Part shown: in pieces, positions 1 to 64,000 of the stretch
How the letters are laid out: each line of letters begins with the position of its first letter
Numbering within the stretch: the first letter of the stretch is position 1
Origin: Zhongshania aquimaris
GTDB lineage: Bacteria; Pseudomonadota; Gammaproteobacteria; Pseudomonadales; Spongiibacteraceae
Reading direction: 5' to 3'
Length of the DNA stretch: 64,000 nucleotides
Assembly: GCF_019312595.1 (NCBI RefSeq)
Contig: NZ_JAHWDQ010000001.1
Coordinates: forward strand, 1,226,788-1,290,787
Program-made: the position numbers and the translations under genes
The notes under the pieces: model-generated
What the model saw: the letters and a program-made list of their open reading frames with translations, nothing else
What the model was told of the DNA's origin: nothing
Database searches by the model: none

Positions 1-74
1 GTTCCTGCTTTCAGGAATACACGAGCTGAGGAGGTTTTACGGCGACCTGTACCGTAATACTGGGTGGCTGACAT
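1..74 (-). CDS. rpsI: 30S ribosomal protein S9 (uS9), N-terminal fragment
   Basis: Small-subunit ribosomal protein S9. Only the first 24 codons are in the window; the gene runs off the left edge. The minus-strand reading from the ATG at 74 begins MSATQYYGTGRRKTSSARVF, which is the conserved S9 start. It lies 12 bp downstream of rplM in the same direction, the universal rplM-rpsI pair, so both are expected on one transcript. Confidence 0.95.
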   Translation of the reverse strand, partial: MSATQYYGTGRRKTSSARVFLKAG

Positions 75-86
75 ATTGCGCTTCCG

Positions 87-515
87 TTAGATATTCAGTT
101 CAACTGGCTGCTGAGCGGCATGGGGATGCTCAGTTCCAGCGTAGACTTTCAATTTTTTAAACATTGCACGACCCAGCGGATTCTTGGGTAACATACCCTT
201 TACCGCACCCTGGATCACGCGCTCAGGGGCTTTATCAATCAACTTTTCGAAGCTTATAGACTTCAATCCACCTGGATAACCAGTGTGGTGATGATAGATC
301 TTGCCAGTTGCTTTGTTGCCAGTAACGCGAATCTTCTCCGCATTAACAACAACGATATAATCGCCAGTATCAACATGAGGCGTGTATTCAGGCTTATGCT
401 TACCGCGCAAACGATGCGCAATCTCACTGGCCAAACGACCCAATGTTTTTTCGGCGGCGTCTACTACGTACCAGTCGTGTATTACGTCACTGGGTTTTGC
501 GCTTAAGGTTTTCAT
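87..515 (-). CDS. rplM: 50S ribosomal protein L13 (uL13)
   Basis: Large-subunit protein L13, an early-assembly 23S rRNA binder. The frame is 142 aa, the same length as the E. coli protein, and begins [20 protein letters not shown]. It contains the family signature around residues 104-125 ([19 protein letters not shown]). It is first in the rplM-rpsI operon. A strong sigma-70-type promoter is visible about 40 bp upstream (556-584). In enterobacteria L13 represses its own mRNA; nothing here shows whether that holds. Confidence 0.97.
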
Positions 516-555
516 GTTTCTCGCCTATAGGGCCCGTACCGAACAAAGAGCGCGA

Positions 556-584
556 ATACTACATAAGTGCCAAGGGTTTTTCAA
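556..584 (-). promoter_or_regulatory. Predicted sigma-70 promoter of rplM-rpsI
   Basis: Read on the minus strand: TTGAAA (584-579), a 17-bp spacer, then TAGTAT (561-556). Each hexamer is a 4-5/6 match and the spacing is ideal. Transcription would start near 549, giving a short leader before the rplM ATG at 515. Confidence 0.5.
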
Positions 585-622
585 GTGGAATATTGATTTT
601 GTAAGCCATAATTCTCAATGAC

Positions 623-1732
623 CTATGGCCGGTGCTCGCAGGCCAGATATTCCTCTGATTGCATTTCAAGCAAGCGACTCTGAGTGCGCTCAAATTCGAA
701 ATCCAATCGACCGCCAGTATACAACTGCTCCAGCGGTGCAGCCGCAGATAATACCAGCTTAACGTTACGGTCGTAAAACTCATCTATCAAATTAATGAAA
801 CGACGCGCCTGATCATCCCTTCCAGCACCCATTTGCGGGACATTACTAATAAGTACCGCATGGAACACCCGCGCCAGCTCGATATAATCATACTGACTGC
901 GCGGCCCATCACACAACTCTGAAAAATCAAACCACGCAACATCATCAGCGACAAATAAGGCCTGAATCTGCCGCCCCTCGATATCAAGCAGCTGATCTGC
1001 ACTGGCAGCCTCAGGCGCCAAGCGCTTAAAACTCAGGGCCAAACTTTGATCCGCAGCCTCACCCAATGGGTGATAATAGAGCTCGGCCTGTTCAAGCGCC
1101 CGCAGACGATAATCCACGCCACCATCGACGTTAACCACATCAACCCTATCTTTTATCAAGGCAATGGCAGGCAAGAACCGCGCCCGCTGCAAACCATCTT
1201 TGTACAAACCGTCCGGAACAATATTTGACGTCGCAACAAGAACCACGCCGCGCGCAAAGAGCCGATCAAATAAGCCGGCCAATATCATCGCATCGGTGAT
1301 ATCTGACACAAAGAACTCATCAAAACAAATCACCCTCGCCTCGTCGGCAATGCGATCAGCAACAATGACTAATGGGTTTTTCTCACCTGACAGGGATTTC
1401 AACTCGCGATGCACTCGCTGCATAAAGCGGTGAAAGTGCGCGCGCATTTTGTTTTCGAAAGGCAATGTATCGAAAAAAGTATCCATGAGATACGTCTTCC
1501 CTCGACCTACACCGCCCCAAAAATAGAGCCCGCGAATCGTCGGCGGAGGGGTATTTCGTCCTGATAGCTTGGCCCCTACACGAGCAAAAAAGCTGCTACC
1601 ACCCTGCGAGGGCTGAGCAAGCAGATCATCATATAAGCGCTGCAAACACTGCACAGCGTGCTCCTGAGCCGGATCATAAGAAAAATCGGCCTGCGTGAGA
1701 TCGTGCTGATAACGCTGTATGGGAGTAGACAT
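623..1732 (-). CDS. zapE: Cell division protein ZapE (AFG1-like ATPase)
   Basis: ZapE is an AFG1-family P-loop ATPase that associates with the FtsZ ring during constriction. The frame from the ATG at 1732 gives 369 aa. It has a Walker A GGVGRGKT at residues 73-80 and a Walker B ending ICFDEF at 135-140. A start 19 codons further out is possible, but ATG 1732 is preceded by AAGAGG at good spacing and matches the family start. It sits upstream of rplM and divergent from zapG, the same arrangement as in E. coli. Confidence 0.93.
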   Translation of the reverse strand: MSTPIQRYQHDLTQADFSYDPAQEHAVQCLQRLYDDLLAQPSQGGSSFFARVGAKLSGRNTPPPTIRGLYFWGGVGRGKTYLMDTFFDTLPFENKMRAHFHRFMQRVHRELKSLSGEKNPLVIVADRIADEARVICFDEFFVSDITDAMILAGLFDRLFARGVVLVATSNIVPDGLYKDGLQRARFLPAIALIKDRVDVVNVDGGVDYRLRALEQAELYYHPLGEAADQSLALSFKRLAPEAASADQLLDIEGRQIQALFVADDVAWFDFSELCDGPRSQYDYIELARVFHAVLISNVPQMGAGRDDQARRFINLIDEFYDRNVKLVLSAAAPLEQLYTGGRLDFEFERTQSRLLEMQSEEYLACEHRP

Positions 1733-1880
1733 TCGTGTAGCCTCTTTCAAGACGGGCGCAACTGTACCGAGCCACAACCCAATTGGCAATTTTTTATCCC
1801 GGAGTACTGAACCCCAGCCAACGAGGGGTTATACTGTAGCGAAGGAGTGACAACTACGTCGACTCATCGGAGGAACCTCT

Positions 1881-2357
1881 GTGCAAGACATCAATACATT
1901 AATCGCCGTCGCCATTATCTGCTTACTCATCGGCGCAGCGGTAGGCTATTTCATTGTTGGTCGAATGAGACCTGAACAACAAAACCGCGCAGCGTTAGAA
2001 AAGCAATTCAATGATATGCAGCGTCAACAGCAAGACTATCAACAAGAAGTCAGCCATCACTTTGACCGCACGGGTGAACTACTTAACGAGCTGGCCGAAA
2101 GCTATCGCAGTGTTCACAACCACATTGTGGAGGGCGCACAAAATCTTCACAGCACCGGCATCAGTCCTCTGCAGGCCATTCCCGAGGGCCGACCAGTACT
2201 GGATAACAAGCCGAGCAAACTTGCCCCCGCAGCGCCACCACTAGATTACGCTCCACGGCAGCCCGGCAAAAAGGGTGCTCTACACGAAGAGTTCGGCATG
2301 GATTCAGAAAAGAAGCCCAAAGAACACCTTGAGCCGCCGGTCTCTCCGCACGCGTAA
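1881..2357 (+). CDS. zapG: Z-ring associated protein ZapG (YhcB, DUF1043)
   Basis: A single-pass inner-membrane coiled-coil protein of the YhcB/ZapG family, linked in E. coli to divisome and envelope biogenesis. The 158-aa frame starts at GTG 1881 behind CGGAGGAA. Residues 7-27 form one transmembrane helix, residues 33-75 are Gln/Glu-rich with coiled-coil character, and the C-terminal third is low complexity (Pro, Lys, Ala). It is divergent from zapE, as in E. coli, but the degQ gene that follows there is absent. Confidence 0.88.
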   Translation: MQDINTLIAVAIICLLIGAAVGYFIVGRMRPEQQNRAALEKQFNDMQRQQQDYQQEVSHHFDRTGELLNELAESYRSVHNHIVEGAQNLHSTGISPLQAIPEGRPVLDNKPSKLAPAAPPLDYAPRQPGKKGALHEEFGMDSEKKPKEHLEPPVSPHA

Positions 2358-2388
2358 TCTACACCAAATCCAAATCACCATACTATTT

Positions 2389-2412
2389 CCGGCCTAAATG
2401 TTCTTAGGCCGG
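2389..2412. terminator. Hairpin between convergent zapG and nif3
   Basis: Perfect 9-bp stem CCGGCCTAA / TTAGGCCGG with loop ATGTTC. The stop codon of the minus-strand NIF3 gene (2404-2406) is inside the right arm. There is no long T-run after either arm, so it may stabilise mRNA 3' ends rather than act as a strong intrinsic terminator. A T-rich TACTATTT lies on the left. Confidence 0.45.
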
Positions 2413-3165
2413 ATTGTCGATATCTATAAATCGATGATACAGATCAAATTGGTCTGCCAGATTTTTCGCCACAGCCTGTATGCCATAGCGCTCGGTAGCG
2501 TGGTGCCCCGCCGCAATATAGTGAATACCCAGTTCCCGCGCAGCCAGTATTGTGGGCTCCGATACCTCGCCGCTTAGATACGCATCAACACCAGCGGCAA
2601 ACGCCTTTTCAATATAAGACTGCGCGCCGCCCGTACACCAAGCTATCGTTGAAATAGGTCGGTCATGACCTACCTCTAACAATGGCTTACGCCCCAGCAC
2701 TAGCTCTACGTGTGCCGCAAACGCCTCTGCGCTCATTGGCGCAGAAAGGCGACCAACATTTCCCACCGACCGCGGGTTATTAGGCTCAAGTCCACCCTCG
2801 ACATGAATACCTAGCCGCTTGGCCAACTGAGCGTTATTGCCCAGTACCGGATGGGCATCCAATGGCAGGTGATAGGCTATTAAACTGATATTGTTGGCGA
2901 GTAATAACGCGAGTCGATTTCGCTTCATACCGACAATACAGGGATCTTCGCCGCGCCAAAAATAACCATGATGGACCATGATGGCATCCGCCTTTTCTGC
3001 AATCGCGGCCTCAATTAGGGCCTGCGAAGCAGTGACGCCCGAGATGATACGACGAACGGTCTCACTGCCCGCCACCTGCAATCCATTCGGGCAGTAATCG
3101 CTAAATTGTGCTGGCTCTAAAATGTTATCTGCCGCAGCAAGCAAATCACCAAGAGAAACCGCCAT
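2404..3165 (-). CDS. NIF3-family dinuclear metal protein (YbgI-like)
   Basis: A member of the NIF3/YbgI family, which forms toroidal hexamers with a two-metal site; it is often labelled GTP cyclohydrolase 1 type 2 homolog, but the physiological reaction is unsettled. The 253-aa length is typical. Metal-ligand motifs are visible: HH at residues 65-66, D103 in HLPLDAHP, and H221/H222 with E225 in GHHATERYG. It is convergent with zapG and divergent from degS; the 106-bp gap to degS holds two abutting dyads. Confidence 0.88.
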   Translation of the reverse strand: MAVSLGDLLAAADNILEPAQFSDYCPNGLQVAGSETVRRIISGVTASQALIEAAIAEKADAIMVHHGYFWRGEDPCIVGMKRNRLALLLANNISLIAYHLPLDAHPVLGNNAQLAKRLGIHVEGGLEPNNPRSVGNVGRLSAPMSAEAFAAHVELVLGRKPLLEVGHDRPISTIAWCTGGAQSYIEKAFAAGVDAYLSGEVSEPTILAARELGIHYIAAGHHATERYGIQAVAKNLADQFDLYHRFIDIDNPA

Positions 3166-3184
3166 AAACCCTCACATTAATTCT

Positions 3185-3214
3185 GAAATGTCACATTTCG
3201 TGCTAGGCTAGCAC
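3185..3214. promoter_or_regulatory. Two abutting 15-bp dyads between nif3 and degS
   Basis: GAAATGT-C-ACATTTC (3185-3199) is followed with no gap by GTGCTAG-G-CTAGCAC (3200-3214). Each is a perfect dyad with 7-bp arms and one central base. They lie 20 bp from the NIF3 start and 58 bp from the degS start, in the only space available for the two divergent promoters. The geometry fits two different dimeric regulators side by side. No regulator can be named from the sequence. Confidence 0.4.
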
Positions 3215-3271
3215 CCCATAAAGACAAGCATCCAGTGCTTCCCCACTTAATCACCCAGCGAGGACCGGCAC

Positions 3272-4315
3272 TTGACACGGAACAGCCTGAAACCACTGAT
3301 CTGGCCCACCATTTGCGGCATTTTACTCGGTCTATGCATACTCGCCTATCTACCCAGAGATCGCGACAAAGACTACGTTTACGCCGTTGAACACGCGGCT
3401 CCGGCCGTTGCCAACATTTACACTACCAAAGTTGTGGAACAGCGCCACCCACTTGCCGACGACCCACTATTCAAACATTTTTTCAGCCGCAACGGTCGCG
3501 TGAAGCAGCAACTTGAACGCAGCCTAGGATCAGGCGTCATTGTCAGCGATGCGGGATATTTGCTCACGAACTATCACGTCATCAAGGGTGCCGACGAGAT
3601 ATTGGTATTACTCCATGACGGCCGACAAGCACTAGCAAGCGTTATCGGCAGCGATGCAGACACCGACCTTGCCGTCCTAAAAATCGACTTAGACAACCTC
3701 ACCAGCATCACCATTGGCGACCCATCAAAAATTCAGGTCGGCAACATCGTGCTCGCCATCGGCAACCCATACGGCTTCGGCCAAACTGTAACCCAAGGCA
3801 TTGTCAGCGCGACCGGTCGCTACGGATTAGGCCTTAGCCAGTTCGAAAATTTCATTCAAACTGACGCCGCAATCAACCCCGGCAACTCCGGTGGCGCGCT
3901 TATCGATACAAAAGGTCGATTACTCGGGATCAACACCGCGATTTACACCCAGAGTGGCGGATCAACTGGTATCGGCTTGGCCATTCCAACTGATTTAGCA
4001 CTCCGTACCATGAGCGATCTCATTAGCTATGGTCGACCACTGCGGGGCTGGCTGGGCATTGAAGTTCAACCCGTTGGTGTGGGCACTAATGGCGTCATTA
4101 TTACCGCGCTAGCAAACAGTGGCCCAGCAGAAAAAGCCGGTTTAAAAATTGGTGACATTCTCATTAATATAAACGGTGAACAAGTCGGCGACGGCCATGC
4201 GGGCATGAAACTCATCACCTACACTCGGCCCGGCGAAAGAGTGAGGATCGCTTTATTACGCGGCGAAGAAACAATCACAATCGAAACAGAAGTGGCTATG
4301 CGGCCTAATAGCTAG
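3272..4315 (+). CDS. degS: Membrane-anchored periplasmic serine protease DegS/AlgW
   Basis: The S1C-family protease that senses outer-membrane protein stress and cleaves the sigma-E anti-sigma factor (RseA or MucA). The 347-aa frame uses TTG 3272 behind GAGGA. Residues 8-27 form one N-terminal membrane anchor. The catalytic triad is H102 (TNYHVIKG), D132 (DTDLAV) and S206 (NPGNSGG), followed by one PDZ domain from about 255 to 345. A single PDZ plus an anchor points to DegS/AlgW rather than DegP/DegQ. Its place next to hisC-hisD-hisG-murA matches algW in Pseudomonas. Neither sigma-E nor rseA is in this window. Confidence 0.92.
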   Translation: MTRNSLKPLIWPTICGILLGLCILAYLPRDRDKDYVYAVEHAAPAVANIYTTKVVEQRHPLADDPLFKHFFSRNGRVKQQLERSLGSGVIVSDAGYLLTNYHVIKGADEILVLLHDGRQALASVIGSDADTDLAVLKIDLDNLTSITIGDPSKIQVGNIVLAIGNPYGFGQTVTQGIVSATGRYGLGLSQFENFIQTDAAINPGNSGGALIDTKGRLLGINTAIYTQSGGSTGIGLAIPTDLALRTMSDLISYGRPLRGWLGIEVQPVGVGTNGVIITALANSGPAEKAGLKIGDILININGEQVGDGHAGMKLITYTRPGERVRIALLRGEETITIETEVAMRPNS

Positions 4316-4320
4316 GCCGC
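4300..4320. terminator. Hairpin across the degS stop codon, convergent with hisC
   Basis: GCGGCCTA / TAGGCCGC, an 8-bp perfect stem with a 5-nt loop; the degS TAG (4313-4315) starts the right arm. It lies 4 bp from the hisC stop and serves both converging genes. There is no clear T-run. The stem shares the GGCCTA core with the hairpin at 2389-2412. Confidence 0.4.
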
Positions 4321-4323
4321 AAA

Positions 4324-5388
4324 TTACGCAGATGCCAGAAGCCGCTGCAGCGACTTGAACAACACCTCACTATCTTCGGGTCGACCTACGGTAATACGCA
4401 GATACTGCTCAATGCGCGGCATTTTAAAATGCCGAACAATCACACCGTCTTCTCGCAAACCCGCCGCCAACTCCGAGGCATCGCGACTCATATGCCGACA
4501 AAATACAAAATTGGCTGAAGACGGCAACACCTGAAAATCAAACGACGCGAGACGAGTCACCATCGCCTCACGCTCAGCCATCACCGCCTGTCGGGTTTGC
4601 TGAAAATAGGGCTCATCCGCAAACGATGCCGCAGCACCCAACTGAGCCAGACGATCTAATGGATAGGAATTAAAACTATTTTTAATCCGCTCCAATGCCT
4701 CAATTAGATCTGGATGACCAACCGCAAAACCAACCCGCAAACCCGCTAATGAGCGCGACTTTGACAGCGTTTGCGTCACTAACAAATTAGGAAAGCGATC
4801 AACCAGGGAAATCGCAGAGTCACCGCCGAAATCAACATAAGCCTCGTCAATAACAACCACTGTTTCGTTGTTAACCGTCAGTAGCCGTTCAATTTCTGCC
4901 AGCGACAAGAAACACCCCGTCGGCGCATTCGGGTTCGGGAAAATAATCCCGCCATTAATACCTCGGTATTCCTCGATCTTAATCTGGAACTTGTCATCCA
5001 GCGGGATTACCTCGTACGGTATCTTATACAAACCACAATACACGGGATAAAAACTGTACGTGATATCCGGAAACAGCAAGGGCTTACCGTGCTGAAACAA
5101 GCCATGAAAAACATGCGCCAAGACTTCATCAGAACCGTTGCCGACAAATACCTGCTCTGCTGCAACACCGTGGTAATCCGCAATCGCCGTTTTTAGCACA
5201 TCGCTATTCGGATCGGGGTATAAACGCAGCGCGGCAGTCGCCTCAGCTTTAATAACTTCAAGTACTTTTGGCGATGGTCCATAGGGATTTTCATTGGTAT
5301 TGAGCTTGGTTAATTTACTTAACTTTGGCTGCTCCCCAGGGACATAGGGCACTAAATCTTTAACGAATGGACTCCAATACCTACTCAT
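4324..5388 (-). CDS. hisC: Histidinol-phosphate aminotransferase
   Basis: Class I/II PLP enzyme that converts imidazole acetol phosphate to histidinol phosphate in histidine synthesis. From ATG 5388 it is 354 aa. Motifs are NPNAPTG (151-157), DEAYVDF (181-187) and the PLP lysine K210 in [11 protein letters not shown]. The ATG at 5388 is preceded by AGGTGA and overlaps the hisD stop by 8 nt, so it is preferred over the GTG at 5397. Third gene of hisG-hisD-hisC. Confidence 0.95.
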
Positions 5389-6700
5389 CACAATCACCTA
5401 ATATGCGATATTCCGCGCTGCGGGCGTGAGCCTGTAAGGACTCTCCGCGCGCGAGTACCGAGGCAACTTTAGCCAATTCCGACGCACCCGCCGCTGAGCA
5501 GGCAATCAAAGATGAGCGCTTCTGGAAATCGTAGACACCTAACGGCGATGAAAACCGCGCGGTGCCAGAGGTAGGTAACACGTGATTCGGTCCAGCGCAG
5601 TAATCCCCCAACGCTTCTGGTGTATAACGCCCCATAAAGATAGCGCCGGCATGGCGTATTTTAGGCAGCCACTGCTCCGCATCGTCGACAGATAACTCTA
5701 AATGTTCTGGCGCTATTCGATTACTAATCGCAATCGCATCATCCATGTCGTTAACCAGCACCAGCGCACCGCGACTCACCATAGAGCTGCGAATAATATC
5801 GGCGCGCTCAGACTCCGGCAGCAAACGACTGATACTCGCTTCAACCTGGTTTAAAAAGTTGGCATCAGGACTCAACAGTATCGACTGAGCATCTTCATCG
5901 TGCTCAGCCTGCGAAAAAAGATCCATCGCAATCCAATCAGGGTCGGTCTTGCCGTCGCAAATAATTAATATCTCAGAGGGACCTGCAATCATATCCAAGC
6001 CGACGCTGCCAAACACTTGCCGCTTAGCGGTGGCGACATAAATATTGCCGGGGCCAACTATTTTATCAACTTTAGGAATCGTTTCTGAACCGTATGCCAG
6101 CGCCGCAATTGCCTGGGCGCCGCCGATGGTAAATACGCGATCAACACCCGCTATAGCCGCAGCGGCCAACACCATGTCATTGACAAAGCCTTTGGGGGTC
6201 GGCGACACCATAATCAACTCGCCAACGCCAGCTACTTTAGCGGGTATAGCATTCATTAATACCGATGACGGATAAGTCGCCTTACCACCTGGTACGTATA
6301 AGCCAACGCGATCTAAGGCGGTAATCTGCTGTCCCAACAAAGTGCCATCTGCTTCGCGATATGACCACGACTCCTGGCGCTGATGCTGGTGATAGGTTTT
6401 TATTCGCTCCGCAGCCGTTTCTAGGGCCGCTCGAACATCCGCATTTATATTTGCCAGGGCGGCGTCAATACGACTCTTCGGGATTTCCAAGTCCGCTGCT
6501 GCTTTGGGTTCCCAGCTATCAAACCGCCTCGTGAACTCAAGAATCGCGGCATCGCCCTCGCCGCGAACTTTCGCAAGTACGTCTGCCACCGTTGCCACCA
6601 CCGAGGGGTTCGACACCGACTCCCAATCCAGCAATGCCGTCAGCGCCGCATCAAAATCGAGGTCCGCACTACTCATGCGCCTTATTAGAGTATCAGCCAT
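5381..6700 (-). CDS. hisD: Histidinol dehydrogenase
   Basis: Zn-dependent, NAD-linked enzyme that performs the last two oxidations of histidine synthesis. The ATG at 6700 gives 439 aa and is preceded by GGAGGAG; it overlaps the hisG stop by 8 nt. An upstream start at 6742 would add 14 residues without family support. Signature regions are [12 protein letters not shown], the AEHDEDAQ stretch, and the catalytic pair in APEHLEL. The same 8-nt overlap occurs at both hisG/hisD and hisD/hisC, indicating translational coupling. Confidence 0.95.
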
Positions 6701-7358
6701 TGCTGACAAGCTCCTCCGCGCTTTGCCGGGCTTCCACCGCAACCGTTAACTTCGCGATAATATCTTGAATACTATTATGCTTACGCTTCATCGCCGCCTT
6801 GTTCACGACAAGACGCGAACTCACATCGGCGATCATGTCACGCGGTTCCATACCATTGGCCCGCAGGGTATTTCCCGTATCCACAATATCGACAATTAAA
6901 TCGGCCAAATCCATCAGGGGCGCCAATTCCATCGCACCGTAAAGCTTAATTAACTCAACTTGAATCCCACGCTCTGCAAAGTGCCTGCGAGCCACATTGA
7001 CAAACTTGGTGGCAACTCGCACACGACCATGCGGCAAGGACTCACCAACACGACCGGCAGTCATCAATCTACAACGGGCGATATTAAGATCTAAGGGCTC
7101 ATACATATCGCCCGCACCGACCTCTAACAGCATATCTTTGCCCGCCACACCAATATCCGCCGACCCCAACTTTACATAGGTCGGCACATCAGTGCCGCGA
7201 ATAACAATCAAACGAATATGTGAATGGTTAGTCTCGAAAATCAGCTTGCGACTGCTGCTTATATCTTCGGCGGGCACGATGCCCGCCTCCGCCAACAATG
7301 GCAGAGTTTCTTTTAAGATACGCCCTTTGGTGAGCGCAATAGTAACCGGCTGATCCAC
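6693..7358 (-). CDS. hisG: ATP phosphoribosyltransferase, short form
   Basis: First enzyme of histidine synthesis, joining ATP and PRPP. At 221 aa this is the short HisG(S) form, lacking the C-terminal allosteric domain; family knowledge says it works as a hetero-octamer with HisZ. The PRPP loop is near residues 155-175 ([17 protein letters not shown]). hisZ is not in this window. The gene begins 27 bp after murA ends and is followed by overlapping hisD. Confidence 0.95.
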
Positions 7359-7385
7359 AAATTAACTCCAGGTACCGTAAAGCAT

Positions 7386-8672
<1,287 letters not shown>

Positions 8673-8678
8673 TTAGCC

Positions 8679-8918
8679 TTAAGATTGGGCTTCGTCGGGG
8701 GTCAACGCTTTAATATTGATGGCGTGTAAAGAGCCATCCCGAATCCAATCATTGACTGCAGCATAGACAAGCTGCTGACGCTTTACCGCACGTAATCCGG
8801 CAAAGGCATCACTAACAACGCGCACGTCAAAATGGCTGCCATCACCATTCACGGCGACTTCACTACTGGGAAAATGCTCTAAAAGACGCTGTTCGATATA
8901 TTCTACTTGCATGCCCAT
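8679..8918 (-). CDS. ibaG: BolA-family protein IbaG/YrbA
   Basis: Small BolA-like protein that binds monothiol glutaredoxin and Fe-S clusters; IbaG is the version found beside murA and the mla genes. From ATG 8918 it is 79 aa (ATG 8912 would give 77). The BolA core includes VNGDGSHFDVRVVS and KRQQLVYAAVNDWI, and the C-terminal LHAINIKALTPDE is typical. A longer TTG start at 8966 has no support. It ends 27 bp before murA. Confidence 0.88.
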   Translation of the reverse strand: MGMQVEYIEQRLLEHFPSSEVAVNGDGSHFDVRVVSDAFAGLRAVKRQQLVYAAVNDWIRDGSLHAINIKALTPDEAQS

Positions 8919-8979
8919 CCCGCTCTTACCTACCACTACTTTGCACAAGCGCGGAATTGTACGCAATTGCGGAGAACAT

Positions 8980-9014
8980 GGCGAGGCGAAACCCTAGTCA
9001 GGGCTCGCCTCGCC
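8980..9014 (-). terminator. Long nested hairpin between mlaC and ibaG
   Basis: Outer arms GGCGAGGCGA (8980-8989) and TCGCCTCGCC (9005-9014) are perfectly complementary; an inner CCCT/AGGG stem with an AGTC loop sits inside. It begins 13 bp after the mlaC stop. No T-run follows on the minus strand, so it could partly terminate or protect the mlaC mRNA before ibaG. Confidence 0.4.
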
Positions 9015-9027
9015 TATTAAAAGAAGG

Positions 9028-9699
9028 TTACTCTGCGGCTTTTTCCATCACCTCTTGCGGCGCAACCGTCCAGTTCGCAATAACCTTATCGATGTCGCCA
9101 TTATATTGCTTAACTGCGGCGTTAAACTGATTTTGATAAATCCGACCTAAATTCAAGCCCTCAATAATCACGTTGCGCAATTTCCAGACACCATCTGAAC
9201 CTTGGCGAAGCGTATAGACAACTTGATATGGCTTAGCGCGCTCACCGTAAATATCTTGGCGCACACCAACGCTACCTGACAAATCCACATCGTCGGCCAA
9301 TGGCAACACTTCAATACGATTGCCATTAAAGCCAAGCAAGCCCTTTGAATACGTATTGATCAATCCGTCTTTAAAGCTATCGGTAAACCGAATTACGCGC
9401 TCGCGAAACTGCGCACGCTCGGCTTCCGTTTTTAGGCTTTCGTAGTAACCACGACTGCCATATTTACCCATAATACCCCGCGCAAAACTTTGAAAATCCA
9501 CCACTTCGTCCATAATGCGCCGAACTTCATTGGTAAAGCGCTGCGGATCAGTGTCAATGTAACCACGCGCATCCTCAATCACTTTGACCAACTCTTGGGT
9601 AGTGTCTGCAACTACCTCATAGGGACCTTTGTCGGCGGCAAAGCTCGGTGAAAACAGGCCAAACACCATAAATAATGCCACTACTATTTTTTTACACAT
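9028..9699 (-). CDS. mlaC: Phospholipid-binding periplasmic protein MlaC (toluene-tolerance Ttg2D family)
   Basis: Periplasmic shuttle that carries phospholipids between the outer-membrane MlaA complex and the inner-membrane MlaFEDB transporter. The 223-aa frame has a signal peptide at residues 1-21 (cut near SFAADKG). The MlaC core includes VVDFQSFARGIMGKYG and the conserved VRQDIYGERAKPYQVVYTLR region. In relatives mlaF, mlaE and mlaD lie just upstream and an STAS gene (mlaB) just downstream. Here the upstream gap is 192 bp to divergent kdsD and the downstream neighbour is ibaG, so none of them is local. Confidence 0.92.
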   Translation of the reverse strand: MCKKIVVALFMVFGLFSPSFAADKGPYEVVADTTQELVKVIEDARGYIDTDPQRFTNEVRRIMDEVVDFQSFARGIMGKYGSRGYYESLKTEAERAQFRERVIRFTDSFKDGLINTYSKGLLGFNGNRIEVLPLADDVDLSGSVGVRQDIYGERAKPYQVVYTLRQGSDGVWKLRNVIIEGLNLGRIYQNQFNAAVKQYNGDIDKVIANWTVAPQEVMEKAAE

Positions 9700-9891
9700 A
9701 CCATCCCCTTAATTTTTATCCGTGCTTCATTACCAATAAAATACGGGCAACTGCGAGTTAAGACCCCATTTTACGCCAATGACTCCCAATTCAGACCTTA
9801 GCTAAACCTGTTAATTTGTCACATTGGAAATTATCATACACAGGATTAGCGCCAGCTGAACGGGCGACACAAACTACCTAAGGTATTCTGA

Positions 9892-10866
9892 GTGAGCAAT
9901 AATTCTAGTTTTATTGGGTCAGCGCAACGCGTCATCACCATGGAGCGTGACGCCGTTAGTGTCTTAATTGACCGGATCGACGACTCGTTTGAACGCGCCT
10001 GCGATATTTTACTGGCATGCAAAGGCCGCGTGGTTGTCACCGGCATGGGCAAATCTGGGCACATCGGCAATAAAATTGCGGCGACCCTGGCCAGCACCGG
10101 CACCCCCGCTTTTTTTGTTCACCCCGGTGAAGCCAGTCACGGCGATTTAGGAATGATCACCGCTGGCGATGTGGTCATCGCCCTTTCTAATTCTGGGACC
10201 ACCGCAGAACTCATCACTATTTTACCGCTGTTGAAACTGCTAGCTGTACCCGTCATTGCGTTAACAGGCAAACCAGACTCAGAACTGGCCACAACCGCGG
10301 ATGTACACTTAAACGTAGGCGTTAGCGAAGAAGCATGTCCACTCAATCTTGCCCCTACATCTAGCACCACGGTTACGCTCGTAATGGGAGATGCTCTCGC
10401 GATTGCGCTTTTAGAGGCTCGCGGTTTCACAGCCAATGACTTTGCAATGTCTCACCCCGGTGGCGCACTGGGCAGACGACTACTGCTAAAAATCGACAGC
10501 ATAATGCATACTGGCGCCGCCATACCCTCCGTTGAGTTAGGCTGCGCCTTAAGCAGCGCTCTACTGGAAATGAGCAGCAAAGGTTTGGGTATGACTGCAG
10601 TAGTAGATAAATCGGGCTCGCTGGCCGGCATATTTACAGACGGCGACCTACGCCGAGCTATTGATCGCGGCATAGATATACACAGCAGCCCAATTGATGA
10701 CATTATGACTCGCAATTGCCGTACCATCCGCCCCGGCACGATGGCCGCAGAAGCGCTGCGTATTATGGAAGATAACAAAATTACTGTTCTGGTGGCCGTC
10801 GATAGCGAACACAAACCAGTCGGCGTTATCCATACTCACGACCTGCTAAAAGCAGGCGTCGCATAG
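9892..10866 (+). CDS. kdsD: Arabinose-5-phosphate isomerase
   Basis: Interconverts ribulose 5-phosphate and arabinose 5-phosphate, the first step of Kdo synthesis for LPS. 324 aa from GTG 9892. SIS domain about 40-175 with residues matching the known active set: K54, H83, E106, E147 and H188 (MSHPGGALGRRL). Two CBS domains follow (about 205-262 and 270-324). It heads the kdsD-kdsC-lptC-lptA-lptB operon. Confidence 0.95.
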   Translation: MSNNSSFIGSAQRVITMERDAVSVLIDRIDDSFERACDILLACKGRVVVTGMGKSGHIGNKIAATLASTGTPAFFVHPGEASHGDLGMITAGDVVIALSNSGTTAELITILPLLKLLAVPVIALTGKPDSELATTADVHLNVGVSEEACPLNLAPTSSTTVTLVMGDALAIALLEARGFTANDFAMSHPGGALGRRLLLKIDSIMHTGAAIPSVELGCALSSALLEMSSKGLGMTAVVDKSGSLAGIFTDGDLRRAIDRGIDIHSSPIDDIMTRNCRTIRPGTMAAEALRIMEDNKITVLVAVDSEHKPVGVIHTHDLLKAGVA

Positions 10867-10880
10867 AGAATATAGAAGCA

Positions 10881-11402
10881 ATGCAGAGCGTTATCGAGAA
10901 AGCAAAACCCATCAAACTATTGGCAATGGACGTCGACGGGGTACTAACCGACGGCAGTCTTTATTTTGGCAACAGCGGCGAGGAAATAAAGGCCTTTAGC
11001 ATCCTCGACGGTTTAGGGATAAAACTACTGTGCGATGCGGGTATCAAGCCGGCTATTATAACGGGGCGCAGCTCGGAGCTGCTTAAACGGCGCGCCGCGG
11101 AACTCAAAATTGACCTTATATACCAGGGCCGCGAAGACAAACTCGTTGCCCTCGAAGAGCTGCGAAGCGACCTTGGACTTAGCTTTGAAGAAATTGCCTA
11201 CGTCGGCGACGATTTGCCCGACCTCTCTGCTATTCGCCAGGCTGGTCTAGGCATTACCGTAGCCAACGGCCATTACTACGTTGCTCGTCACGCCGATTGG
11301 CAAACCAAAGCTGCGGGCGGCAATGGCGCGATAAGAGAAATATGCGAGCTCATTCTCAAGGCTCAAGGCAAGCTAAATGACGCCCTAGAGCAATACCTTT
11401 AA
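10881..11402 (+). CDS. kdsC: 3-deoxy-D-manno-octulosonate 8-phosphate phosphatase
   Basis: HAD-superfamily C0-type phosphatase that frees Kdo from Kdo-8-phosphate. 173 aa. The DxD motif is D17/D19 in MDVDGVLTDG; the second Thr motif is ITGRSS near 60 and the DD motif is YVGDDLPD near 113-120. It lies 14 bp after kdsD and 2 bp before lptC. Confidence 0.96.
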   Translation: MQSVIEKAKPIKLLAMDVDGVLTDGSLYFGNSGEEIKAFSILDGLGIKLLCDAGIKPAIITGRSSELLKRRAAELKIDLIYQGREDKLVALEELRSDLGLSFEEIAYVGDDLPDLSAIRQAGLGITVANGHYYVARHADWQTKAAGGNGAIREICELILKAQGKLNDALEQYL

Positions 11403-11404
11403 AT

Positions 11405-11974
11405 ATGAAAGGCTTTAACTTTTTCACACTACTTTCGGTGCTATCGGCAATAACCGCGCTAGCAGGGACAGTAGTGTATTTAACTCAATACAGCGAGAGC
11501 GGCAAGCTCAGTATTACAGAGCAATTTGAAGCCACGCCCGATGCCGACTCACACCTGACTAACGTCAATGGCATTAAATACAGCAGCAACGGCGATATAG
11601 CCTATCAATGGCGAGCAAATAGCGCCGAGCGCCTAATTTCCGACGGTTCAATCACCTTACAAAAGCCCTACTATATCGGTAATATCGCCGAGCAGCGCCC
11701 TTGGACCGCGAGCTCGCAGTCGGGACGACTTTCACAAAATGGCGAACAACTAACACTAGAAAATACCGTCATTGTCAAAGACCTAATTCGCCAGGCGGAA
11801 ATTTCCACAGAAGCACTAAATATTAATCTTGAAAATAGTGAGGTAAGCACGTCACTGGCGCTTACGCTCAAATTACGCAACGGCAAAACAAACTCAATCG
11901 GCATGCAAGCCAGCCTGAAAGATGAGCGCGTTGAACTGCTAAACCAGGTAAAAGGTCGCTATGAGCCCTACTAA
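11405..11974 (+). CDS. lptC: LPS export protein LptC
   Basis: Bitopic inner-membrane protein of the LptB2FGC-A-DE bridge that takes LPS from LptFG and passes it to LptA. 189 aa with one N-terminal membrane helix (residues 6-28) and a periplasmic beta-jellyroll of the LptC/DUF1239 family. It overlaps the lptA start by 14 nt, implying coupled translation. Confidence 0.9.
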   Translation: MKGFNFFTLLSVLSAITALAGTVVYLTQYSESGKLSITEQFEATPDADSHLTNVNGIKYSSNGDIAYQWRANSAERLISDGSITLQKPYYIGNIAEQRPWTASSQSGRLSQNGEQLTLENTVIVKDLIRQAEISTEALNINLENSEVSTSLALTLKLRNGKTNSIGMQASLKDERVELLNQVKGRYEPY

Positions 11975-12560
11975 AGCCGCACTTGCTGCCGCGCTTTTCC
12001 TCGCTGTAAGCCAAATCGCAGTCAGCCTTCCCGATGATCGCAAAAAAGCGATCAACCTGAGCTCTGACCGCGCGATATACGAGAATAATCAGGGTATCTA
12101 TATCGGCAACGTCAATATGAGCCAGGGCTCATTAAAAATTCGCGCCGACAAGCTCACTATCGTCGAGTCTGATCGCAAAGTAGAAAAGGTGATCGCCGAA
12201 GGCAGCCCCGCGTATTTTGAACAGCAACCGCGCGCAGAAGAAGGCGTGGTTATAGCCAGCGCGCAGCGTATTGAATACAGCTTGCAGCAAGAAGAAATAC
12301 TGCTGCAAAGAAATGCTTCAATCACCCACCAGGGCTCCAAGATCTCGGGCGATAGAGTCGTCTACAGCGGCCGTAAGCAAATGGTAATAGCTGATGGCGG
12401 CAGCAACGAAAAAGACAATCGCGTCAAAATGACGCTACAACCCCAAGCGGCGCCAGATGACGCACCCGCTAGCGGCGATAACAAAGGCGCTGCCGAACCT
12501 AGCCCAAGCCCAGAAAGCACCAACGCGGCGCCAACACCTGCCGCAGAGGGAACCCAATAA
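11961..12560 (+). CDS. lptA: LPS transport periplasmic protein LptA
   Basis: Periplasmic bridge protein of LPS export. 199 aa with a signal peptide at residues 1-22. The OstA-type beta-jellyroll follows (about 30-145: [17 protein letters not shown], then INHQ-type strands ending [11 protein letters not shown]). Residues about 155-199 are a Pro/Ala/Glu-rich tail with no obvious structure, which makes the protein slightly longer than E. coli LptA. It is 2 bp from lptB. Confidence 0.92.
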
Positions 12561-12562
12561 CG

Positions 12563-13288
12563 ATGCCCGTTTTACAAGCGAAGAACCTCGCCAAAGCCTA
12601 CAAAGGCCGCGAAATTATTAAGGATGTGTCGCTGACGATTAGTAGCGGTGAAATCGTCGGCCTACTTGGTCCGAACGGCGCAGGCAAAACCACCTGTTTC
12701 TACATGATCGTGGGCATTGTCAACGCTGATCGCGGCAGTATTCAGCTCGATGACCGCGACCTCACAAAGCTGTCAATTCAAGGCCGCGCAAAACACGGTG
12801 TAGGTTATTTACCCCAAGAAGCGTCCATCTTTCGCAAACTTAGCGTGGCCGACAACATCATGGCCATTTTGGAAACGAGGCGCGATCTAAATCGCAGTCA
12901 GCGCAAAGATAAGCTTGAGGCACTCCTGCAGGAGTTCCACATTACGCATATCCGCAAATCCCAGGGTATGGCGCTATCTGGCGGCGAGCGTCGACGGGTA
13001 GAAATTGCTCGCGCACTCGCCACCGAACCCAGCTTTATTTTACTGGATGAGCCTTTTGCTGGCGTCGACCCTATCTCCGTTAACGACATTCAAAATATTG
13101 TTAGACACCTGCAGGCACGGGGGATTGGGGTATTAATCACCGACCACAACGTCCGCGAAACCTTAGACATTTGCGATAAAGCCTATATTGTGGGAGAGGG
13201 TCGTATCGTCGCGGAAGGCAACGCGGAAACAGTGCTAAGCAACCAGATCGTTCGCGATATATACCTAGGCGACAAATTCACATTGTAA
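12563..13288 (+). CDS. lptB: LPS export ABC transporter ATPase LptB
   Basis: Cytoplasmic ATPase driving LPS extraction through LptFG. 241 aa, the usual length. Walker A GPNGAGKT (36-43), signature LSGGE (138-142), Walker B FILLDEP (158-164) and a switch His in [10 protein letters not shown]. The lptFG genes are not in this window, which is normal since they usually map elsewhere. Confidence 0.97.
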
Positions 13289-13311
13289 GTAATGTTCCTT
13301 ATAAATGAATC

Positions 13312-13326
13312 GGCACAGGTATTGCA
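13312..13326 (+). promoter_or_regulatory. Candidate sigma-54 (-24/-12) promoter upstream of rpoN
   Basis: GGCAC (13312-13316), a 5-nt gap, and TTGCA (13322-13326): the GG-to-GC distance is 12 nt, as needed by sigma-54, and both half-sites match TGGCAC-N5-TTGCW apart from the flanking T (here C). It lies about 105 bp upstream of the rpoN ATG and just after the lptB stop. Found by eye; chance matches to this short motif do occur. Confidence 0.4.
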
Positions 13327-13430
13327 GGGAATCGGTGTCACGACTACACTGACATTGAGGCATTTAATTGCCGGTAGAACAAAACACCGTTCGCGTTACC
13401 ACTTAAATCATGTTGTAGAAACCATAGCCT

Positions 13431-14921
13431 ATGAAACAATCGCTACAGCTAAAAGTCGGCCAAAGCCTGACAATGACACCCCAGCTGCAGCAGGCGATTC
13501 GTTTATTACAACTGTCTACATTAGACCTCCAGCAAGAAATTCAATCCGCTCTCGACTCCAACCCATTACTGGAAATCAGCGACGACGACGGCGATATTGA
13601 GGTCAACACCGAACCCACCTCAGCCGAACCCAAAAAGCCCGAAAAAGCGGGTGACAATGAAATAGAAACGCCTCAGCCTGAAGCCGACACGGAATGGGCT
13701 GAACGCAGTGATATTCCAGAAGATCTTCCGGTGGACAGCCAGTGGGACGACGTATTTCAAACCAGCGGTAGCGGTTCCGGCAGCAGCTCCTCTGGTGAGG
13801 ATAGTGACTACAACAACGACTATCGGCACTCGAGCTCAGATTCCCTGCAAGATCATTTGCGCTGGCAACTCAACTTAAGCCGCTTGTCCGATATAGACCA
13901 AATGATCGCCGACGCCATCATCGATGCTATCGATGAAAAAGGCAGACTTACCGTCGATCCAGAAGAGCTTGTAGAAGGCTTTGACAACGACGCGATAGAG
14001 ATAGAAGAAGTAAATGCGGTATTACACCTCATCCAACAATTCGACCCACCAGGCGTAGGTGGTCGAGATCTACAAGAATGCCTGTTGATTCAGCTCAAAC
14101 AAATGCCGCGCAACACGCCCTACGTCGATGAGGCGTGTTTAGTCGTAAGCCAATATATGGCTCAACTCGGCAATCGCGACTACAATCAAATTATGCGTCG
14201 CTGCCGTTTAAAAGAAGATCAGCTGCGCGATATCCTAAAGCTTATTCAGTCACTAGATCCGACTCCCGGCAACGCGATAGGAAGTGATGACACTGAATAC
14301 GTTATTCCCGACGTATTCGTAAGCAAGAAAGAGGGACGCTGGTTGGTAGAGCTAAACCCCGATATTGCGCCAAAAATTCAAATCAATGCGCAGTATGCAT
14401 CAATGGCTCGGCAGAGTAGCAATGCCAGTGACAATGACTATATCCGCGACAATCTCCAAGAAGCACGGTGGTTCATTAAAAGCTTAATCAGTCGCAATGA
14501 AACCCTGATGAAAGTAGCTACAAAAATCGTCGAGTACCAACGCGGCTTCCTGGAATATGGCGAAGAAGCCATGAAGCCTCTGGTTTTACACGATATTGCC
14601 GAGGCGGTCGGCATGCATGAATCCACTATTTCGCGGGTCACCACCCAAAAATACATGCACACGCCACGCGGAATTTTTGAACTAAAGTTCTTCTTTTCAA
14701 GTCATGTATCTACAGATACTGGCGGCGAATGCTCGAGCACAGCAATACGGGCACTGATTAAAAAATTGGTTGCGGCGGAAAACCCTCGCAAACCTTTAAG
14801 CGACAGTAAAATCACAGACTTACTCGCCGAACAAGGTATTCAAGTTGCGCGGCGAACCATTGCAAAATACAGAGAATCACTGGTCATTCCGCCCTCTAAT
14901 GAGCGGAAACGACTAGTTTAA
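13431..14921 (+). CDS. rpoN: RNA polymerase sigma-54 factor
   Basis: Sigma-54, which directs RNA polymerase to -24/-12 promoters and needs enhancer-binding ATPases. 496 aa. Region I (1-50) is Gln/Leu-rich ([19 protein letters not shown]); region II (about 50-130) is acidic and low complexity with a Ser/Gly run near 102-112; the core-binding and HTH regions follow. The RpoN box near the C-terminus reads [10 protein letters not shown], differing from the usual ARRTVAKYRE by V to I. It sits 142 bp after lptB, with hpf, ptsN, rapZ and npr downstream, the standard layout. Confidence 0.97.
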
Positions 14922-15058
14922 AGAGAGCCATACACGAGCCGGAATTTTGTTCTCTGGCGAGGAAAAGTGCAAACATGAGGATATTTATCCATATCCAATT
15001 AATTGCCCTTTATGCCGCTGCCAGCGGGCAAAAAGAAATTCGTGCATAGATCTCACAA

Positions 15059-15082
15059 TGCGGTGATCTAAAGATCGCCGCA
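15059..15082 (+). other. Hairpin in the rpoN-hpf gap
   Basis: The 214-bp space between rpoN and hpf has no gene. It contains TGCGGTGATC / GATCGCCGCA (10 bp with one G-T pair, TAAA loop), followed by a short CGCC-GCGA-GGCG hairpin and a T6 run at about 15111-15117, just before the hpf ribosome-binding site. It could be a weak terminator or attenuator controlling hpf, by inference only. Confidence 0.25.
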
Positions 15083-15135
15083 CGTTGCAACTCGCCGCGA
15101 GGCGCCAGCATTTTTTAGCGATGAAGGAGCAATAT

Positions 15136-15423
15136 ATGCAGATTACTGTAAGTGGTCATCACGTAGACGTTACCCCCGCCCTCCGCGATTATGTAAACAA
15201 TAAACTCACAAAACTGCAGCGACACTTTGACAATATCACCAACACCGATGTCACTCTGACGGTAGAAAAACTCGTTCAAAAGGCCGAGGCAACAGTACAC
15301 GTTGCAGGTGCAGACCTATTTGCTACTTGTGAATCAGAGGATATGTATGCTGCAATTGACAGCCTGACCGACAAACTTGATCGCCAATTAATCAAACACA
15401 AAGAAAAATCGCTGGGTCGCTAA
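15136..15423 (+). CDS. hpf: Ribosome hibernation-promoting factor, short form
   Basis: Binds the 30S decoding region and promotes 100S ribosome dimers in stationary phase. ATG 15136 follows GAAGGAGC at good spacing and gives 95 aa (MQITVSGHHVDVTPALRDYV), the short HPF/YfiA form without the C-terminal dimerisation domain. An upstream start at 15085 is not supported. Between rpoN and ptsN, its usual place. Confidence 0.95.
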   Translation: MQITVSGHHVDVTPALRDYVNNKLTKLQRHFDNITNTDVTLTVEKLVQKAEATVHVAGADLFATCESEDMYAAIDSLTDKLDRQLIKHKEKSLGR

Positions 15424-15461
15424 GACCCGCGATACTCACTGAAGTTAACCACGTAATTATC

Positions 15462-15911
15462 ATGACACTTGACTCAATACTCACAGAAGGGCGCACCGAA
15501 TACGGTGCGTCCGTTACCAGTAAAAAACGCTTACTTGAATATATCGCTGCCGGTATTGCAGCAGATAACACAGAATTTGATGCGGACGAGTTATTTAACG
15601 AATTGCTCGCACGCGAACGCCTAGGTAGTACAGGCTTAGGCCACGGTGTCGCCATCCCACACTGCCGCAGCAGCCGCTGCACTCAAATCACCGGCATGTT
15701 GCTCAAATTAGAACAGGCCATTGATTTTGAGGCCGTAGATGATGAGCCCGTCGATCTTATATTCGCGCTTATTGTGCCCGCCGAGGCCCACGACGAGCAT
15801 TTAAAAGTACTTGGCGCACTAGCGACCGCGTTCAATGAAGCCGATTACCGCAGTAAGTTGCGCAGCGCCGAGAACACCGAAGTCTTATTCAAGCGCGCGA
15901 TAGCAAGCTAA
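15462..15911 (+). CDS. ptsN: PTS IIA-like nitrogen regulatory protein (EIIA-Ntr)
   Basis: Phosphoacceptor of the nitrogen PTS (PtsP-NPr-EIIANtr), affecting potassium and nitrogen balance by its phosphorylation state. 149 aa. The phosphorylated His is H67 in HGVAIPHCRSS. One nucleotide separates its stop from rapZ. Confidence 0.95.
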   Translation: MTLDSILTEGRTEYGASVTSKKRLLEYIAAGIAADNTEFDADELFNELLARERLGSTGLGHGVAIPHCRSSRCTQITGMLLKLEQAIDFEAVDDEPVDLIFALIVPAEAHDEHLKVLGALATAFNEADYRSKLRSAENTEVLFKRAIAS

Positions 15912-15912
15912 A

Positions 15913-16767
15913 ATGGAACTCATCATTTTAAGTGGTCGATCGGGATCTGGGAAAAGTACGGCCCTCCACCAATTAGAAGATGAAGGCTTTTATGCTATCG
16001 ACAATTTACCGGTGTCACTGCTTCCCGCGCTGGTCCGCGAGCTTTCGCAAAGCCCGCTGAAAGTCCACAAGCAAGTCGCTGTCTGCATTGATGCTCGCAA
16101 CTCTCAGGATGAACTAGCTCGATTTAAATCACTGTGCGACGAAGTTAAAAAACATGCCCACTTGCGCATCGTATTTTTAGATGCGGGCGACGATAAGTTA
16201 ATAAAACGCTTTAGTGAAACGCGACGCCGACACCCACTAACCACCGATTCACTGCCTCTTGCCGACGCAATAAAGCTTGAATCAACACTACTCGAACCCA
16301 TCGTGGTTGAGGCGTCATTAGCTATCGACAGCAGTGACATGACGGTGCATGAGCTGCGCGCAGCGATTCGCGATCGTATTTTGGGGGTAGATGCCAGCAA
16401 GCTCGCCGTACAATTGAAATCCTTCGGATTTAAACGTGGCCTGCCAATTGATGCCGACCTAGTTTACGATCTTCGTATGCTACCCAATCCGCACTGGCAA
16501 GATGGACTCCGCACACTCACCGGACAAGACAGCGAAGTACAGAACTACCTAAGCAGCCAAGCAGACGTGATGCTGATGTACGACGACATCCTGCAATATT
16601 TGCAGCATTGGCTACCTAAAATCGAGGCGAGTAACCGCAGCTATTTCACCATTGCCATCGGTTGCACGGGCGGTCAACATCGCTCAGTATACATGGTCGA
16701 AACGCTTGCCAAGGCCTTGCGCAAGACCCATCCAGACCTGCAAGTTCGCCATCGCGAACTACATTAG
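15913..16767 (+). CDS. rapZ: RNase adapter protein RapZ (YvcJ family)
   Basis: P-loop protein that in enterobacteria binds GlcN6P and the sRNA GlmZ and hands it to RNase E. 284 aa. Walker A GRSGSGKS at residues 8-15, and the C-terminal RNA and metabolite-binding region contains GCTGGQHRSV. Whether GlmZ-like sRNAs exist in this organism cannot be told here. In the ptsN-rapZ-npr operon. Confidence 0.95.
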   Translation: MELIILSGRSGSGKSTALHQLEDEGFYAIDNLPVSLLPALVRELSQSPLKVHKQVAVCIDARNSQDELARFKSLCDEVKKHAHLRIVFLDAGDDKLIKRFSETRRRHPLTTDSLPLADAIKLESTLLEPIVVEASLAIDSSDMTVHELRAAIRDRILGVDASKLAVQLKSFGFKRGLPIDADLVYDLRMLPNPHWQDGLRTLTGQDSEVQNYLSSQADVMLMYDDILQYLQHWLPKIEASNRSYFTIAIGCTGGQHRSVYMVETLAKALRKTHPDLQVRHRELH

Positions 16768-16777
16768 AGTACCCACG

Positions 16778-17047
16778 ATGGTCGAGTCCAATATAATAAT
16801 CATTAACAAGCTAGGCTTACATGCCCGCGCAGCCGCAAAACTAGTCGCAACGACAGGCGCATTTGCCGCCAATATTCAAATCAGTATCAATGACAAATCG
16901 GTCGACGGCAAAAGCATTATGGCCGTGATGATGTTAGCCGCTAGCAAAGGCACCGAAATTACCGTGCGCTGCGATGGTGGCGATGAACAAGAAGCGCTAT
17001 CTGCTGTGCTCGATATTATCTCTCAACGTTTCGGCGAAGCAGAATAA
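16778..17047 (+). CDS. npr: Phosphocarrier protein NPr (HPr-like, nitrogen PTS)
   Basis: HPr-like phosphocarrier passing phosphate from PtsP to EIIANtr. ATG 16778 gives 89 aa, a normal length; the longer frame from 16652 overlaps rapZ and is not credible. Active His H15 in KLGLHARAAAK; the KSIMAVMML region follows. 10 bp after rapZ, completing ptsN-rapZ-npr. Confidence 0.95.
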   Translation: MVESNIIIINKLGLHARAAAKLVATTGAFAANIQISINDKSVDGKSIMAVMMLAASKGTEITVRCDGGDEQEALSAVLDIISQRFGEAE

Positions 17048-17192
17048 TAAGCGTAATATGACTTATTTATGCTAGTAGCCGACTACTGCGGATTGTTGCA
17101 GAGAGCACTTTAAAGGATAATTAACCAAGACTCTCTTTTCACCTAATGGCTCAGGTAAATCTAGTCTCCTATATAAAACGCTAGGGATAGGT

Positions 17193-18551
17193 ATGGCCCA
17201 GACTGCTGACAAGCTTCAAACCGAGAGCCAACTCAAAACCCTAAACGAAGCGTTGGGTTCGGGGGGCTTTCTGCAAATCCGTCGCATGTTAAACGGTTTG
17301 CCCCCTGCCGACGCTGCCCATTTAATAGAATCCACACCGCACAAAATTCGTAGCGTGCTGTGGCAGCTGATCGACATCGAGAATGAAGGCGACATTCTCC
17401 AGCATCTTAACGATGAAGTTCAAAGCCAGTTCCTGCGTCAAATGGACGCGGAAGAAGTCGCGACTATTACCGAAGGTCTGGAAGCGGATGATATCGCGGA
17501 TATACTCCAGCAGCTGCCCGACCGTGTAATTCGTGAAGTTCTCGACTCAATGGATCATCAAGATCGGATTCGAGTCGAGCACGTCCTGTCCTACGACGAG
17601 GACAGTGCCGGTGGTTTGATGAACACCGACACCATTACCGTACGACCAAATATTACCCTCGACGTGGCATTGCGTTATCTGCGTCGTCACGAACAACTGC
17701 CAGAAATGACCGATAGCTTGTTGGTGGTCAATCGCAACGATCAGTACATCGGCGTGCTATCACTGCGTAAACTATTGGTATCCGACCCCAGCGTCACAGT
17801 TCGAGAAATAATGGACACCGAGGTGGAGCCCATCCCCGCTCGCATGTCCTCGCGGGAGGTCGCCACACTCTTTGCCAGGCACGACTGGGTATCGGCGCCC
17901 GTCGTCGATGACAACAGCCTGCTGCTAGGCCGTATTACCATAGATGACGTGGTAGACGTTATACGTGAAGAATCTGACCACTCATTAATGAGTATGGCGG
18001 GTTTGGACGAGGACGAAGATACCTTTGCCGCCGTTCTCACCACCGCGCCGCGCCGCGCAGTGTGGCTAGGTATTAATTTGCTCACCGCATTTATCGCCTC
18101 GGCGGTAATTAATCTATTCGAAGGCACCATCGAAAAAGTCGTCGCTCTCGCCGTCTTAATGCCAATAGTGGCAAGCATGGGCGGCGTAGCCGGCACCCAA
18201 ACACTCACCGTGGTCATTCGCGGTATGGCATTGGGGCATATCAGCCGCGACAACAGCCGCTGGCTAATCAATCGCGAAATGGCCGTCGGCGCCATCAATG
18301 GGGTGGTTTGGGCGATCATCGTTGCCGGTGCCACCACCCTGTGGTTTGACGACCCCTTAATGGGCGGCATAATCGGCGCCGCGATTATTATTAACTTATT
18401 GACTGCAGCTCTCGCCGGCGCAGTATTACCGCTGGCGATGAAATCATTGAATATAGACCCAGCTCTGGCAGGCGGCGTAGTGCTTACCACCGTGACTGAC
18501 GTCATTGGCTTTTTATCATTCCTCGGACTCGCCAGCTATTTTTACGGCTAG
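17193..18551 (+). CDS. mgtE: Magnesium transporter MgtE
   Basis: Mg2+-gated channel or transporter. 452 aa: cytosolic N domain (about 30-130), tandem CBS domains (about 138-260) that sense Mg2+, then five membrane helices (about 285-450), including the pore signature around VASMGGVAGTQTLTV. A 145-bp leader precedes it; I see no recognisable M-box riboswitch there, only a small AGTAG/CTACT hairpin near 17075. Confidence 0.94.
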   Translation: MAQTADKLQTESQLKTLNEALGSGGFLQIRRMLNGLPPADAAHLIESTPHKIRSVLWQLIDIENEGDILQHLNDEVQSQFLRQMDAEEVATITEGLEADDIADILQQLPDRVIREVLDSMDHQDRIRVEHVLSYDEDSAGGLMNTDTITVRPNITLDVALRYLRRHEQLPEMTDSLLVVNRNDQYIGVLSLRKLLVSDPSVTVREIMDTEVEPIPARMSSREVATLFARHDWVSAPVVDDNSLLLGRITIDDVVDVIREESDHSLMSMAGLDEDEDTFAAVLTTAPRRAVWLGINLLTAFIASAVINLFEGTIEKVVALAVLMPIVASMGGVAGTQTLTVVIRGMALGHISRDNSRWLINREMAVGAINGVVWAIIVAGATTLWFDDPLMGGIIGAAIIINLLTAALAGAVLPLAMKSLNIDPALAGGVVLTTVTDVIGFLSFLGLASYFYG

Positions 18552-18591
18552 CTTAATCCAACAATATTAAATGAATTAAACGGATCGCAAC

Positions 18592-19101
18592 GTGACCGAA
18601 TCAGAATTAGAGCGCCCCAGTAAAACGGCGCTAAAAAAAGAAATGCAGGCACTGCAGGAGCTCGGTGAAAAACTGGTCAAGCTCAGTAATAACGAGTTAG
18701 CCAAGATACCCATCCGTGACGAGCATCTTAGCGAGGCCATCGCAACTGCACGACGCCTAACCAGCCGAGAAGGCTTACGACGCCAGTTGCAATACATTGG
18801 CAAGTTGATGCGCGGCATCGATCTCAGCGAAATAGAGGCGGGCTTAACTAAGCGTGAAGAAGGACAGCGTGAACTAGCGCGCGCCTTCCATCGTTTGGAA
18901 GACCTGCGAGATGACATCGTTGAAGAAGGGTTACCAGCGATAGAGAAAGTAGTCGCGCAATTCCCTGACGCAGATCGCCAGCGACTCAGAACACTGATCT
19001 TACAAATTGGCAAAGATGCGAAAGCCAACAAGCCCCCCGCTGCCAAACGCAAATTATTTCAATACTTAAAAGAACTGCAAGAGCACTTGCCCAAAAATTA
19101 A
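18592..19101 (+). CDS. darP: Ribosome-associated protein YjgA/DarP (DUF615)
   Basis: Small basic protein that co-purifies with late 50S assembly intermediates in E. coli. GTG 18592; 169 aa. The family core includes KKEMQALQELGEKLVKLSN and RRQLQYIGKLMR. In relatives it is flanked by pmbA and tldD; neither is here. Convergent with the nitrilase-like gene, 10 bp between stops. Confidence 0.92.
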   Translation: MTESELERPSKTALKKEMQALQELGEKLVKLSNNELAKIPIRDEHLSEAIATARRLTSREGLRRQLQYIGKLMRGIDLSEIEAGLTKREEGQRELARAFHRLEDLRDDIVEEGLPAIEKVVAQFPDADRQRLRTLILQIGKDAKANKPPAAKRKLFQYLKELQEHLPKN

Positions 19102-19111
19102 GTATAACGCT

Positions 19112-19933
19112 TTATAAACGGCGATGCTGGGCGACCGGCATCCTTAGACGCAGCGCATTCTGCTCAGCTGAATCATAATCTGCGAGAATACATACCTCTC
19201 CAAGACCTGCTTCAGCTAACACCCTCCCCCAACTATCTATAATCACAGAACCACCTGATGTCTGACGTTTGGCGTCATGGACACCACCCTGATTCGCCGC
19301 CACCACCAAACATTGATTTTCTATCGCGCGGGCACGCAACAAGGGCAACCAATGCGCCCACCCGGTACTGCGCGTAAACGCCGAGGGCAGAACAACAATA
19401 TCGGCCTTTAATTCAAACATCTGACGAAATAGTTCGGGAAAGCGCAAATCGTAGCAAATACCAACACCTATTCGACCGAACGGCGTCTCGAGCACGACCA
19501 CATCATCACCCGGTGCGTAGCTGTCCGACTCTCGATAACTACCCTGAGCATCAGCGACGTCGGCATCGAATAAATGCATTTTTCGATACTGACCAAGGCA
19601 ACATCCGTCCGGCCCGTAAACGAATGACGTCGCATATACCCGCCCGTCGGGAGCAGGGGTTGGAATGGTACCGGCAACCAGCGTTAAATTATATTTCGCA
19701 GCTAAATGGGCTAGTTGTGATTGCAAATCACCGCTAGCAGCTTCTTGGACAGCTAGATCAAAAATTCGCTGACGGCCAAACAACGCGAAATTCTCCGGCA
19801 ACACGGCCAGTTTTGCACCGCCATTTGCCGCCTCCGCTATTAACCCTTCTGCACGCAGTAAATTCACAGCCAAATCGCTGCTAGAAACCATTTGCAGCGC
19901 GGCAACTGTCACTAACGACGTCGATCTAGCCAT
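19112..19933 (-). CDS. Carbon-nitrogen hydrolase (Nit1-like, probable deaminated glutathione amidase)
   Basis: Nitrilase-superfamily amidase. 273 aa with the Glu-Lys-Cys triad visible: E47 (LPENFALFG), K118 (YRKMHLFD), C160 (GVGICYDLRFPEL). The sequence style is the Nit1/YbeM group, which repairs deaminated glutathione. Directly downstream of yhdP (45 bp) in the same direction, as in Pseudomonas, where tldD would follow. Confidence 0.85.
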   Translation of the reverse strand: MARSTSLVTVAALQMVSSSDLAVNLLRAEGLIAEAANGGAKLAVLPENFALFGRQRIFDLAVQEAASGDLQSQLAHLAAKYNLTLVAGTIPTPAPDGRVYATSFVYGPDGCCLGQYRKMHLFDADVADAQGSYRESDSYAPGDDVVVLETPFGRIGVGICYDLRFPELFRQMFELKADIVVLPSAFTRSTGWAHWLPLLRARAIENQCLVVAANQGGVHDAKRQTSGGSVIIDSWGRVLAEAGLGEVCILADYDSAEQNALRLRMPVAQHRRL

Positions 19934-19978
19934 AATCTACCCCCACAACAATTGGCTCATGAGCTACTAAGTAACCGA

Positions 19979-22900
19979 TCACTCAAGCGTTTCACTGACC
20001 TCGGGTGAAGCTTGTTGAACGTCGTCATTATCCACATCGAAGATCTTTTTGAACGTCAACTCGGGCTGTTGAATGGTGCCAGAAATATCATAGACCGCAC
20101 TTGAAAAACTATCGACCTGCTCTTCAAACACCTTGCTAACCACATAGGCGCCAGCCGCCGCAGGCAAACCGCCGACAAGCGCCGCCACCCAAGGTAAATT
20201 ACTACCCACTGGCAATGTTGCCACCAGGCGAAGATCGGGAACGTCGGTGGTCAAATTAATATTTCCAGTCATCTGGAAGCGACTAGACGGGCCCTTTATA
20301 TCTAAAGGCGTATTCAGGCGCACAATGCCCTCGTTTAGCGTCAGACTGCCGCGCATAGAATCAAAATAAATACCTTTGCTAAACACATCGCGAAAATCAA
20401 ACTTCAAACGCCGGATAATATTAGCCATATTAAAAATGCTAAATACTCGTAAAGCGCCGCTGGCCGCATCTGAACTTTTTAGAAAACGACCATCCTCAAA
20501 GCTAAAACTAAAATTACCATCGCTGCGCAAAATATCCCAACTCATGGGTGAACTCGACCAGGAAATATCAACATCGAATTCGCCGCGCTTTGTTTCCATC
20601 ACATTGGAATAGCCTAAGCCCGTCAACACCGATCCCAAATTTTGCACCGCAAACTGTCCTTGCAACTGAGATACCTGACTGCCGCTATCGTCACGAAGCC
20701 AATGTAAACTGCTTTCACCGCTTTGCGGCGCAAGTGAAATACCTCGAAGCTCTCCCCGCAGGGCATTGAAATGGGCTCCGTAAGCATCTGTGCGCAGATC
20801 AAAACCGACACTTCCCCACTCTTTGCCGCCAACCGTAAGCTGATCAATATCCACATCGGCATTCATTAATGTCCGCGGATCCAGCTCCTCCACGCCCACC
20901 CCGGGCCGATCACTAAAGGCAGGCAAATCTAATTTTTGTAAGGCTATCGACGTAACCATTAGCGAGCTGTTTCGAGGAAACACCAGTTCGCCAGCCAGTT
21001 GTTGGCTGTCGACTTGCAACTGCCAACGTTCAACATTTTCACTAAGTGTCAGCCGCACATCCGTTAACAATTGATCAAAAATATCGACCGCACCAAACTT
21101 TAACTCATTGACGGATAAGACCAATCCAGCACTATCTCCCGGCTCAGCAGATACCAGATATTGATTAGCAATCTGTTGCCACTGCTCAAAGGTTGCAAAT
21201 TCAACAACACCATCAACATTAAATTGACCTAACAGTGGCCTAGGCATAACACTGGCGATATCACCACTACCCAGCGTCAAATTAGCACCGAATACCGCAC
21301 CGTCGCTTATGCCCAAATTTAGATTAAATTGATTGTTAATTGCCAGCCGCAGCAGTGGCTCTTCGCCAAAGGGCAGCACTATCGTTAGCGCTTGCACCGC
21401 GTCGGGAGCCTTATAGAACGGTTGCGGCAGAGAAATTTCTACTCCCTGTAAGTCAGACGTAAGCTTGAGACTGGGATCATCTCCTCCCGCCTGAATATGC
21501 AGCTGAACATCGCTACTGCCATTGAAAAATTGCAGCACCGGAGTTTGCAACCACTGCTCAATATCTTTAGTAGCAACATGAGTAGCGAGCGCCACATCAA
21601 CCTGGCTTCCATTCTGATTTATGGTGCCGGTAATTGGTCGCTCAAACACATTGGCTTGCAATTTATTACTGCTGAGCCCCCCGTCAGAATCGTAGTGCAA
21701 ATGCCCCTTCACATCGCTCAGTGCCAAACGAAAATCAGGTAAACCCAACATCTTAATATCAAGATCGGTATCAACCCGCACTTTGGGAATAAGCTCACCA
21801 ACGAACGCCAAATGCAAGCCGAAGTCTACCGTTGCATCGCCTTCACCGGTCCACGAATCAAAGGTATTGCCAAGATAAGAGTGCAGGGGCGTATCGATGA
21901 GCAAACTCTTTATCTGCGCGAAACTGGGATTCGCGCTAGTCGCGACATCTAGCGCTGCATCGCCGCTTGCCAATGGCGCGACCCGAACATCTAAGGGGCC
22001 AAGCGACAAACCATTTATGATTGCCGAGTTTGACTGAGCTACAACATTGGCATTGTCGATCAGCAACGACGCTTTTTCAGCGTGGACTGCTGGCCAATCG
22101 CTCTGAAAACGTAGCTCAACATTCTCAAGATCAAGATCCAACTGCACCGATGGATGCTGCTCTGCGTGGGCCAATAATGAACCGTGATAAATAAATCCCG
22201 CTGTGGTGGCACGACCGGCGCGGATACTCTCTGCCAGCCAGGTATGCAATCCATCGCTGAGTACATTAGGCGTGTAGCTGTCGTGCTCGCTGGCATCGAT
22301 ATCGCGCGCACCGATAATCAGTGTCATCGCTGGGTCGGGCACAGCGTCTTTGTGTAAGGGCAAATCCAATCGCAGCAGTGCAGACAAGGTCTTGCCGTTA
22401 CTTTCAGCCTTGATTAAACCACTGTACAGATTTAGGCGCTGATCATCATAGCTCCAGCGCAGTTCAGCCTTAACATCATCTAGCGCAAATGCCTTCTCAT
22501 ACAAATGCGGAAATGACAGGGATAAAGCCTCAGAATCCACCATCAACAATCCCTGCTGCGGGCCGATTTCAAGATAACCCGTCAGGCCCTCGGCACCGGG
22601 CGCACCCTGCCATGCCTGCACACTGAGATCCACCGCCTCAGCCCTGAGCGCAAAACTATCGATGCCGGAGTCGCCAGTAATAAGGTCAAATTCAATATGA
22701 TCTAACAGCCCAGTCGGCGCTAAATCGCTCAACACCCCTTGTAAATGCTCGGGCAAAATATCACTTTCGGTAAGAAGGGCGTTTGTCGCTGCCACCTCTA
22801 ACTGCGGTAAGGTAAATAGCCACAGCTTATCCTCGGGATGACGCACCGAAACACCAGCCAAATCTAGACGATGCTCCCGCCACTGGGCGTCAAACTCGGT

Positions 22901-23824
22901 AAAGCTAACTCGCCAAAATCCATCGCGGTGACTGCCAGCAAAGCGCATATTTACATCTTCTAAAAAGTCGTCTTCTGCGCGCCACAAAACCCCGACAGCC
23001 AATTTTGGTGCATTGAGCACGCCGCTCAAACTTATGCGCTGGCCTCGTCGCCAGCTCATCCAGATCTCGCCGCTGACCTCGCTGTCAAACAAGGGCGCAC
23101 TTTGCTGAAATATTGGCGCAATAGCCGACAGCCGACTGCCATCGATGACCATATAGGCACTGGCATTGAATCTTTCGGTGTTGCGGGGATCACCGTAAGC
23201 TTCCAGCGACATTTGAATATCACCGTCGCTGTCAGTATTTAATTGCGCAAACACCCGTCGGAATTTGTCGTCGCTACGCAGAGAAAAATCTCGACTACTA
23301 ATATACTTTACGTCGCCGTCTGCATAATTGAGCGTGACCGCAAACAAACCCAAGGTGGCATTGCGGACACCCAGCACCGAATCAATCAACATATCTGGAC
23401 TGCCGCTAGCAGCATCATCCGCTACCAATCCCGGTACTTGCCAACGTCCCTCACTGTCTTGCGCGAGCTCTATACTGAGAGTACCCGCCTGTATTTGACG
23501 TACTTTCGGCGTGCCCGTCAGCAGTGAGGACAAGACATCGACTTCTATGCGGGCGTGATCGAGATGAACGGCAGCGTGACTGCCAAGACGAAAATCGCTT
23601 ACGTCTATAACGGGAGACAGACCAGACCAGCTTCCCTGAAGGCTGGCCGCCTGCATTTGAATACCGCTAAAACCTTCAATAAACTCAAAAATATCTTGCT
23701 GGTAGCGGTCGACCAAACCAATGTACTGGCGGCCAAGGCTAGCATACAAGGCCAACAGCACCAGCAACACCAAGGCAGCACCCCAGAGCAAAGCGTAAAG
23801 TTGGCGAACTGCCCGCACCAGCAT
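19979..23824 (-). CDS. yhdP: AsmA-family envelope protein YhdP
   Basis: Very large inner-membrane-anchored periplasmic protein; in E. coli YhdP, TamB and YdbH jointly carry phospholipids to the outer membrane. 1281 aa, near the usual length. One N-terminal helix (about 10-30) then a long beta-rich periplasmic region (DUF3971) and a C-terminal AsmA-like segment around residues 1110-1225. The C-terminal tail is acidic. In the chain mreB-C-D-maf-rng-yhdP-nit. Confidence 0.93.
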   Translation of the reverse strand: MLVRAVRQLYALLWGAALVLLVLLALYASLGRQYIGLVDRYQQDIFEFIEGFSGIQMQAASLQGSWSGLSPVIDVSDFRLGSHAAVHLDHARIEVDVLSSLLTGTPKVRQIQAGTLSIELAQDSEGRWQVPGLVADDAASGSPDMLIDSVLGVRNATLGLFAVTLNYADGDVKYISSRDFSLRSDDKFRRVFAQLNTDSDGDIQMSLEAYGDPRNTERFNASAYMVIDGSRLSAIAPIFQQSAPLFDSEVSGEIWMSWRRGQRISLSGVLNAPKLAVGVLWRAEDDFLEDVNMRFAGSHRDGFWRVSFTEFDAQWREHRLDLAGVSVRHPEDKLWLFTLPQLEVAATNALLTESDILPEHLQGVLSDLAPTGLLDHIEFDLITGDSGIDSFALRAEAVDLSVQAWQGAPGAEGLTGYLEIGPQQGLLMVDSEALSLSFPHLYEKAFALDDVKAELRWSYDDQRLNLYSGLIKAESNGKTLSALLRLDLPLHKDAVPDPAMTLIIGARDIDASEHDSYTPNVLSDGLHTWLAESIRAGRATTAGFIYHGSLLAHAEQHPSVQLDLDLENVELRFQSDWPAVHAEKASLLIDNANVVAQSNSAIINGLSLGPLDVRVAPLASGDAALDVATSANPSFAQIKSLLIDTPLHSYLGNTFDSWTGEGDATVDFGLHLAFVGELIPKVRVDTDLDIKMLGLPDFRLALSDVKGHLHYDSDGGLSSNKLQANVFERPITGTINQNGSQVDVALATHVATKDIEQWLQTPVLQFFNGSSDVQLHIQAGGDDPSLKLTSDLQGVEISLPQPFYKAPDAVQALTIVLPFGEEPLLRLAINNQFNLNLGISDGAVFGANLTLGSGDIASVMPRPLLGQFNVDGVVEFATFEQWQQIANQYLVSAEPGDSAGLVLSVNELKFGAVDIFDQLLTDVRLTLSENVERWQLQVDSQQLAGELVFPRNSSLMVTSIALQKLDLPAFSDRPGVGVEELDPRTLMNADVDIDQLTVGGKEWGSVGFDLRTDAYGAHFNALRGELRGISLAPQSGESSLHWLRDDSGSQVSQLQGQFAVQNLGSVLTGLGYSNVMETKRGEFDVDISWSSSPMSWDILRSDGNFSFSFEDGRFLKSSDAASGALRVFSIFNMANIIRRLKFDFRDVFSKGIYFDSMRGSLTLNEGIVRLNTPLDIKGPSSRFQMTGNINLTTDVPDLRLVATLPVGSNLPWVAALVGGLPAAAGAYVVSKVFEEQVDSFSSAVYDISGTIQQPELTFKKIFDVDNDDVQQASPEVSETLE

Positions 23825-23856
23825 CAGTAATCACCCACGGTCAACAACGGCTCCCA

Positions 23857-25320
23857 TTAAAGCAAAACAACATCATATTGCTCCTGGGTATATACCGCCT
23901 CTACCTGAAAGCGAATACTCGCGCCGATGAACTCCTCAAGATCAGCGACATTGGCCGACTCTTCGTCGAGTAGTCGATCAACTACCTCCTGAGACGCCAA
24001 CACCAGCAAGCGCTTACTCTCATAGGCCCGTGACTCGCGCAAAATCTCCCTGAAAACTTCATAACACACGGTTTCAGGCGACTTAAGCGAACCCCTACCG
24101 TGACAATAGCGACAGGTCTCACAGAGAATGTGCTCAAGACTTTCGCGGGTACGTTTGCGGGTCATTTCTACTAAACCCAACTCAGAGACGCCCGTAATCG
24201 ACGTTTTGGCGTAGTCCTTTTCCATTGCCCGCTCGAGTGCACGAAGCACTTGGCGGCGATGCTCAGGGTCTTTCATATCGATGAAATCGATAATAATAAT
24301 GCCGCCGAGATTTCGCAGCCGCAGTTGGCGAGCCAACGCCGCCGCGGCCTCAAGATTAGTTTTAAATATGGTTTCTTCTAGATTGCGATGACCAACAAAA
24401 GCGCCGGTATTAATATCGATGGTACTCATGGCCTCGGTTTGATCGATAATCAAATAACCGCCGGACTTAAGCTCCACCTTGCGCCCAAGGGCTTTTTGAA
24501 TTTCGTCCTCTACCCCATAGAGGTCAAATATAGGTCGCTCACCGGGATAATATTCAAGCTGCGAGCTGATCTCCGGCAGATAATCCTCGGCAAATTCGGC
24601 GACCCGTTGAAAACTCTCGCGGGAATCAATACGAATTTTTTCCAAGCCCGGCCGCACCAAATCGCGCATTGTGCGCATAAACAAGGGCAAGTCTTCATAG
24701 ATTACGCTGGGCGCCGTATCGCGTTTCATGCGGCGCTCTACCGCCGCCCACAAGCGCTTTAAGAACTGGACATCGGCAAGCATTTCATCATCGCCCGCGC
24801 CCTCTGCCGCGGTACGCAAAATATAGCCATCGCGCAGGTCTTCGTCATCCACCCGCGCGGCTGCCTCAAGCATGTCGCGCAGGCGCTGGCGCTCGTCCTC
24901 ATCGTCTATCCGATGGGAAACACCAATATGCGCAGCCCCAGGCATATAGACCAAGTAGCGGGAAGAGACCGACAAACGCGTCGTTAAGCGCGCGCCTTTG
25001 GTCCCCATAGGATCCTTACTCACTTGCACGGTGAGTAACTGACCTTCGCGAATTTTGCTGCGAATATCCGCATGCTCGCCGCTCTCAGTGTCTAAGCTGG
25101 CGATGTCTGAAGCGTGAATAAAACTTGTGCGCTCTAAACCAATATCAACAAATGCCGCCTGCATACCGGGCAACACCCGCACCACTTTCCCTTGGTAGAT
25201 GTTGCCGACGATACCTCGCGAGCGACTGCGCTCGATGTACACTTCTTGCAGCACACCGTTTTCGACCACTGCCACCCGAGTTTCGACCGGTGTTACATTG
25301 ATTAGAATTTCTTCACTCAT
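23857..25320 (-). CDS. rng: Ribonuclease G
   Basis: Endoribonuclease of the RNase E/G family that matures the 16S rRNA 5' end. 487 aa, the RNase G length without the RNase E scaffold tail. N-terminal S1 domain (about 38-128), 5'-sensor region, and DNase-I-like catalytic core with the metal-binding stretch IDQTEAMSTIDINTGAFVG near residue 300. The Zn-link CETCRYCHGRG is at about 405-415. 10 bp downstream of maf. Confidence 0.96.
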   Translation of the reverse strand: MSEEILINVTPVETRVAVVENGVLQEVYIERSRSRGIVGNIYQGKVVRVLPGMQAAFVDIGLERTSFIHASDIASLDTESGEHADIRSKIREGQLLTVQVSKDPMGTKGARLTTRLSVSSRYLVYMPGAAHIGVSHRIDDEDERQRLRDMLEAAARVDDEDLRDGYILRTAAEGAGDDEMLADVQFLKRLWAAVERRMKRDTAPSVIYEDLPLFMRTMRDLVRPGLEKIRIDSRESFQRVAEFAEDYLPEISSQLEYYPGERPIFDLYGVEDEIQKALGRKVELKSGGYLIIDQTEAMSTIDINTGAFVGHRNLEETIFKTNLEAAAALARQLRLRNLGGIIIIDFIDMKDPEHRRQVLRALERAMEKDYAKTSITGVSELGLVEMTRKRTRESLEHILCETCRYCHGRGSLKSPETVCYEVFREILRESRAYESKRLLVLASQEVVDRLLDEESANVADLEEFIGASIRFQVEAVYTQEQYDVVLL

Positions 25321-25329
25321 TCCCTGGCT

Positions 25330-25902
25330 CTACGTCATTCCGGCTTTGTCCAGCAAAACCGCTGTTTCATATAATGGCAAACCCATTACACCAGAATAGC
25401 TACCACTCAAGTGCTTTACAAAGCGTCCCGCTGCGCCTTGTATGCCATAGGCACCCGCTTTGTCATCGGCGTCTCCGCTGTCGACATAGGTATCAATTTG
25501 CGCGGCGCTAAGTTCTGCGAACACGACCTCAGTCACGCTTAGATCCTGTTCAACGCCAGCGGCCGTGTGCACCGCAAGTGCCGTCATCACCTGATGAGAA
25601 CGGCCACTCAAACCGCGTAGCATCACCTTAGCATGTTGACGACTTAAGGGCTTTCCCCAAATTTCGCCATCAACAATAACTGACGTATCTGCCGCTAACA
25701 CAAGGCGATTTGGGAAAAGTTTAGCCACCGCCGCCGCTTTTTCACTCGCCATGCGCTGAACGTAGGCAAACGCCGCCTCTCCCTGCACGGGGGTCTCGTC
25801 AATATCGGCAGGGACTACCTGAAAGCTCACCCCTATTTGCGTGAGTAATTCAGCGCGGCGCGGTGATCCCGACGCAAGAATGATTCCAATGTTTGCCGTC
25901 AA
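25330..25902 (-). CDS. maf: Maf-family nucleotide pyrophosphatase (YhdE type)
   Basis: Hydrolyses non-canonical or dTTP/UTP nucleotides; the maf gene after mreD is usually the YhdE type. The TTG at 25902 gives 190 aa starting close to the conserved IILASGSPRRAELL, as in E. coli, and lies 2 nt after the mreD stop. An in-frame ATG at 25935 would add 11 residues and overlap mreD by 31 nt. Neither start has a strong ribosome site, so the N-terminus is uncertain. The family is clear (DKAGAYGIQG motif present). Confidence 0.88.
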   Translation of the reverse strand: MTANIGIILASGSPRRAELLTQIGVSFQVVPADIDETPVQGEAAFAYVQRMASEKAAAVAKLFPNRLVLAADTSVIVDGEIWGKPLSRQHAKVMLRGLSGRSHQVMTALAVHTAAGVEQDLSVTEVVFAELSAAQIDTYVDSGDADDKAGAYGIQGAAGRFVKHLSGSYSGVMGLPLYETAVLLDKAGMT

Positions 25903-25904
25903 AG

Positions 25905-26390
25905 CTAAAACACCACAAACAAACGCTGCCACCATGCCACTATTGGTCGCACAAATAGCCACAATAAGCCGGTCGTTAAGGCGGGAAGAAATACCAGCCA
26001 ATGCGTGTGCGCAACACCATTTATATTTTGCGCCCACTGATCAACTAAAATATGGAAGAGTTCGAGTAGCAAAACAAAGGCGGCCTGCTTGCGCAAACTA
26101 AACATCCGCAAGCGCTGATAGGAGACTTGTATGATGTAAGCAACCACGGCGAAGGCAAAGGCGTTTTGCCCCAATACCCCACCCTGCAATACATCCAATA
26201 AAATGCCGCAAAGCCAGCAAACAATAACGCCGACCCGCTCGGGAAGCGCCAACAGCCAGTAAACTAATATAAGTAATAGCCAATCAGGTCTAGCCCAAGA
26301 CAAATCAGGGCTAAGGGGGGTAATACTCAGTAGTAAAGCAATGAATATCGTGACGACGACAAACCACAAGCCATGCGCATGCGATTCCAC
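25905..26390 (-). CDS. mreD: Rod shape-determining protein MreD
   Basis: Integral inner-membrane subunit of the elongasome. 161 aa with about five hydrophobic helices; begins MESHAHGLWFVVVTIFIALL. Sequence conservation in this family is low, so the call rests on topology, length and the mreB-mreC-mreD-maf order. 3 bp after mreC. Confidence 0.9.
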   Translation of the reverse strand: MESHAHGLWFVVVTIFIALLLSITPLSPDLSWARPDWLLLILVYWLLALPERVGVIVCWLCGILLDVLQGGVLGQNAFAFAVVAYIIQVSYQRLRMFSLRKQAAFVLLLELFHILVDQWAQNINGVAHTHWLVFLPALTTGLLWLFVRPIVAWWQRLFVVF

Positions 26391-26393
26391 GCG

Positions 26394-27227
26394 CTACTCC
26401 TCAGTCTTCTGCTCACTGAAAACCAGTAAGACGTTGCGACTGCGATCTAGCTGAGCCATGGGGCGGGCACGAACTTCAGCAAACGGTTTACCTGGGTCTA
26501 TCGATACTCCAATCACCTCACCGACGGGATAGCCGCTGGGGAATCGACCACCAAGGCCCGAACTTACCAACATATCGCCAACTTGAATATCTGTGGTAGC
26601 GGCGACATGGGTCAAAGCCAACTCGTCAATCAACCCAGTGCCTTCTGCGATAGCTCGCAGGCCATTGCGGCTGACACGAACAGGCAGCGCATGAGCGCTG
26701 TCGGTAATAAGTAAAACACGGCTTTGAAGGACACCAACATCGGTGATTTGACCGAGCAAGCCATTGGCGTCGATCACCGGCTGACCAACAAAAGCGCCAT
26801 CGCGACTGCCTTTATCAACAAGTAGCTGATGGCGATTAGGATCTGAGGCAACCGCGACAACCTCTGCCACCACAACCGTGTCATTCACTCGCTCGGCAGA
26901 ATTCATCAGCTCGCGCAGACGGACGTTCTCGGCACGCAATTCGATATATTTCTGGAGTTTGGCATTTAGAATAAGGGATTCAGATCGCAGCCGCTCATTA
27001 TCCGCTAGCAGCTCACTTCGGCTTTTCCAAGAATCGCCAAACTGACTGGCCATCCGACTGGGCACATCAACAATCCAGTAGAACGGCGCCGCAACGAGAG
27101 ACAACTGGGTGCGTAGTGGCGCCATAAAATCGAGGCGCTGACCGATCAAAATCAGCACCAAGGCAAGACCACCCAAAATCAGCAGTCGACCGCCAACAGA
27201 GGATTCATTGCGAAATACCGGCTTAAT
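26394..27227 (-). CDS. mreC: Rod shape-determining protein MreC, probable AUU start
   Basis: Periplasmic elongasome protein that links MreB/MreD to PBP2. The first conventional start codon in frame is TTG 27176 (260 aa), but it falls inside the predicted membrane anchor. Upstream the frame stays open and conserved-looking: ATT at 27227 followed by KPVFRNESSVGGRLLI, with GGGAGGAAG ending 8 nt before it. No ATG, GTG or TTG lies between the upstream in-frame stop and 27176. Start at ATT gives 277 aa with an intact helix (about 14-33), a coiled coil (about 60-105) and the beta-domain core. 33 bp after mreB. Confidence 0.85.
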   Translation of the reverse strand: MKPVFRNESSVGGRLLILGGLALVLILIGQRLDFMAPLRTQLSLVAAPFYWIVDVPSRMASQFGDSWKSRSELLADNERLRSESLILNAKLQKYIELRAENVRLRELMNSAERVNDTVVVAEVVAVASDPNRHQLLVDKGSRDGAFVGQPVIDANGLLGQITDVGVLQSRVLLITDSAHALPVRVSRNGLRAIAEGTGLIDELALTHVAATTDIQVGDMLVSSGLGGRFPSGYPVGEVIGVSIDPGKPFAEVRARPMAQLDRSRNVLLVFSEQKTEE

Positions 27228-27260
27228 TGCTGCTTCCTCCCACCTTGGGGCGAATCATTA

Positions 27261-28307
<1,047 letters not shown>

Positions 28308-28557
28308 TCACCTTATACAGCCCCGTTTTTGGGCAGGGACCAGGCTAATCGGACCGGGAGCGATTGCCGCCCGGCAACATCGCGAGGCCCTAAATTAAAA
28401 ACTTTGCCACTCTATCAACGGCAGGGATTTAGGGCAAGGCGCAAATATGATAAGTTTAACGGTTTACCGGCAAGCTCATTGCATTTCCGACGCAATCCTC
28501 ATTTTGCGCAGCGGAAATCTGTCTGTGTTGCCGTCAATCAATATGAAAAGGGTGAGC

Positions 28558-28845
28558 ATGAGCTTAGACCAAAACGACATTGCCAAGCTGGCGCGACTAG
28601 CGCGTGTTAACGTCGCCGAATCAGACACCGCCGAACTCAGCCAACGTATTGGCGATATTCTAAATATGGTCGACGCCATGCAAGCGGTGGATACTACCAA
28701 TGTAGTTCCAATGGCAAACCCACACGATGCCACCCAACGTCTGCGCGCCGACGAAGTAAATGAAGTCAACCAGCGCGAGCACTTTCAAAAAATCGCACCA
28801 CAAACCGCCGACGGTTTGTATTTGGTACCTCAAGTTATTGAATAA
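28558..28845 (+). CDS. gatC: Asp/Glu-tRNA amidotransferase subunit C
   Basis: Smallest subunit of GatCAB, which converts misacylated Glu-tRNA-Gln or Asp-tRNA-Asn to the amide form. ATG 28558 behind AAAAGGG gives 95 aa (MSLDQNDIAKLARLARVNVA), the normal size; a longer frame from 28447 extends into the mreB promoter region. First of gatCAB. Confidence 0.93.
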   Translation: MSLDQNDIAKLARLARVNVAESDTAELSQRIGDILNMVDAMQAVDTTNVVPMANPHDATQRLRADEVNEVNQREHFQKIAPQTADGLYLVPQVIE

Positions 28846-28924
28846 AACGCTGCAGCTAATTGCAACAACGCACCATATTTACCGCCGCACCTATATTCGG
28901 CAGCCATAATGAGTAATCTAAACT

Positions 28925-30379
28925 ATGCCCAATCATACGATTGCCGACATTCTTCGCGGACTGGAAGCAAAAACGTTTTCCAGCGAAGAAATTACCCAGC
29001 AGTACCTTAACGCCATTAATAAACACGACAGCAACTACAATAGCTTTATCACCGTGACCGCCGAACAGGCACTGGCACAAGCTCGCGCTGCCGATGCAGC
29101 CCGCCAAAATGGCTCCGCTGGCACTCTGTGTGGCGTGCCTATCGCCCATAAAGATATTTTCTGCACCGAGGGTGTTCGCACCAGCTGCGCGTCAAAAATG
29201 TTGGATAACTTCATCGCGCCGTACAACGCCACCGTCGTTGAGCGACTCGCCACTGCCGGCGTAGTCACCTTGGGCAAAACCAATCTTGACGAGTTCGCCA
29301 TGGGTTCTTCAAACGAAACCAGCTTTTACGGCCCCGTTCGCAACCCGTGGAATACCGACTGCGTGCCCGGCGGCTCCTCTGGTGGTTCTGCGGCGGCTAT
29401 CGCTGCCGGACTCACACCCGCAGCCACCGGCACCGACACTGGCGGCTCAATTCGCCAACCGGCGGCGCTTTGCGGCCTGACGGGCTTAAAACCCACCTAC
29501 GGACGTGTTTCGCGTTATGGAATGATTGCCTTCGCATCCAGCCTCGACCAAGGCGGGCCAATGGCCAAAACCGCCGAAGACAATGCCTTGCTACTGCAGG
29601 CTATGGCGGGTTTTGACCACCGAGACAGCACCAGCATGGATCTGACCGTGCCCGACTACCGCGCCGGTCTAAACAAAGATCTCAGCGGGCTCAAAATCGG
29701 GGTGCCAAAAGAATATTTCAGTGAAGGCCTAGACCCAGAAATTGCGTCGGCGATAGAAGCGTCGCTGGATGAATATCGTAAAATGGGCGCAGAAATCAAA
29801 TCTATTAGCCTGCCACACACTCATTTAGCGGTGCCTTGTTACTATATTATTGCACCCGCCGAAGCATCTGCTAATCTGTCACGTTTTGACGGCGTACGCT
29901 ATGGATATCGCTGCGAAAACCCAAAAGATTTAGACGACCTCTATTGCCGCAGCCGCGCCGAAGGTTTTGGCGAGGAAGTGAAGCGCCGTATTTTGATCGG
30001 CACCTATGCTCTATCCTCCGGGTTTTACGATGCCTACTACCGCAAAGCCCAACAAATTCGCCGTTTAATTAAGCAAGATTTTGATGAAGCTTTTAAATCC
30101 GTAGACATTATCGCCGGCCCCACCACCCCAAACCCGGCGTTTGCCTTGGGTGAAAAAGTCAGCGACCCGCTCACCATGTACCTTGAAGATATTTACACCA
30201 TCGCCGTTAACCTGGCGGGCCTACCCGCTATTTCATTGCCCGCCGGCTTTACCAAGGGCAAGCCTATTGGCCTGCAATTAATCGGCCGCGATTTTGACGA
30301 AATCACCCTGCTCGCCGCAGCGCATCAATACCAACAGCGCAGCGACTGGCACCAGCAAGCCGCTCCCGGCAGCGTATAA
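28925..30379 (+). CDS. gatA: Asp/Glu-tRNA amidotransferase subunit A
   Basis: Amidase subunit that releases ammonia from glutamine for transamidation. 484 aa. The amidase-signature catalytic triad is K76 (IAHKDIF), S151 (GGSSGGSAA) and S175 (TGGSIRQPA). 79 bp after gatC and 11 bp before gatB. Confidence 0.97.
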
Positions 30380-30390
30380 GGAAAGCGACT

Positions 30391-31839
30391 ATGGAATGGG
30401 AAGTTGTAATTGGTCTGGAAATTCACGTCCAGCTCACCACCAAATCTAAGATTTTCTCTGGCTCCAGCACCGCCTTCGGCGCTGACGCCAACACCCAAGC
30501 TAGCGCGGTTGACTTGGCCATGCCCGGCACCTTGCCGGTGCTAAACGAACAGGCGGTAAAAAAGGCCATCTTATTTGGTCTAGCCATCAATGCTGACATT
30601 TGCCGCGACTCGGTGTTTGACCGCAAAAATTATTTCTATCCCGACTTACCCAAGGGCTACCAGACCACCCAGATGGACTTTCCCATCGTCGGTCCCGGTA
30701 TCGTAGAAATCACCTTGAGCGACGGCAGCACCCGCCGTATTCGCGTGCACCACGCCCACCTAGAAGAAGACGCCGGCAAATCCCTGCACGAAGATTATCA
30801 TGGTATGTCGGGTATCGACCTAAACCGCGCCGGCACACCACTGATCGAAATTGTCTCCGAGCCCGATATGCGCAGCGCCGAAGAGGCCGTCGCTTATTTG
30901 CGTAAGATCCACTCTATTGTGACTTACCTGGGTATATCCGACGGCGATATGTCGCAGGGCTCCTTACGCTGCGACGCCAATGTGTCAATTCGCCCCAAGG
31001 GCCAAGAGGAATACGGCACCCGAGCAGAGCTTAAAAACATTAACTCCTTCCGCTTTGTTGAACGCGCCATCAAAACCGAGGTGTTGCGCCAGATAGAACT
31101 GATTGAAGACGGCGGCAAGGTCAAACAAGAAACACGCCTTTACGACAGCGACAAAAACGAAACGCGGCCAATGCGCAGCAAAGAAGAAGCCAACGATTAT
31201 CGCTACTTTCCCTGCCCAGACTTGCTGCCAGTTCATGTCGAGCAATCGGTAATCGATGAACTACTGGCCAGCATGCCGGAATTGCCCGATGCCAAACGTC
31301 AGCGTTTTGAAGAAGAGTTTGGCCTTTCTGCCTATGACGCAGGCTTGCTAACCGGCGAGCGCCCCGTTGCCGATTATTTCGAGGCCGTGGCAAGCAGTGC
31401 AGGCGATGCTAAACTCGCCGCTAACTGGGTCAACGGTGAATTGTCCGCCGCACTAAATCGCGAGAACCTCACGATAACCGCCAGCCCTGTCACTGCCGAA
31501 CAATTGGGCGGTTTGATTCAGCGTATTCGCGACAATAGTATTTCCGGCAAAATCGCCAAGCAAGTTTTTGATGCGCTTTGGAATAAAGAGGGCGATAGCG
31601 CCGACGCCATCATCGACAGCAAGGGCTTAAAACAAGTATCAGACAGCGGCGCACTGGGGGCGATGGTTGACGAAGTGCTAGCCGCCAATCCCGAGCAAGT
31701 TGAGCAATTCCGCGGTGCCGATGAAGGCAAACGCAAGAAAATGCTGGGCTTTTTCGTCGGCCAAATTATGAAAGCATCCAAAGGCCAAGCCAACCCCGGC
31801 GTGATCAACTCTCTTTTAAATGAAAAACTCGGCGGCTAA
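30391..31839 (+). CDS. gatB: Asp/Glu-tRNA amidotransferase subunit B
   Basis: Kinase and transferase subunit of GatCAB, activating the tRNA-bound Asp or Glu. 482 aa, starts [15 protein letters not shown]. Contains the signature [14 protein letters not shown] region (about 88-101) and a C-terminal YqeY-like helical domain (about 340-482). Confidence 0.97.
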
Positions 31840-31871
31840 CACCGCCAGCAATTAAGGTAGCAAAAATCATT

Positions 31872-32162
31872 ATGAAAAAAGACAAAGAAAAAGTACTCGA
31901 CGAAGTCTGGACCGAATCACGGGTTCGCGAGTTTCTGGATTCAGAGCCCAAAGCCGGTACCAACAGAGACTTTCACGCCCTGCTAAAGGCCTACCAAAGC
32001 ATGCGCGCGGATGACTTTGAACTGTTCATTGAAATGTTTTTGGAGACCGGCCGCGATCTAAACGCCACCGACAAGGGCGGTCGCACCGTGCTGAGTTACG
32101 CCAAAGAACACCGCAACTCAGGCGAGCATGTCGCCGCTTTAGAAAATAAGGGCGCGGTTTAA
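31872..32162 (+). CDS. PA4642-family small conserved protein
   Basis: 96-aa protein resembling the uncharacterised PA4642 family of pseudomonads and allies (KDKEKVLDEVWTESRVREFL and RDLNATDKGGRTVLSYAKEH). The C-terminal half resembles one ankyrin-like repeat (DLNATDKGGRTVLSYA). No membrane or signal segment. It follows gatB by 32 bp and may be cotranscribed. Function unknown. Confidence 0.75.
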   Translation: MKKDKEKVLDEVWTESRVREFLDSEPKAGTNRDFHALLKAYQSMRADDFELFIEMFLETGRDLNATDKGGRTVLSYAKEHRNSGEHVAALENKGAV

Positions 32163-32182
32163 CCACCGCCCTAAACCCAATC

Positions 32183-32770
32183 TCAAAACCCGCGACCGCG
32201 GGCTAAGCGGTCGCGGTTCTCCTGCTTTTTCTTTTCACTTTTCCGCAACATGATATACACCGCGCCCGCGCCACCATGCTGAGGCTGCGCACTGCAAAAT
32301 CCCTGCACTTCTTCCATCTCAGGCAACCAACGGTTTACATAGGACTTAAGCACTGCTCCTGTGGACTCGCTGTGATGACCACGCCCGTGCACAATCATAA
32401 TAGTGCGCAAATCTGCCTTCATCGCCTCGCGAATAAATTCAAAGACCTGCAGGCGCGCCTGCTCAACCGTCATTTTGTGCAAATCCAGCCGCGCCTCGAT
32501 GGCATATTTACCCTGCTTTAGGCGACGAAATACCCCGTTCTGCACCCCTTCGCGCTTAAATTCCAGCACATAGTAAGGGTCCAGCAACTCAATTTCAGAC
32601 GTCGACAAAAAGTTGCGGGCACTGCTTTGCGCTGTCGCTGCGGCGCGACGGGCGGCGATATTCACCGCGCCGCCATCATCTTTTCTGATAACAACCCGCC
32701 GCTCAATCTCGAGCGGTTTGACACCGGCCATCTCTTCAGCGAACAATCGATCATCGTCGTTCATATTCAC
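32183..32770 (-). CDS. smrA: Smr-domain nuclease SmrA (YdaL-like)
   Basis: Stand-alone Smr (MutS2 C-terminal) domain protein with nicking endonuclease activity in homologs. 195 aa. Smr motifs LDLH (95-98) and HGRG (128-131) are present; the N-terminal third is charged and poorly conserved. The start MNMNDDDRLF could be either Met (32770 or 32764). The last codons form a strong hairpin (32190-32216). Confidence 0.88.
   Translation of the reverse strand: MNMNDDDRLFAEEMAGVKPLEIERRVVIRKDDGGAVNIAARRAAATAQSSARNFLSTSEIELLDPYYVLEFKREGVQNGVFRRLKQGKYAIEARLDLHKMTVEQARLQVFEFIREAMKADLRTIMIVHGRGHHSESTGAVLKSYVNRWLPEMEEVQGFCSAQPQHGGAGAVYIMLRKSEKKKQENRDRLARGRGF
32190..32216. terminator. Hairpin inside the smrA 3' end
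   Basis: CCGCGACCGC / GCGGTCGCGG, 10 bp with a 7-nt loop, overlapping the last codons of smrA and lying 28 bp past the stop of the convergent PA4642-like gene. On the plus strand it is followed by TTCTCC, so a weak terminator for the plus-strand transcript is possible. Confidence 0.35.
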
Positions 32771-32794
32771 CTCCTCCGATGTAAAGGATTCAAC

Positions 32795-33013
32795 ATGTCA
32801 AATAACGGCACCAGCCCTGCATCGAATTTTAACCCTGCGCTCTGCCCACTATGCGAACAGGCCAATCAATGCGCAGTCGCCGCCGGCGAAGATCCCTCAA
32901 GCTGCTGGTGTATGTACACCGTGATTAGCGAAAATGCCAAACGAACAGCCAATCAACAAGGCGACTCAAAGCGCTGCCTCTGCAAACAGTGCGGCCGCCC
33001 ACTCGATAAATAG
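32795..33013 (+). CDS. Cysteine-rich CWC-family protein
   Basis: 72-aa protein from ATG 32795 (AAAGGA upstream). Eight cysteines: C17, C20, C26, C37, C39, C61, C63, C66, including the CWC triplet that names the family (Cys-rich CWC domain). A metal-binding zinc-ribbon-like fold is likely. Function unknown. Divergent from smrA; its stop codon directly abuts that of the next gene. Confidence 0.78.
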   Translation: MSNNGTSPASNFNPALCPLCEQANQCAVAAGEDPSSCWCMYTVISENAKRTANQQGDSKRCLCKQCGRPLDK

Positions 33014-33379
33014 TTACTGGTAGGCCTCGGCCATTTTCTCATAGCGGGCGCACTCGGGAGTCTTTTCATCGCCACTATTTTCAAGCTCTTCACAGCTAAG
33101 CGTGGTCATCGAGTCCATACACGCGCTCGCCGCCCCATGCAGAGGATGCGTCGCTGCCACATTACTAACCTGCTGCTGAATAGCGACGCATGCGCCCTCT
33201 AAGCTCGCCATCACCATCGCCCGTACATCCGGCGTTAGATCAGCCTCACCGACGCTTTTCAGCGCGCAAGATTTCATTTTTTCGCACAGAACATTGTACG
33301 AATCACCAATGTCAGCAGCCTGTAAAGTCGCAGAAAGACCCATCATCAACACCGCGTACATTGCATAAACTGTTTTCAT
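33014..33379 (-). CDS. Hypothetical periplasmic cysteine-containing protein
   Basis: 121 aa, not recognised. Residues 1-21 form a signal peptide (cut near LQAADIG). The mature part has six cysteines in LCEKMKSC, GACVA, SACMD, SCEEL and ECARY contexts, consistent with helical hairpins held by disulfides. Tail-to-tail with the CWC gene with no intergenic base. Confidence 0.65.
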   Translation of the reverse strand: MKTVYAMYAVLMMGLSATLQAADIGDSYNVLCEKMKSCALKSVGEADLTPDVRAMVMASLEGACVAIQQQVSNVAATHPLHGAASACMDSMTTLSCEELENSGDEKTPECARYEKMAEAYQ

Positions 33380-33542
33380 AAGACCCTTCCCTCAGTCAAT
33401 ATTCCTAAATTCTGGCTTGTTGCCGTTTTACCCACGCCACCAAACGCGATAACGTTGGCATAGTGATACGCTAGCGCCTTCCTTTCTGGCTAGCAATCCC
33501 ACAATCGCAATTACTTTTTTATTGATACAGGCAAATCGGCTT

Positions 33543-34274
33543 ATGAATATACGCCCGCTAAGCGGCCCAGATTATTTACTCCGCGGCTTCAAAATTATTC
33601 GCCAGCCGGGAATTCGCCTGTTTGTCGCCATCCCACTATTAATCAATATTGTCATCTTTGGCGCATTCACCACCCTGACATTGGACGCCATGTCGGGATG
33701 GATCAATCAAGTCATAGCGTGGCTGCCCAGCTGGCTGGACTTTTTGCGCTGGATTTTATGGCCGCTGGCAGTAATTTTAGTGCTAGCGATAGTCATGTAT
33801 ATATTCAGCACGGTGGCCAATATTATCGCGGCACCATTTAACGGTCTATTGGCAGAAAAAGTAGAGGAAATGCTAACCGGTCAAGAGGTGTCTGGCCGCG
33901 AAACCATTGCCATGGCCATTGCAAGCTTCCCGAAAAGTATTGGCCGCGAATGCCAGAAATTACTTTATTATCTCGGCTTTGCGATTCTCACCCTGATCGC
34001 CAGTTTTGTAATTTCGCCGCTGGCCCCCTTACTCTGGTTCGCCTTAAATTCCTGGATGATGGCTGTCGAGTATTGCGACTATCCCATGGACAATCACAAA
34101 CTCAGTTTTAAAGATGCGCGCAAACGCATTGCCAGCCAGCGTGGCACCAGCGCGAGTTTTGGCGCGTTGGTCATGCTGGGCACAATGGTGCCAATTTTGA
34201 ATTTATTTATTATGCCCGCCGCGGTCTGCGGTGGCACTTTGATGTGGGTAGAGCGCTTAAAAGATAAAGCGTAG
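33543..34274 (+). CDS. cysZ: Sulfate transporter CysZ
   Basis: Inner-membrane CysZ/EI24 family protein mediating sulfate uptake for cysteine synthesis. From ATG 33543 it is 243 aa (a TTG at 33522 would add 7). Four strongly hydrophobic segments (about 25-48, 70-95, 140-165, 200-228). No other cys genes are nearby, so sulfur regulation cannot be judged. Confidence 0.88.
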   Translation: MNIRPLSGPDYLLRGFKIIRQPGIRLFVAIPLLINIVIFGAFTTLTLDAMSGWINQVIAWLPSWLDFLRWILWPLAVILVLAIVMYIFSTVANIIAAPFNGLLAEKVEEMLTGQEVSGRETIAMAIASFPKSIGRECQKLLYYLGFAILTLIASFVISPLAPLLWFALNSWMMAVEYCDYPMDNHKLSFKDARKRIASQRGTSASFGALVMLGTMVPILNLFIMPAAVCGGTLMWVERLKDKA

Positions 34275-34342
34275 GGCCGTGCCACTGCTTTTTTGCAAGC
34301 GAGGTGGAATTAGCCTCGCTATACATTACTGTTCCGGCGGTA

Positions 34343-35728
34343 TTAAAACTTGCCACCATCTTTAAGCAAATGCTCTGGCGGCCGTTCGCAAGGCAACTTC
34401 ATACCCAACTCAGCCTCTATGCCCGGCAGCAGAAAGGCATCGTCTTCGCAGGCAAAGCTTATCGAGGTACCTGTTGCTCCGGCGCGACCGGTGCGGCCAA
34501 TACGATGCACGTAGTCGTCTGCATCTTCAGGTAGTGTGTAGTTAATAACATGACTCACGCCATTTACGTGAATACCGCGGCCAGCCACGTCAGTGGCTAC
34601 CAGGCACTCAATTTCACCGTCTTTAAACTGCTGCAGGGTGCGCGAACGCTTATTCTGTGGAATTTCACCCGACAAAATACCGCAGCGAATCCCATTCTTC
34701 TGCATTTTCTCAAAGAGGCGACGAGTCTCATCACGGCGGTTTGCAAAGATAATCACACTGGTCGCACTTTCATGGCGAACAATATTCAGCAGTAATTTAA
34801 ATTTATCCTGCGACTCAACCAAGTAGACTTTTTGATCAACCGTATCCGTCGCTACACTTTCGGGCTCGATTTCAATATTGATCGGCTCTTCCGTCCACTG
34901 CTCGGTCAGTCGAATAATATCGTCGGTGAAGGTCGCACTAAATAGCAATGTCTGACGATGGCTCTTCTTAGGACATGAACGCACGATGCGTTTCACCTGG
35001 GGAATAAACCCCATATCCAACATCCGGTCCGCTTCGTCGATAACCAGAATTTCAATTTGATCGAGATAAAGGTCTTTACGACCTTCAAAGTCCAGCAAGC
35101 GACCCGGCGTTGCCACCACGATATCAACCATGCCCGCTAGCTTATCTTGCTGCTTTTGGTAATCCATACCGCCGATAAGGGTGACCACGTTCAAGCCGCA
35201 ATATTTACCAAGCTTGCGGGCGTCGTCGCCAATTTGCACAACCAGCTCTCGCGTAGGCGCAATCACCAGTGCACGAGGCTCACCGGCAAAACGCTCTTCT
35301 TCAATTGGGTTATTCAGTAGGTCGTTAAAAATGGTGATCAAAAAGGCAGCCGTTTTACCCGTGCCGGTTTGCGCCTTACCAATCACATCATTGCCACGAA
35401 GTGTATGCGGTAAGGACGCCGCCTGAATCGGCGAACAGTATTTAAACCCTGTGTCGGCAATGCCGTGCATTAAGGTCTCGTCGAGATCGAGGTCATGAAA
35501 ACGGGTTTTACCCTCTTCAGGCGCCACCTCAAACTCTTTTACTGACCAGCTACTCTGCTCTTGGACGACAGCCTTATTTTGGGTTCGGCCCTTACGCTTA
35601 TGACCATCGCCGTGCCGGTCTTTGACTTCTGGCTTCACTGATTTGGCAGCTCTTCCAGTATCGGCAGCAGCCGTGTTTTCGGGCGCTGACGGCGCGGATT
35701 TACCTGATCCAAACAACTTTTTTAACAA
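34343..35728 (-). CDS. rhlB: DEAD-box RNA helicase RhlB-like
   Basis: ATP-dependent RNA helicase of the RhlB type found in pseudomonads. 461 aa. Basic low-complexity N-terminus (1-75), then Q motif (YCSPIQ), Walker A AQTGTGKT (119-126), PTREL, DEAD (231-234), SAT, and the C-terminal [10 protein letters not shown]. The N-terminal extension differs from E. coli RhlB. Alone between cysZ (convergent) and the DoxX gene. Confidence 0.88.
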
Positions 35729-35771
35729 AATACATTCTTCTTACATTGCTCAATAATCAGCCATTCTATCA

Positions 35772-36626
35772 TCATTCAACTGCTATCGTGCCAGCCTGCT
35801 TTTCCTGCAATTTATTAGGGACTGCTGAATCCACCTCACTCTGCTTCTCTGGCGCCACTTCTGGCAATTCTTCGCTCGGTGGCTCTGGTGACTCTTCCCG
35901 CGATGCGGCTGGCGCTTCCGCCGACGATGGCTTCACTTCGACAACCGGCTCAGATTTTTCCTCAACTCGCTTTGACCTAATATATTGCCTCGCATTGCGA
36001 TCTAAATAATAGTCAAAACTTAGGTAACGCCCCCCACCGCTAAACAATAAGCTCAACAGCAATATGAAGTAGGTCGCCGCAAACTCAATACCGTTGTTTA
36101 AGATGACGAAATTGCCTTTCTCGCTTAGCCAATCATAGTGACCATAGTTAGCCAATATGCTGCTCGCGCGATCCAGGCGCTCGCCGACGGCAATGCTATT
36201 ATCCATACTCTGCTGAGCCATCGGTATACCGATGTCGGCGAGTGGCTTTGCCGTACTCGTCAGTGGGTCGCTCGGCGCGATAGCAAACCAGCCGTTATCC
36301 CAATGCACCGAGAAAGCCGCCACCAACATAGCCACCATAAGTGGGATACTCACCCAGCGCACTGCCAAGCCTAACAGCAGCAAAAACCCGCCAAGCAACT
36401 CGGTGTACGTCACCAAATAGGTCATCACTTCCGGATAAGGTAATTTCAAACCTTGATCCAGCCACATCGCAGTTGCATCGAAATTCTGTAATTTGTACAA
36501 GCCCGCCGCGAGCATAATCGGCGCCAGGTAGAGGCGGATCAAAAAAGGGGCGACGAAATCGAGTTTTGCGAACAGTGTGAATACGCCGTCATGCAAAAAG
36601 TAATACGCCTTCAAAATATGTCTCAT
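35772..36626 (-). CDS. DoxX-family membrane protein with acidic tail
   Basis: 284 aa. DoxX-like four-helix membrane core (about 20-120 and 175-195) with a soluble insertion at about 120-175. Residues about 215-284 form a Pro/Glu/Ser/Val-rich acidic tail not normally part of DoxX. Family members are linked to redox or thiol complexes, but the role here is unknown. 105 bp from moeB. Confidence 0.75.
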   Translation of the reverse strand: MRHILKAYYFLHDGVFTLFAKLDFVAPFLIRLYLAPIMLAAGLYKLQNFDATAMWLDQGLKLPYPEVMTYLVTYTELLGGFLLLLGLAVRWVSIPLMVAMLVAAFSVHWDNGWFAIAPSDPLTSTAKPLADIGIPMAQQSMDNSIAVGERLDRASSILANYGHYDWLSEKGNFVILNNGIEFAATYFILLLSLLFSGGGRYLSFDYYLDRNARQYIRSKRVEEKSEPVVEVKPSSAEAPAASREESPEPPSEELPEVAPEKQSEVDSAVPNKLQEKQAGTIAVE

Positions 36627-36689
36627 GGTGCTCCCTCACTATTCTTCTTTTTTACTTCAATACCCGATCTTATTTTGCGACCGGCAGGA

Positions 36690-37442
36690 TTAATTGCGCG
36701 TCTGGCAAGCGGGGCATTCCGGGTCGCGGCGCAGGTTTAGTTGTCGCACGTCCATACTCAGACCATCAATAATAAGTAGACGGCCCACCAAGGCTTCACC
36801 CATCCTGGTTATACACTTTAGTGTCTCGAGTGCTTGCATACTGCCCATCATTCCCACGATAGGTGCAAGCACGCCGCTTTCCGAGCAATTCAAAGCGGCA
36901 TCGTCTGCCTCATGATAAAGACAGCGGTAACAAGGCGAATCATCGCGCCTAAAATCAAATACGCTTAATTGTGCCTCACCGCGAATCGCAGCCCCCGATA
37001 CCAGCGGCCGGCGCGCTGCGAGGCAGGCGCTATTTAATGCAAAGCGGGTACTGAAATTATCACTAGCATCCACCACCACATCGACACACTTAACCGCCTC
37101 TAGCAGCGCATCGCCCGCCAAACGCACATTCATAACGTTGAGTTTGGTGTCTGAATTAATAGCTGCAATACTAGCGGCCACAGACTCAGCTTTGAAACTG
37201 CCCACATCCGCTTCACCATGGGCAATTTGACGCTGCAAGTTGCTTAATTCAACCTTGTCATCGTCGGCCAAATGCAATTCACCAACACCTGATGCGGCAA
37301 GATATAAAGCCGCAGGGCATCCGAGGCCGCCCATTCCGACAATCAACACCTTACTATTTAATAAGGCTTGCTGACCGTCGACGTCTAAATCCGGCAACAG
37401 AATATGGCGGCTATAACGCAGTAATTGCTCGTCATTCATCAT
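36690..37442 (-). CDS. moeB: Molybdopterin-synthase adenylyltransferase (MoeB/ThiF/HesA family)
   Basis: E1-like enzyme adenylating a ThiS/MoaD-type protein. 250 aa from ATG 37442, which overlaps the prmC stop (ATGA) behind GGGGGAC; a GTG at 37448 is an alternative. Nucleotide-binding GMGGLGCPA near 36-44 and four Zn-type Cys (CYRC and CPAC). In the hemA-prfA-prmC-moeB cluster of many gammaproteobacteria, where the enzyme may serve ThiS or MoaD; no moa or thi genes here decide which. Confidence 0.88.
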   Translation of the reverse strand: MMNDEQLLRYSRHILLPDLDVDGQQALLNSKVLIVGMGGLGCPAALYLAASGVGELHLADDDKVELSNLQRQIAHGEADVGSFKAESVAASIAAINSDTKLNVMNVRLAGDALLEAVKCVDVVVDASDNFSTRFALNSACLAARRPLVSGAAIRGEAQLSVFDFRRDDSPCYRCLYHEADDAALNCSESGVLAPIVGMMGSMQALETLKCITRMGEALVGRLLIIDGLSMDVRQLNLRRDPECPACQTRN

Positions 37443-38299
37443 TGCCACGTCCCCCAGCTAATTCGTTCATTGCCACCGTAGTCGACTTGCGAGCCAACGT
37501 CTACGAAGCCCCGCTCGCGCAAGCATTCACGCACAAGCTCAGCCTGATTGTAGCCATGCTCAAGCAATAACTTACCGCCTGACTTTAAATAGTCGGGGGC
37601 AACACTAATAATGTGTTGTAAATCAGCCATACCGCCATCCTCAGCAACAAGCGCTGATTTCGGCTCAAAGCGAACATCACCCTCAATTAAATGGATATCT
37701 TGCGGATCAATATACGGCGGGTTGCTCACAATGAGCTGAAAACGCTGCGCGGGTATCGACTCAAACCAATGTGAACACACTAATTGCACATGATTAAGCT
37801 TAAGGGTGTCGCGATTCTGTTCAGCCAAGCTTAATACCTCGGCTGAAAAATCCGTAGCTAGTATGACTGCATCAGCTCTTTCAGATGCTATGGCCAAGGC
37901 GATTGCGCCAGTGCCAGTGCCCAGATCTAAAACACGCGGAGCCCGCTGCCCGTCAAGCATGGCTATCGCCCGCTCAACCAAGCATTCGGTATCGGGCCGA
38001 GGAATTAAGGTCAGCGGTGATACCGCCAAACGCAGCGACCAAAAATCTCGCTCACCCAAGATATGGGCTATCGGCTCGCCCGCAATACGACGATCCAATA
38101 AAGCGCGGAATTGCTGCTCTTGCGAAGCGTCGAGCTCACGCTCAGGCCAACTGTAAAGATAGCTGCGCGGCTTGGCGATGCAATGACATAGCAGCAGCGC
38201 GACGTCTAAATCCGGCGTGTCGCTAATACCACGCAGCTGCTGCCGTTTTGCCATCGCCGCTGCAATGGTCAATCCGCTGGCAGCAAGGGACTCGGTCAT
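37439..38299 (-). CDS. prmC: Release factor glutamine methyltransferase PrmC
   Basis: Methylates the Gln of the GGQ motif in release factors 1 and 2 using SAM. 286 aa. SAM motif VLDLGTGTGAI (123-133) and the catalytic NPPY (193-196). Its ATG overlaps the prfA stop by 1 nt (TAATG), placing the enzyme directly with its substrate gene. Confidence 0.96.
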   Translation of the reverse strand: MTESLAASGLTIAAAMAKRQQLRGISDTPDLDVALLLCHCIAKPRSYLYSWPERELDASQEQQFRALLDRRIAGEPIAHILGERDFWSLRLAVSPLTLIPRPDTECLVERAIAMLDGQRAPRVLDLGTGTGAIALAIASERADAVILATDFSAEVLSLAEQNRDTLKLNHVQLVCSHWFESIPAQRFQLIVSNPPYIDPQDIHLIEGDVRFEPKSALVAEDGGMADLQHIISVAPDYLKSGGKLLLEHGYNQAELVRECLRERGFVDVGSQVDYGGNERISWGTWQ

Positions 38300-39381
38300 T
38301 ATTCCGCCAATGCCGCCAGAAGATCAGCCTGATATTCCTGACGCAAAGGCGACACCACGCAGTCGACATCGCCCTGCACAAACTCGTCCAATTTATACAG
38401 GGTTAAATTGATACGGTGATCGGTAACCCGACCCTGCGGGAAATTATAGGTGCGAATACGCTCCGAGCGATCGCCGCTTCCCACCAAGTTCCGGCGCTCG
38501 GTTGCTTGATCTGCCTGCAGCTTGCTACTCGCGGCGTCATTGACCTTAGCGGCAAGCAAGGACATCGCCCGCGCCTTATTCTTGTGCTGCGAACGCTCGT
38601 CCTGGCACTCCACGACAATACCTGTGGGAATGTGCACAATACGCACCGCCGAGTCAGTGGTGTTAACGTGCTGACCACCGGCGCCGCTTGAGCGGAAGGT
38701 GTCGATTCGTAAATCGCCCTTATTAAGCTCGATGTGGTCAGCCTCTTCTGGCTCCGCCATAACCGCAACCGTGCATGCCGAGGTGTGGATACGACCCTGT
38801 GATTCGGTTTCTGGCACGCGTTGAACACGGTGCGCGCCGGACTCAAACTTGAGATGACCGTAGACTTCCTGCCCCGCCACGCGACTAATAATCTCCTTAA
38901 AGCCGCCGTGCTCACCGTGGCGCTCGCTAAGCACTTCCACTCGCCAACCTTTACGCTCGGCATATCGGGAATACATGCGAAACAGATCCCCCGCAAAAAT
39001 GGCCGCTTCATCACCACCGGTACCGGCGCGAATTTCCAAAAACACGTTGTGGGAATCGTTAGGATCGCGAGGCAGCAATAAGGTTTGCAGCTCCAACTCT
39101 AAATCCTCTAACTTTTCCTTGGCCGACGATATCTCTTCTTCAGCCATGGCGCGCATGTCGGCGTCATCTTCCGACAGCATTGCCGTCGCCTCGGCCAAGT
39201 CTTCTGTTATCTGCCGATAACGACCATAGGCTTCAACGACTGGCTCAATTTCAGCGTACTCTTTCGACAAACCGCGAAAGCGATCCTGATTGGCAATAAT
39301 TTCACCGTCGCTCAACAAGGCGCCTATCTCTTCGTAACGATCAAGCAAATTGTCGAGTTTAATGACAATGGAGGCCTTCAT
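38299..39381 (-). CDS. prfA: Peptide chain release factor 1
   Basis: Terminates translation at UAA and UAG. 360 aa, the standard length. GGQ at residues 235-237 ([13 protein letters not shown]) and the PxT-type codon-recognition region around 185-200 ([16 protein letters not shown]). Between hemA (32 bp) and prmC. Confidence 0.97.
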
Positions 39382-39413
39382 ATTTTCTCACTTGGTTGTT
39401 TAGGGTCTTGTGC

Positions 39414-40685
39414 TTAAGAATCACTGTCTTTTAGTTGAAACAGTTCTCGCGCCCAATGAATAAGGTCTGTTCGCCCCTTGGCACCCGCTTCTTTTATTTG
39501 GGTGGTGGGGCTGTGTATCAATTTATTAGTTAAACCGCGCGCGAGCTGCTCCAATACTTGTTCGGCGTCATCGCCCCGCGCCAAATTGCGCAGCGCGCGA
39601 TCAAGCTCCGAATCACGCAACTGTTCAGCCTTGGCGCGATAATCTCTTACCGTGCCGACCGCATCCCGCGTTTTCAACTGGGACTCCCACTCTCCCAGCG
39701 CCAGAGTAATAATATCCCCGGCCTTGAGCGCCTCACCTTGACGCGCGCGCTTGTTCTCTTCAACAATTTCGCGCAAATCATCGACGGTATAAAGGTATAC
39801 GTCTGCCAACTCGGCAACCTGCGGCTCAATATCTCGTGGCACCGCAATATCAATCATCACCATTGGTCGGTGTTTACGCTTTTTTAAGGCACCCTCGACA
39901 GCGCCCTTGCCCAATATTGGGAGCTGGCTCGCCGTTGACGCAACCACTATATCGGCACCGACAAGGCTTTGCGGGATATCCGACAGCATAACCGCTTCAG
40001 CGCCAAACTTTTGCGCCAGTTCCCGAGCCCGTTCGAGGGTGCGATTGGCAATGATAATGCGTTTTATGCCTTTATCGTGCAGGTGCCGCGCCACCAACTC
40101 GATGGTTTCACCGGCGCCAATCAATAAGGCCGTGCAGCTGCTCAGCGAAGAAAATACGTGTTGGGTTAAATTTACCGCCGCGTAGGCAACCGACACCGGG
40201 TTTGCCCCCACCGCCGTATCCGTTCGCACGCGTTTAGCGACGGAAAAGACATGGGCAAAAATCCGGTGCAATAAGCCGTTGGCGGTACCCGCCTCAACGG
40301 CAACCGCATAGGCAGATTTCATTTGCCCTAAAATTTGCGGCTCACCTAACACCATCGAATCCAAACCCGCAGCGACTTCCATCATATGCTTCAAGGCGCC
40401 GTCGCGACGGTAATCGTAGAGACAGGCACTCAGCTCAGCGTGGTCTATATGATGATACGCCGCCAGCCACTCCAAAATACTCGTCGCCACCACATCGCCA
40501 TCATCATTAGCAATGCCATACAGCTCGGTGCGATTACAGGTGGACAGAATCGCCAGTTCCGACACTCCCGTACTCAGCACCGCGTCCTTTAAAGCTTGCT
40601 GCATTTGCTCAGGCACAAACGCAACCCGCTCGCGAATCGAAACGGGTGCCGAATTGTGATTAATGCCAATTACGAGCAAATTCAT
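39414..40685 (-). CDS. hemA: Glutamyl-tRNA reductase
   Basis: First committed step of C5-pathway tetrapyrrole synthesis, reducing Glu-tRNA to glutamate-1-semialdehyde. 423 aa. Catalytic C50 in ILSTCNRTELYG; NADPH-binding GAGETIELVARHL region near 191-203. First gene of hemA-prfA-prmC-moeB; divergent from the TPR lipoprotein gene. Confidence 0.97.
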   Translation of the reverse strand: MNLLVIGINHNSAPVSIRERVAFVPEQMQQALKDAVLSTGVSELAILSTCNRTELYGIANDDGDVVATSILEWLAAYHHIDHAELSACLYDYRRDGALKHMMEVAAGLDSMVLGEPQILGQMKSAYAVAVEAGTANGLLHRIFAHVFSVAKRVRTDTAVGANPVSVAYAAVNLTQHVFSSLSSCTALLIGAGETIELVARHLHDKGIKRIIIANRTLERARELAQKFGAEAVMLSDIPQSLVGADIVVASTASQLPILGKGAVEGALKKRKHRPMVMIDIAVPRDIEPQVAELADVYLYTVDDLREIVEENKRARQGEALKAGDIITLALGEWESQLKTRDAVGTVRDYRAKAEQLRDSELDRALRNLARGDDAEQVLEQLARGLTNKLIHSPTTQIKEAGAKGRTDLIHWARELFQLKDSDS

Positions 40686-40718
40686 TAGATGCCGAGTACC
40701 TGCATTTCCAGAGCGGAG

Positions 40719-40740
40719 CTAAAATAGCAGGGAATTTTAG
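40719..40740. promoter_or_regulatory. Dyad in the hemA leader region
   Basis: CTAAAAT, 8-nt gap, ATTTTAG: perfect 7-bp arms, 34 bp upstream of the hemA ATG in the 224-bp space shared with the divergent TPR gene. It might be an operator or leader hairpin. A second possibility is chance in AT-rich promoter DNA. Confidence 0.25.
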
Positions 40741-40909
40741 CAAGACAGGGGCCAAATGTGGATTTTATTACCTGCTTTTACAAAACAATCTGCAGCCAAC
40801 ACCCGCTCTGCGAATTAAACACCTAGGTAACTGTCCTATTCAGCACCCTAACCACCAGCTAATAGCCATGCTAACATTGGCCTTTAAACACGGTACCGAC
40901 AACTACGCT

Positions 40910-42634
40910 ATGCACCAAATCCTTACCAGCCTAATGCTGAGTCTAGCTATCCTCACCACCGGTGGTTGCGCAGCACTGACGTCCGAGCAAGAACCGTCGC
41001 CCACTGTTAAAAAGACCGCCAGTGCCAAGCCCGCATTAGCAACACGCCCATTTCCAGAGGACGCTTTTTTTGATTTGCTGGTGGCCGAGGTCGCCCTGCG
41101 AAACCAAGACGTTGAAACCGCGCTGGACAATTACACCTATCAGGCGGAAAAAACCGGGGATTTGGGTGTCATCATTACGACTGCCAAATTAGCCCAATAC
41201 CTCAACCGTGATGACATTGCCGCGACATATGCCAAACTCTGGGTAGACCAAGAACCGGAGGCGGCTGAAGCGTACTTCATTTTATCGTCGTCACTCGCCA
41301 AGAGCCAAAACCCACTTACCGCCCTGCCGTATATGGTCAAAGTACTTGAGCTAGGCGGCGACAGTAACTTCGCCGCCTTAGCCGCCACCGTGCTTGGACG
41401 AACTGAGAGCGAACAACTCGAGTTTCTCGATGAGCTCAATCGCCAGCTTAAACTGCACCCTGGCGACAACTCACTAAAAATTGCCAAGGCGCTAATACTG
41501 CAGTACAAAAAGCAGGAAGAGTCCGCCCTGATACTTGTCCGCGAAGTATTAAATGAAGAGCCCGACAACCCCCATGCCCTCCTCATCGAAACACGCACAC
41601 TTAGCCAACTCGGCCGCGACGAAGAAGCTCTGACCAGACTGCGCTATGCCGTCGATCAAAACCCCCACCACAAACGCCTGCGCCACGACCTCGCTCGCCG
41701 CCTTGTGAAAGTCGACTTGTTTCAGGCCAAGGCGCAATATGAAGAACTGGGAAGACAAAACCCGAACGACCGCGATCTGCTGCTCGAACTCATGCTTATT
41801 AATCGCGAGTTAAGCAACACCGCCGAGGTCGCAGAACAACTTAAGTCCCTCAATGACACGCCAGAACTTCGCAGCCGTGCCAATTATATTCTTGGCAGAC
41901 TGGACGAAGAAGATCATAACTGGCCCCAGGCGATAGAGCATTACTTGCAAGCTACCGGCAGCGACGAGTTCAATCAATCAAGTCAGCGAATCGCCAGTAT
42001 CAGTCTTGCCGTTGAAGGTATCGACAAAGCCTTGGCGCGACTCAAAGCCCTGCGCCTAAACCATCCGGAACAAACCATCCATATCTATTTGCTTGAGGCT
42101 GAAATCTTACGCAAAGAAACTCGCTACCAAACAGGTTATGACTTACTCAGTGAGGCACTAAATCGCTATCCTGACGATGAACAACTTAGATACGCGAGGT
42201 CATTATTTAGCGAAAGGCTCGGCAATATTGACGCTGTAGAAAGCGATTTACAGCATATTATTGACCGCGACCCCAAGAACGCAACGGCGCTTAATGCGCT
42301 TGGTTATAGCTTGGCCAATCTTAGCTCACGCCTGGACGAGGCAGAGCAACTGGTCAAGCGCGCGCTTGAAATTGAACCCAATGACCCAGCGATTATCGAC
42401 AGCTATGGCTGGATAATGCTTCTGAAAGGCAAGCTTAATGAAGCGGTGTTACTGCTAGAAAGAGCATTCAAACAAACACAGGATCATGAGATCGCAGCAC
42501 ATTTCGGTGAGGCGCTGTGGTTAACTGGCGACAAAGAACGCGCAAAAGCCGTTTGGGAGGCTGGCTTACAAGACACACCCAACAGCCCAATCATTCTCGA
42601 CACACTGCGCAAACTAGATCTTTTCAATGAGTAA
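40910..42634 (+). CDS. Tetratricopeptide-repeat lipoprotein
   Basis: Large TPR protein conserved upstream of lolB in pseudomonads (PA4667 type). From ATG 40910 it is 574 aa with a lipoprotein signal ending TTGGC, acylated C20; the frame opens at ATG 40868, which would put 14 residues before the signal. At least eight helical repeats follow (for example LNALGYSLANLSSRLDEAEQ and IIDSYGWIMLLKGKLNEA near the C-terminus). Probable outer-membrane scaffold; no defined function. It overlaps lolB by 8 nt. Confidence 0.85.
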   Translation: MHQILTSLMLSLAILTTGGCAALTSEQEPSPTVKKTASAKPALATRPFPEDAFFDLLVAEVALRNQDVETALDNYTYQAEKTGDLGVIITTAKLAQYLNRDDIAATYAKLWVDQEPEAAEAYFILSSSLAKSQNPLTALPYMVKVLELGGDSNFAALAATVLGRTESEQLEFLDELNRQLKLHPGDNSLKIAKALILQYKKQEESALILVREVLNEEPDNPHALLIETRTLSQLGRDEEALTRLRYAVDQNPHHKRLRHDLARRLVKVDLFQAKAQYEELGRQNPNDRDLLLELMLINRELSNTAEVAEQLKSLNDTPELRSRANYILGRLDEEDHNWPQAIEHYLQATGSDEFNQSSQRIASISLAVEGIDKALARLKALRLNHPEQTIHIYLLEAEILRKETRYQTGYDLLSEALNRYPDDEQLRYARSLFSERLGNIDAVESDLQHIIDRDPKNATALNALGYSLANLSSRLDEAEQLVKRALEIEPNDPAIIDSYGWIMLLKGKLNEAVLLLERAFKQTQDHEIAAHFGEALWLTGDKERAKAVWEAGLQDTPNSPIILDTLRKLDLFNE

Positions 42635-43217
42635 GTTAATTATGCCCACATCGCTCATATTGCGAAGCCTTGCCCTAATAGCAACACTGCTAATCGGCGC
42701 CTGCGCAACGCCGCCAAAGCCGCCAATCAATAGCGAATCTGAAACCTGGCAGTTACAGGGTAAAATCGGCCTTTGGTATAACAACAAACAGGAAAGCGCG
42801 ACGATTGACTGGTCGCAATGTAATGCTGAGCGCGGCCGAATCCGCCTGAGCGGACCACTCGGCTCGGGCGGCATTGAGTTATCTGCTGACCAAGCAGGCG
42901 CTACCTTAGTACAGAACGGCGAAACCACTCACGCAGACAGCATCGATGAACTTGCCAGTCGCGCCGAGTGGCCGCTGCCAGTCGACGCTCTTCGCTACTG
43001 GGTAAGAGGTCGCCCCACCCCCACTGAAAAATTAGATGGTCGCGTAAATACCAATGGTCAATTAGAAGAGCTGGCACAAATTGGCTGGCAAATCACTTAT
43101 CAATACCGCACGCCATTTCACCAACTACCCAATAGAATTACCGCCAACTCAGCCGATACCAAACTGACACTAATCGTCAGTGAATGGCTGGACCTGCCTA
43201 AACTCTGTAGCGAATAA
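42627..43217 (+). CDS. lolB: Outer-membrane lipoprotein receptor LolB
   Basis: Accepts lipoproteins from LolA and inserts them into the outer membrane. 196 aa. Signal with lipobox LIGAC, lipidated C26; the mature part starts ATPPKPP and has the LolA/LolB-type sheet ([22 protein letters not shown]). Translationally coupled to the TPR gene upstream and to ispE downstream (1-nt overlap). Confidence 0.94.
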
Positions 43218-44062
43218 TGCAAACACTTAGCCTTCCCTGCCCGGCAAAAATTAATTTATTTCTAAAGATCACCGGCCGTCGCCCAGACGGCTATCACGAG
43301 TTGCAAACCCTGTTCCAATTGTTGGATTACGGCGACACCCTGACCCTCAAACACCGCGATGACGACAAAATTCGCCTCCTGAGTGCACTTAGTGGCGTCA
43401 ATTCAGAAGATAATTTAGTGGTTCGCGCCGCTCGCAAACTGCAAGCCTGTAGCAAGCACATCGCCTGCGGTGCAGACATCCAATTAGACAAACGCCTGCC
43501 CTTAGGTGGCGGTATCGGCGGCGGCAGCTCAGATGCGGCCAGCGCATTATTAGGGCTGAATAAGCTATGGCAGCTGGGTCTCAGCCTCGACACCTTGGCG
43601 GAGATTGGGCTTGAACTTGGCGCTGACGTTCCCGTATTTGTGCGTGGCAAAACCTCATGGGCAGAGGGAATTGGCGAGAAATTAGAGCCACTGGAAACCC
43701 CTGAACTCTGGTATGTGGTGATAAAGCCCGACTGCCACGTCTCCACAGCAGAAATTTTTTGTCATGAACAATTGACACGCCATGACTCACCGATCAAAAT
43801 AGCGACCTTTCTTGGGGGGGGTACCGGAAATAGTTGTGAACCGCTGGTTCGAAAACTATACCCAAAGATTGATAAAGCCTTGATTTGGCTGGAACAATTC
43901 TCTCCCGCGAAGCTAACTGGAACAGGCGCATGCGTGTTCGCCAGCTTCGAAGATCAGATAACAGCTCAGACTGTTTGCGAGCAGCGACCCAATGATATTC
44001 AGGGTTTTGTTGCCCGAGGTGTTAATACCTCGCCACTGCATCGTGCACTGGGCTTACTCTAA
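43217..44062 (+). CDS. ispE: 4-diphosphocytidyl-2-C-methyl-D-erythritol kinase
   Basis: GHMP kinase of the MEP isoprenoid pathway. 281 aa. Motifs: [21 protein letters not shown] (residues 9-29), the ATP loop [16 protein letters not shown] (about 95-110) and GADVPVF. Order lolB-ispE-tRNA-Gln-prs matches other gammaproteobacteria. Confidence 0.96.
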
Positions 44063-44084
44063 CAAGTTATCGTAAAAAGTTTAT

Positions 44085-44159
44085 TGGGGTGTCGCCAAGT
44101 GGTAAGGCACTGGGTTTTGATCTCAGCATCCGTAGGTTCGAGTCCTACCACCCCAGCCA
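44085..44159 (+). tRNA. tRNA-Gln (anticodon UUG)
   Basis: 75 nt with encoded CCA. The 7-bp acceptor stem TGGGGTG / CACCCCA closes, discriminator G. The anticodon arm CTGGG-TTTTGAT-CTCAG gives TTG, and the T arm carries GTTCGAGTC. It lies 22 bp after ispE and upstream of prs, the same place as in Pseudomonas. Confidence 0.96.
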
Positions 44160-44296
44160 TATTTAGACCATGCCGCCAAAAGCGGCATGTAATCAAAATC
44201 AGTCGCGTATAATAACGACCTGAATAAGCCTAGCTTGATATAAAAGCGGCAACCACCTAATTTTTCAAAACACACATGCCCAACAGGACTCTGACC

Positions 44297-45241
44297 GTGC
44301 CAAAGATGATGGTCTTCACCGGCAATGCCAATCCCGAACTCGCACGTAAAGTTGTTGAGCATTTGCACCTGCCCCTTGGCGATGCCACGGTAGGCAAGTT
44401 TAGCGACGGCGAAATTTACGTTGAGGTAAATGAAAACGTACGCGGTGCAGACGTCTTTCTTTTGCAGCCGACCTGCGCACCGACTAATGACAACCTGATG
44501 GAACTCATCGTTATGGCAGACGCCATGCGCAGAGCCTCCGCTGGTCGTATTACCGCCGTGGTACCGTATTTTGGTTACGCTCGCCAGGATCGCCGCGTGC
44601 GCTCTCAGCGCGTGCCAATATCCGCCAAAGTCGTTGCCGACATGATGAGCGGTGTGGGCATTGACCGCGTACTAACCGTCGACTTGCACGCCGAGCAAAT
44701 TCAGGGCTTCTTTGATGTGCCGGTAGACAATGTTTACGGTTCGCCCGTCCTGCTAGACGACATTAGTCGCCAGCAATACGAAAACCAAATGGTTGTGTCG
44801 CCAGATATCGGCGGCGTTGTTCGCGCCCGCGCTGTAGCCAAACAATTGGACGATGCCGACCTTGCCATTATCGACAAACGCCGCCCGCAAGCGGGTGTTG
44901 CCCAAGTCATGCATATCATCGGTGAAGTTCAAGGTAAAACCTGTTTGCTGGTCGATGACATGGTCGATACCGCCGGCACATTATGCAAAGCAGCAGAAGC
45001 GCTAAAGCAGCATGGCGCAGCAAAAGTTGTCGCTTACTGCACACATCCTGTATTATCCGGCGCCGCCATTAAGAATATCAATGGCTCTGAACTAGACGAA
45101 CTGGTGGTTACCGACACCATTCCGCTGTCAGAAGAAGCTAAAAAGTGCACTAAAATTCGTCAGCTAACGCTGGCAAATCTACTGGCCGAGTCAATTCGAC
45201 GGGTTAGTAATGAAGAGTCGATAAGCGCTCTGTTTCGTTAA
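44297..45241 (+). CDS. prs: Ribose-phosphate pyrophosphokinase
   Basis: Makes PRPP for nucleotide, His and NAD synthesis. GTG 44297 gives 314 aa ([19 protein letters not shown]), the usual length; an ATG at 44276 lacks a ribosome site. Catalytic region [18 protein letters not shown] near 97-114, divalent-cation stretch [15 protein letters not shown] near 127-141, and PRPP loop [13 protein letters not shown] near 217-229. PRPP is a substrate of HisG encoded at 6.7 kb. Confidence 0.95.
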
Positions 45242-45328
45242 ATCATAACGATTTAACAACAGCGCCATCGACATTTACCGCCGCACTGGTCGCAAGTCGG
45301 CGGTTTTCGCGTTATTAAGGAGACTATT

Positions 45329-45961
45329 ATGTCTAGCGATTACACAGTTAGCGCCAAAGCGCGCGCAGACGTAGGGAAAGGTGCGAGCCGCCGCCTGCGT
45401 CGTCTGGAAAATGAAGTACCAGCAATTGTTTACGGTGGCAGCAGCGCACCACAAATGATCAGCATTCTGCACAAAGATTTCTTGTGGTTCTTGGAAGATG
45501 AAGCCTTCTTCACTTCTGTCTTAACTTTAGACATCGATGGCAAAAAAGAATCTGTTGTACTTAAAGACTTGCAGCGCCACCCAGCAAAATTGAAACTGAT
45601 CCATGCTGACTTTTTGCGTGTTGATGCCAACACCAAAATCACTCTGCACGTTCCGCTTCACTTCCTGAACGAAGATATCTGTGTTGGTGTTAAAACTCAG
45701 GGCGGCAACATTATTCACGCCGCAACTGATCTAGAAGTTCAGTGCTTACCAAAAGACCTACCAGAGTTCATTGAAGTGGACATGGCGTTGATTGAGACAG
45801 GCACTACCCTGCACATTTCTGACCTCACGCTACCTGCTGGCGTAGAAAGCCCAGCACTAGCACTAGGTGAAGATCACGACTTGGCTATTGCCACTGTACA
45901 CGCGCCACGCGGCGCTAGCGACAGCAGCGATGACGAAGAAGACGCTTCAGCAGAAGAGTAA
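45329..45961 (+). CDS. rplY: 50S ribosomal protein L25, CTC form
   Basis: 5S rRNA-binding protein. 210 aa, the long CTC/TL5 form: N-terminal L25 domain (about 6-95) plus C-terminal TL5 beta domain, ending in an acidic tail (SSDDEEDASAEE). A strong AAGGAG precedes the ATG. A small hairpin (45968-45981) follows the stop. Confidence 0.95.
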   Translation: MSSDYTVSAKARADVGKGASRRLRRLENEVPAIVYGGSSAPQMISILHKDFLWFLEDEAFFTSVLTLDIDGKKESVVLKDLQRHPAKLKLIHADFLRVDANTKITLHVPLHFLNEDICVGVKTQGGNIIHAATDLEVQCLPKDLPEFIEVDMALIETGTTLHISDLTLPAGVESPALALGEDHDLAIATVHAPRGASDSSDDEEDASAEE

Positions 45962-45967
45962 GCTGAC

Positions 45968-45981
45968 GGCCCTTACGGGCC
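45968..45981 (+). other. Short hairpin after rplY
   Basis: GGCCC-TTAC-GGGCC, 5-bp GC stem, 7 bp past the rplY stop. No T-run; at most a weak pause or mRNA-end structure before pth. Confidence 0.3.
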
Positions 45982-46000
45982 AACAGTAACAGGCGCCCCA

Positions 46001-46588
46001 TTGGAAACGATAAAACTGATAGTAGGCTTGGCGAACCCCGGCCCACAATATCAAGATACACGTCACAATGCGGGCGCTTGGTTCGTTACAGAGCTTGCTC
46101 GGCAACAAGGCTGCACACTATCTAGCGAATCTCGGTTTTACGGCGAAACTGCCAGAATCCAATATCAGGGCAGCGATCTCCGCCTTCTGATTCCAAGCAC
46201 TTTCATGAATCGAAGCGGGCAAGCCATTGCCGCACTCGCCAATTTTTATAAAATTGAGCCCGAATCCATACTTATTGCCCACGACGAACTGGATATTCCA
46301 GTCGGCAGCGCGCGCTATAAAAAAGGCGGCGGCCACGGTGGTCACAACGGTCTTCGCGACAGCGTCGCCCAACTCGGCAATAATAGTAATTTCCACAGAT
46401 TAAGAATCGGCATCGGCCATCCCGGCCACGCGTCACAAGTCACCAATTATGTACTCGGGAAACCTTCCGCCGATGACCGTACAAGCATCGATCACTGTAT
46501 CGATGAGGCACTGCGAACACTACCTGACGCCGTAAACGGAGACTGGGCCAAAGCCATGAATCAACTGCACAGCTATAAACAAGGGTAA
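46001..46588 (+). CDS. pth: Peptidyl-tRNA hydrolase
   Basis: Releases tRNA from abortive peptidyl-tRNA. TTG 46001, 195 aa. Active residues N12 (GLANPGPQY) and H22 (DTRHNAG), plus the AHDELDIPVG motif. TTG is the only start in frame close to the conserved N-terminus. Followed after 6 bp by ychF, the standard pair. Confidence 0.94.
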   Translation: METIKLIVGLANPGPQYQDTRHNAGAWFVTELARQQGCTLSSESRFYGETARIQYQGSDLRLLIPSTFMNRSGQAIAALANFYKIEPESILIAHDELDIPVGSARYKKGGGHGGHNGLRDSVAQLGNNSNFHRLRIGIGHPGHASQVTNYVLGKPSADDRTSIDHCIDEALRTLPDAVNGDWAKAMNQLHSYKQG

Positions 46589-46594
46589 TATCAC

Positions 46595-47686
46595 ATGGGT
46601 TTTAACTGCGGTATCGTCGGACTTCCAAACGTCGGCAAATCCACCCTCTTCAATGCCCTCACTAATGCAGGCATTGACGCGGCCAATTTCCCCTTCTGCA
46701 CCATCGAGCCCAACTCCGGCATCGTCATGGTGCCAGACCCGCGCTTGCACGCGCTGGCAGAAATCGTGAAACCTGAGCGTATCATGCCTGCAACCATGGA
46801 GTTTGTGGATATCGCAGGCCTCGTTGCTGGCGCCTCAAAAGGTGAAGGACTAGGTAATAAATTCCTCGCCAACATCCGTGAAACCGATGCCATCGCCCAC
46901 GTTGTGCGCTGCTTTGAAGACGACAACATCATTCACGTCGCCAACAAAATTGACCCCGCCGCCGATATCGAGATTATCAATACCGAGCTCGCGCTAGCCG
47001 ATATGGAAAGTATCGATAAGCAATTACAAAAAGTGGTTCGGGTAGCCAGAAGCGGCGACAAAGACGCCACCGTACTTAAAAACCTATACGAGAAGCTGCT
47101 CGCCCATCTAGACCAAGGCAAGCCCGTGCGCTCACTGAGTCTGGACGCCGACGAAATGGCCCGCACCCGCAGCCTGCACCTGCTCACCATAAAGCCGACC
47201 ATGTACATCGCCAACGTCAACGAAGAAGGCTTTGAAGACAACCCACACCTGGACGTGCTTCGCGCCATCGCCGCCGAAGACGGCGCCATCGTGGTTCCGA
47301 TTTGCAATAAACTCGAATCAGAAATTGCCGAACTAGACGACAGCGAAAAAGCCGAATTCCTCGCCGACCTAGGCATGGAAGAGCCCGGGCTAGATCGCGT
47401 GATTCGCGCCGGCTACCAATTACTCGGCCTGCAAACCTACTTTACCGCAGGCGTAAAAGAAGTTCGGGCTTGGACCATTCCCGTTGGCGCCACCGCCCCA
47501 CAATCTGCCGGCGTAATCCACACCGACTTCGAAAAAGGCTTCATCCGCGCCGAAGTGATTGCCTATAACGACTACATCCAATACAAAGGCGAACAAGGCA
47601 CAAAAGACGCTGGAAAATGGCGACTAGAAGGCAAAGACTACATCGTAAAAGACGGCGACGTCGTCCATTTCCGCTTCAATGTGTAA
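46595..47686 (+). CDS. ychF: Redox-regulated ATPase YchF (OLA1)
   Basis: Obg-related but ATP-preferring P-loop ATPase that interacts with ribosomes. 363 aa. G1 GLPNVGKS (9-16), NKID-type site, and a C-terminal TGS domain (about 280-363) ending FRFNV. pth-ychF order is widely conserved. Confidence 0.97.
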
Positions 47687-47703
47687 CGCGAACTGATCTG
47701 CGC

Positions 47704-47732
47704 TTGACAAGGTGCGCCGATCCTTGGAAAAT
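47704..47732 (+). promoter_or_regulatory. Predicted stringent-type promoter of tRNA-Met
   Basis: TTGACA (47704-47709), 17-bp spacer, GAAAAT (47727-47732), then a GC-rich discriminator GCGCGCC, as in stable-RNA promoters under stringent control. The start would be near 47740, about 20 nt upstream of the tRNA. This promoter would also transcribe the repeats that follow. Confidence 0.6.
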
Positions 47733-47759
47733 GCGCGCCTTCTCTCGTCAGAGAACAGT

Positions 47760-47836
47760 GGCAAGGTAGCTCAGTTGGTTAGAGCACAACACTCATAATG
47801 TTGGGGTCGGCGGTTCGAATCCGCCCCTTGCTACCA
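47760..47836 (+). tRNA. tRNA-Met (elongator, anticodon CAU)
   Basis: 77 nt with encoded CCA. Acceptor GGCAAGG / CCTTGCT (first pair G-T), discriminator A. The anticodon arm CAACA-CTCATAA-TGTTG gives CAT. The body closely resembles E. coli elongator tRNA-Met (TAGCTCAGTTGGTTAGAGCAC). Its last 15 nt (47822-47836) are the first 15 nt of the tandem repeat that follows. Confidence 0.95.
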
Positions 47837-48776
47837 TTATTCGAAAAAACCACTTAACCGTGGTTTTTTTTCGGCTGTTGGAAAGTACGCAGCACTCAAC
47901 GGGTGGATGAGAACCGCCGCGCGGTTCGATAAAATGCGACCAGCATTTTAGACGGCGATAGCCGCCCGAAGGGGCAGTAACAGGCCCCAGCCTGTTACTG
48001 ATCAATCCGCAGTACGCCCCTTGCTACCATTATTCGAAAAAACCACTTAACCGTGGTTTTTTTTCGGCTGTTGGAAAGTACGCAGCACTCAACGGGTGGA
48101 TGAGAACCGCCGCAGCGGTTCGATAAAATGCGACCAGCATTTTAGACGGCGATAGCCGCCCGAAGGGGCAGTAACAGGCCCCAGCCTGTTACTGATCAAT
48201 CCGCAGTACGCCGCTTGCTACCATTATTCGAAAAAACCACTTAACCGTGGTTTTTTCGGCTATTGGAAAGTACGCAGCACTCAACGGGTGGATGAGAACC
48301 GCCGCGCGGTTCGATAAAATGCGACCAGCATTTTAGACGGCGATAGCCGCCCGAAGGGGCAGTAACAGGCCCTAGCCTGTTACTGATCAATCCGCAGTAC
48401 GCCCCTTGCTACCATTATTCGAAAAAGCCACTTAACCGTGGTTTTTTCGGCTATTGGAAAGTACGCAGCACTCGACGGGTGGATGAGAACCGCCGCGCGG
48501 TTCGATAAAATGCGACCAGCATTTTAGACGGCGATAGCCGCCCGAAGGGGCAGTAACAGGCCCTAGCCTGTTACTGATCAATCCGCAGTACGCCCCTTGC
48601 TACCATTATTCGAAAAAGCCACTTAACCGTGGTTTTTTTTCGGCTGTCGGAAAGTACGCTGCACTAGACGGGTGGACAAGAACCCCCACACGGCTCCACA
48701 AAATGCGACCAGTATTTTAGACGGCAACCGCCGCCCGAAGGGGCAATAACAGGCCCTAGCCTGTTATTGATCAATC
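47822..48776 (+). repeat. Five tandem ~192-bp repeats starting inside tRNA-Met
   Basis: Units: 47822-48014, 48015-48208, 48209-48399, 48400-48590 and 48591-48776. Each begins with the last 15 nt of tRNA-Met (CGCCCCTTGCTACCA; one C-to-G change in unit 3). Then come a U-tract hairpin (H1), GAACCGC/GCGGTTC (H2), AAAATGC/GCATTTT (H3), CGGC/GCCG (H4) and an 11-bp stem CAGTAACAGGC/GCCTGTTACTG (H5). Units 1-4 are nearly identical; unit 5 is diverged, with H2 broken but H1, H3, H4 and H5 kept. No full tRNA, no convincing ORF, no transposase. The plan resembles rtT repeats behind E. coli tyrT. Confidence 0.9.
47844..47871 (+). terminator. Intrinsic terminator of tRNA-Met, repeated in every unit
   Basis: AAAAAACCAC, loop TTAACC, then GTGG followed by eight T: a 10-bp stem with a U-tract, 7 nt after the tRNA CCA. 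Equivalent hairpins recur at the same offset in the other four units; units 4 and 5 have GCCAC in the left arm, giving a G-U pair. Transcription that passes the first faces four more. Confidence 0.75.
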
Positions 48777-48915
48777 ACCATCTGCCCCCGAAAAATGCGA
48801 CTAACAGGCTATATACCTATCAACACACCAAACCTAAAATGACACATAGCTATTTATAAACAAAAAAGCCTTCCGAGTGACTACACTTCAGCGAAAGCCA
48901 ATACAGGAACAACAA

Positions 48916-50157
48916 ATGCCATCTACCGTCTTGCAACGCTTATATCAAACTCTCGGCCTGACAGGTAACCAAGCACCACGTGACCCGGCAAGCCCGCCGG
49001 AAAGAAACGCCCCATCACCGCTTCCTACTTTTGTCCACTATGTTCGCTCTCGCTTTCGACTGCTAAATCAGCCACCAAAGGCTGAAGACATAGCTATAGC
49101 GTTTACAAAACGCCTAAAAATCGGACTGCAGACCCTAGATGAGCAGTTATCCAGTTGCGACTTATTTACCTTACCGGCTGGGTCACAAGAATGGACGGAT
49201 ACGGGTATTAATCTAGCAGCGGGCGAATCGATAACCGTGATGGGGGATGGCGGCCTATATCTATCGCGAAGACTTGATGTTGTTATCGGCCCCAATTTTG
49301 GACTGTGGTATCGAATCGCCAATCAAGATAATTCAGGACATATCAATATACTGCCTTTGGGCGGCGCCGTTATTACTGCAAAACAAGGCGGCACATTACA
49401 ACTCATTGCTGCGGTGCCGGGTGAGTTCGGGGATGCGCAAGGCGGATTCGATCCGAACATTGCAAGCCTAAAGGTTAATGGGGAGTTTGCCGCAGCCGTG
49501 CTGCGCTGGAAGGGTGATACAGTGAAAGCATTAAGCGCGGCCGCGGCTACTGATGCGAATTTGTTTGGTCCCGTTCTAGCGCGCTTTAAAGAACGTATCC
49601 AACCACCGAAAGGCTGGCATTATTTATGGCGCTTAGGTGAAAGCGAAATATACCAAGATAAAGAAAATAGCTTGTGCTGTGCCACACATGCGAATGGCGG
49701 GATCTTGCAGTATCCAGTGAATATGGCACTAAACAGCGATTTAGTATTTAACTGGCAATGGTGTGTTGACGCTTTGCCTTCTAAATTAGCCGAACACATC
49801 CAACCCACGCATGACTACCTATCTATCGCAATAGAGTTCGACAACGGCCTTGATCTTACCTATATGTGGAGCAGCGACCTCGACGTAGATACTATTTTTC
49901 AATGTCCGCTACCGTGGTGGGATAAGCGCGAAACCCATTGGGTTGTGCGAAATGACCCTGCAGATCTGGGCCGCTGGTTAAACGAATCTCGCAATGTCCT
50001 CGCTGATTACCAACGCGCTATTGGCGGACCAATTCCGAACAAAGTCGTTGGCGTGTGGCTGATCGCGAATTCAGCTTTCCAACGAGGCGAAGGTCATTGT
50101 CGTTATCGCCAGATAAACCTGCGGAACGAACAAGACACAAAAATCATTTACGACTAA
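48916..50157 (+). CDS. DUF3047-like protein with N-terminal lectin-like domain
   Basis: 413 aa from ATG 48916 (AGGA 7 nt upstream; a GTG at 48877 is an alternative). Residues about 75-195 look like a PA-IL/LecA-type beta-sandwich (WTDTGINLAAGESITVMGDG). Residues about 230-405 resemble DUF3047 (LVFNWQWCVDALP, YLSIAIEFDNG, W..RNV..DYQRAIG, VVGVWLIAN). No signal peptide or membrane helix. It stands alone after the tRNA-Met repeats, with no operon partner. Both domain calls are by eye and need a profile search. Confidence 0.6.
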   Translation: MPSTVLQRLYQTLGLTGNQAPRDPASPPERNAPSPLPTFVHYVRSRFRLLNQPPKAEDIAIAFTKRLKIGLQTLDEQLSSCDLFTLPAGSQEWTDTGINLAAGESITVMGDGGLYLSRRLDVVIGPNFGLWYRIANQDNSGHINILPLGGAVITAKQGGTLQLIAAVPGEFGDAQGGFDPNIASLKVNGEFAAAVLRWKGDTVKALSAAAATDANLFGPVLARFKERIQPPKGWHYLWRLGESEIYQDKENSLCCATHANGGILQYPVNMALNSDLVFNWQWCVDALPSKLAEHIQPTHDYLSIAIEFDNGLDLTYMWSSDLDVDTIFQCPLPWWDKRETHWVVRNDPADLGRWLNESRNVLADYQRAIGGPIPNKVVGVWLIANSAFQRGEGHCRYRQINLRNEQDTKIIYD

Positions 50158-50450
50158 CAAACCTGCCCGGCGGGGAAACCAACTCAATCACCTGATACCA
50201 CAACTAGGCGCGACACTTACAATACAAACGTTAGCGCTGCTAAAGAACTTTACGCAGAACAGCGAGTGTCAGCCATAAAGTCCCTCTTTAACGCTTCATT
50301 ACTAGGAATTGGGCGGCGAATCTATACCGAAAAATGCCTCAAAATTCGCAAACTGTAACTACAGCAAAAGTGCAGCCTTAATTCACTACCGCCTACTCGA
50401 TATGCAATGTGATAAAATATCCGTCCACAAATAGATACTGCACAACCCCC
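50158..50450. other. Intergenic stretch without a recognised feature
   Basis: 293 bp between the DUF3047-like gene and cmoA. I see no ORF with a ribosome site, no tRNA and no strong hairpin. The cmoA promoter probably lies near the right end (AT-rich around 50410-50435). Confidence 0.5.
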
Positions 50451-51173
50451 ATGACCAAACCCGACACCCTATACGCCACTCCCCACGCAAGTCTCACACG
50501 CTTTGCCTTTGACGAGCATGTAGTCGAAGTTTTTCCAGACATGATTCAGCGTTCAGTACCCGGTTACGCAACAATCATTGCCATGACGGGAGTGATGGCG
50601 GGCAAATACGCCCAAACGGCAAGCAATTGCTATGACCTTGGCTGTTCGCTAGGCGCCAGCACCCTCGCTATGGCGCGGGAAATCGGCAAGCGCGATTGTC
50701 AGATCATTGGTGTGGATAATTCCTCGGCAATGATTACTCGCTGCCAAGACTATATTGCAGATATACCGCAATCGATTTCGCTGCGCTGCGAGAATATTCA
50801 AGACACTCAAATCACCAATGCCTCGGTGGTCGTGCTCAACTTCACCCTACAATTTGTGCCGGCTGAACAACGCGCCGCGCTCATCCAAACCATCAGCGAC
50901 GCGATGCGGCCTGGCGGCATTTTAATTCTGTCTGAAAAAATTCAATTTTCTGACCCTCATTTACAAAAATTAAACACCGATCTGCACCATACGTTTAAAC
51001 GCGCAAACGGCTACAGTGAGCTGGAAGTTGCGCAGAAGCGCAGCGCGATCGAAGATGTATTAATTCCTGAAACCTTGGCCACGCACCAGCAGCGACTTCG
51101 CGACGCCGGATTTAGCAGCATCGATGTCTGGTTCCAATGTTTCAATTTCGCCTCATTAGTTGCAATAAAATGA
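50451..51173 (+). CDS. cmoA: Carboxy-S-adenosyl-L-methionine synthase
   Basis: Makes carboxy-SAM from SAM and prephenate for the cmo5U34 wobble modification. ATG 50451 gives 240 aa ([28 protein letters not shown]). SAM motif [10 protein letters not shown] (61-70), and DNSSAMI. It overlaps cmoB by 4 nt (ATGA). Confidence 0.96.
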
Positions 51174-52141
51174 TCGACTACCAAGCATTCCTAAACCGCC
51201 TAGACGAAATACCGGAGCTGGCAAACTGGAGACAATCCCTGCCAGCGCAAATCGCGGCGGGACTTAGCGAGGACCGCTACGGCGATCTACCCCGCTGGAA
51301 AGACGCCCTCGCCGCACTGCCCAATCTCAGTCCCGAAACCATTACTTTAGACCGCTCTCGCGTCGGCGTCGACGGCCCAATCAACGAAGAGCAGCGTCAA
51401 CAGCTGCACGACGCGCTCAAAGGCCTGCACCCTTGGCGCAAAGGCCCCTATGACCTGTTTGGGGTACATATCGATACCGAATGGCGATCAGACTGGAAGT
51501 GGGATCGACTCAAGGACGCCATTGCCCCGCTAGCCGGGCGCAATGTCTTAGATGTCGGCTGCGGCAGCGGCTACCACTGTTGGCGAATGCGCGGCGCGGG
51601 TGCCAATCTCGTCGTCGGCATCGACCCAACCCCCTTGTTTGTGATGCAGTATTTCGCGCTGCAAAAATACCTTTGTGACAACACCGTCGCCGTTTTACCG
51701 ATGGGGATAGAACACTTGCCGGAGAAGTTGCAAGCGTTCGACACCACCTTCTCTATGGGAATTTTGTACCACAGGCGCTCGCCCTTTGACCACCTGATCG
51801 CACTGCGCGACAGCCTTCGCCGCGGCGGCCAATTAATATTAGAAACCCTCGTCATCGAAGGTGGCCCCGGCCAAGTTCTGGTGCCCGAGGACCGTTACAG
51901 TAAAATGGGCAATGTGTGGTTTATTCCGACGACCGACACACTAGAAGCGTGGTTAAAAAAAGCAGGTTTTAAATCCCCCCAGCTCATCGACGTTAGCCAA
52001 ACCACTTGCGAAGAACAGCGCAGCACCGACTGGATGACCTTCCACTCGCTGGCAGAATTCCTCAATCCTGAAGATTCAAATCAAACGATCGAGGGCTATC
52101 CCGCACCGCGCCGTGCTACCTTCATTGCCGAAAAACCGTAA
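51170..52141 (+). CDS. cmoB: tRNA U34 carboxymethyltransferase
   Basis: Transfers the carboxymethyl group from carboxy-SAM to ho5U34 of tRNAs. ATG 51170 gives 323 aa, the same length as in E. coli. SAM-binding [11 protein letters not shown] (126-136); ends at a [14 protein letters not shown] tail. Coupled to cmoA. Confidence 0.96.
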
Positions 52142-52259
52142 CAGCGTCGCATAATTGACTCACAAAGCCACAAAATGGCATTTTTGTGATATGTTGATGA
52201 AACTTATAAGTATGAAAACGTGCCAAATAAATCCAAGAAACGGCACAGCGGAATAAATC

Positions 52260-53750
52260 ATGCTGCAAACTGGAACAGGACTTCTGAGCGACCGCCTCAA
52301 ATCACAATCAAGACTGTGGTTTGGCGAGCACCTGTACCGCTATTTTGAACGTCTTGAAGACAACTTTCATCGCCGCTCTCTCACCGCCAGTGATTCCATA
52401 GAACAAGCTAACTTATTAGCACAACAACAGGCCGTTAAACTGGGGCAAGACGAGGCATTTCGTTTATTTGCCGATCATATCAATCGCGCCTTCAACACCA
52501 ACCGCGCCTATGAAGCCGGGGGCCATTCGTCACTAGATAGACTCGCTCAGCGCCTTGAAAAATTACCCGACACCTATTTTGATAAGGAAAAGCCGCAACT
52601 GAGCAATATTTGTCGCGCGATTGCCCCCATAACCGTGCTCGCTGGATTCCAGCAGATTTTAGCGCCACTAAAACTAGACGCCGCCCACCGGCATCACGCC
52701 CTAACCATGTTCCAAGGCCTGTTCATTCAAGAATTGAACAAGCTCTACGATGATTTATTTGAATCACTACCCGTCGAAAATCAAGCCCATAACGTCGAGG
52801 CTTGGATCAGCCACATCAAGCAACAACTAAGCGAAAACAATCTGTCGACACAGGATCGCGCGCTAACTGAAACAAGGCTGCAACGCCTGCTCAAATTGCA
52901 CTCACATCGACACCGTGCCAGTGACAACACCGTCGTCATGGAGCCCAGCGACGCAGAGCTACTAGAGACAGCCGCAAATATATTTCAACTGCTACCCACC
53001 AAACGCAGATTATCGCCAGGCGTTTTGAGCTCACTCAATACCTTGCAAACCAGTGTGAGCAGCCTGGCCCTAAAAGATCGCAATGCATTTATGCACCCGC
53101 TGCATCCGGCGAGACAAATCTGTCGGCAGGTAATCAACACCCTCTGCCAATGGGATGACGCGCAAACAAATCAACGCCAGCAATTTGACGCCGAACTTAA
53201 AATAATTTGTAAAAAACTAACAGCCCACAACATCAATGCCAGTCTGTTTTATCAGATTCGCGAGCAAATCGATGCCTGCTGCCAACACTTAATACAAAGT
53301 ATCAAACTCAACGACAAACGCAGTTTGAATGCCGAAGTCGGCCAAAAGCGCTTAACGCGTTTGCGCAAGAAAGTGCATGAAATGCTAGACGAGAAAACCG
53401 CATCGTTACCGACTGCGCTTCCCGTCAGCGTCGATAATATGCTTTACGGCCCCATGACCACGATCATCTTGTATCACTGGCTGCGCCACGGCAGCAACAG
53501 CGCGCCCTTGCGTCGCAGCCTACAGCTTATTGACGATATTATTTGGTATATACAACCCCATTCAGACTGGTCTGAACTGCGTCGCGCTAAAGCGATGAGT
53601 AAAGACATCGAAACAGAGCTTAGCGATGGCTTACAGCGCATCAACTACAGCTACCAAGCCTCACAAGCATTAATCGACGAGCTCCATCAGCTGCGCTTAA
53701 TTGCATCCGGCCGCAGCGTCAGCATTAACAAGCCCGACGCCATGCGCTAA
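52260..53750 (+). CDS. Large unknown helical protein, possibly DUF1631-related
   Basis: 496 aa, no signal or membrane segment, almost all helix-forming, rich in Gln, Leu and Arg. It carries an HPAR motif (residues 282-285) in a context (FMHPLHPARQICRQVI) like that of DUF1631 proteins, which are typically longer; a truncated or divergent member is possible. No catalytic motif seen. Alone between cmoB and the aminotransferase, with its own 118-bp leader containing a TTTTTGTGATATG stretch. Function unknown. Confidence 0.55.
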   Translation: MLQTGTGLLSDRLKSQSRLWFGEHLYRYFERLEDNFHRRSLTASDSIEQANLLAQQQAVKLGQDEAFRLFADHINRAFNTNRAYEAGGHSSLDRLAQRLEKLPDTYFDKEKPQLSNICRAIAPITVLAGFQQILAPLKLDAAHRHHALTMFQGLFIQELNKLYDDLFESLPVENQAHNVEAWISHIKQQLSENNLSTQDRALTETRLQRLLKLHSHRHRASDNTVVMEPSDAELLETAANIFQLLPTKRRLSPGVLSSLNTLQTSVSSLALKDRNAFMHPLHPARQICRQVINTLCQWDDAQTNQRQQFDAELKIICKKLTAHNINASLFYQIREQIDACCQHLIQSIKLNDKRSLNAEVGQKRLTRLRKKVHEMLDEKTASLPTALPVSVDNMLYGPMTTIILYHWLRHGSNSAPLRRSLQLIDDIIWYIQPHSDWSELRRAKAMSKDIETELSDGLQRINYSYQASQALIDELHQLRLIASGRSVSINKPDAMR

Positions 53751-53902
53751 GCCTCGTTGCGCACAGTAAATGTGCAGTGGCGGGTGTCGATAGCAATAAA
53801 AAGCAGATATAATTTCCCGCCCGCATGTTTGGCCATCACGGCCTAACGCGACCCAATTTCTACACGTTCAATCGCTTCGTATGGCGATCACGCATTAAGG
53901 TG

Positions 53903-55186
53903 ATGACTTTGCAACTCGATCAAGCAACTACCGAACAACTGCGCGACTGGGAATCTACGCTTACCCAGGAATACCAACAGTTTAAAGCCTCTGGTTTAAA
54001 TCTTGACCTAACCCGAGGCAAGCCCAGCGCAGAACAGCTTTCACTCTCTGACGCCATCAATGAGATTCTGGGCGGCGATCTAAGCAATGAAAGCAACACA
54101 GATTTGCGCAACTATGGCGGCCTCGATGGTATTCCAGAGTGCAAACGTCTATTTGCCAATGTGCTAGGCGTCAGCGCCGAAGAAATGCTCATCGGCGGCA
54201 ACAGCAGCTTAACCTTGATGTATATGGCCGCCCAGTTTGGTCTGCACCAAGGCTTTGGCGAGCTTGGCGCTAGTTGGAACAGTGAAGGAAGCACAGTCAA
54301 ATTTATCGCTCCGGTTCCCGGCTACGATCGTCATTTCAGTGTCTGTGAGCATTTGGGTATCGAGCTAGTGACAGTGGCGTTAAACGACGACGGTCCAGAT
54401 ATGGACGCCGTTGAGCAGCTACTAAAAAGCGACCCATCAATCAAAGGTATCTGGTGCGTACCGCGCTTTAGTAACCCAACGGGTGCGGTGTATTCAGACG
54501 CCGTGGTTGACCGCATCGCGCAGCTTGGCAACATCGCCGGGGGTAATTTCCGTGTTTTCTGGGACAATGCCTACGCGGTTCACAGCCTCAGTGACGACGC
54601 CCCAGAATTGGCCAATTTAATGACCAGCTGCCGCAAATACGGCACTGAAAACAGCGCCTATTTATTCGGCTCAACCTCAAAAATTACCTATGCCGGCGCT
54701 GGCGTCGCGTTTGCGGGAATGTCGAAAGCTAACTTAAAAGCATTCACCCACCACTTGGGCATGTCGCAAATTGGCCCAGACAAAATTAATCAGCTGCGTC
54801 ACGTTCGCCTCTTAAAAGATGCCGACGGTATCAAAGAGCATATGCAGCAGCACGCCAAGGTTCTCAAACCGCGCTTTGATATTGTGCTTAAACACCTGCG
54901 TGACGGACTGGGCAATACCGGTATGGCGAGCTGGACCGAGCCACAAGGCGGCTATTTTGTGTCCTTTGATACCCTGCCCGGCCTCGCCAAAGAAGTGGTG
55001 AAATTGGCCGCTGAAGCCGGTGTAAAACTCACCCCAGCGGGCGCGACCTTTCCCTACGGCAAAGACCCCGCCAACAGCAATATCCGTATTGCCCCCAGCG
55101 TGCCGAGCCTGGATGAAATCGACCGCGCGATGGCGGTATTTGTCACCTGTGTGAAATTGGCTTCTGTAAAACAGCGACTAAGTTAA
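53903..55186 (+). CDS. Aspartate aminotransferase, class Ic (AspT type)
   Basis: PLP-dependent transaminase of the MocR-like/class Ic group known from Corynebacterium AspT. 427 aa from ATG 53903; a longer frame reaches back to 53825. NPTG (191-194), DNAY (221-224) and PLP lysine K260 in GSTSKITYAGAG. Substrate aspartate/2-oxoglutarate is inferred from the family. Monocistronic: a strong bidirectional terminator follows. Confidence 0.9.
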   Translation: MTLQLDQATTEQLRDWESTLTQEYQQFKASGLNLDLTRGKPSAEQLSLSDAINEILGGDLSNESNTDLRNYGGLDGIPECKRLFANVLGVSAEEMLIGGNSSLTLMYMAAQFGLHQGFGELGASWNSEGSTVKFIAPVPGYDRHFSVCEHLGIELVTVALNDDGPDMDAVEQLLKSDPSIKGIWCVPRFSNPTGAVYSDAVVDRIAQLGNIAGGNFRVFWDNAYAVHSLSDDAPELANLMTSCRKYGTENSAYLFGSTSKITYAGAGVAFAGMSKANLKAFTHHLGMSQIGPDKINQLRHVRLLKDADGIKEHMQQHAKVLKPRFDIVLKHLRDGLGNTGMASWTEPQGGYFVSFDTLPGLAKEVVKLAAEAGVKLTPAGATFPYGKDPANSNIRIAPSVPSLDEIDRAMAVFVTCVKLASVKQRLS

Positions 55187-55205
55187 TCGCTTAGTTGCCA
55201 ATCGA

Positions 55206-55235
55206 AAAAAAGGGTGCCAATTGGCACCCTTTTTT
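55206..55235. terminator. Bidirectional terminator, 30-bp perfect palindrome
   Basis: A-run, GGGTGCCAATTGGCACCC, T-run: a perfect palindrome centred at 55220/55221. It has a U-tract on both strands, so it can stop the aminotransferase transcript (plus) and the DUF1820 transcript (minus). Confidence 0.85.
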
Positions 55236-55244
55236 ATACACGGT

Positions 55245-55260
55245 TGCGCCAATTGGCGCA
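55245..55260. repeat. Second palindrome sharing the GCCAATTGGC core
   Basis: TGCGCCAATTGGCGCA, a perfect 16-bp palindrome whose centre is exactly 32 bp from that of the terminator palindrome. The central 10 bp are identical in the two. It lacks a T-run and lies 9 bp from the DUF1820 stop. Confidence 0.7.
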
Positions 55261-55269
55261 GTATGCGGC

Positions 55270-55614
55270 TTACTCGGGATCTGGCGTACGGGTAATCGGC
55301 CGGCCTGGCACACTGGGAAAATGACGCACATTGCTACTGCCGTCAGAGTCCACGATTTTACCGGTGCCCTCTTTCTCTACTTCATCAATCCGCACGATTG
55401 AATGCATCGGAATATAGCTGCGCGTCACACCACTGAATTCATTTTTCAGTTTTTCTTCACCCGGATTCACCACAATCTGGCTTTGCTCACCAAACACAAT
55501 CTCTTCAATTTCTATAAAGCCGTACATATCGCTTTGATAAATAGCGCGCGCATAAAGCTCGTAAACCTTGCTGTTGTTGTGAAAAATGACTTTATAAATA
55601 GGGGCTTGGGCCAT
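55270..55614 (-). CDS. DUF1820 family protein
   Basis: Conserved small protein of unknown function. ATG 55614 behind GGAAAGAC gives 114 aa (MAQAPIYKVIFHNNSKVYELYAR). The core IEEIVFGEQSQIVVNPGEEKLKNEFSGV is typical of DUF1820. The end is polar and disordered-looking. Divergent from miaB across 190 bp; ends at the palindrome pair. Confidence 0.85.
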   Translation of the reverse strand: MAQAPIYKVIFHNNSKVYELYARAIYQSDMYGFIEIEEIVFGEQSQIVVNPGEEKLKNEFSGVTRSYIPMHSIVRIDEVEKEGTGKIVDSDGSSNVRHFPSVPGRPITRTPDPE

Positions 55615-55804
55615 AGTCTTTCCATTGTCTCTGGGTACAGCTGTGGGGCACAGATAAAGATTAAAACACACCGTAAAACCGGGCCGCGGATCATAGCATA
55701 AATTTGCCAAATCCACCGCACTTCTGGGTTTTAGGCGACATTTTCGCTATAATGCCTGCCCAATTTTATTAGCAGCCTGTTTGCGCCTTATGCCTGAAGA
55801 ACTT

Positions 55805-57193
55805 ATGTCAAATGATGTCGCCCAAACCAACACCTCGGTGACAGAGACAGCCCTCGCCGCTGACAAGCCTAAGAAGCTGTTTATTAAAACCCATGGCTGC
55901 CAGATGAACGAATACGATTCTGCGCGCATCCAAGATCTGCTGGGTGCAAGTCACGGCTATGAACGCACCGACGACCCAAACGAAGCCGACGTGCTGCTGC
56001 TAAACACCTGCTCAATCCGCGAAAAAGCGCAGGAAAAAGTCTTTCATCAGCTCGGCCGCTGGAAAAAACTTAAAGATAAAAACCCGAATCTCAAAATTGG
56101 GGTCGGCGGTTGCGTTGCCAGTCAAGAAGGCAGCGATATTGGTAAGCGCGCGCCCTTCGTCGACTTAATCTTTGGACCGCAAACCCTGCACCGCGTGCCC
56201 GGCATGCTCGACGCCAAAAAAGTAGATGGCCCAATCATCGTCGATGTCACGTTTCCAGAAATCGAAAAATTCGATTCACTACCTGAGCCCAGCGTTGACG
56301 GCCCCAGTGCCTTCGTTTCCATTATGGAAGGCTGCTCTAAATACTGCACATTCTGCGTCGTGCCCTATACCCGCGGAGAGGAGGTTAGCCGACCCTTCGA
56401 CGACGTCATTACCGAAGTCGCTCAACTCGCTGCCAAGGGTGTGCGTGAAGTGAATTTGCTCGGTCAAAACGTCAATGCTTATCGCGGTGAAAATCACGAG
56501 GGCGAGATCGTCGATTTTGCAGAGCTTATTCACTTTGTCGCGCAAGTCGACGGCATAGACCGAATTCGCTACACCACCTCGCACCCAGTTGAGTTTAGCG
56601 AGGCACTGATCCAAGCCTACGCCACCGTTCCTGAATTAGTAGACCACTTACACTTGCCGGTGCAAAACGGCAGCGACAGAATATTAGCGGCCATGAAGCG
56701 CGGCCACACCGCCGATGAATACCGTGCAAAAATTGCCAAGCTAAAAACCATACGCCCCAATATTAGTCTGTCGTCTGACTTTATCATCGGCTTCCCCGGC
56801 GAAACTGATGACGACTTCAATGACACCATGCAATTGATACGGGACATCGGCTTTGATCATTCCTTTAGCTTCATATACAGCGCTCGCCCCGGCACGCCGG
56901 CAGCACAGCTGCCAGACGAGACACCGGAAGAAGTTAAAAAAGAACGACTAGCTACCCTGCAGCACCATATTCTACAAAATGCTGCGCAAATCAGCCGCCA
57001 AATGGTCGGCAGCCAACAACGCATTTTGGTAACGGGCGTGTCCCGCAAAGATCCGGGCGAATTGCAGGGCCGTACTGAGAACAATAGGGTGGTCAATTTC
57101 CCCTGTTTAGATCAGACGGTAATAGGGCAATTTGCTGACGTTACTATTTTAGAGGCCTACGCCAATTCACTGCGCGGCGAATTGATCGCTTAA
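55805..57193 (+). CDS. miaB: tRNA-2-methylthio-N6-dimethylallyladenosine synthase
   Basis: Radical-SAM methylthiotransferase acting on i6A37. From ATG 55805 it is 462 aa; ATG 55790 and TTG 55781 are alternatives. There are about 23 extra residues before the conserved [15 protein letters not shown], a longer N-terminus than E. coli. N-terminal cluster cysteines C32, C69 and C103; radical-SAM C177-C181-C184 (CSKYCTFC); C-terminal TRAM region. First of miaB-ybeZ-ybeY-corC. Confidence 0.95.
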
Positions 57194-57260
57194 GCGATGG
57201 TTTGCTAAATAGCTTTCTACACTTTTTATTTGCGTCGCCACGGCGACAATCGGTGAACCA

Positions 57261-58247
57261 TTGACTGCACAAGATATTCAACGCGTATTAACTCTTGAAC
57301 CGAACGACAGCCGCCTGCTGGCAAACTTGTGCGGCCACCTGGACGCCAACCTCAAGTTAATAGAGCAACGCCTGCAAGTGCGTATTGCAGCGCGCGGGAA
57401 TACCTTTCAAATAAACGGCCAAGCCAATGCGGTAGATGACGCCGTGCAGCTGCTTAAGCACCTTTACAATGAAAGCCAGAATGGCAGTGCACTGAATACC
57501 GAAACCGTGCACCTACACCTGCAAGAAGCCGGTATTGAGCAGCTCAGCAGCCCCACCGGCAGTGACGAGTTGCCGGTGCTTATTCAAACCAAAAAAGCCA
57601 GTATTAAACCCCGCGGCAAAAATCAGCAACTCTATGTGAAAGCCATCCAGAGCTGCGATATAAACTTCGGCATCGGCCCCGCCGGTACAGGCAAAACCTA
57701 TTTAGCAGTAGCCTGCGCCGTCGAAGCCTTAATCGCCAATGAAGTGCAGCGCATTCTACTCGTTAGGCCCGCAGTGGAAGCGGGTGAAAAACTGGGATTC
57801 CTACCTGGCGATCTCGCCCAAAAAATCGACCCCTATTTGCGGCCACTATACGATGCCCTGTACGAAATGCTCGGCATAGAGACGGTAACAAAGCTGATTG
57901 AACGCAATATTATTGAGATTGCACCGCTGGCCTATATGCGCGGCCGGACCCTAAATGACTCCTATATCATTTTAGACGAGGCGCAAAACACCACCCGCGA
58001 ACAAATGAAAATGTTTCTAACCCGCATTGGTTTTGGCTCAACCGCGGTCATTACCGGCGACGCAACTCAGATTGACCTACCCCGCGGCACACCGTCGGGA
58101 CTCGTGCACGTAATGAACGTGCTGGGTGATATTGAAGGCATCAGCATGACCCATTTCGCCGCCAAAGACGTGGTGCGCCACCCGCTAGTACAGCGCATTG
58201 TAGAAGCCTATGCCGCCTTTGAAGCTGAATTCGGCGCGCCTCGATGA
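57261..58247 (+). CDS. ybeZ: PhoH-like ATPase YbeZ
   Basis: PhoH-family P-loop ATPase, partner of YbeY. TTG 57261 with GGTGA upstream; 328 aa. N-terminal KH-like part (about 20-70), Walker A GPAGTGKT (139-146), Walker [11 protein letters not shown]. It overlaps ybeY by 4 nt. Confidence 0.94.
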
Positions 58248-58714
58248 ATCGCACAATAGATTTGGAGCTCGATCTACAAATCGCCTGCGAAGCCGCCAAC
58301 CTGCCCAGCGAAGCCCAGTTTATACTGTGGGCAACAACCGCGCTGGCGGGGCTGCGGGACGAGGCTGAGTTGAGCATTCGCCTGATCGACGAAGTGGAAA
58401 GTGCCGACTTAAATGCCCAATACCGTCAGAAATCCGGCCCAACTAATGTATTATCGTTCCCAGCAGATCTACCTCCAGAACTTGAGTTACCCTTGCTTGG
58501 CGACCTCGCCATATGCAAAGAAGTAGTAGAACGCGAGGCCGGCGAGCAACACAAAGCCTGCCATGACCACTGGGCGCATATGGTAATTCACGGTACACTC
58601 CACCTGCTCGGCTTCGACCACATTGATGATGACGAAGCAGAAGAGATGGAAGCGCTGGAGATTGCGCTGCTAAAAACACTGGATATCAGTAACCCCTATA
58701 CCCCTATTTCGTGA
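58244..58714 (+). CDS. ybeY: Endoribonuclease/rRNA maturation factor YbeY
   Basis: Zn-dependent RNase in 16S rRNA 3' maturation and ribosome quality control. 156 aa. Zn ligands H116, H120, H126 in [11 protein letters not shown]. In the conserved ybeZ-ybeY-corC run. Confidence 0.95.
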
Positions 58715-58731
58715 GGACAGCACCCAAAACC

Positions 58732-59583
58732 ATGAGCGAAGATCGATCTAGCAACGATCCAAGTGATAAATCTTGGATCGAGAAAATTGCCCATGCTTTT
58801 TCATCTGAACCCAAAACACGGGAAGATCTGTTTGAACTGCTTGCTGTCGCCAAACAGAACGAAGTTATCGATGACGATGCAATAAGTATTGTTGAAGGCG
58901 CGATGCATATCAGTGATATGCAGGCCCGAGAAATTATGGTTCCGCGACCACAAATGGTGGTACTGAAGGCAGACCAGCCCCTCAGCGAACTCCTCCCCAT
59001 CATTATTGACACCGGCCACTCCAGATATCCCGTTATCGGTGACACCCTCGATAATGTCTTGGGTATTTTGTTATCCAAGGATTTGTTGCCGCTGTTGTGG
59101 AAGTTTGAGAACAGCGCCGATATCGATATTCGCGACATTCTGCGCCCAGCCACCCTCGTACCAGAAAGCAAACGACTAAATGTCTTGCTGCGGGATTTCC
59201 GCGAAAAACGCCATCACATGGCTGTGGTAATTGACGAATACGGCGGCGCCGCCGGCCTCATCACCATCGAGGACATTCTCGAGCAAATCGTGGGTGAAAT
59301 TGAAGACGAGTACGACGAAGACGACGACCTGCCAATCCGCAAAATTGCCGACAACGACTTTGTAGTGCAGGCGCTCACACCCATTGACGACTTCAACGAT
59401 TATTTCAATGCGCGTCTTAGCGACGAAGAATTCGACACCATCGGCGGCCTGCTCCTCAAAGCCTTTGGCCACCTTCCCAGCCGCAATGAAATAACTCGCT
59501 TGGAAGAATTCGAATTCAAAGTGGTGAATGCCGATAATCGCCAGATTCATTTGTTGCGAATGCGCAAGCTCGAAGAAAGCTAG
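58732..59583 (+). CDS. corC: CorC/HlyC-family CBS-domain protein
   Basis: Cytoplasmic CorC/YbeX protein, tied to Mg/Co homeostasis and ribosome maturation in E. coli. ATG 58732 gives 283 aa (MSEDRSSND); a GTG at 58711 would overlap ybeY. Two CBS domains (about 65-185) and a C-terminal CorC_HlyC domain (about 200-283). In most relatives lnt follows directly; here an FMN protein is in between. Confidence 0.92.
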   Translation: MSEDRSSNDPSDKSWIEKIAHAFSSEPKTREDLFELLAVAKQNEVIDDDAISIVEGAMHISDMQAREIMVPRPQMVVLKADQPLSELLPIIIDTGHSRYPVIGDTLDNVLGILLSKDLLPLLWKFENSADIDIRDILRPATLVPESKRLNVLLRDFREKRHHMAVVIDEYGGAAGLITIEDILEQIVGEIEDEYDEDDDLPIRKIADNDFVVQALTPIDDFNDYFNARLSDEEFDTIGGLLLKAFGHLPSRNEITRLEEFEFKVVNADNRQIHLLRMRKLEES

Positions 59584-59615
59584 AGTCTGATCGCCCTAAT
59601 CGGATTATCACTGCT

Positions 59616-59639
59616 GCGCGGGAGAGAAATCTCCCGCGC
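59616..59639 (+). terminator. Hairpin after corC
   Basis: GCGCGGGAGA-GAAA-TCTCCCGCGC: 10 perfect base pairs closed by a GAAA tetraloop, 33 bp past the corC stop. The following bases (CTTGAACTT) are not a clear U-tract, so termination strength is uncertain; very stable as RNA. Confidence 0.55.
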
Positions 59640-59712
59640 CTTGAACTTACCCCTCAATAAAGGTCTACAATGAGCTTACACATCGCTCATTTTTACCAGC
59701 GTAGAGGCCAGT

Positions 59713-61332
59713 ATGTCCGACGATCAGACTTTAGACACCCTCAATAGAATCGCCAGCGGCGTCGTTGAATACAGCGCACTGCTTTTTTTGATCCTGCTAG
59801 GGCTCGGCGCTATCTATTTAGTCTACATCTACATCAGCGACATCACCCAAACCCAGCACGCCATTCGCCGCAACTACCCTGTTATCGGGCGTTTCCGCTA
59901 TATTTTTGAACACCTTGGCGAATTCTTTAGGCAATACTTTTTCGCCATGGATCGCGAAGAGCTGCCGTTTAACCGCTCCCAGCGTTCTTGGGTCTATCGC
60001 GCTGCAAAAAATATCGACACCACCATCGCCTTTGGTTCAACGCGACCACTAAACCAGAGCAATGAAGTGTTATTTATGAATTGCCTGTTTCCCACCTTAA
60101 GCCAAGACGCCGCCCCCACCCACGCGGTGACCATCGGTGAGGGCTTCGCTAAACATCCCTACACCAGTTCAGCTATTTTCAATATCTCTGGCATGAGCTT
60201 TGGGGCGATATCCAAACCCGCCATCCGCGCCTTAAGCGCAGGTGCAAAAGAAGCCGGTATTTGGCTCAACACGGGGGAAGGTGGTCTATCGCCCTATCAC
60301 CTCGAAGCGGGTTGCGACATCGTGTTTCAAATCGGCACCGCCAAATACGGGGTGCGCGACGCCGAGGGGCATCTCAGCGACGAAAAACTCAAGGCCATCG
60401 CAGCTCACCCCCAGGTGCGAATGATTGAAATAAAACTTAGCCAGGGTGCAAAACCCGGCAAAGGCGGCATCTTACCCGGCGGCAAAGTTACCGAAGAAGT
60501 CGCCAAAATTCGCGGCATCGAAATTGGCAAAGACTCCATCAGCCCCAACGGTCACACCGATATCCACAACATCGATGAACTGTTGGACATGGTGCTAAGA
60601 ATTCGCAATGTCACCGGCAAACCCGTGGGCTTTAAAGCGGTGATCGGTTTTTCGGAGTGGCTAGACGAACTCGGCGAAACCATCCACAAGCGCGGCCTAG
60701 AATATGCGCCCGATTTTATTACCATCGACAGCGCCGACGGTGGCACCGGCGCAGCGCCGCAAAGCTTAATGGACTACGTGGGCTTGCCCATTCGCCGCAG
60801 CCTGCCCTTGGTGGTCGACAAATTAAATGAATATAATTTGCGCAAGCGCATTAAAGTCATCGCCTCCGGCAAAATGATCAACCCCGCCGAAGCGGCGTGG
60901 GCACTCTGTGTTGGCGCAGACTTCATCGTAAGTGCTCGCGGCTTTATGTTTGCGCTCGGCTGCATACAAGCGCTGCAATGCAATAAAAACACCTGTCCCA
61001 CCGGCATTACCACCCACGACCCAGAACTGCAGCGCGGCTTGGTGCCAGAAAACAAAGCCACCCGCGTTAAGAATTACGCGCTAAACCTAATGCATGAAGT
61101 CGGTGTTATAGCCCACTCCTGCGGCGTAAAAGAAGCCCGCGCCTTAACCCGCAGACACGTTTACTTAATCGACAATAACGGCAGCCCAGAACCCTTGACC
61201 GACCGCTACCCAGAAAAAACACCAAAACCGGAATACTTAATTGCCAGCACCGCAGACAATGGCGTCGACATAGAGAGCCATACCCGCTCCGCCATTCCTA
61301 TCACGGCGAACAAAGACGCCCGCCCACGCTAA
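59713..61332 (+). CDS. FMN-binding glutamate-synthase family protein, membrane-anchored
   Basis: 539 aa. One N-terminal membrane helix (about 18-40), then a glutamate-synthase-like FMN TIM barrel: GAISKPAIRALSAGAKEAG, the large GEGGLSPYH and KPGKGGILPGGKVT loops, SADGGTGAAPQSLMDYVG, and the Cys motif CNKNTCPTGITTHDP. It lacks the glutaminase domain, so it is not a complete GOGAT. Substrate unknown. Placed between corC and lnt with its own promoter region. Confidence 0.85.
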   Translation: MSDDQTLDTLNRIASGVVEYSALLFLILLGLGAIYLVYIYISDITQTQHAIRRNYPVIGRFRYIFEHLGEFFRQYFFAMDREELPFNRSQRSWVYRAAKNIDTTIAFGSTRPLNQSNEVLFMNCLFPTLSQDAAPTHAVTIGEGFAKHPYTSSAIFNISGMSFGAISKPAIRALSAGAKEAGIWLNTGEGGLSPYHLEAGCDIVFQIGTAKYGVRDAEGHLSDEKLKAIAAHPQVRMIEIKLSQGAKPGKGGILPGGKVTEEVAKIRGIEIGKDSISPNGHTDIHNIDELLDMVLRIRNVTGKPVGFKAVIGFSEWLDELGETIHKRGLEYAPDFITIDSADGGTGAAPQSLMDYVGLPIRRSLPLVVDKLNEYNLRKRIKVIASGKMINPAEAAWALCVGADFIVSARGFMFALGCIQALQCNKNTCPTGITTHDPELQRGLVPENKATRVKNYALNLMHEVGVIAHSCGVKEARALTRRHVYLIDNNGSPEPLTDRYPEKTPKPEYLIASTADNGVDIESHTRSAIPITANKDARPR

Positions 61333-61414
61333 TTCACATCTTCCCCTAGCCCCCAACCGAGGCCGTCGCTACACTAGGCCTCCGTTTTTACATGAATGGC
61401 CGGAACAACCCCCT

Positions 61415-62902
61415 GTGAAAATTAGTCACTACGCTTTTGTTGCAGTCGCCGGCGCCAGCCTTACCCTCTCACTCGCCCCCTTTGATTGGTGGTGGACAGC
61501 CATCATCGCCATGGCCGCCCTCGCTGCCAGCTTGAACAGCGCAACAGCTAAACAAGGATTTATGCTCGGCTGGACCTTTGGCAGTGCCAGCTTTGCCACT
61601 GGCGTGTCCTGGGTTTACGTCGCCATGCACGATTTTGGTGGCACGTCCGTCGCGCTAGCCATACCTATGACGGCACTATTCTGCATAGGTTTGGGCCTAG
61701 TACCCGCACTATTTGCTTATATTTACTGCCGCTGGGTTCGCGATGGCATCGCCGGTAAAACCTTGGGCTTTGCCGCAATGTGGGTGCTAGCGGAATGGCT
61801 GCGCGGCTGGATATTTACCGGCTTTCCCTGGCTTTATCTGGGCTATGGCCACCTACATACCGCTATGGCGGGATGGTCGCCAGTCATCGGTGTTTACGGC
61901 CTAAGTTTTTGGGTCGCGCTAAGCGGCGCAGCCATCGCCTTTAGCATTACCGCGCCCGCCCAATTAAAACGCCACGGCTATGCCAGCATCGCCGCCTGCC
62001 TTGCCTTATTCGCCTTGGGATTCTCACTGCAAAATAACGAATGGACCACCGCCGACGCCAAGCCGCCACTGCGCATAGGCGCCGTGCAATCCAATATTTC
62101 GCAGGAAAAAAAATGGGCCTACACCCAGTATTGGGCAACCCTAGAACAATACGATCTCGCGTCTGAAGAACTGTGGCCAGATTCCGACTTAGTGATTTGG
62201 CCGGAAGCGGCTATTCCCACGCTTTATCACAACGCCCTGTCTTATTTCGAATACATCGCCGAACGCGCCGAGGCCAATAACAGCGCCCTTATTACCGGCG
62301 TACCCACCCGCACAAAAGAAGACATGCACAACTCGGTCATGGTCATTAGTGGCGGCGAAGGCATATACCACAAACAACGCCTTGTTCCCTTCGGCGAATA
62401 CGTGCCGCTAGCGCACTATCTTCGCGGCCTCATTGCCTTCTTCGACCTCCCCATGTCGAGCTTTAACCGCGGCGACCCAGACCAAGGCCACCTGCAAGTT
62501 AAAGGGTGGCAACTGGCGCCCTCCATCTGCTACGAAATTGCGTATCCAGACTTAGTAGCCCAAAGCGCCCGCCACAGTGACCTGCTATTCACCATAAGCA
62601 ACGACGCTTGGTTCGGTCACTCCATTGGACCGGACCAGCACATGCAAATGGCACAGATGCGCGCACTGGAAAACGGTCGCGAACTCATTCGCGTCACCAG
62701 CACGGGCATTACTGCCATTGTCGATCACCATGGCAATATCCGGACGCGTATTCCGTCGTTTACTGCCGGCAACTTAAAAGGCGTTGTTCACGCCCGGAGT
62801 GGCACTACGCCATATACGCGTTACGGCTCAACGCCGATTATTGTTTTGTGTTTTGGATTGGTGATCTCTGCTAGGTTTTTGCGCCGGTCGAATCCGGCGT
62901 GA
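61415..62902 (+). CDS. lnt: Apolipoprotein N-acyltransferase
   Basis: Adds the third acyl chain to lipoproteins in the inner membrane. GTG 61415, 495 aa. About six N-terminal membrane helices (1-205) and a C-terminal nitrilase domain with the triad E264 (WPEAAIP), K320 (YHKQRLVPFGEY) and C372 (SICYEIAYPD). Works upstream of LolB (42.6 kb) in lipoprotein maturation. Confidence 0.96.
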   Translation: MKISHYAFVAVAGASLTLSLAPFDWWWTAIIAMAALAASLNSATAKQGFMLGWTFGSASFATGVSWVYVAMHDFGGTSVALAIPMTALFCIGLGLVPALFAYIYCRWVRDGIAGKTLGFAAMWVLAEWLRGWIFTGFPWLYLGYGHLHTAMAGWSPVIGVYGLSFWVALSGAAIAFSITAPAQLKRHGYASIAACLALFALGFSLQNNEWTTADAKPPLRIGAVQSNISQEKKWAYTQYWATLEQYDLASEELWPDSDLVIWPEAAIPTLYHNALSYFEYIAERAEANNSALITGVPTRTKEDMHNSVMVISGGEGIYHKQRLVPFGEYVPLAHYLRGLIAFFDLPMSSFNRGDPDQGHLQVKGWQLAPSICYEIAYPDLVAQSARHSDLLFTISNDAWFGHSIGPDQHMQMAQMRALENGRELIRVTSTGITAIVDHHGNIRTRIPSFTAGNLKGVVHARSGTTPYTRYGSTPIIVLCFGLVISARFLRRSNPA

Positions 62903-63044
62903 TTAAAACAAATATCTAACTTTCTCAGAACGCCAGATGAAAATAATCGGTTAAGAAGCGTATTTAACAACTTTATCGCAAGATTCAAGCAACATAAAAT
63001 GAGTTGCGGGATTGAGCCAGAATGCTTTCGCTAGGTATTCAACA

Positions 63045-63560
63045 ATGCATTACAAAGAAATCGACTTCCGTTCCACTCCATTACGTACACTGTGTACGGC
63101 AACAACAAATGTCGTTTCCGAACTTATTCATCTTTCCAAAAATGGCGTAATGGATGGGATTACTGCAATGGAATATGCAGAATATTTCTACGGAGCTGCA
63201 TTGGTAGCTTGTCAGACCTACGCCGCGGGCACAGTTAGTGACATAAACGAAATTGAAAAGGCTAACTATAAGAAAATTGATTTATACAAATACCAGGAAA
63301 CCAACTGCCACGAGTATACCTACGTGGAACTGATCAATTCTCTTGCTAACTACTTTAAGCACAACGAAGAGTGGTCTGTTTGGCCCGTTAACGAAACAAC
63401 CAAGACTCTTCGCCACTACCACATAGACGAAAATACTGATTTTCCGCTGTATCAAGGAATTAAAACGATTATTGGCGAGTCACCTGATGTTCGTCGCTTA
63501 TGTGAAGTACTAGAAGATTGGCGGTTTTCTTTGCTAAACACGCGACGCAAAAATATCTAG
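63045..63560 (+). CDS. Hypothetical protein
   Basis: 171 aa from ATG 63045 (AGGT upstream; a TTG at 63012 would add 11). Not recognised. It is rich in Tyr, Asn, Glu and His and lower in GC than its neighbours, with no signal or membrane segment. Mostly alpha-helical pattern with ELINSLANYFKHNEEWSVWP in the middle. The base composition and its place beside a structured non-coding stretch suggest an acquired gene. Confidence 0.6.
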   Translation: MHYKEIDFRSTPLRTLCTATTNVVSELIHLSKNGVMDGITAMEYAEYFYGAALVACQTYAAGTVSDINEIEKANYKKIDLYKYQETNCHEYTYVELINSLANYFKHNEEWSVWPVNETTKTLRHYHIDENTDFPLYQGIKTIIGESPDVRRLCEVLEDWRFSLLNTRRKNI

Positions 63561-64000
63561 CTACATATCAAAGTCATTGCTTTCCTATATCACTTTTATC
63601 ATATCCTGCTAGCTTGTGTTTCGCCCCGATGGGCGACTTACTTCTTTTACGAAAAAAGAAGTAAGCAAGAAATTCGCCCGCTATCACTCACCCTTCGGGT
63701 ACCCTGCGCATCTCAAAATCCAATGGGATCGCTGCGGAACTCGCCTTCGGCTCAGACAGTCCTCGCTAAAAACATCCCATTGAATTTCTGCGATGCTCAG
63801 TGACTTCAAAAGCGGGACTAAGATTGGTGCCATCTTCAGGCACTAGACAAATAATTTCATATAACCTGGATACTCGCAGCTTGCGCCAACTTCCCTTCAG
63901 CGCCGCTGAGCACTGCAGTAAGTAACGGATTAGAGCGAGAAACTGTTTGAGCCGAAGGCGAGTTTTTCACGCGCCGTTACTTGCGAAGCGCGGGGAAAAA
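63561..64000. repeat. Structured non-coding stretch, probable dispersed repeat
   Basis: No credible gene. It contains TCGCCC (63621-63626), GGGCGA (63631-63636), CTTACTTCTTTT (63637-63648) pairing with AAAAGAAGTAAG (63654-63665), and a second TCGCCC (63674-63679). CTCGCCTTCGGCTC (63740-63753) is an exact inverted copy of 63949-63962, and CAATGGGAT (near 63721) pairs with ATCCCATTG (near 63775). I recall similar GGGCGACTTACTTC-type stretches as multi-copy in gammaproteobacterial genomes; copy number cannot be checked here. It continues past the window end. Confidence 0.4.

Follow-up and report, generated by a model that had tools for sequence, protein, structure and literature searches.

The tRNA-Met(CAT) gene of Zhongshania aquimaris is followed by five tandem units that each begin with the 15-nt 3' end of the gene, and this array is confirmed here as a genuine feature of the window (the whole stretch of DNA that was analysed, 64,000 nucleotides). 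The array is a newly described variant that has the plan of the RtT repeats and lies outside RtT by score. We read it tentatively, at somewhat under an even chance, as an RtT-like element made of tandem degenerate copies of tRNA-Met, in which the T-loop would be filled by a hairpin module, here called M. Related units across the Proteobacteria may be defunct tRNA copies occupied by such a module.

The intact parent gene lies on the + strand at 47760..47836 (ARAGORN; Rfam RF00005, 72.5 bits), between ychF upstream (46595-47686; YchF-GTPase_C in Pfam) and, beyond the array, an ORF starting at 48877. The region 47822-48776 is the sole array that TRF lists in the 64-kb window, with a period of 191, 5.0 copies and 96% matches. 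Its units occupy 47822..48014 (U1, 193 bp), 48015..48208 (U2, 194 bp), 48209..48399 (U3, 191 bp), 48400..48590 (U4, 191 bp) and 48591..48776 (U5, 186 bp), all on the + strand. The opening 15 nt of U1 are the genuine 3' end of tRNA-Met, and U5 has no tail copy downstream. The 15-nt tail is exact in four of the five units, the single change being in U3, which reads CGCCGC instead of CGCCCC. Pairwise identity is 96.4-99.5% among U1-U4 (99.5% between U1 and U2), and U5 is the most diverged unit, with 84.5-86.0% identity to the others. The sequence-only reading had described five units headed by the tail of tRNA-Met, four of them almost identical, and both statements are borne out, U1-U4 being at least 96% identical. 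Because the units carry private changes, a one-copy assembly artefact is unlikely. No ORF on the + strand of the array reaches 40 aa; the longest ORF overlapping the array is one of 70 aa on the - strand, and an integrase gene is absent from the array. Three - strand ORFs of 49-70 aa at 47793-48581 are repeated across the units and are probably chance frames of the repeat.

The order within a unit is the 15-nt tail with CCA, a terminator-like hairpin, a spacer, hairpin hp1, module M, ATCCGC and the next tail. The terminator-like hairpin of U1 (AAAAAACCAC/GTGGTTTTTT; 47837..47875, + strand) recurs in every unit and appears by eye as an A6CCAC/GTGGT6 hairpin. The terminator previously ascribed to each unit stands as regards this hairpin, seen by eye, but not as regards the terminator scan of 47650-48950, in which no terminator was reported. 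The hp1 of U1 (GA-GAACCGC..GCGGTTC-GA; 47909..47929, + strand) was delineated from DNA and RNA folds and alignment, and its right arm resembles the T-arm 5' half. It is followed on the + strand by M (47930..48004; model match, folds and covariation) and by the T-arm 3' half ATCCGC (48005..48010), with AGTA and the next tail behind it in the sequence. A model of M alone without the T-arm (R2) places M at 48124..48198 in U2, 48315..48389 in U3, 48506..48580 in U4 and 48699..48773 in U5, again on the + strand. M is about 75 nt long, ends with the letters GATCA and occupies the T-loop position (TTCGA^M^ATCC). In the RNA fold, M of U1 consists of hp2 (47930-47950), hp3 (47953-47964), hp4 (47965-47974) and hp5 (47975-48000). 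In the DNA fold, hp2 and hp3 are retained, whereas the 3' arm of hp4 pairs with the tail instead. The DNA fold of one unit body has an energy of -34.5 kcal/mol versus -16.5 (sd 2.7) for shuffles (z -6.7), and its RNA fold has a z of -5.1 against shuffles. Pairing of the upstream strand with the copied tail into an outer helix amounts, by eye, to no more than GTGGAT/ATCCGC in the window, and the Met units have a weak closing helix.

The comparison with E. coli rtT made by the sequence-only reading proves apt, the plan being common to both. The rtT/rttR units at tyrT-tyrV are post-tRNA tandem units 178 bp apart, with a chain of hairpins that includes CCCGAAGGG and a copied tail with CCA. As in RF00391 RtT, the window units lie directly 3' of a tRNA gene, each ends in its own tRNA 3' end, and the hp1 scaffold GAGAA..GGTTCGA and the right edge at the T-loop are present. 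In contrast, hp2 and hp3 differ from those of rtT, and E. coli has tpr whereas the array lacks + strand ORFs of that size class (40 aa or more). The proposal that the array is an independent case on a different tRNA is not supported: rtT and the window share the GAGAA..GGTTCGA hp1, the CCCGAAGGG hairpin and the T-loop right edge, and the plan stands behind 19 tRNA/anticodon kinds. To our knowledge, there is no agreed origin of the E. coli rtT repeats.

Membership of the unit in RF00391 by score was rejected. The Rfam RtT model (45-bit gathering) gave no match in the window, none in 47700-48900 even at E<=10 and none in the Z. aquimaris genome, and gave one sub-threshold match (27.8 bits) among 20 related loci. 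In an E. coli stretch of 25.6 kb, a covariance model from 15 unit bodies (R1) put the three E. coli units on top with 17.2, 16.9 and 12.9 bits, the next match having 1.8 bits; these scores are weak (E 0.005-0.055). At other RtT loci R1 reached at most 12.5 bits, level with off-target matches, and R2 gave no match at E<=0.001 on eight RtT loci of the order. The sequence models tie the window to RtT weakly, and common descent of the array and RtT, judged from the plan, seems likely. RtT-model matches over the cut-off occur in at least 6 of 95 Pseudomonadales genomes at Lys, Ser and Tyr tRNAs, with two sub-threshold matches behind Tyr and Arg tRNAs; by eye, most of them have a copied tail together with hp1 and a hairpin resembling CCCGAAGGG. 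That RtT lies beside other tRNAs is already known in print, since a passage in PMC4986893 reports members adjoining Asn- and Lys-tRNA genes in Actinobacillus. A tandem GA motif is described for RtT RNA in the excerpt of PMC7657543. Among the matches listed from the open literature, titles and abstract openings mention no M, T-loop insertion or family-wide account of rtT.

The unit is widespread and closely bound to tRNA genes. R1 and R2 were built on hand-picked rows (15, then 37) and their matches lean toward that form; the genome tallies are lower bounds because stricter filters applied whenever more than 40 genomes were searched. With the Z. aquimaris genome counted in each tally, R1 matches occur in at least 33 of 57 genomes of relatives, in 15 of 38 genera, and R2 matches in at least 46 of the 274 genomes sampled from the class and at least 18 of the 249 sampled from the phylum, 13 of the latter 18 lying outside the class. 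Z. aquimaris itself has 11 R1 matches. Its 13 R2 matches at E<=0.03 all lie at tRNA-derived loci (five at Met, five at Ser-gct and one each at Ser-gga, Arg-ccg and a tRNA-Leu 3' half), and the fourteenth (E 0.57) has no tRNA. An ordinary dispersed repeat, which the sequence-only reading had named as fatal to a tRNA-derived origin, is ruled out for this genome by the 13 of 13 matches at tRNA-derived loci. No match to the unit was found in plasmid and phage collections.

A same-strand tRNA gene lies upstream within the locus for 80 of 103 R1 matches in the fetched loci (of 107, with four low-scoring opposite-strand matches omitted), and a tRNA lies within 900 bp for 45 of 66 R2 matches (of 68, with the two weakest omitted). 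At least six of the 66 have no tRNA part (L283, L292, L293, L295, L304 and L314), and L308 and both matches in L313 are doubtful. A pattern scan of named genomes yielded 100 stretches, 80 of which provided taxa and counts: Porticoccaceae, Woeseiaceae, Halieaceae, Chromatiales, Marinobacter, Simiduia, Pectobacterium, others and some alphaproteobacterial MAGs. In these 80 loci, a same-strand tRNA was within 1 kb for 65 of 93 pattern matches, and 54 of these were 58-95 bp upstream. Regular-expression matching across all loci recovered 122 units preceded by a tRNA at a distance below 300 bp; 121 of them, behind 19 tRNA/anticodon kinds, follow the common plan and the other (L028) is a chance match. 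In one genome (G025), five of seven R1 matches have no tRNA nearby and are enclosed in their own inverted repeats. These M-like bodies (L094, L129, L131, L134 and L144) have inverted repeats like GGTATGCCTC/GAGGCATACC and are perhaps a related dispersed element. Five Zhongshania genomes (L039, L044, L046, L047 and L220) share, by eye, a GGCTCTACAACATTAACGGGGGA-like DNA end in or beside hairpin bodies, probably that of an insertion sequence.

Within the genus, tRNA-Met was found in all 17 other Zhongshania genomes. It is mostly followed by one body or a remnant, with two bodies in G005 and G006, five in Z. aquimaris and none in G001, where R1 has no match at E<=0.01. The number of units differs among related species. 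A second tail with up to three mismatches is present after tRNA-Met in six of 18 genus genomes, two of the 18 stretches ending within 0.8 kb, and this count makes the proposed role as decoy 3' ends for tRNA-processing enzymes weak. Four draft assemblies (L013, L018, L026 and L027) end within 0.8 kb of tRNA-Met, as if longer arrays had resisted assembly.

The copied tail was compared with the neighbouring tRNA in the 122 harvested units. The T-stem 3' part agrees at 3.16 of 4 positions (top of 2000 shuffles, 2.25) and the following eight nt at 5.24 of 8 (top of 2000 shuffles, 3.54). When shuffling was restricted to isoacceptors (37 units), the observed value was 11.65 versus 11.19 for the top shuffle, and none of 2000 shuffles reached it. 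Because the tail matches its own tRNA above all shuffles, the right edge of the unit is a real tRNA copy. The T-arm 5' half agrees with its own tRNA at 2.99 of 5 positions (shuffled mean 2.62, top 2.83) and, when each distinct tRNA tail is counted once, at 2.93 versus a top shuffle of 3.02. Since the permutation gives only this slight match, an exact tRNA copy was dropped for the T-arm 5' half, and the left edge is mostly a generic GGTTCGA. Pairing of the upstream strand with the copied tail scores 6.22 in 66 intact-tail units versus 5.80 for the top of 300 shuffles, and 5.92 in all 120 units versus a top shuffle of 5.52, as expected of a leftover acceptor stem.

A tail copied exactly next to a near-generic T-arm 5' half also speaks for integration scars, the main rival explanation, which is a serious one that we consider rather unlikely. 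On this view, a small integrative element would have inserted at the T-loop of the tRNA and supplied a new tail, with the old one displaced downstream, and each unit would be its right end (attR). The conserved end of the element would be hp1-GGTTCGA-M, and units in tandem would have accreted without cargo. The array shares with tRNA-targeted integrative elements and their attR scars the direct repeat of the tRNA 3' end, and differs from them in lacking an integrase gene and in having a hairpin module between the copies. Same-strand units flanking cargo in some genomes add to the case. In L353 (2208-14047), units 11.7 kb apart surround, by eye, a transporter/acyl-CoA gene block; in L054, units 2.4 kb apart enclose a resolvase-domain ORF (PF00239; 9437-9784); and in G009, units are separated by 1.7 kb and a direct repeat some 60 bp long is present. 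In L311 (1016-6206), about 4 kb between units encodes HigB-toxin, HTH, MazE-type antitoxin and leucine-rich-repeat proteins, and in L313 (853-6376), two equal-scoring M copies 5.4 kb apart surround CHAT-domain and DUF900 proteins; both loci are without a clear tRNA part. A scar origin is also favoured by tRNA 3' halves that run, by eye, from the anticodon loop onward at L064 and L353, where the first unit adjoins a tRNA-Arg 3' half. L064 belongs to the Z. aquimaris genome (G000:C6:544732), where a tRNA-Leu 3' half, read by eye from the anticodon loop, precedes a unit and looks like a displaced end left by an island. Against such scars, no tyrosine-integrase-like ORF was noticed in the five between-unit stretches (ORFs above 80-150 aa, by eye; Pfam was run on ten ORFs, nine of them from these stretches). 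Moreover, whole tRNA copies carry M in their T-loop, a place where an element end is unexpected, and M also occurs alone in tandem.

At some loci the T-loop of an entire tRNA body contains M, which was removed in silico. ARAGORN then recovered a tRNA at five of 22 candidate sites (L167, L194, L201, L203 and L210), compared with none of the 22 with M in place and one of 88 same-length shifted deletions. The 22 sites lie in 14 of the 17 loci given; the remaining 17 sites gave no tRNA, some being downstream units or regex chance. By eye, M is also found after GA in the D-loop (L150, L281) and the anticodon loop (L160). In the Zhongshania loci read, there was no whole tRNA copy with M. Behind tRNA-Ser(gct) in the Z. 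aquimaris genome (G000:C9:110875-111339), five 93-nt tandem copies of M alone lie inside one unit, and there are therefore two levels of tandem growth.

The helices of M are conserved by compensatory change. Over 37 M sequences, both-sided changes occur at 17 of 19 pairs, paired cells amount to 91.8% versus 73.9% when shuffled and at most 48.6% in slid controls, and one-sided changes are absent from the 296 cells of the first helix. Hairpins are commonly set apart by GA, as judged by eye. The compensatory change over diverse sequences argues against a neutral by-product, namely a functionless array produced by unequal exchange from an old tRNA scar, with palindromes that self-correct by template switching. 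Presence at many tRNAs would also be hard to reach by neutrality alone. The homogenised U1-U4 beside a diverged U5, and the null R1 result in G001, fit such a by-product, which we nevertheless regard as very improbable.

G-U pairs are scarce in M, making up 2.7% of predicted pairs in 121 M sequences versus 9.8% in shuffled M, 8.6% in 86 tRNAs and 5.2% in the 50 nt that follow a tRNA; hp2 has 7 in 1026. This scarcity favours a DNA-level constraint, although strong RNA stems might give the same. The rarity of wobble pairs bears on a functional RNA, in which RtT-like small RNAs would be made with the tRNA and processed, with an acceptor and T-stem minihelix closing a multi-hairpin loop, and would act as a regulator or protein sponge. 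The annotation of E. coli rttR as a small RNA supports this idea, as does a passage in PMC4986893, which calls RtT an RNA liberated from the tRNA transcript. The excess of upstream-strand pairing with the copied tail over shuffles points the same way, as do a promoter-like match (9/12) repeated in U1-U4, the stretch holding 5 such matches versus 1.0 expected, and GGA in 34 of 121 hp2 loops, in some as AGGA. It is opposed by the terminator-like hairpin between the tRNA and each unit body, by the rare wobble pairs and by the hp2 loop of the window, which is GACCA without GGA. A functional RNA is a serious rival that seems unlikely. The AGGA loops resemble CsrA/RsmA sites; a CsrA/RsmA sponge was not adopted, as GGA is found in 34 of 121 hp2 loops but is absent from that of the window. 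In L279, L310 and L311, hp2 and hp5 have CAGGA or TGGAT loops similar to those bound by CsrA/RsmA, and further loci with R2 matches share a CAGG start.

For the degenerate-copy reading that we tentatively prefer, the following course can be envisaged. A tandem duplication of the tRNA gene with its terminator, or a displaced 3' half, would have provided a spare copy. M would then have been placed at TTCGA^ATCC of the spare T-loop, a state seen in other genomes and presumed here. Loss of the D and anticodon arms from the spare copy would have left only a short strand, paired with the T-arm 5' half as hp1, and in many cases the tail would have decayed. Finally, units or M alone, whose tandem arrangement is observed, would have multiplied by unequal exchange, U1-U4 of the window being recent and U5 old. 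The near-generic T-arm 5' half counts against this course and would be expected if GGTTCGA belonged to the element; the 17 candidate sites without a recovered tRNA and the lack of a whole tRNA copy with M in the Zhongshania loci read also count against it. M is kept as near-perfect palindromes, and we therefore read it as probably acting chiefly as folded DNA, a selfish or recombination-prone module that would live in spare tRNA copies. Nothing that would move M was identified. Mobilisation in trans by a Y1 transposase (IS200/IS605) was rejected: Y1 genes are not commoner in carriers (15 of 33 genomes) than in non-carriers (14 of 24), and the Z. aquimaris genome has none at E<=1e-10.

M has partial counterparts among other palindromic repeats. 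Rickettsia palindromic elements are short palindromic modules found mainly in protein genes; M is similar as a short palindromic in-gene module and differs in its location in tRNA loops. REP/BIME elements likewise form chains of palindromes, but they are dispersed, unlike the tRNA-bound copies of M in Z. aquimaris. BIME-borne candidate attenuators similar to rtT are mentioned in a passage of PMC2965389.

A broader and improbable proposal would make RtT one branch of Proteobacteria-wide tRNA parasites. In that case, a GA-linked hairpin module would enter tRNA loops at GA^A, mostly in the T-loop and sometimes in the D- or anticodon loop, would occupy spare copies, and would convert them into tandem recombination sites that gather cargo and function in a folded single-stranded DNA form, with some likeness to integron attC sites.

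Setting rtT beside the widespread units of the same plan and the whole tRNAs interrupted by M gives a testable account of its origin. It also draws attention to a repeat class that the Rfam RtT model mostly misses, at sites where genomic islands enter, and the account predicts that copy number would change fast at such tRNA sites.
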